From the NCBI GenBank assembly GCA_902799855.1, contig CADCCA010000029.1, positions 1-17,924 of the forward strand: a stretch of 17,924 bases of DNA, in the 5' to 3' direction. Origin of the DNA: an uncultured Erysipelotrichaceae bacterium. Lineage in GTDB: Bacteria; Bacillota_I; Bacilli_A; RFN20; CAG-826. This document shows, piece after piece, positions 1-17,924 of the stretch (position 1 is the first letter of the stretch; every line of letters starts with the position of its first letter). Position numbers and translations under genes: made by a program. A model generated the notes under the pieces. It did no database searches, was not told the origin of the DNA, and saw nothing but the letters and a program-made list of their open reading frames with translations.

Positions 1-91
1 TGGCGGAGAATTAGGGATTCGAACCCTAGCAGGACTTGCATCCTCTATCGGTTTTCAAGACCGACCCCTTCAACCGCTTGGGTAATTCTCC
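1..91 (-). tRNA. tRNA-Ser (anticodon UGA)
   Basis: On the minus strand the acceptor arm GGAGAAT pairs with ATTCTCC, followed by discriminator G and an encoded CCA (the first three window bases). The anticodon stem TCGGT/ACCGA encloses loop CTTGAAA, giving anticodon TGA. The long class II variable arm and TTCGAAT T-loop fit tRNA-Ser. It is the last gene of a tRNA cluster and starts only 3 nt after the preceding tRNA. Confidence 0.96.
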
Positions 92-94
92 GTA

Positions 95-171
95 TGGTGG
101 ACCATCCAGGACTTGAACCCGGAACATAACGGTTATGGGCCGTCCACTCTAACCGATTGAGTTAATGGTCC
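95..171 (-). tRNA. tRNA with CAU anticodon, probably tRNA-Ile2 (lysidine type), with C33
   Basis: This is a 77-nt cloverleaf: acceptor GGACCAT/ATGGTCC, discriminator A, encoded CCA, T-arm CCGGG/CCTGG. The anticodon arm is GACGG-CCCATAA-CCGTT, so the anticodon is CAT. The GGACC acceptor start and the ASL resemble the Bacillus tRNA-Ile2 that is modified to lysidine by TilS, more than elongator Met. Initiator features (mismatched 1-72 pair, three G-C pairs in the anticodon stem) are absent. The oddity is C at position 33, where U is nearly universal. Met versus Ile2 is an inference. Confidence 0.9.
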
Positions 172-185
172 ATAAGATAGGCTAA

Positions 186-437
186 TTAGCCTTTTAGACC
201 GCGCGATTGACGGTCCATATCTTCAACAACGATGTCGAAGATTTCACCGAGTGTCGCACAATGAGATAATAAATCCCATGGTTCGTTAGTGTGGAAATGG
301 ATTTTAATCATTTCATCATCACCAACACAGATGAGGGAATCACCTTTCATGTTTTCTAAAATCCAATCTGTGATTTCATCTTCGTCTAAACCTTGGCCTT
401 CGATTAAAAGTTGTGTGTCGTAACGATATTGCAACAT
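186..437 (-). CDS. Standalone FakA/DhaL C-terminal-domain-like small protein (83 aa)
   Basis: The protein resembles the C-terminal domain of FakA-type fatty acid kinases (DAK phosphatase-like, YloV family). Residues 32-53 contain GDSLICVGD and KIHFHTNEP, matching the FakA signature 'GDSlvVVGDedlvKvHvHTnhP', followed by a 'lGEi..i.vedM' tail at residues 63-74. In FakA this domain follows the ATP-binding DhaL domain; here neither that domain nor any upstream partner is present, so no kinase activity is expected. The start is supported by AAAGGAG eight bases before the ATG. The gene sits between tRNA-Ala and tRNA-Ile2, and its stop codon is 14 nt before the tRNA-Ile2, so it is probably co-transcribed with the tRNAs. 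It could bind or regulate a FakA/FakB system encoded elsewhere, but nothing in the window shows that. Confidence 0.75.
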   Translation of the reverse strand: MLQYRYDTQLLIEGQGLDEDEITDWILENMKGDSLICVGDDEMIKIHFHTNEPWDLLSHCATLGEIFDIVVEDMDRQSRGLKG

Positions 438-495
438 GAGGAACTCTCCTTTATAACTTTGTTATATTAACGCGATAAACGCGCTTCTCACTATT

Positions 496-571
496 TGGTG
501 GATCCGACGAGAATCGAACTCGCTACCTCCTGAATGCAAATCAGGCGCTCTCCCAGGTGAGCTACGGACCC
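496..571 (-). tRNA. tRNA-Ala (anticodon UGC)
   Basis: This is a 76-nt cloverleaf: acceptor GGGTCCG pairs with CGGATCC (including the G-U pair at 3-70 typical of tRNA-Ala), discriminator A and encoded CCA. The anticodon stem CCTGA/TCAGG holds loop TTTGCAT, giving TGC. It is the first gene of the tRNA cluster in transcription order. Confidence 0.96.
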
Positions 572-581
572 ATGGCTGTTT

Positions 582-610
582 TATTTAAACAGCATAAAAT
601 ACATTACCAA
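582..610 (-). promoter_or_regulatory. Possible promoter for tRNA-Ala
   Basis: On the minus strand a TTGGTA (605-610) lies 17 bp from TAAATA (582-587), placing a start a few bases before the tRNA-Ala 5' end at 571. The -10 box is a weak match. A 7-bp GCTGTTT/AAACAGC hairpin overlaps the same stretch, without a T-run. Confidence 0.35.
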
Positions 611-634
611 CTTTATTGCTTATTAGCAAGAATT

Positions 635-2305
635 TTATATTTTGGTAATTGTGATTGAGGCATATTCTTCCATACAGCCGTTCACTTCAAAGGTGAAAGG
701 TAGTTCATCTTGGGTATTGAATACACCGATTTGTGTACCGCCTTTATTCTTAGAATTAACAAATTGTTTGCCATATGTTTCCATCGAGAAAACATCACCA
801 AAGGTGAATAAGGAAGAAGCAGAGAATGCGTTAGCGGATTTATTAGGTACTTGGTGAGTATAAGACGATGAGTTTCTAATGAGTTGAAGGAGATTATAGT
901 TAGAATAACTCTGACCTAATGGAGAAAGGTGTTGATCTGTATCTCCCGCTTTATAGTAGGTATTAGACATCATCAAAGTCACACCATAAGTGTTAACAAA
1001 AGATGGATTAGTGGTTACGTAATCTTCACGATATGTATAATGACCACCGATGAGGTTTTGTGGGTATAAGAGTCTCGCGTCAACATGCCACAATCTGATA
1101 CCAGGGATTTGACTACCCATGGAGTAACTCTTACCTTCTGTGCTCATATATTTATAGTGGGTATCAAATTCATTTAAACCTGTTGGGGTGTAATATTCCA
1201 ACGCTAAATATTCATCAAATGGAGAATAGCCATATGATTCAGGATTTGGTTTTAAAATGATGAGTTCTCCACTTGTGGAGAATGGTTTTAAGTTAATCGT
1301 TGTGGTATCAACTGGGACATAGGCTTTGCCCCAGCCTAAAGCGAATGATGAGAATGGGTCATGACCACCGATATTAGCGTCTTGCATGGAGAAACTTCCA
1401 GCAGGATCGCATTGTTTGGTGTAATCATAATAGTCCATGAGACCAAACATATGACCCATTTCATGGATATAGGTATGGGTATCAATGCTCATATGAGAAG
1501 TATCACCACTAGCATAAGTACCACCGGTACGTGAACGAGCGACACTACTACCATACATGAAGTCATAACTGGCCCAGAAGAAAGCATTAACGCCTGGATT
1601 AGAGACGCTTTTCACGGTTCTATCTTGAATCCAATAGCAATACGCCCAGAGGTTAGAATAACTTTCATTACGGAGAGCTTGGAAATCAGGAGCGGCATAG
1701 ATGAGCATCACACCATCGATATAGCCGTCTTTATCCTTATCGTAATCAGTACGGCTTTCACCTGGATTATTGGCAAAATACCAATTCATCGCATTATTCA
1801 ATAATGCTGTGGTAGCATTACCATCAACACTATATTTATTGAAATTGTCTCCACATTCATACCAATCACTGACTTTACCAGTAATGGTTAATTTGCCATG
1901 GCTTTCTTCTTCATAGTATGTTTTAACACTTCTCCAACCGACTTCTTCGTTAGAACCGAAATAGGCTTTTCTAATGTCTTCTTTAACATCTTGTCTTTTA
2001 CTGATGGAGATGATGTTATTAGAATCTTTAAACCAAATTGGGATGACTAAAATATTAGCGGTCCCTGAAGCAGGAGTCGCTGAAATTGGATAGCAGTTAT
2101 TTTTCACATAGGCATCATAGGTATATTCAGTAGGAGCATAGTGAGGAGTATCATCACCCGCTGGAGGGGTGGAAATTGATTGATATCCACCATTTTCTAT
2201 TCCCCCAAAGCCGAAATAAAACATATCAAAGAAATCGCTACAAGCGGTTAAAGAAAGAGCGGGAATAGATAAAAGGGCTAATAACGCTAATTTTCTCTTT
2301 TTCAT
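635..2305 (-). CDS. M6-family metalloprotease lipoprotein (paralog 1)
   Basis: This is a 556-aa secreted lipoprotein. The signal peptide (1-21) ends in lipobox LTAC with the lipidated Cys at 22. The zinc site HEMGH at 281-285 extends to G288 and D291 (HExxHxxGxxD), followed by YYDY, as in M6 peptidases related to immune inhibitor A. An acidic loop at 187-198 (D189, D191, D193, D197) resembles a calcium-binding EF-like loop. The domain begins near residue 72 with 'GTANILVIPIWF'. It lies 40 nt downstream of paralog 2 (2346-4370), shares nearly identical segments with it, and lacks the long serine linker. No Shine-Dalgarno is visible before the ATG; a TAAAAT lies nine bases upstream of the start, so it may be leaderless or depend on read-through. 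Its likely role is extracellular protein degradation at the cell surface; the substrate is unknown. Confidence 0.9.
   Translation of the reverse strand: MKKRKLALLALLSIPALSLTACSDFFDMFYFGFGGIENGGYQSISTPPAGDDTPHYAPTEYTYDAYVKNNCYPISATPASGTANILVIPIWFKDSNNIISISKRQDVKEDIRKAYFGSNEEVGWRSVKTYYEEESHGKLTITGKVSDWYECGDNFNKYSVDGNATTALLNNAMNWYFANNPGESRTDYDKDKDGYIDGVMLIYAAPDFQALRNESYSNLWAYCYWIQDRTVKSVSNPGVNAFFWASYDFMYGSSVARSRTGGTYASGDTSHMSIDTHTYIHEMGHMFGLMDYYDYTKQCDPAGSFSMQDANIGGHDPFSSFALGWGKAYVPVDTTTINLKPFSTSGELIILKPNPESYGYSPFDEYLALEYYTPTGLNEFDTHYKYMSTEGKSYSMGSQIPGIRLWHVDARLLYPQNLIGGHYTYREDYVTTNPSFVNTYGVTLMMSNTYYKAGDTDQHLSPLGQSYSNYNLLQLIRNSSSYTHQVPNKSANAFSASSLFTFGDVFSMETYGKQFVNSKNKGGTQIGVFNTQDELPFTFEVNGCMEEYASITITKI
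1896..1982 (-). repeat. Near-identical block shared by the two M6 genes (copy 1)
   Basis: These 87 bases match 3523-3609 with three mismatches. They encode the segment around 'EEVGWRSVKTYYEEESHGK'. The level of identity exceeds that of flanking coding sequence, suggesting recent duplication or gene conversion. Confidence 0.85.
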
Positions 2306-2312
2306 ATCTAAT

Positions 2313-2345
2313 TAATTTTAGCAATCTTTTTAGTTAAATAAAAGA
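2313..2345 (-). other. Hairpin between the two M6 genes
   Basis: Just after the stop of paralog 2, the arms AATCTTTT and AAAAGATT (8 bp) are separated by a 9-nt loop. No T-run follows, so it is a weak terminator at best; a 3'-end stability element is as likely. Confidence 0.35.
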
Positions 2346-4370
2346 TTAGCCTTTAGTAATAGTTATGGTTGCGTACTCGCTTAAAAGTGAATCAACAGTG
2401 AAACTATAGCCAAGGGTTTTGCCATTATTGAGTTTTTTGTCTTTTACGAATTGATTGTTATATGTTGAGATATCAAAACTATCATCCATTTTGAATAAAT
2501 GACTACCAGTAAACTTTGTTTTTGTGTTGTATGTGGTTGTAGTTTTATTACGAATGAACTGCAAAAGATTATAGTCTTTATTAGTGCCTTGATAACTATT
2601 ATTCATCATTAAAGCAACTTTGTTACTAGCAGACGCCGGATCGGTAGTATTAGCAGGGGTGAATTTTGGATTGCCACTGCTATCAACAGAACCAGTATAA
2701 ACGTTCAGTCTAGCGTCCACGTGCCATAATCTAATGCCGTATTCAGTTGTGCCACTTGGATAAGCGCCGGCATATTGATATGTGGTATCGTGTTTATTTA
2801 AACCATTAGGGGTGTAATATTCTAATATTAAATATTCATCAAAAACAGAATTATAAGAATTCCAGTTTGGTGAAAGAATAATCATTTCTCCAGTCGCATC
2901 GAATGGTTTTAAATGAATAGTCATGCTTTCAGTTGGAACATAAGCTTTTCCCCAACCTAAAGCGAAAGAAGAAAACGGATCATGACCACCGACATTTTGA
3001 TCTTGCATGGAGAAGCCACCCGCTGGGAGATAAGTGCCAGTGTAATCATAATAATCATCTAAACCAAACATATGACCCATTTCATGAATGAATGTATGGC
3101 TATCAATTAGGGCGTGGTTTGTATCACCACTATGGTAATTTGATAAACCAGTATGGTTGGTGACAATATTGCTTCCATACATGAAGTCATAACTGGCCCA
3201 GAAGAAGGCATTAGCGCCTGGATTGAATCTGTTATTAGCAGATGTATCTTGGACCCAATAACAATACGCCCAAAGGTTCTTTTTGTTATTATTCATGGCA
3301 CTATAATCAGGGGCACCATAAATGAGCATAACACCATCAAGATAACCATTACCATCTTCGTCATAATCACGACGTTTTTCTGTGGTGTGATTATCAAAAT
3401 ACCACTTGGTGGCTTTCACTACTAAATCAACAGTGTTAGACAAACTGCTTTCAGCAGCATATGTATTATAAGAAGCGTTTTCTGAATACCATTCACTGAC
3501 AGTGCCTGTAAGAGTTAACTTACCATGGCTTTCTTCTTCATAATATGTTTTAACACTTCTCCAACCGACTTCTTCGTTAGTACCGAAATAAGCTTTTCTA
3601 ATGTCTTCTCTCACGATGTCTTTATTTTCGACTGCGATGAAGGTGTTGGAATCGTTAAACCACACTGGGATAACTAATATTTTAGCGGAACCCGTAGATG
3701 GAGTAACGGAGGTGCTATATAAGTAATTAGCGTTGTAGTCTTTGTATGTACGTCCCGCGTAAATTGGCTCAATTGGGTTAGTTGGCATCTGACTTGATGA
3801 ACTACTACTTGAGGAACTAGATTGGCTAGAGGAACTGCTTGAAGAAGAACTGCTGGCCGCACTACTTGAGGTAGTACTACTAGAGGATGAACTACTAGAA
3901 GATGAACTTGATTCACTACTAGAGGAGCTTGAAGAGCTACTAGATGAACTGGAGCTACTTGAGGAACTCGAAGAGCTTGATTCGCTGCTGCTTGAGCTGG
4001 AAGAACTACTGCTAGAAGATGAGCTTGAACTTGAGCTAGATGAGCTACTACTAGAAGATGAACTTGAGCTTGAGTTAGATGAACTAGATTCGCTAGAAGA
4101 ACTTGAACTAGAAGCACTGCTTGAGGAGCTTGATTCACTACTGGAGGAACCAATAGAAGAACTTGAAGATTCACTACTACTCGATGCTTCGCTTGATGAA
4201 CTAAATTCACTACTAGAAGAAGACTCTTCTGATGATGAATCATCTAAAGATGAAAACTCACTGCTAGAGGATTGTTCTTGACTAGAACGACCAAAAAGAG
4301 AGATTTCACAACCTGTTAAAGCAAATATAGCGGAGATAAGTAATAATGTTGTTCCTAATTTTCTTTTCAT
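2346..4370 (-). CDS. M6-family metalloprotease lipoprotein with a poly-serine linker (paralog 2)
   Basis: This is a 674-aa lipoprotein. The signal peptide ends in LTGC (Cys 21). Residues about 29-194 are almost only Ser with scattered Glu, Asp, Phe and Ala, forming a spacer that would hold the enzyme away from the membrane and through the cell wall. The catalytic domain follows: 'AKILVIPVWF', acidic loop DYDEDGNGYLDG, and zinc site HEMGH at 429-433 with G436 and D439, then YYDY. Start: AAAAGGGG lies shortly before the ATG, and a promoter-like TTGACT-16-TAAAAT lies upstream. It is divergent from the SDR gene at 4474 and precedes paralog 1. The domain matches paralog 1 along its whole length. 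It is probably a surface protease; the substrate is unknown. Confidence 0.9.
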   Translation of the reverse strand: MKRKLGTTLLLISAIFALTGCEISLFGRSSQEQSSSSEFSSLDDSSSEESSSSSEFSSSSEASSSSESSSSSIGSSSSESSSSSSASSSSSSSESSSSNSSSSSSSSSSSSSSSSSSSSSSSSSSSSSSESSSSSSSSSSSSSSSSSSSSSSESSSSSSSSSSSSTTSSSAASSSSSSSSSSQSSSSSSSSSSQMPTNPIEPIYAGRTYKDYNANYLYSTSVTPSTGSAKILVIPVWFNDSNTFIAVENKDIVREDIRKAYFGTNEEVGWRSVKTYYEEESHGKLTLTGTVSEWYSENASYNTYAAESSLSNTVDLVVKATKWYFDNHTTEKRRDYDEDGNGYLDGVMLIYGAPDYSAMNNNKKNLWAYCYWVQDTSANNRFNPGANAFFWASYDFMYGSNIVTNHTGLSNYHSGDTNHALIDSHTFIHEMGHMFGLDDYYDYTGTYLPAGGFSMQDQNVGGHDPFSSFALGWGKAYVPTESMTIHLKPFDATGEMIILSPNWNSYNSVFDEYLILEYYTPNGLNKHDTTYQYAGAYPSGTTEYGIRLWHVDARLNVYTGSVDSSGNPKFTPANTTDPASASNKVALMMNNSYQGTNKDYNLLQFIRNKTTTTYNTKTKFTGSHLFKMDDSFDISTYNNQFVKDKKLNNGKTLGYSFTVDSLLSEYATITITKG
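3523..3609 (-). repeat. Near-identical block shared by the two M6 genes (copy 2)
   Basis: Matches 1896-1982 with three differences in 87 bases; see that entry. Confidence 0.85.
3789..4285 (-). repeat. Low-complexity serine-codon tract
   Basis: About 165 codons are nearly all Ser (mixed AGT, AGC, TCA, TCT, TCC) interrupted by Glu. Because the codons are mixed, the DNA is degenerate and not a perfect minisatellite. Long alternative open frames here are by-products of the repeat. Such tracts commonly vary in length by slippage or recombination. Confidence 0.85.
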
Positions 4371-4374
4371 AGAT

Positions 4375-4395
4375 CAAGACCCCTTTTAGGTCTTG
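4375..4395 (-). promoter_or_regulatory. 5'-UTR hairpin covering the Shine-Dalgarno of M6 paralog 2
   Basis: On the minus strand CAAGACC and GGTCTTG form a perfect 7-bp stem with a 7-nt loop TAAAAGG. The ribosome-binding sequence AAAAGGGG is split between loop and 3' arm, and the ATG is only 4 nt beyond the hairpin. It could limit translation or protect the mRNA 5' end. Confidence 0.5.
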
Positions 4396-4402
4396 GTATT
4401 AT

Positions 4403-4430
4403 ATTTTAACAACCTTTTTAGGAAAGTCAA
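4403..4430 (-). promoter_or_regulatory. Probable promoter of M6 paralog 2
   Basis: TTGACT (4425-4430), a 16-bp spacer and TAAAAT (4403-4408) preceded by TGT, an extended -10 motif. A perfect TATAAT (4398-4403) overlaps it as an alternative -10. Transcription would start near 4396 (or near 4391), at the edge of the 5'-UTR hairpin. Confidence 0.6.
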
Positions 4431-4435
4431 AGATA

Positions 4436-4452
4436 CATTCTTATCAAGAATG
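4436..4452. promoter_or_regulatory. Palindrome between divergent M6 and SDR genes (possible operator)
   Basis: CATTCTT-ATC-AAGAATG is a perfect 7-bp inverted repeat with a 3-bp centre. It sits in the 103-bp divergent intergenic region, overlapping the likely -35 area of the SDR promoter and just upstream of the M6 -35. Its position suits an operator for a dimeric repressor; no cognate regulator is visible nearby. Confidence 0.4.
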
Positions 4453-4466
4453 ATTTATGATACTAT
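4438..4466 (+). promoter_or_regulatory. Possible promoter of the SDR gene (leaderless)
   Basis: TTCTTA (4438-4443) lies 17 bp before TACTAT (4461-4466). The -10 box ends seven bases before the ATG at 4474, so the transcript would start at or next to the start codon. TATGAT at 4456-4461 is an alternative -10. Confidence 0.4.
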
Positions 4467-4473
4467 ATAGACT

Positions 4474-5343
4474 ATGAGCATTAAAAAATATCTAGAACGC
4501 TTCGAAGATTTATCAAATAAGAAGATCTTAATTACTGGTGGTACTTCTGGTATTGGTCTTTCTTTAGCTGAACAATTGTTGAGTAAAAACGCAACTGTAG
4601 TTATCCTTGCTAGAAACATGAAAAAGGCAGAAGAAGTCAAGAATTCTCTTTTAGAGAAATATAAAGATGCTCAATTATCATTTATTCAATACGACCAAAG
4701 CGATGATCAAAGCGTGATTAAGGCCGCTAAAGAAGTTGCAGAAAAGCATCGTGATTTTTATGCATTAGTGCTTAACGCTGGTATCACTCAGCAAAAGAAA
4801 CCAGTTAAATATGTCGATGGCTATCCTTTAACAATTAAGACCAACCTTATTGGTTTATCTTTGTTTTTAGAAACACTACTACCTTTATTAAATGAAAAAC
4901 ATCGTTTTATTTTCCAAGGTTCTTTAGTCGCTGGTTGGCATCTTAAAAAGATCAAATCTTATCAAGATAAGAATATTTCATTTTGGCAGCAATATTTCAT
5001 TTCTAAAGCCGGTGTTGAAGCTCTCTACTATTATTATTTAGAACAACATTTAGACCATGAGTTCTTGTTAGTGGAACCAGGTATTTCAGTCACTAATATT
5101 ATTAGAGAATTCCCACCTGTGATTAGATTTTTAGCTAAGTCCTTTGCGGTTTTATTCTCTAATCCAGTGGAAAAAGCATCATTACCCGCTTTATTAGCGG
5201 TGAGTTCCACCACTAAAGATGGTTCATATATTATTCCGAGAGGTCTATTTGATTGGAGAGGTTATCCAAAGATTAAAAAATTCCCACCAAAAAGAAGAAG
5301 ACCGTTTTTAGTGGAAACGATAAAGAAAGCCCCATCTAAGTAA
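4474..5343 (+). CDS. Short-chain dehydrogenase/reductase (SDR)
   Basis: This 289-aa protein has the classical SDR layout: NAD(P)-binding TGGTSGIG at 21-28 on the first Rossmann turn, NAG at 101-103, Asn 124, Ser 150 and catalytic Y174-xxx-K178 (YFISK). It should be an NAD(P)(H)-dependent oxidoreductase. A nearly 290-residue length with a basic C-terminal tail (KRRRP) fits extended or retinol-dehydrogenase-like SDRs; the substrate cannot be read from sequence. It is the only plus-strand gene of this region, divergent from M6 paralog 2 and ending in its own terminator. No Shine-Dalgarno precedes the ATG, and no other Met lies before the Rossmann motif, so the start is well constrained and the mRNA is probably leaderless. 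Confidence 0.9.
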   Translation: MSIKKYLERFEDLSNKKILITGGTSGIGLSLAEQLLSKNATVVILARNMKKAEEVKNSLLEKYKDAQLSFIQYDQSDDQSVIKAAKEVAEKHRDFYALVLNAGITQQKKPVKYVDGYPLTIKTNLIGLSLFLETLLPLLNEKHRFIFQGSLVAGWHLKKIKSYQDKNISFWQQYFISKAGVEALYYYYLEQHLDHEFLLVEPGISVTNIIREFPPVIRFLAKSFAVLFSNPVEKASLPALLAVSSTTKDGSYIIPRGLFDWRGYPKIKKFPPKRRRPFLVETIKKAPSK

Positions 5344-5360
5344 GACGGGGCATTTTTTTC
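5329..5360 (+). terminator. Intrinsic terminator of the SDR gene
   Basis: GCCCCATCT and AGACGGGGC pair (9 bp with one A-C mismatch) around loop AAGTA, followed by seven T (5353-5359). The SDR stop codon lies inside the hairpin. The reverse strand has a T-rich stretch too, so it may also end the convergent 73-aa gene. Confidence 0.85.
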
Positions 5361-5361
5361 A

Positions 5362-5583
5362 TTAGGCGATTCTGAAGATCTTGTGACCAAGAATCATGAA
5401 AATGATATCGAGAATCCAAACAATTGTGAAACCGAAGATTAAACGGATTAAAGCGCAAATCCAGTGACCTTCTTTGAATCTGGTAATGAAACCAAAGAGC
5501 CAAGAAGTGAATGGGATAATGCAAAGGATTAAACTAACAATCCATGGTAAGCCGAAATAATCTTTGCTTGAAGATTTAGCCAT
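5362..5583 (-). CDS. Small two-helix membrane protein (73 aa)
   Basis: The start chosen is the ATG at 5583 (MAKSSSKDYF), which has AGGAGG seven bases upstream; an ATG eight codons further upstream lacks any such site. The sequence shows two hydrophobic stretches, 'PWIVSLILCIIPF' and 'LIRLIFGFTIVWILDIIFMIL', separated by a short polar turn with RFKEG. It is convergent with the SDR gene and shares its terminator. I do not recognise the family; small two-helix proteins of this size in Firmicutes are often uncharacterised inner-membrane proteins. Confidence 0.8.
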   Translation of the reverse strand: MAKSSSKDYFGLPWIVSLILCIIPFTSWLFGFITRFKEGHWICALIRLIFGFTIVWILDIIFMILGHKIFRIA

Positions 5584-5611
5584 AATATAACCTCCTATAA
5601 AATGCATAAAT

Positions 5612-5620
5612 ATTTTAGCA
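5612..5620 (-). promoter_or_regulatory. Possible extended -10 promoter of the 73-aa gene
   Basis: On the minus strand TGC-TAAAAT matches an extended -10 motif, about 28 nt upstream of the ATG at 5583. No convincing -35 box is seen, and read-through from the exporter gene is an alternative. Confidence 0.35.
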
Positions 5621-5647
5621 TTGTTTTCTTGGAGATATTAAAGTTTT

Positions 5648-6925
5648 TTAATTATTTTGATTGTCTTTAAAGAATCTGAATTTTCTAATGTAATGGGCAA
5701 GAGTAGAACAAATAACAAAGCCCACGGAGATACCAACGAGTGATAAGGCAAGATTTGGACCATAATCAACAATAAAGGTAGTATTACCCCAGACGATACC
5801 AAATGCCACATAGCAGAATAAATCACCAGGAATAAGTGGGACGATTGATGGATATAAATATAGAGTTGAGGGTTCTTTTCTTGTCATCGCTAAGATTTCA
5901 CTATAAAGAGCAGCGAAGAAAGCGGCCACCATCGTGAAAATGAATGGATAATCAGGTAATAAGAACTTAAATAAGATATAGACTAATCTAACAATGACAC
6001 CACCGATAGCGGCAAAAACGATATCTTCTAATTGGATGTTGAAGACCACACTAAAGCCCGCTGTCGCCATTAAGGTGAGAACAACTAATTCAATATTTAT
6101 TAAATATAAAGGTGTATTTTCTGCAAAATCAGTTAATGCATATCTATATGCTTCCATTGTTGGATAATTAGCTACTCCACCGAATATAGCGTATACAGCC
6201 GCGACACCTGCGATAATCGTACATACTTCTAATATGACTTTAAGCATATCGATAACTCCGTTCATTTCATTGCCGCACAAAATGTTTCTAGCGCAGTTAA
6301 TCATCTGAATACCTGGAAGTAAGAAGAAGGCGTTAGTGAGCACGATGGTAAAGAAATTCGATATAAATCCCGACATGTAGAATAATGTCGCTACCGTGCT
6401 ACATAGGAACATACTAAAGAAGTTAGTGATGATTTTATTTATATGAACTTTGCTGAAAGCTTTTGATAAACCAAATAAGATTAAAGTGTTAATCTCCACT
6501 ACTAATAGTTCGCTAGGACCGGCTAAGAAGATTCTGCCCAATGCCGCCATAGCGACCATATAGCCAATCATCATCACCCACCATGGGAAGTCATTGGTTT
6601 TTACCGAATGAAGTAAGTCATATAAAGTTGTGACATCTGGAAGTTTTTCTCTCACTTCAAAAGAAAGATTGTTGAGTTTCTTTAGTCTTTCTAGATTTAT
6701 GACTTGTGGTGGCACATCGGTTTGACGATGAGCGTAGCGTTTATTCTCGTCTTTTGCACTGATGGAAATACGAGTTGTTAGATTAGCGCATGTCACATCA
6801 TGAAGGCCGTACCCATGACAAATCTTTTCAATAGTCATATTGACTCTTTCGATATTAGCGCCAGAGACAATCATCTCTTTTCCGAGTTCTTTACAGAAAT
6901 CTAAAATGTAATCGATTCTTTCCAT
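5648..6925 (-). CDS. ThrE-family threonine/serine exporter-like membrane protein (DUF1212-DUF3815 fusion)
   Basis: This 425-aa protein has the ThrE layout. The N-terminal cytoplasmic DUF1212 region carries 'SGANIERVNMTIEKICHGYGL' near residues 21-41 and a following 'TTRISISAKDE', then several hydrophobic helices. A second block of helices in the last 150 residues corresponds to the DUF3815/ThrE_2 part. Fused single-chain forms occur in Corynebacterium ThrE, while many Firmicutes split the halves into two genes. The likely role is proton-driven export of threonine or serine; related proteins also move other small acids. There is no Shine-Dalgarno; TATTAT lies six bases before the ATG, implying a leaderless transcript starting just after the serpin gene's terminator. 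The 73-aa gene follows after about 65 nt without a terminator. Confidence 0.85.
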   Translation of the reverse strand: MERIDYILDFCKELGKEMIVSGANIERVNMTIEKICHGYGLHDVTCANLTTRISISAKDENKRYAHRQTDVPPQVINLERLKKLNNLSFEVREKLPDVTTLYDLLHSVKTNDFPWWVMMIGYMVAMAALGRIFLAGPSELLVVEINTLILFGLSKAFSKVHINKIITNFFSMFLCSTVATLFYMSGFISNFFTIVLTNAFFLLPGIQMINCARNILCGNEMNGVIDMLKVILEVCTIIAGVAAVYAIFGGVANYPTMEAYRYALTDFAENTPLYLINIELVVLTLMATAGFSVVFNIQLEDIVFAAIGGVIVRLVYILFKFLLPDYPFIFTMVAAFFAALYSEILAMTRKEPSTLYLYPSIVPLIPGDLFCYVAFGIVWGNTTFIVDYGPNLALSLVGISVGFVICSTLAHYIRKFRFFKDNQNN

Positions 6926-6931
6926 ACGCTA

Positions 6932-6937
6932 ATAATA
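6932..6937 (-). promoter_or_regulatory. Putative -10 box of the ThrE-like gene (leaderless)
   Basis: TATTAT on the minus strand ends six bases before the ATG at 6925, so transcription would start on or next to the A of the start codon. The -35 region overlaps the T-tract of the upstream terminator and matches consensus poorly. Confidence 0.4.
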
Positions 6938-6949
6938 TACAACGATTTT

Positions 6950-6980
6950 GTAAAAATAAAACCCGTTTTTCACGGGGTTT
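6950..6980 (-). terminator. Intrinsic terminator of the sigma-serpin operon
   Basis: AAACCC...GGGTTT with an inner GT/AC pair, one bulged C and loop GAAAA, followed on the minus strand by TTTTATTTTT. It lies about 20 nt after the serpin stop codon. Confidence 0.8.
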
Positions 6981-7000
6981 ATTGTTCTAAATATTTGTTA

Positions 7001-8347
7001 TTATCTTGGATCATTAACTTTGTTAACGAATAATGGGAAGTCATCCAGTAACGAAATAGCGTAGAATGGACGATTAACTTCAATTAAAAGCGGATCCTTT
7101 GTATCTGGCATAGAAGATGAACCCGATCCAATCGCGGTTATTGTTTCACCAAAGACACCTTTTTCACAAAATTCAAAGTCGGATGTTTGAAGGGCTTTAA
7201 TATAGAAACCCGCATCGTCTGTTCTTAAAGCATTTTCATTCACTAGTAGATTTGTATAAAGCTTTTCTTGACCAGTAAATTTTTTGCTAATTGATGGAGT
7301 GATATCAAATGAATCGGTGTTCAAATGGAAATAAGGAACATAACCATAGATGTTACGAGATGTCTTGGAACTAATGAAATTAGTATATGCTTCATTAACG
7401 GATATTGATTCTAAAGAAACACCTTCTCTTGGAAGAATTATTTGTAAGCTAGTGCCATTGATTCTGAAGGCAAAGGTTTGATATTGTTCGTTTTCAAAAT
7501 ATGTTAGATGCTGCATAGGCCAATTTATAGAACCAAGCGTGGCAGTATCAATTGAGACTTTCTTGTCGCCAATATAGAAATCATTCTTTTTAGTTTCGAA
7601 AACAGATAAGTCCATAAACTTTAAAGCACCGTAGGTGACAACACCTTGTCCATCAGGTAATTCAACCTTAGGGACCGGAATAGTAAGACCGACAGACTTT
7701 TTAAAATATTGTTGTGCTTGTTGGACGTAATTATCTGCGGTCGCTCTACTTGTGGCAATATATGAATCTTCTACAGCCTTTGCTTTGTTTTCATCAAATG
7801 GGAATTTATTACCAACTTGTTGATGGAGAATACCGCTTTTGAAATCGATAAGACGGGTACCATCGTTGTCCCAATACCAGTTCATGCTTTCAAGAAGGGC
7901 TTTTGTATCCGCTTTAGCATCTACTAGACCATAAGCATCAAGATCAAAGCCATCAGAAACGGCGATTAATCCAGAGACCGCAAGCAAGAAAGAAGCTGGC
8001 GAAAGAACAAAGTTCTTATTATCTGAATCAGCAAAATATGAATCAAGCGACATCAAAGATTTAGGAGATGTACGCTTAATCCAGTCTCTGTCTAATGACA
8101 CCATGCCGTTATGCTTTGGCGCAGCAACGGGACTAACTGTAAAAGGCGTAATAGAATTAGGTGTGTTTAAAGCGACATTTGGAACGATAATTGCTAAAGC
8201 AATGGATGTAGCTAAAACACCTGCTCCGATTGGCATAGCAATTTTGAGCCAACGTGGGAATGTTGATTTTTTCTTTGGATATGGATTTGGCACATTTTCT
8301 TCGAATACTTCATCGATATGCTTTTTCATCTGTTTTTCAAATTTCAT
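7001..8347 (-). CDS. Membrane-anchored serpin, putative ECF anti-sigma/sensor protein
   Basis: This 448-aa protein has a charged N-terminal cytoplasmic segment (1-33), one transmembrane helix (about 34-57) and an extracellular serpin-like domain. Serpin landmarks appear in order: 'NFVLSPASFLLAVSGL' at 112-127 (helix B), 'YGALKFMDLSVF' at 239-250 with the following strand, 'TSLQIILPREG' at 299-309, 'VPYFHLNTDSFDI' at 337-349, hinge 'EKG' at 395-397, and C-terminal 'NRPFYAISLLDDFPLFVNKVNDP' motif residues at 425-447. The reactive loop spans about 398-423. The hinge residues at P12-P9 are G-E-T-I and not the small Ala-rich pattern of strong inhibitors. The start overlaps the sigma gene stop (ATGA), with AAAGGA 8 nt upstream. 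By analogy with other ECF operons the cytoplasmic tail would bind the sigma factor. The serpin fold is seen from motifs; the anti-sigma role is inferred. Confidence 0.8.
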   Translation of the reverse strand: MKFEKQMKKHIDEVFEENVPNPYPKKKSTFPRWLKIAMPIGAGVLATSIALAIIVPNVALNTPNSITPFTVSPVAAPKHNGMVSLDRDWIKRTSPKSLMSLDSYFADSDNKNFVLSPASFLLAVSGLIAVSDGFDLDAYGLVDAKADTKALLESMNWYWDNDGTRLIDFKSGILHQQVGNKFPFDENKAKAVEDSYIATSRATADNYVQQAQQYFKKSVGLTIPVPKVELPDGQGVVTYGALKFMDLSVFETKKNDFYIGDKKVSIDTATLGSINWPMQHLTYFENEQYQTFAFRINGTSLQIILPREGVSLESISVNEAYTNFISSKTSRNIYGYVPYFHLNTDSFDITPSISKKFTGQEKLYTNLLVNENALRTDDAGFYIKALQTSDFEFCEKGVFGETITAIGSGSSSMPDTKDPLLIEVNRPFYAISLLDDFPLFVNKVNDPR

Positions 8348-8844
8348 AAAGCGAGTCCTTTCTTTAATTTCTCTTTCGCACCGGCATATAGCCTTCTAGC
8401 GGTTGATTCAGGAATGCCTGTTTCTTCCGTGATCTCAGGCCATGTGTAAGAGAAATAAATCTTGTAATAAACAACGATTGTTTCTTTGTTGGTAAGGAGA
8501 GGCTCGATAAGTGAGAGGAAATCGTTCGACCTATCTTCGTCCCCGTAGATTTCTTCTAGAACGTCACTACAAGGAATTGGACGATTTTTCTTTAGAAAAT
8601 CAAGGGCTTGATTTCTCGCAATTGTCACTAGGTAGGCTTTTAAGTTGCTAGGATCTGATATTTGTTTCCTACGTTCAATTGCTTTCAAAAAGGAATCGCT
8701 TAGAATGTCATCGATGTCATTTTTTAAAGAGACATAACTAGCGATGACAAAAAACATCAAGTTCTTATATTCTAAGTAAACTTTTTCTACCGCTGATTGT
8801 TCACCAGCGATAAAACCTAAAACAGTTTTTTTTGAAATGCTCAT
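8344..8844 (-). CDS. ECF-type RNA polymerase sigma factor
   Basis: The 166-aa size fits extracytoplasmic-function sigma factors, with only regions 2 and 4. Region 2 is seen in 'NDIDDILSDSFLKAIE' and 'LKAYLVTIARNQALDFLKK' (core binding and -10 recognition). Region 4 is seen in 'TWPEITEETGIPESTARRLYAGAKEKLKK' at the C-terminus, a helix-turn-helix that would contact the -35 box. It should direct RNA polymerase to a small regulon in response to an envelope signal. It overlaps the membrane serpin gene by 4 nt, the usual arrangement of a sigma factor with its anti-sigma partner. A GAGAGG precedes the ATG by about five bases. An inverted repeat ACGAT-ACTTCA-ATCGT sits at 8866-8881 upstream. Confidence 0.9.
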   Translation of the reverse strand: MSISKKTVLGFIAGEQSAVEKVYLEYKNLMFFVIASYVSLKNDIDDILSDSFLKAIERRKQISDPSNLKAYLVTIARNQALDFLKKNRPIPCSDVLEEIYGDEDRSNDFLSLIEPLLTNKETIVVYYKIYFSYTWPEITEETGIPESTARRLYAGAKEKLKKGLAL

Positions 8845-8948
8845 CCTAGCCTCTCACTATATATAACGATTGAAGTATCGTAATCTGCTCACAATTTTAC
8901 CATTTTTATTTTCAATATTAAATAACGCATACACGCATCGCTTATTTT

Positions 8949-8977
8949 TTAAAAAATCCACCACGACGGTGATGGAT
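8949..8977 (-). terminator. Intrinsic terminator of the GT8-PlsC/CrtO-like operon
   Basis: ATCCATCAC pairs with GTGGTGGAT (9 bp including one G-U) around loop CGTC, followed on the minus strand by six T. It lies directly after the CrtO-like gene stop. Confidence 0.9.
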
Positions 8978-8980
8978 GAT

Positions 8981-9604
8981 TTATTCTGCTTCTTGCGCTT
9001 TTTTTCTCTCTTCTTTTCTTTTTTGCAGTTCGATGTTGTTGTTATAGATTCTCACCAATCTTGGAAGATTGTATTTCAAAATGAAGGCTGGAAGAACAAT
9101 TAATATAGCGTTTACTATCGCTACTGGAAGAGCGATTGTTAACCAGAGGTTAGATTGACCAGTATACATTCGCCAATCTGCTAATAAGATAAGGAAAGAT
9201 GCAGGAACACTATAGAAGTGAATTGCAACGCCATATCTAGCTTCTAAGATGAATCTAGCGATATATTCGTTATCAAATGGATTAGCGACTTTGTTTTTAT
9301 GGAAGCCAGTGAAACTTCCTAATTCTGGAATAAAGTCTTTCCATTTTTGGACTCTTAAGAAGGAATAGAACTTCAGTTCTTTTTCTCCAGTATGAAATAT
9401 ACCCTTATCTTTTTGGAACCACTTTTCTGGCATCTTTCTAATGACTATGGCCACAATAGCGTCCACGATGACCGCTAAAACGGTAAAGGCCACAGTAAAG
9501 ATAATGTATAACCACCACTTATCATGATATAAAGGGTTAAAGAAGATATTTAAAGTGGCGGTAATAATCATGCCAAGAGCAATAACAATTAGATATAAAA
9601 CCAT
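8981..9604 (-). CDS. CrtO-like (glycosyl-diaponeurosporenoate acyltransferase family) membrane protein
   Basis: This 207-aa protein has two N-terminal hydrophobic segments (2-22 and about 32-55), a polar middle region with 'FYSFLRVQKWKDFIPELGSF' at residues 79-98, two C-terminal hydrophobic segments, and 'KYNLPRLVRIYNN' at 177-189. The WKD-x-x-P motif and the Asn-Pro-Arg-rich end are typical of the family of Staphylococcus CrtO, which acylates the sugar of a glycosylated carotenoid acid in staphyloxanthin synthesis. No other carotenoid gene is present in the window, so the acceptor here may be another glycolipid. Its start overlaps the stop of the GT8-PlsC gene by one base (TAATG), with AGAGGAG about five bases upstream, so the two are translationally coupled and probably act in one pathway. 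Confidence 0.7.
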   Translation of the reverse strand: MVLYLIVIALGMIITATLNIFFNPLYHDKWWLYIIFTVAFTVLAVIVDAIVAIVIRKMPEKWFQKDKGIFHTGEKELKFYSFLRVQKWKDFIPELGSFTGFHKNKVANPFDNEYIARFILEARYGVAIHFYSVPASFLILLADWRMYTGQSNLWLTIALPVAIVNAILIVLPAFILKYNLPRLVRIYNNNIELQKRKEERKKAQEAE

Positions 9605-11424
9605 TATTTCTCCTCTGGTAGATAAGTTAGAGGTATACCATATACCTTTTCATAGATTTCTTTACATTGTCTTTCGTTTTCCTTAAGCATATAGGCGACG
9701 TTTTCTTGTTGAGTTAATGCTTCATCAGGATAAATTGGTTTTAAGATATGTAAAGTATAGGCTTGGATATAGGCACCTGTATCATCGGTTTTATCAGTAT
9801 CACGCATGGTGATAAAGGTTGGAATAACTGGGACGTTATTCTTACTAGCGAAGATGAACGCTCCTTGTTTTAAAGGCTTTGGTTTACGATAATTCCACCA
9901 CATTGATTGTTCTGGATAAATGAGGATGAAATTGCCTTTTTTAAGGATGACGTTAATAGATTTATATAAATCTCTTAAAACAGTTGGGTTTGTCGCTAAT
10001 GGAAGGGTATTACAGTTTCTTAAGAAATAGCCGTATAATCCAGGCATTGTGTAATTACCTTCTCTAATGATTTTGAAGAGTTTTTTACATCTAGCATATT
10101 TTTTGACGGCTAAATGGATTGGGACACTATCAAAAGGCGAGAAGTGATTAGCGGTAATAATTGCCCCACTTTTCACGCTTTTAAGGTTTTCAATTCCTTC
10201 ATAGCCATCAATGACAATGTGACCTTTTTTGATTTGATGTTTGAAATAATAATTGGAATAGTAATTGGCCCACATGGTTTTGATTTTGCTGGACCATTTC
10301 TTTCTTAAATAGTCGACATCTCCTGGCATTAAGCGACGGAATGGCGGATCGTTTTCGACATCAACATCAAATCTACGCGCTTTTTCAAGTTCAGCGATTT
10401 TATCAACGATAGCTTGTCTTTCTTTGGTGAGTTTAGGCACGTTAACTTCATCTTGTCTAATTCTTTGTTCGATGGTTTGATAACGAGATTTCTTTGGTTT
10501 TCCATGAATTCTATCGTGATATTCTTGAGCCTTAGATGCTTCTAAATTACAGAAAGCTTTCACTCCATCCACACCTTTTAAGATGTTATCGATGACTTCT
10601 TGAGGAATGGCATCTCTATTCTTTAAGATTTGTTCTTTAACACCTGCTTCTTCAGCGTAGTTAAAGAAATATTCCTCATACATCACATCTTTTAAGTTCC
10701 AAGGTTTGAACATTAAGTTATAGTGAACAAGTAATGGTTTATCAACCTTTTCCCCTAATGGCATGACGTTCCAACGGGAATCGATTAAAGTGACTTTGTT
10801 CTTACAAAGATAATTAAGAACGTCTTGATCTTGGGCCACTTTGAAAGTGACTTTCTTAATTAAATTAATAAAACGTCTTTCTAAGTTATATTCTCTTAAT
10901 TTCTTTAAGTTCATTAGGAGGACACCAGCGTTAAAGTACTTGCTTGGATCCATTTCAATGACCTTACTAACATAGTTACTGAATTCAGAGAATAACTGAA
11001 CAGACGCATCGGGAATCGCACCGACGAGATTATCACCTAAATCGGTGAAATATAGTTTAGCGACATCATCATTTAAAACGATATCACTATCGAGATATAA
11101 GCCCTTACTTAATGTAGGGAATATATTTGGAATAAATAAACGATAATAAGTTGTGATTGTGTAATAATCACGAACGTCTAATTTAACGGAAAGATTGTTA
11201 ACTTTGACACTGACATTGAAGAAAGAGATAAAAATCTTTTCGTTATCTTGGTATTTGCGGATGATTCTCTTGCTTTCAAGAGATAAACCGTCATGAAGAA
11301 TAATTAAACGATATTTATAATCATTAGAAGAATGATGCACGATACTAGCGATTGTGGTTGATAAGAATGGGATATAGTTATCGTCAACCGTGAAGAATAA
11401 GTGCACGACTTTTTTCCTGACCAT
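9604..11424 (-). CDS. Bifunctional GT8 glycosyltransferase-PlsC acyltransferase fusion
   Basis: The start chosen is the ATG at 11424 (606 aa), because GGAGG lies six bases upstream; 18 further codons upstream overlap the promoter region. Residues 1-260 are a family 8 glycosyltransferase: 'VHLFFTVDDNYIPFLSTTIASI' start, metal-binding DSD at 112-114, 'FNAGVLLMNL' at 164-173, 'DQDVLN' at 199-204 and 'HYNLMFKPW' at 234-242. A charged linker (about 260-400) joins it to a 1-acylglycerol-phosphate acyltransferase domain: 'NHFSPFD' (N426 H427 to D432) and 'YPEQSMWW' at 503-510. The predicted product is a glycosylated and acylated lipid made at the membrane from a nucleotide sugar and an acyl donor. 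It is coupled to the CrtO-like gene. Domain identities are confident; substrate is unknown. Confidence 0.88.
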   Translation of the reverse strand: MVRKKVVHLFFTVDDNYIPFLSTTIASIVHHSSNDYKYRLIILHDGLSLESKRIIRKYQDNEKIFISFFNVSVKVNNLSVKLDVRDYYTITTYYRLFIPNIFPTLSKGLYLDSDIVLNDDVAKLYFTDLGDNLVGAIPDASVQLFSEFSNYVSKVIEMDPSKYFNAGVLLMNLKKLREYNLERRFINLIKKVTFKVAQDQDVLNYLCKNKVTLIDSRWNVMPLGEKVDKPLLVHYNLMFKPWNLKDVMYEEYFFNYAEEAGVKEQILKNRDAIPQEVIDNILKGVDGVKAFCNLEASKAQEYHDRIHGKPKKSRYQTIEQRIRQDEVNVPKLTKERQAIVDKIAELEKARRFDVDVENDPPFRRLMPGDVDYLRKKWSSKIKTMWANYYSNYYFKHQIKKGHIVIDGYEGIENLKSVKSGAIITANHFSPFDSVPIHLAVKKYARCKKLFKIIREGNYTMPGLYGYFLRNCNTLPLATNPTVLRDLYKSINVILKKGNFILIYPEQSMWWNYRKPKPLKQGAFIFASKNNVPVIPTFITMRDTDKTDDTGAYIQAYTLHILKPIYPDEALTQQENVAYMLKENERQCKEIYEKVYGIPLTYLPEEK

Positions 11425-11450
11425 AAGTAACCTCCTTCTAGGCCCAAACA

Positions 11451-11478
11451 ATGATAACAAAAAAAGATTTAAAAGCAA
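11451..11478 (-). promoter_or_regulatory. Probable promoter of the GT8-PlsC operon
   Basis: TTGCTT (11473-11478), a 16-bp spacer and TATCAT (11451-11456) on the minus strand, about 27 bp upstream of the ATG. The -35 overlaps one arm of a distant inverted repeat (11477-11486 with 11521-11530). Confidence 0.5.
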
Positions 11479-11530
11479 TTCTATTTCCCTTTTTCCTCGT
11501 TCTACTCATTGATTTATGGTAAATAGAATT
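11477..11530. repeat. Inverted repeat upstream of the GT8-PlsC promoter
   Basis: AATTCTATTT (11477-11486) and AAATAGAATT (11521-11530) are perfectly complementary over 10 bp with 34 bp between. The left arm touches the -35 box; this could be a regulator site, or chance in AT-rich DNA. Confidence 0.35.
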
Positions 11531-11563
11531 ACTAAACCCTTGAAGTGTAATATCCTTTTGTGT

Positions 11564-11591
11564 AACAAAAATCCCTGATTTCTCAGAGATT
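11564..11591 (-). terminator. Intrinsic terminator of the small membrane protein gene
   Basis: AATCTCTGA and TCAGGGATT pair over 9 bp (one U-G) around loop GAAA, then TTTTGTT on the minus strand. It lies about 25 nt after the stop at 11616. Confidence 0.8.
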
Positions 11592-11615
11592 TTGCTTGTT
11601 TTTATTGTTACGAAA

Positions 11616-11819
11616 CTATTTGGAAGTTTTCATCGTTTTCATATATTTCACTAGATAAATAATAAACGTTACTAAGAAAAATAACAGAATCGCTGGAACA
11701 ACATAACTAAAGACTAGACAAATTGTCGGCCATGGTTCTTGAAAACCATGATGCATGCCAGATATATAGGCGAAAGCATCGCATGACACTTGAACAATTG
11801 GCCAAGTAATCGCAACCAT
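11616..11819 (-). CDS. Small membrane protein with disrupted or unusual start
   Basis: The ATG-initiated frame gives 67 aa with a C-terminal hydrophobic helix ('ICLVFSYVVPAILLFFLVTFIIYLV') and a basic end. No Shine-Dalgarno precedes this ATG. The same frame continues upstream as 'KTISDILAFSLL', which would complete a first transmembrane helix, but it has no ATG. A perfect TATAAT (11866-11871) and an ATG (11857-11859), six bases apart, lie just upstream in a frame that differs by one base. The ATG is followed by five A; four A would fuse it in frame and give an 80-aa two-helix protein. So the gene is either frameshifted, uses slippage at A5, or starts at a non-ATG codon. Family unknown. Confidence 0.55.
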   Translation of the reverse strand: MVAITWPIVQVSCDAFAYISGMHHGFQEPWPTICLVFSYVVPAILLFFLVTFIIYLVKYMKTMKTSK

Positions 11820-11856
11820 GAGTAAGGAAAACGCGAGGATATCTGAAATAGTTTTT

Positions 11857-11871
11857 CATACTTAAATTATA
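11857..11871 (-). promoter_or_regulatory. TATAAT box abutting an ATG (leaderless start site)
   Basis: Perfect TATAAT at 11866-11871 with six bases before the ATG at 11859, so transcription should begin at the ATG. See the small membrane protein entry for the one-base frame problem. Confidence 0.55.
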
Positions 11872-11891
11872 CAACTACTTAGCATTATCAA

Positions 11892-11924
11892 TAAAAAGAA
11901 AAAAAGTGATAGATGCTCTACCAC
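11892..11924 (-). terminator. Strong intrinsic terminator of the candidate structured RNA
   Basis: GTGGTAGA and TCTATCAC pair (8 bp, one G-U) with loop GCA, followed on the minus strand by seven T, a C and five more T. No protein gene lies upstream for about 580 nt, so it must end a non-coding transcript. Confidence 0.9.
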
Positions 11925-11933
11925 ATTTTTATC

Positions 11934-12130
11934 TGTCTGGCTCGCTTTCCCTGAAGTGGACCCGTACACATCTTTTGTCCAGCACCTACCTCCAGGTATT
12001 AACTTGCCCTTCTATCCATAAGCCCTATACCAGAACACCCTGATACGGACGGGATACATGATTCACCATGGGACCCTGGTTTCTTTGATGTTGGATGGTC
12101 GGTTTCACTTCAAGGAAAGCGAGCCAGACA
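11934..12130 (-). repeat. 25-bp near-perfect inverted repeat (closing helix P1)
   Basis: Left arm 11934-11958 and right arm 12106-12130 are complementary at all 25 positions on the minus strand, one being U-G. No target-site duplication flanks the outer ends, so an RNA helix is favoured over transposon termini. Confidence 0.9.
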
Positions 12131-12254
12131 ACATTCTTTTATCTTTTAGATAATGGTCCCTAAGTAGAGCCTTTATTAAGTCCCTGGTATGAACTGGTCA
12201 GAGGTATGAGGGTACCGACCCGCGCGGGGGGAAAATTCATTTTTTCCCATTGGC

Positions 12255-12291
12255 TATAAAATAAAAGCTCCAGGTCTTTTCAACTTGGAGC
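12255..12291 (-). terminator. Terminator-like hairpin after tRNA-Trp leader RNA
   Basis: GCTCCA and TGGAGC form six pairs (12267-12291) with a mismatch and two further inner pairs around a loop, then TTTTATTTTAT on the minus strand. It could end a short tRNA-Trp transcript or be an internal element of a longer RNA. Confidence 0.6.
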
Positions 12292-12375
12292 AATTACAGT
12301 ATTCAACGTGTTCCTGGAGGACATCCGATTTACACGGAATGAAGTCATCAGGTTTCACTATGACAATTATCAAAT

Positions 12376-12449
12376 TGGCAGGGGTGACAAGAATCGAACT
12401 CGCATCAGCGGTTTTGGAGACCGTTGCACTGCCATTGTGCTACACCCCT
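12376..12449 (-). tRNA. tRNA-Trp (anticodon CCA)
   Basis: A 74-nt cloverleaf: acceptor AGGGGTG/CACCCCT, discriminator G and encoded CCA. The anticodon loop CTCCAAA gives CCA, which reads UGG only, in keeping with TGA serving as stop here. The outermost anticodon-stem pair is an A-C mismatch. It has its own likely promoter and no close terminator, so transcription can continue into the downstream RNA. Confidence 0.95.
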
Positions 12450-12469
12450 ATCAATTGCGCTTTGTTATT

Positions 12470-12498
12470 ATTACATAAATAAAAGAAATAATCATCAA
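12470..12498 (-). promoter_or_regulatory. Probable promoter of tRNA-Trp
   Basis: TTGATG (12493-12498), a 17-bp spacer and TGTAAT (12470-12475) on the minus strand, giving a start near 12463, 14 bases before the tRNA. Confidence 0.5.
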
Positions 12499-12501
12499 AA
12501 T

Positions 12502-12960
12502 TTACAAATTTTTAATGCTTACTAGCTCATTATGCGCATAAGTTAGTTCCATTTTGAAATATGGTTCGTGGTTAATGACTTTCGGTAAAAACGCTTTATC
12601 CCCTTCCCACATAGGATAGTTATAGATGTCTTTAATAGGTATCCATTTTAGGTCACCTTCATCGCATTCTTTGAGTTCACCAGAGAAATCAGTTATTTCA
12701 TAAATGTACATCATCATTTTAAGATTTTCATCGATGAAAAGAACTTCGCCACAGCACGATAACGAATGCACTTCTAGGCCGGTTTCTTCTTTTGTCTCGC
12801 GGATAGCACATTGATCGATGGTTTCGTTTGGCTCAACGTGACCACCTATTCCAATCCACTTTCCCTTATTGATATCATTCTTCTTTTTGTTTCTAAACAA
12901 AAGGAGATAGGAATCATCCTTCTTAAGATATATCATCGTTGTATCAATGATATCGTTCAT
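12502..12960 (-). CDS. Nudix hydrolase, 8-oxo-dGTP diphosphatase-like (MutT family)
   Basis: The 152-aa protein carries a complete Nudix box at residues 40-62 (G40, E46, R54-E55, E58-E59, G61), which binds the metal and cleaves nucleoside diphosphate-X bonds. The preceding 'KNDINKGKWIGIGGHVE' is typical of Firmicutes MutT-type enzymes that remove oxidised dGTP or related nucleotides. The start chosen is the ATG at 12960, two bases after the stop of the lipoprotein gene, favouring coupled translation; a frame-extending ATG at 12999 would overlap that gene by 37 nt. The Shine-Dalgarno is weak. Exact substrate is not determined by sequence. Confidence 0.88.
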   Translation of the reverse strand: MNDIIDTTMIYLKKDDSYLLLFRNKKKNDINKGKWIGIGGHVEPNETIDQCAIRETKEETGLEVHSLSCCGEVLFIDENLKMMMYIYEITDFSGELKECDEGDLKWIPIKDIYNYPMWEGDKAFLPKVINHEPYFKMELTYAHNELVSIKNL

Positions 12961-12962
12961 AA

Positions 12963-14447
12963 TTAGTATTTCTCGTTTTCGTCTAATGGTGCATGCCATG
13001 GAATGAGGTCGGCGTATTTAAAGACCTTAATGTAATTACCATAGATATCATCAAAACCAAATTTAACAGCGATTTGTAATTCGTCGTTTAAATAGCATTC
13101 ATAATATTTAACATCATCAGAATATTTCCATTTCTTGATAGCGTCACTATCTGATTGTTTGGTGACTGGGGGAACGTATTCTCTAAAACCAGCATTAGTG
13201 AGCAATGCACCATAACTATCTCTGATAACATCTTTATAGAAGTTATCGAAACACCAATAGCATTGGGAATCCATTTCTAAAGCGGAGGACATTGGGTGTT
13301 CACCATTATCTCTCTTCTCTTCGTACCATTTATAACTTCTTCCTAAGTTAACGAATGGAAGAACGGTACCAAAGGTATTTTCCATAAATGTCTTTTCTTC
13401 ATCTTTCCAATCGGCTTGTACGTTAACAGTGCGGCCATAGGAAGCAGTCTTCATGCCCATTGGCATAACGTGAAGATTTACACCATAGTTATCTTTATTA
13501 TCTTTAGCCACACAGATTGGATTATCGTATTGAATGTGGATGGAGAAACTAAGGGTGCTATCATAGGCAATCCATTCACCACCATTTTTGCCATCTAATT
13601 CAAACATTTCGTGGTATTCGCCTTGATATACTTCAAAGCCATTTTCCTCTAAAAGAGGAATATAATCTAATGGTTTAAGATTTGAGAGGATGACATCATA
13701 GGCATACCATTCACCATCACTATTGAGATAGTCTTTGTGATGGACTGGATCTGTATAGCCTTTCGGGAATGGTAAGGCGAGCTTTGCTTCATCTGTGTAT
13801 TTTGCTAAACCTTGGGTTAATAGTTCAGATTCTGGAACATCAACTACCTCATCTTCTAATTCAAATTTCCCATCACATTGGATATATGGATAGATTCTAG
13901 TGAAGTCCTTTTTGACATAACACATAAAGCCTAGCTCACTAACGAATAGATAGCCATTATCATCTTCTTGGACGCCTAAAACTTTATAATGCTTTTCGTC
14001 CATTTCTTGACGATAGGAATCGCTATCTATGTAATAGAGCTTACCATCGTACATCACGATTTTGTCGTTTTCTGCATATCTATAACTGAAACTATTTCCA
14101 GCATTTTCTCCATAAAAGATTATATATGTTTCCCCATAACGTGAATGTAAAGTGATTTGATTGTATTCAGGATACATGGAGATATAGTCACCATGTGGAG
14201 AATAATAGAAAGTATTGGTTTTACCAGAATTTGAGTAGGTGATGGTTTCTCTACTCCATTTGTACATTTTATCTTGTAAAAGAGCGTTAAATTCATCATG
14301 AGATTCTGTAGTAGAATAGCCTTCTTTTTCATAGAACTCATAGACATCTTTATACATTAAATCGAGGATTTGCTTAAAAAGATCACAACCTGTTAATGTT
14401 AATGTCGACATTAACGATAAAATGACTAGTTTTCTCATTCTCTTCAT
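12963..14447 (-). CDS. Unknown lipoprotein (494 aa) with an internal repeat
   Basis: The signal peptide ends in lipobox LTGC (Cys 21), so the protein is secreted and lipid-anchored. AAGGAG lies eight bases before the ATG. I do not recognise the family. It is rich in Tyr, Asp, Glu and Trp and looks like a beta-rich extracellular protein. Two segments, about 224-308 and 363-467, look related: each begins 'LPF', contains an 'LL..xGF..Y' helix-like stretch ('IPLLEENGFEVY' and 'GALLTNAGFREY') and ends in alternating hydrophobic strands followed by acidic residues. It starts 30 nt after tRNA-Leu without a terminator between, and its stop is two bases from the Nudix start. Confidence 0.8.
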   Translation of the reverse strand: MKRMRKLVILSLMSTLTLTGCDLFKQILDLMYKDVYEFYEKEGYSTTESHDEFNALLQDKMYKWSRETITYSNSGKTNTFYYSPHGDYISMYPEYNQITLHSRYGETYIIFYGENAGNSFSYRYAENDKIVMYDGKLYYIDSDSYRQEMDEKHYKVLGVQEDDNGYLFVSELGFMCYVKKDFTRIYPYIQCDGKFELEDEVVDVPESELLTQGLAKYTDEAKLALPFPKGYTDPVHHKDYLNSDGEWYAYDVILSNLKPLDYIPLLEENGFEVYQGEYHEMFELDGKNGGEWIAYDSTLSFSIHIQYDNPICVAKDNKDNYGVNLHVMPMGMKTASYGRTVNVQADWKDEEKTFMENTFGTVLPFVNLGRSYKWYEEKRDNGEHPMSSALEMDSQCYWCFDNFYKDVIRDSYGALLTNAGFREYVPPVTKQSDSDAIKKWKYSDDVKYYECYLNDELQIAVKFGFDDIYGNYIKVFKYADLIPWHAPLDENEKY

Positions 14448-14477
14448 GATAATAACTCCTTTTTATTTTCAATAAAA

Positions 14478-14562
14478 TGGTGTGGCCAAGAGGACTTGAA
14501 CCTCCATGAGTTTCCTCACTGGCTTCTGAGACCAGCGCGTCTACCAATTCCGCCATGACCAC
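14478..14562 (-). tRNA. tRNA-Leu (anticodon CAG)
   Basis: An 85-nt class II cloverleaf: acceptor GTGGTCA/TGGCCAC, discriminator A, encoded CCA and a long variable arm. Anticodon loop CTCAGAA gives CAG. It begins 14 nt after the acyl-ligase stop and is followed after 30 nt by a lipoprotein start, with only an A/T-only hairpin (TTTTATT/AATAAAA) in between. It is therefore probably cut out of a longer mRNA. Confidence 0.95.
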
Positions 14563-14576
14563 GCAATGTGATTATA

Positions 14577-16232
14577 TCACAGTAGGCCACGTTTTTTATC
14601 TTCTTCTTCTTGCAGAGTGCGGAAATCAACCTTGCCAAGCATGGTTAAAGGAAGTTCTTTTCTAAATTCAATTTCAGTTGGCACTGACCATCTAATGAGA
14701 TATTTACGACATGTCTCAAGTATTTTATCTTTCATCGCTGTTTCATCAAAATATTTAGCAACGACAAAGACTTTGAGCGCGTTTTGTAATTTCTTATCAG
14801 GAATGCGGATAGCCGCACACGCACTGACTTCTGGCATGGATTCGATTAATTGTTCAACTTCACTTGGGAAGACACCGACACCAGATACTTTCACCACTCT
14901 TTTCTTGCGTTGTTTAAAGAAGATGAAACCATCAGCGTCGATATAGCCTAAGTCTCCAGTATGGAGATATCCATCAATTAAGCAGTTTTTAGTGGCTTCT
15001 TCATCTTGATAATAGCCAAGCATTAAAGCCCCGCTCTTAAAGATGATTTCGCCTAATTCACCAGGTTTAACTTCTTTGTTATTTTCGTCAACGACTTTAA
15101 AGTCACTTTCAGGCATAGCCTTGCCTAATGAACCACGTCTATTAGCATTAAATGTGTTAACACAGTTAACAGCAATAGCCTCAGTTAAACCATATCCTTG
15201 GAATAAACGGCATTTAGAACCAGCTTTATCCATTGCTTCATCAAAGCGTTCTTCTAAGGTGATTGGCATAGAGTCACCGCCGCAGAAACAGCAGTGTAAA
15301 TGTTTTAAGTTTTTGTTGTTTACAAACTTAGGTTCCGCTAAAAGCTTTTCGTAAATTGTTGGAACACCACAAACACAAGTGAACTTGATTTGATTCATCA
15401 CTTTCACCACTTTTTCCGCTTTAAACTTTGGAATGAGGATAGAAGAAAAAGCGTTCACTAATGGAGCGTGCATGGTCATACATAAACCAAAGCCATGGAA
15501 GCTTGGTAAAATTGAAAGCATTTTATGGCCTCTAAGTTCTTCTCTTTTGACCGCCATAAAGGAATCGGAATGATAAGCAATAAAGTTAAATGCATAGTCG
15601 CTTAAACAGATGGTCTTTGGTTTACCGGTTGTAGAACCACTATGTAATAAAACTGTGCAACGCTCTTTATCAAATTTCGCTTCTGGTACTGGTTTATTCT
15701 TAGATTTTAGTTGATACGTGTATTTAAATCCGTTGAATTTGAAACGTTTTGGCATCTTGCCTAACTTACGACGAATTCTAAAGTTCATGAAGGTGTGATA
15801 CATCATCTTTTTGAACACAGGTAAATCATCTTCAATACGGGTAACAAAGATGCGATCAGCGATAGTACGATATCTTTCTACTTCTTTAGCGATTCTTTGT
15901 TCAAATAGGAATGCATACTTTGTATGAGTGCGGTCCATAATCGCTTTTACTTGGTTAAAAGGTGTGAATGGGTGAATGAGATTAGAACACGCGCCGATTT
16001 TATTAATCGCATAGAATAAAACGATTGTTTCTGGAATATTTGGTTGAGCAATAACGATGACATCGTTTTGTCTAACACCTAATTCGTTATATAAAATATC
16101 CGCAGTTTTATCGATTCTTTTGAGAAGGGTTTTAAAACTGATTTTCTTTCCTTCGTAAAAAAGGGCTAAATCATGAGGAAATTTAAGGGCTTTTTCTTTT
16201 AAAGCGCCATACATTGTAAGTTCGGTCATCAT
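14577..16232 (-). CDS. AMP-forming acyl-CoA ligase-like enzyme
   Basis: The 551-aa protein belongs to the ANL adenylating superfamily: phosphate-binding loop 'LLHSGSTTGKPK' at 195-206, 'GYGLTEA' at 346-352, 'HTGDLGYID' at 424-432, the hinge segment 'RKKRVVKVSGVGVFP' at 442-456, and catalytic Lys 534 in 'PLTMLGKVD'. It should activate a carboxylic acid, most likely a fatty acid, as acyl-AMP and pass it to CoA or another thiol. Its start overlaps the upstream membrane acyltransferase stop (ATGA), with AGGAG ten bases before the first ATG, so the two are coupled; it may supply the acyl donor. A tRNA-Leu follows 14 nt after the TGA stop. Substrate not determined. Confidence 0.9.
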   Translation of the reverse strand: MMTELTMYGALKEKALKFPHDLALFYEGKKISFKTLLKRIDKTADILYNELGVRQNDVIVIAQPNIPETIVLFYAINKIGACSNLIHPFTPFNQVKAIMDRTHTKYAFLFEQRIAKEVERYRTIADRIFVTRIEDDLPVFKKMMYHTFMNFRIRRKLGKMPKRFKFNGFKYTYQLKSKNKPVPEAKFDKERCTVLLHSGSTTGKPKTICLSDYAFNFIAYHSDSFMAVKREELRGHKMLSILPSFHGFGLCMTMHAPLVNAFSSILIPKFKAEKVVKVMNQIKFTCVCGVPTIYEKLLAEPKFVNNKNLKHLHCCFCGGDSMPITLEERFDEAMDKAGSKCRLFQGYGLTEAIAVNCVNTFNANRRGSLGKAMPESDFKVVDENNKEVKPGELGEIIFKSGALMLGYYQDEEATKNCLIDGYLHTGDLGYIDADGFIFFKQRKKRVVKVSGVGVFPSEVEQLIESMPEVSACAAIRIPDKKLQNALKVFVVAKYFDETAMKDKILETCRKYLIRWSVPTEIEFRKELPLTMLGKVDFRTLQEEEDKKRGLL

Positions 16233-17089
16233 TTGATAAAGACTCCTACTAATGAGAAGATGCCAATGAGAATTAAGAAGTGAGAGGCATAGATAATAAG
16301 TGAATGTCTACCCACGAAGCAGATTGGTCTTTCCCATTCATGCTGTTTGAAATATGATTTTTTAGAAACACTATAAGTGAATTTAGATAATAAAGCACCA
16401 CCGAAGAAGAAACCTAGATATGGGAAAAGTGGCATGAAGTCCGCTTGCGCGTGTGGCGCTAAAACGCCATCAACTTTCCAAACTGGTTTGATAAATGGAA
16501 TGGCGTAAGTATTTGGATCTTTGGCCCAATCTGTCCACTCTAGAACTTTGCAGATTGGATGGAGTAATAAACCAATAATACCCACGATCATGAGCCATTT
16601 CCAAGATTTATCTTGGACAAAACAATAGATTAATGTGGACCAGGCTAGAACACCAATGATATTAAAGTCGACTCTAAAACAGCCCACGCCTAAATCCCAG
16701 TTATTATAAGAAACAACACCTTGGATGATGTTTGAGAAGGCTAAGATGATAAACCATAAGGCAATCATTTGACCCGCTCTTTTCCAGTTGTTTCTCGAGA
16801 AAGCGCATGATATACCACTGACAAAACAGAAAGAGGCTAAACAGAGCCATCTGACAACTTCACGGGCAGGATTGTGCCAATAGAAGGACGCTACTCTATA
16901 TATAGTATAAAAAGGCTCTATCGCAGTTCCTCCACTGATAGCGGCTTGTCCACCACACCAGCGTTCGTTAAACGACATGAACAAGTTAAAAAGATGGTCC
17001 ATGACCACTAAAAGCATGAGCAGACCTCTAATGAAGTCAATTTCATGAATTCTTGTTTTAAATGGATCGCGTCTAGTTACTTCGGTCAT
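16229..17089 (-). CDS. DUF1624/HGSNAT-like membrane acyltransferase
   Basis: This 286-aa polytopic protein opens with 'RIHEIDFIRGLLMLLVVMDH' (about 13-32), matching the DUF1624 signature 'R..eiD.lRG.....m...H', whose His is thought to act in acyl transfer in heparan-alpha-glucosaminide N-acetyltransferases. Several hydrophobic helices follow, and the C-terminus has 'GRHSLIIYASHF', typical of the family. It probably transfers an acyl or acetyl group across or at the membrane to a sugar or similar acceptor. It overlaps the AMP-ligase gene by 4 nt. No Shine-Dalgarno; TTGAGA-17-TAATAT ends eight bases before the ATG, so the transcript would be essentially leaderless. Confidence 0.82.
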   Translation of the reverse strand: MTEVTRRDPFKTRIHEIDFIRGLLMLLVVMDHLFNLFMSFNERWCGGQAAISGGTAIEPFYTIYRVASFYWHNPAREVVRWLCLASFCFVSGISCAFSRNNWKRAGQMIALWFIILAFSNIIQGVVSYNNWDLGVGCFRVDFNIIGVLAWSTLIYCFVQDKSWKWLMIVGIIGLLLHPICKVLEWTDWAKDPNTYAIPFIKPVWKVDGVLAPHAQADFMPLFPYLGFFFGGALLSKFTYSVSKKSYFKQHEWERPICFVGRHSLIIYASHFLILIGIFSLVGVFIK

Positions 17090-17097
17090 AATTAATA

Positions 17098-17126
17098 ATA
17101 TTAAAATATGGAAAGCAGTCTCTCAA
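17098..17126 (-). promoter_or_regulatory. Promoter of the acyltransferase-ligase operon (leaderless)
   Basis: TTGAGA (17121-17126), 17-bp spacer, TAATAT (17098-17103). The ATG at 17089 is only eight bases beyond the -10, leaving room for a leader of at most one or two bases. The -35 begins right after the tandem stop codons of the GNAT gene. Confidence 0.65.
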
Positions 17127-17129
17127 CTA

Positions 17130-17675
17130 TTATTTGCTTGGGTTCAATAAATAATAGTAATCAACATCGTGATATTGTTCATGATAATAGAGCTCTTGGA
17201 TTCTTCTGCCTTCATAGATAAGACCGCATTTCTCCATTACTCTTTTCGAAGCGATATGACCAACGATATGAGCGGCTATGACTTTGTGAACGCCTTGATT
17301 GAACAAGAAATCAATCATCGCTTTAAAGGCTTCTGTGGTATAGCCTTTATTCCAATGTTTTCTACCAATGGCATAGCCAACTTCTGAACTATTGAATGTA
17401 TCGTTAGCGGTTGAGCATTGAAGAATCATACCGATAACTTCATGAGTATCTTTTCTTTCAATCGCAAATAAGTAGCGATGATTTTCTAAACAATAATTAA
17501 TGACTCTACCTAGGGTCATATCTTCCACTTTTTCGACATATTTATCGATGAAGTATTTTAATACCTCTTTATCACTATTGATGTTATTAAAAATATCTCT
17601 AGTGTCTGTTTCTTCCATATAGCGGAGCACTAGTCTATCAGTTTCAATAACGATTCTTGGATCAAAATCTTTCAT
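17130..17675 (-). CDS. GNAT-family acetyltransferase (RimJ/RimL-like)
   Basis: The start chosen is the ATG at 17675 (MKDFDPRIVIETDRLVLR, 181 aa); a GTG eleven codons upstream lies inside the previous gene's terminator hairpin and is unlikely. Features of the ribosomal-protein-alanine acetyltransferase type are the opening 'IETDRLVLR', acetyl-CoA-binding 'GYAIGRKHWNKGYTTEA' at 100-115 and 'ASKRVMEKCGLIYEG' at 142-156. It transfers acetyl from acetyl-CoA to an amine, possibly a protein N-terminus or small molecule. It ends in TAA TAG. No Shine-Dalgarno precedes the ATG. Confidence 0.85.
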   Translation of the reverse strand: MKDFDPRIVIETDRLVLRYMEETDTRDIFNNINSDKEVLKYFIDKYVEKVEDMTLGRVINYCLENHRYLFAIERKDTHEVIGMILQCSTANDTFNSSEVGYAIGRKHWNKGYTTEAFKAMIDFLFNQGVHKVIAAHIVGHIASKRVMEKCGLIYEGRRIQELYYHEQYHDVDYYYLLNPSK

Positions 17676-17711
17676 AAAAAATGTGGTCTTCTTTATTGAG
17701 AATACCACATT
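17676..17711 (-). terminator. Intrinsic terminator before the GNAT gene
   Basis: AATGTGGT and ACCACATT pair over 8 bp, with an inner TTCT/AGAA extension across one mismatch, followed by a T-run on the minus strand. It ends the truncated gene at the window's right edge. Confidence 0.85.
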
Positions 17712-17735
17712 CTATTAATTTATTCAGTAATTAGA

Positions 17736-17924
17736 TTACGCTGGATAACCAACCCAATCCGCACAAGCATAGGAATAGACACCAGCGTTACAAGCGATGT
17801 CATTAGTTTTGTTATAAACTCGACCCGCATCATTACCGCTTGTCATATTCCAATCAGGTGTTGTAGTGCCACTGACGCATCTAGCAAGTAAGAAGCCTTG
17901 CAATTCACCAGTAACAGTGAAGGA
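17736..17924 (-). CDS. C-terminal end of an unknown Cys-containing protein (truncated by window)
   Basis: An open frame runs from the window edge for 62 codons to a TAA at 17736-17738 and is followed by a terminator, so it is a real gene end. The visible sequence includes 'GELQGFLLARCVSG', 'DWNMTSGNDAGRVYNKTND' and 'ACNAGVYSYACADWVGYP'. Three Cys and many Gly, Thr, Asn and aromatic residues suggest a secreted or surface beta-sheet domain. The family is not recognised. Confidence 0.65.
   Translation of the reverse strand, partial: SFTVTGELQGFLLARCVSGTTTPDWNMTSGNDAGRVYNKTNDIACNAGVYSYACADWVGYPA

Follow-up and report, generated by a model that had tools for sequence, protein, structure and literature searches.

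The known domain families of anti-sigma factors include the zinc-finger and RsgI types represented in Pfam, and in the RsgI-type anti-sigma factors of Clostridium thermocellum an inhibitory N-terminus is combined with exchangeable outer sensor domains that bind polysaccharides. In the SigV–RsiV system of Bacillus subtilis, as described in passages of PMC6066255, the trigger is the binding of lysozyme, and the sigma factor is released by signal peptidase together with the site-2 protease RasP. As for the serpins, passages of PMC8233489 class some of the prokaryotic members as membrane anchored, and the available text of that paper contains no instance of the word “sigma”; likewise, that of the ECF factor review PMC8103513 contains none of “serpin”, and PMC10059941, in an excerpt, names a serpin and an anti-sigma factor with no relation between them. 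No serpin anti-sigma factor is described in the partly available literature covered here on serpins with sigma or anti-sigma factors, on prokaryotic serpins and on ECF classification, in which subscription papers are under-represented.

The locus considered here lies in a 17,924-nt stretch of DNA (the window) from an uncultured Erysipelotrichaceae bacterium, on whose minus strand a 166-aa ECF sigma factor gene (8344..8844; Pfam Sigma70_r2, E 6e-11; TIGR02937 at 61.1 bits, above the cut-off of 42.9) is followed by a gene for a 448-aa protein (7001..8347), which its sequence, predicted fold and relatives mark as a putative anti-sigma factor with a serpin outer domain. The stop codon of the former and the start codon of the latter overlap in the 4 nt ATGA (8344..8347, minus strand), an arrangement recurring in 32 of the 67 ECF–serpin pairs assembled below (a gap of −4 in our script's count). 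A terminator-like hairpin is found 3′ of the pair (6962..6976, minus strand), and a second one, at 8977-8956, ends the gene preceding the sigma gene; hence, the sigma and serpin genes look like a two-gene unit (the whole window has five terminator-like hairpins against 1.5 expected). An earlier sequence-only reading of this DNA had proposed just such an overlapping ECF gene, a downstream terminator shared by the pair, and a partner made of a charged segment, one helix and a serpin-like domain; our analysis bears out each of these, the last by sequence and predicted fold.

Upstream of the sigma gene and on the same strand, we noted by eye, in addition to what the earlier reading had listed, an ECF-type promoter-like motif (8863..8890; GAGCAG, 16 nt, CGTTAT), which is kept in close relatives and which we take to resemble ECF promoters. 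Of 12 upstream stretches inspected visually, 11 carry the pattern RRRCAR, 14 nt, AT, YGTYAY with a constant 16-nt spacer (some of these stretches are near-copies of one another), and that of L254 departs from it. The motif has a single exact match in the window, and this match is by itself not significant, the pattern being loose (with one mismatch tolerated, 44 of 200 shuffled sequences reach the same number of matches). The motif suggests that the sigma factor might autoregulate its own operon.

The remainder of the neighborhood includes two adjacent genes whose products resemble M6 (immune inhibitor A) peptidases and start like lipoproteins (635-2305 and 2346-4370, both on the minus strand), that of the second gene having a very long serine-rich linker; another M6-like gene occurs close to the serpin in L005. 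The pair is also flanked by a ThrE exporter and by a minus-strand region (8981-11478) coding for a CrtO-like acyltransferase and a GT8/acyltransferase fusion. A GT8 gene is present near the ECF–serpin pair in 6 of the 22 loci of our contig scan, 4 of which also have a CrtO-like gene; we claim no functional link for these genes.

The putative anti-sigma factor begins with a cytoplasmic segment or “stub” (residues 1-35; 8243..8347, minus strand), with the consensus MxFEKxMKKH...VPNPY, which is conserved among the membrane forms in A1, has residues 2-18 in a helix in the predicted structure, and tracks the family of the adjacent sigma factor, making it the putative sigma-binding region. It is succeeded by a transmembrane helix at about residues 36-57 (8177..8242, minus strand), read from the sequence as a hydrophobic stretch and present at the same position in the relative L191, by a linker, and by the C-terminal domain (residues 84-448; 7004..8098, minus strand). 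The structure model and a structural search, which are the checks that had been envisaged for the serpin assignment, agree that the predicted fold of this product is plainly that of a serpin. The sequence itself stays below the gathering cut-off of the Pfam serpin model PF00079 (22.6 versus 27 bits), which its relative P0004 exceeds with 34.4 bits; we place the protein in the serpin superfamily on the strength of its predicted fold and its relatives, its own Pfam score being sub-threshold. A single-sequence PDB search returned three chance-level matches only, aminotransferases included, and it was the fold and profile searches that resolved the serpin identity. At E values up to 1, the Pfam matches of the window protein comprise the serpin and a weak aminotransferase hit only, and none to the zinc-finger, RsgI or RsiV/DUF4179 types, models that a 35-residue segment can escape. 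Among the 12 best structural matches, 9 carry titles of cleaved serpins, and the AlphaFold model shows a strand at hinge residues 397-403, although such a model cannot distinguish the real state of a serpin. The few relatives shown bear the public names “serpin family protein”, “serine protease inhibitor” and “hypothetical protein”.

A scan of genome contigs recovered 22 loci, titled Bacilli, Bacillales, Erysipelotrichaceae or Firmicutes, with several coming from the rumen or another ruminant stomach. In 14 of these the serpin has the stub and helix (N-termini judged by reading), each with an overlapping ECF gene directly upstream; 5 are without an ECF match, of which 4 show lipoprotein-like starts and 1 an unclear start; and 3 are cut by contig ends. 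We then extended the comparison to 279 genomes of one order, in which a PF00079 search found a serpin in at least 116 genomes. The resulting sample consists of 145 serpin places among the matches listed (30 + 115 loci), five short fragments (one each in G186, G139, G164, G015 and G102) being left out. An ECF gene stands directly upstream in 67 of the 145 places according to a home-made ECF profile (weakest E 5.6e-18), and all 67, like the window's own sigma factor, match both PF04542 (Sigma70_r2) and the NCBIfam model TIGR02937 at E <=0.001. Such pairs are present in at least 63 of the 279 genomes, the pair counts being lower bounds as the Pfam model misses divergent members, for instance the window's own kind in G001. 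Sixteen genomes of the order have both ECF-linked and ECF-free serpins. In view of this recurrence (67/145) we reject a chance gene neighbor as the explanation of the pair.

Beyond this order, a class-level sample, from which 20 regions with long frames were taken, allowed 23 loci to be examined; 4 of these, from genomes found in the class-level sample alone and hence taken to belong to other orders, have an ECF–serpin pair. Eight further loci from other orders (L235-L242) encode membrane-anchored serpins with no ECF neighbor within the regions read, indicating that a membrane anchor by itself does not require an ECF partner. A phylum-level sample of 392 genomes, 50 of them with serpins, was largely the same as the class sample, and neighbors were read within class Bacilli. 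Thus, the conservation of the pair in relatives, for which the earlier reading had proposed a survey, is upheld both in the order and in 4 of the class-level loci.

A straightforward alternative would be that the serpin is a membrane-anchored protective inhibitor that simply shares a transcript with the ECF sigma factor and is induced by it, the true anti-sigma factor being encoded elsewhere. The co-occurrence of both kinds of serpins in the above 16 genomes, the ECF-free ones mostly with lipoprotein-like starts and mostly retaining the canonical inhibitory hinge, is in keeping with such a role. However, the distribution of the stub speaks against it: by hydropathy, all 67 ECF-linked serpins have a stub of 35-56 residues ahead of the helix, whereas of the 78 ECF-free serpins 69 start with a signal peptide, a lipobox or a short anchor and 1 is unclear, the remaining 8 of the 145 places being excluded from the architecture comparison as truncated or short. 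In sum, the stub is present in 67/67 ECF-linked versus 0/69 classifiable other serpins. Start codons were taken as the one nearest the sigma stop for the ECF-linked proteins and as an early in-frame start for the others; the early choice favors longer stubs in ECF-free serpins, and the bias thus works against our claim.

A FastTree phylogeny of 144 serpin domains, thinned by similarity from 164 rows, points in the same direction. The ECF label changes 15 times on this tree, at least 12 of these on well-supported branches, a soft count in that some long branches meet and a change might be either a gain or a loss, and it suggests that the ECF–serpin pairing arose several times. The stub accompanies the ECF gene in 8/8 independent contrasts (p 0.0078; 116 rows). 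Moreover, three serpins nested within the large ECF clade that have no ECF neighbor (L105, L137 and L170) are also without a stub of >=30 residues; a fourth such member, L123, is at a locus cut by a contig end. Together with the finding, detailed below, that the stub goes with the sigma family even where the outer domain differs, this distribution leads us to reject the plain co-transcribed inhibitor, which we regard as very improbable.

The window's sigma factor has paralogs with 59-68% identity to it, whose partners display the same stub motif coupled to other outer domains. A profile of the stub alone retrieves L027 (4.7e-15), L043 (8.6e-8) and L042 (6.8e-5), with a range over five such proteins, inclusive of L254 and L255, of 4.7e-15 to 6.8e-5; there is one weak further match, L258, at 0.0017. 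The outer domains of L027 and L042 register as serpins neither with Pfam nor with our serpin profiles, and a Pfam search at E 0.001 leaves those of L027, L042 and L256, all paired with related sigmas, without a family; the outer part of L043 resembles that of L042 in a purely visual comparison. By contrast, the stub profile scores the distantly paired ECF–serpins at 0.47 or worse (the best shuffle gives 0.31), and it also misses L256, L257 and L260, whose outer domains are again different and whose sigmas are more distant. Since the profile finds the partners of paralogous sigmas and not the distant ECF–serpins, the stub goes with the sigma factor and not with the serpin, and the outer part can be exchanged, as expected of an anti-sigma domain joined to a sensor.

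Two of these partners, L254:593-2254 and L255:378-2021, lie next to paralogous ECF genes and are anti-sigma candidates whose outer domain is apparently a decayed serpin. L254 matches both the order-serpin profile (E 4e-23) and A1 (6.5e-7), and L255 matches only the second of these (9e-8). In the tree, L254 has as its sister L194, which begins like a lipoprotein. A single 500-aa frame, L261:157-1659 (plus strand), runs from an ECF sigma factor through a hydrophobic helix to an outer part, as if it were a natural sigma/anti-sigma fusion.

The layout of the locus is that of an ECF sigma factor with a membrane anti-sigma factor, namely an overlapping ECF gene immediately upstream and a product with a short N-terminal segment, one helix and an outer domain. 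In light of the stub's behavior, the reading of the 448-aa protein as an anti-sigma factor with a serpin as its exchangeable sensor is strongly supported and very probably right, with its stub predicted to bind the sigma factor.

How such a sensor might work can be approached through its reactive loop. The hinge spans residues 395-404 (EKGVFGETIT, P17-P8; 7136..7165, minus strand), with P positions assigned by alignment to the motif quoted in PMC8233489, where, in the portion available, the inhibitory consensus for P17-P9 is given as ExGTEAAAA. The corresponding EKGVFGETI of the window keeps the P17 Glu, the P15 Gly and a small P12, and departs from the inhibitory consensus with a Glu at P11. 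Across the ECF-linked serpins, P15 is Gly in 67/67, P10 is small in 59/67 and P8 is Thr or Ser in 58/67; in A1, P12 is Gly in 55/67 and P10 is Ser in 57/67. Alanine at P11 occurs in 14/67 ECF-linked serpins, 32 of the 67 having Lys there, versus 52 of 75 other serpins, a set that includes five truncated or short ones (L057, L102, L109, L123 and L126). Three of these five, L109, L123 and L126, show hinges of the ECF type, and their starts coincide with contig ends that cut off the neighboring gene. Judged by alignment, then, the hinge is compatible with loop insertion and differs from the inhibitory consensus, and given their P11 residue many ECF-linked serpins may not trap proteases. Because P15, P10 and P8 are conserved while the P11 Ala is mostly missing, we infer that loop insertion has been preserved and efficient protease trapping often lost, which would amount to a substrate-like sensor. 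Past the hinge, an exposed Gly/Ser-rich segment of the reactive loop (residues 404-416; 7100..7138, minus strand) is disordered in the model (pLDDT <50) and Ala/Gly/Ser-rich across relatives.

The same observations bear on two further alternatives. On the first, the serpin would be an anti-sigma sensor acting by the binding of a ligand or an uncleaved protease, rather than by loop cleavage. There are serpins that carry hormones, and one of the best structural matches of the window protein is corticosteroid-binding globulin, as a matter of fold similarity only. The deviation of P11 from the inhibitory consensus in most ECF-linked serpins would suit a binding mode, as would the precedent of RsiV, activated by its binding of lysozyme according to passages of PMC6066255. 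Yet the strong retention of the P15 Gly, P10 and P8 would be hard to explain were loop insertion irrelevant, and the model leaves the post-hinge loop exposed, with small residues abundant in it across relatives; accordingly weighed, sensing by binding seems to us rather unlikely. On the second, the serpin would be a metastable gauge of stress, with heat, misfolding or envelope damage driving it to a latent or polymerized state that releases the sigma factor with no protease involved. Serpins are metastable by nature and these hinges permit insertion, but such a gauge leaves the small-residue-rich post-hinge loop unexplained, and we consider it quite improbable.

Provided that the protein is an anti-sigma factor with a serpin sensor, loop cleavage by a protease, the one-shot signal suggested by the earlier reading, is its reasonably probable trigger. 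We propose that residues 1-35 would hold the ECF sigma factor at the membrane, with the reactive loop outside the cell presented as an exposed bait. A protease cutting or engaging this loop would cause it to insert into sheet A, the irreversible stressed-to-relaxed change of serpins. The altered or protease-bound anti-sigma factor might next be cleaved both within the flexible stalk and inside the membrane, by regulated intramembrane proteolysis through an M50 site-2 protease, and the freed sigma factor would switch on its own operon and further targets. In 54 family proteins, the stalk linking the membrane and the serpin varies from 19 to 83 residues (median 50), and this variability argues against a rigid mechanical transmission; by analogy with RsiV, proteolysis of the stalk followed by a site-2 protease would be a likelier relay than a rigid push. 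The site-2 protease family is found in 12/12 genomes searched and also in 14/14 control genomes, and being near universal its presence says little. Subtilases of the S8 family occur in only 6 of the 12 genomes, so no single endogenous protease family is obvious as the target. Taken as a whole, a serpin-sensor anti-sigma factor with a relay of loop cleavage and insertion is the best explanation, to which we give slightly better than even credence. The wider proposition, in which serpins have repeatedly been joined to ECF anti-sigma stubs to serve as protease tripwires, the irreversible cleavage of their loop by an extracellular protease of the host, a rival or the cell itself being converted into transcription, is in our estimation evenly balanced.

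If true, this would mean that the conformational switch of a serpin has been wired into transcription as a sensor that directly reports protease attack on the cell surface, and that the Bacilli possess a class of one-shot protease sensors deploying the switch for signaling and not inhibition. As the pair is common in one order of gut-type bacteria and several origins are suggested, it would constitute a general strategy. It may also help explain the abundance of serpins in these uncultured Bacilli, and its modular design lends itself to a protease biosensor.

When set beside the described systems, the locus resembles SigV–RsiV in having an ECF sigma factor with a single-pass membrane anti-sigma factor, here putative, whose outer part senses, or here would sense, an enzyme; unlike RsiV, the window protein has no RsiV-type domain detectable with Pfam at E up to 1. 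It would share the modular plan of the RsgI-type anti-sigma factors, the difference being that its outer domain is a serpin whereas those of RsgI bind polysaccharides. With the membrane-anchored and lipoprotein serpins of bacteria it has in common the same fold outside the cell, but the available text of PMC8233489 makes no link between those serpins and sigma factors. The ECF/anti-sigma pair is of a known kind, while the serpin sensor appears to be new.
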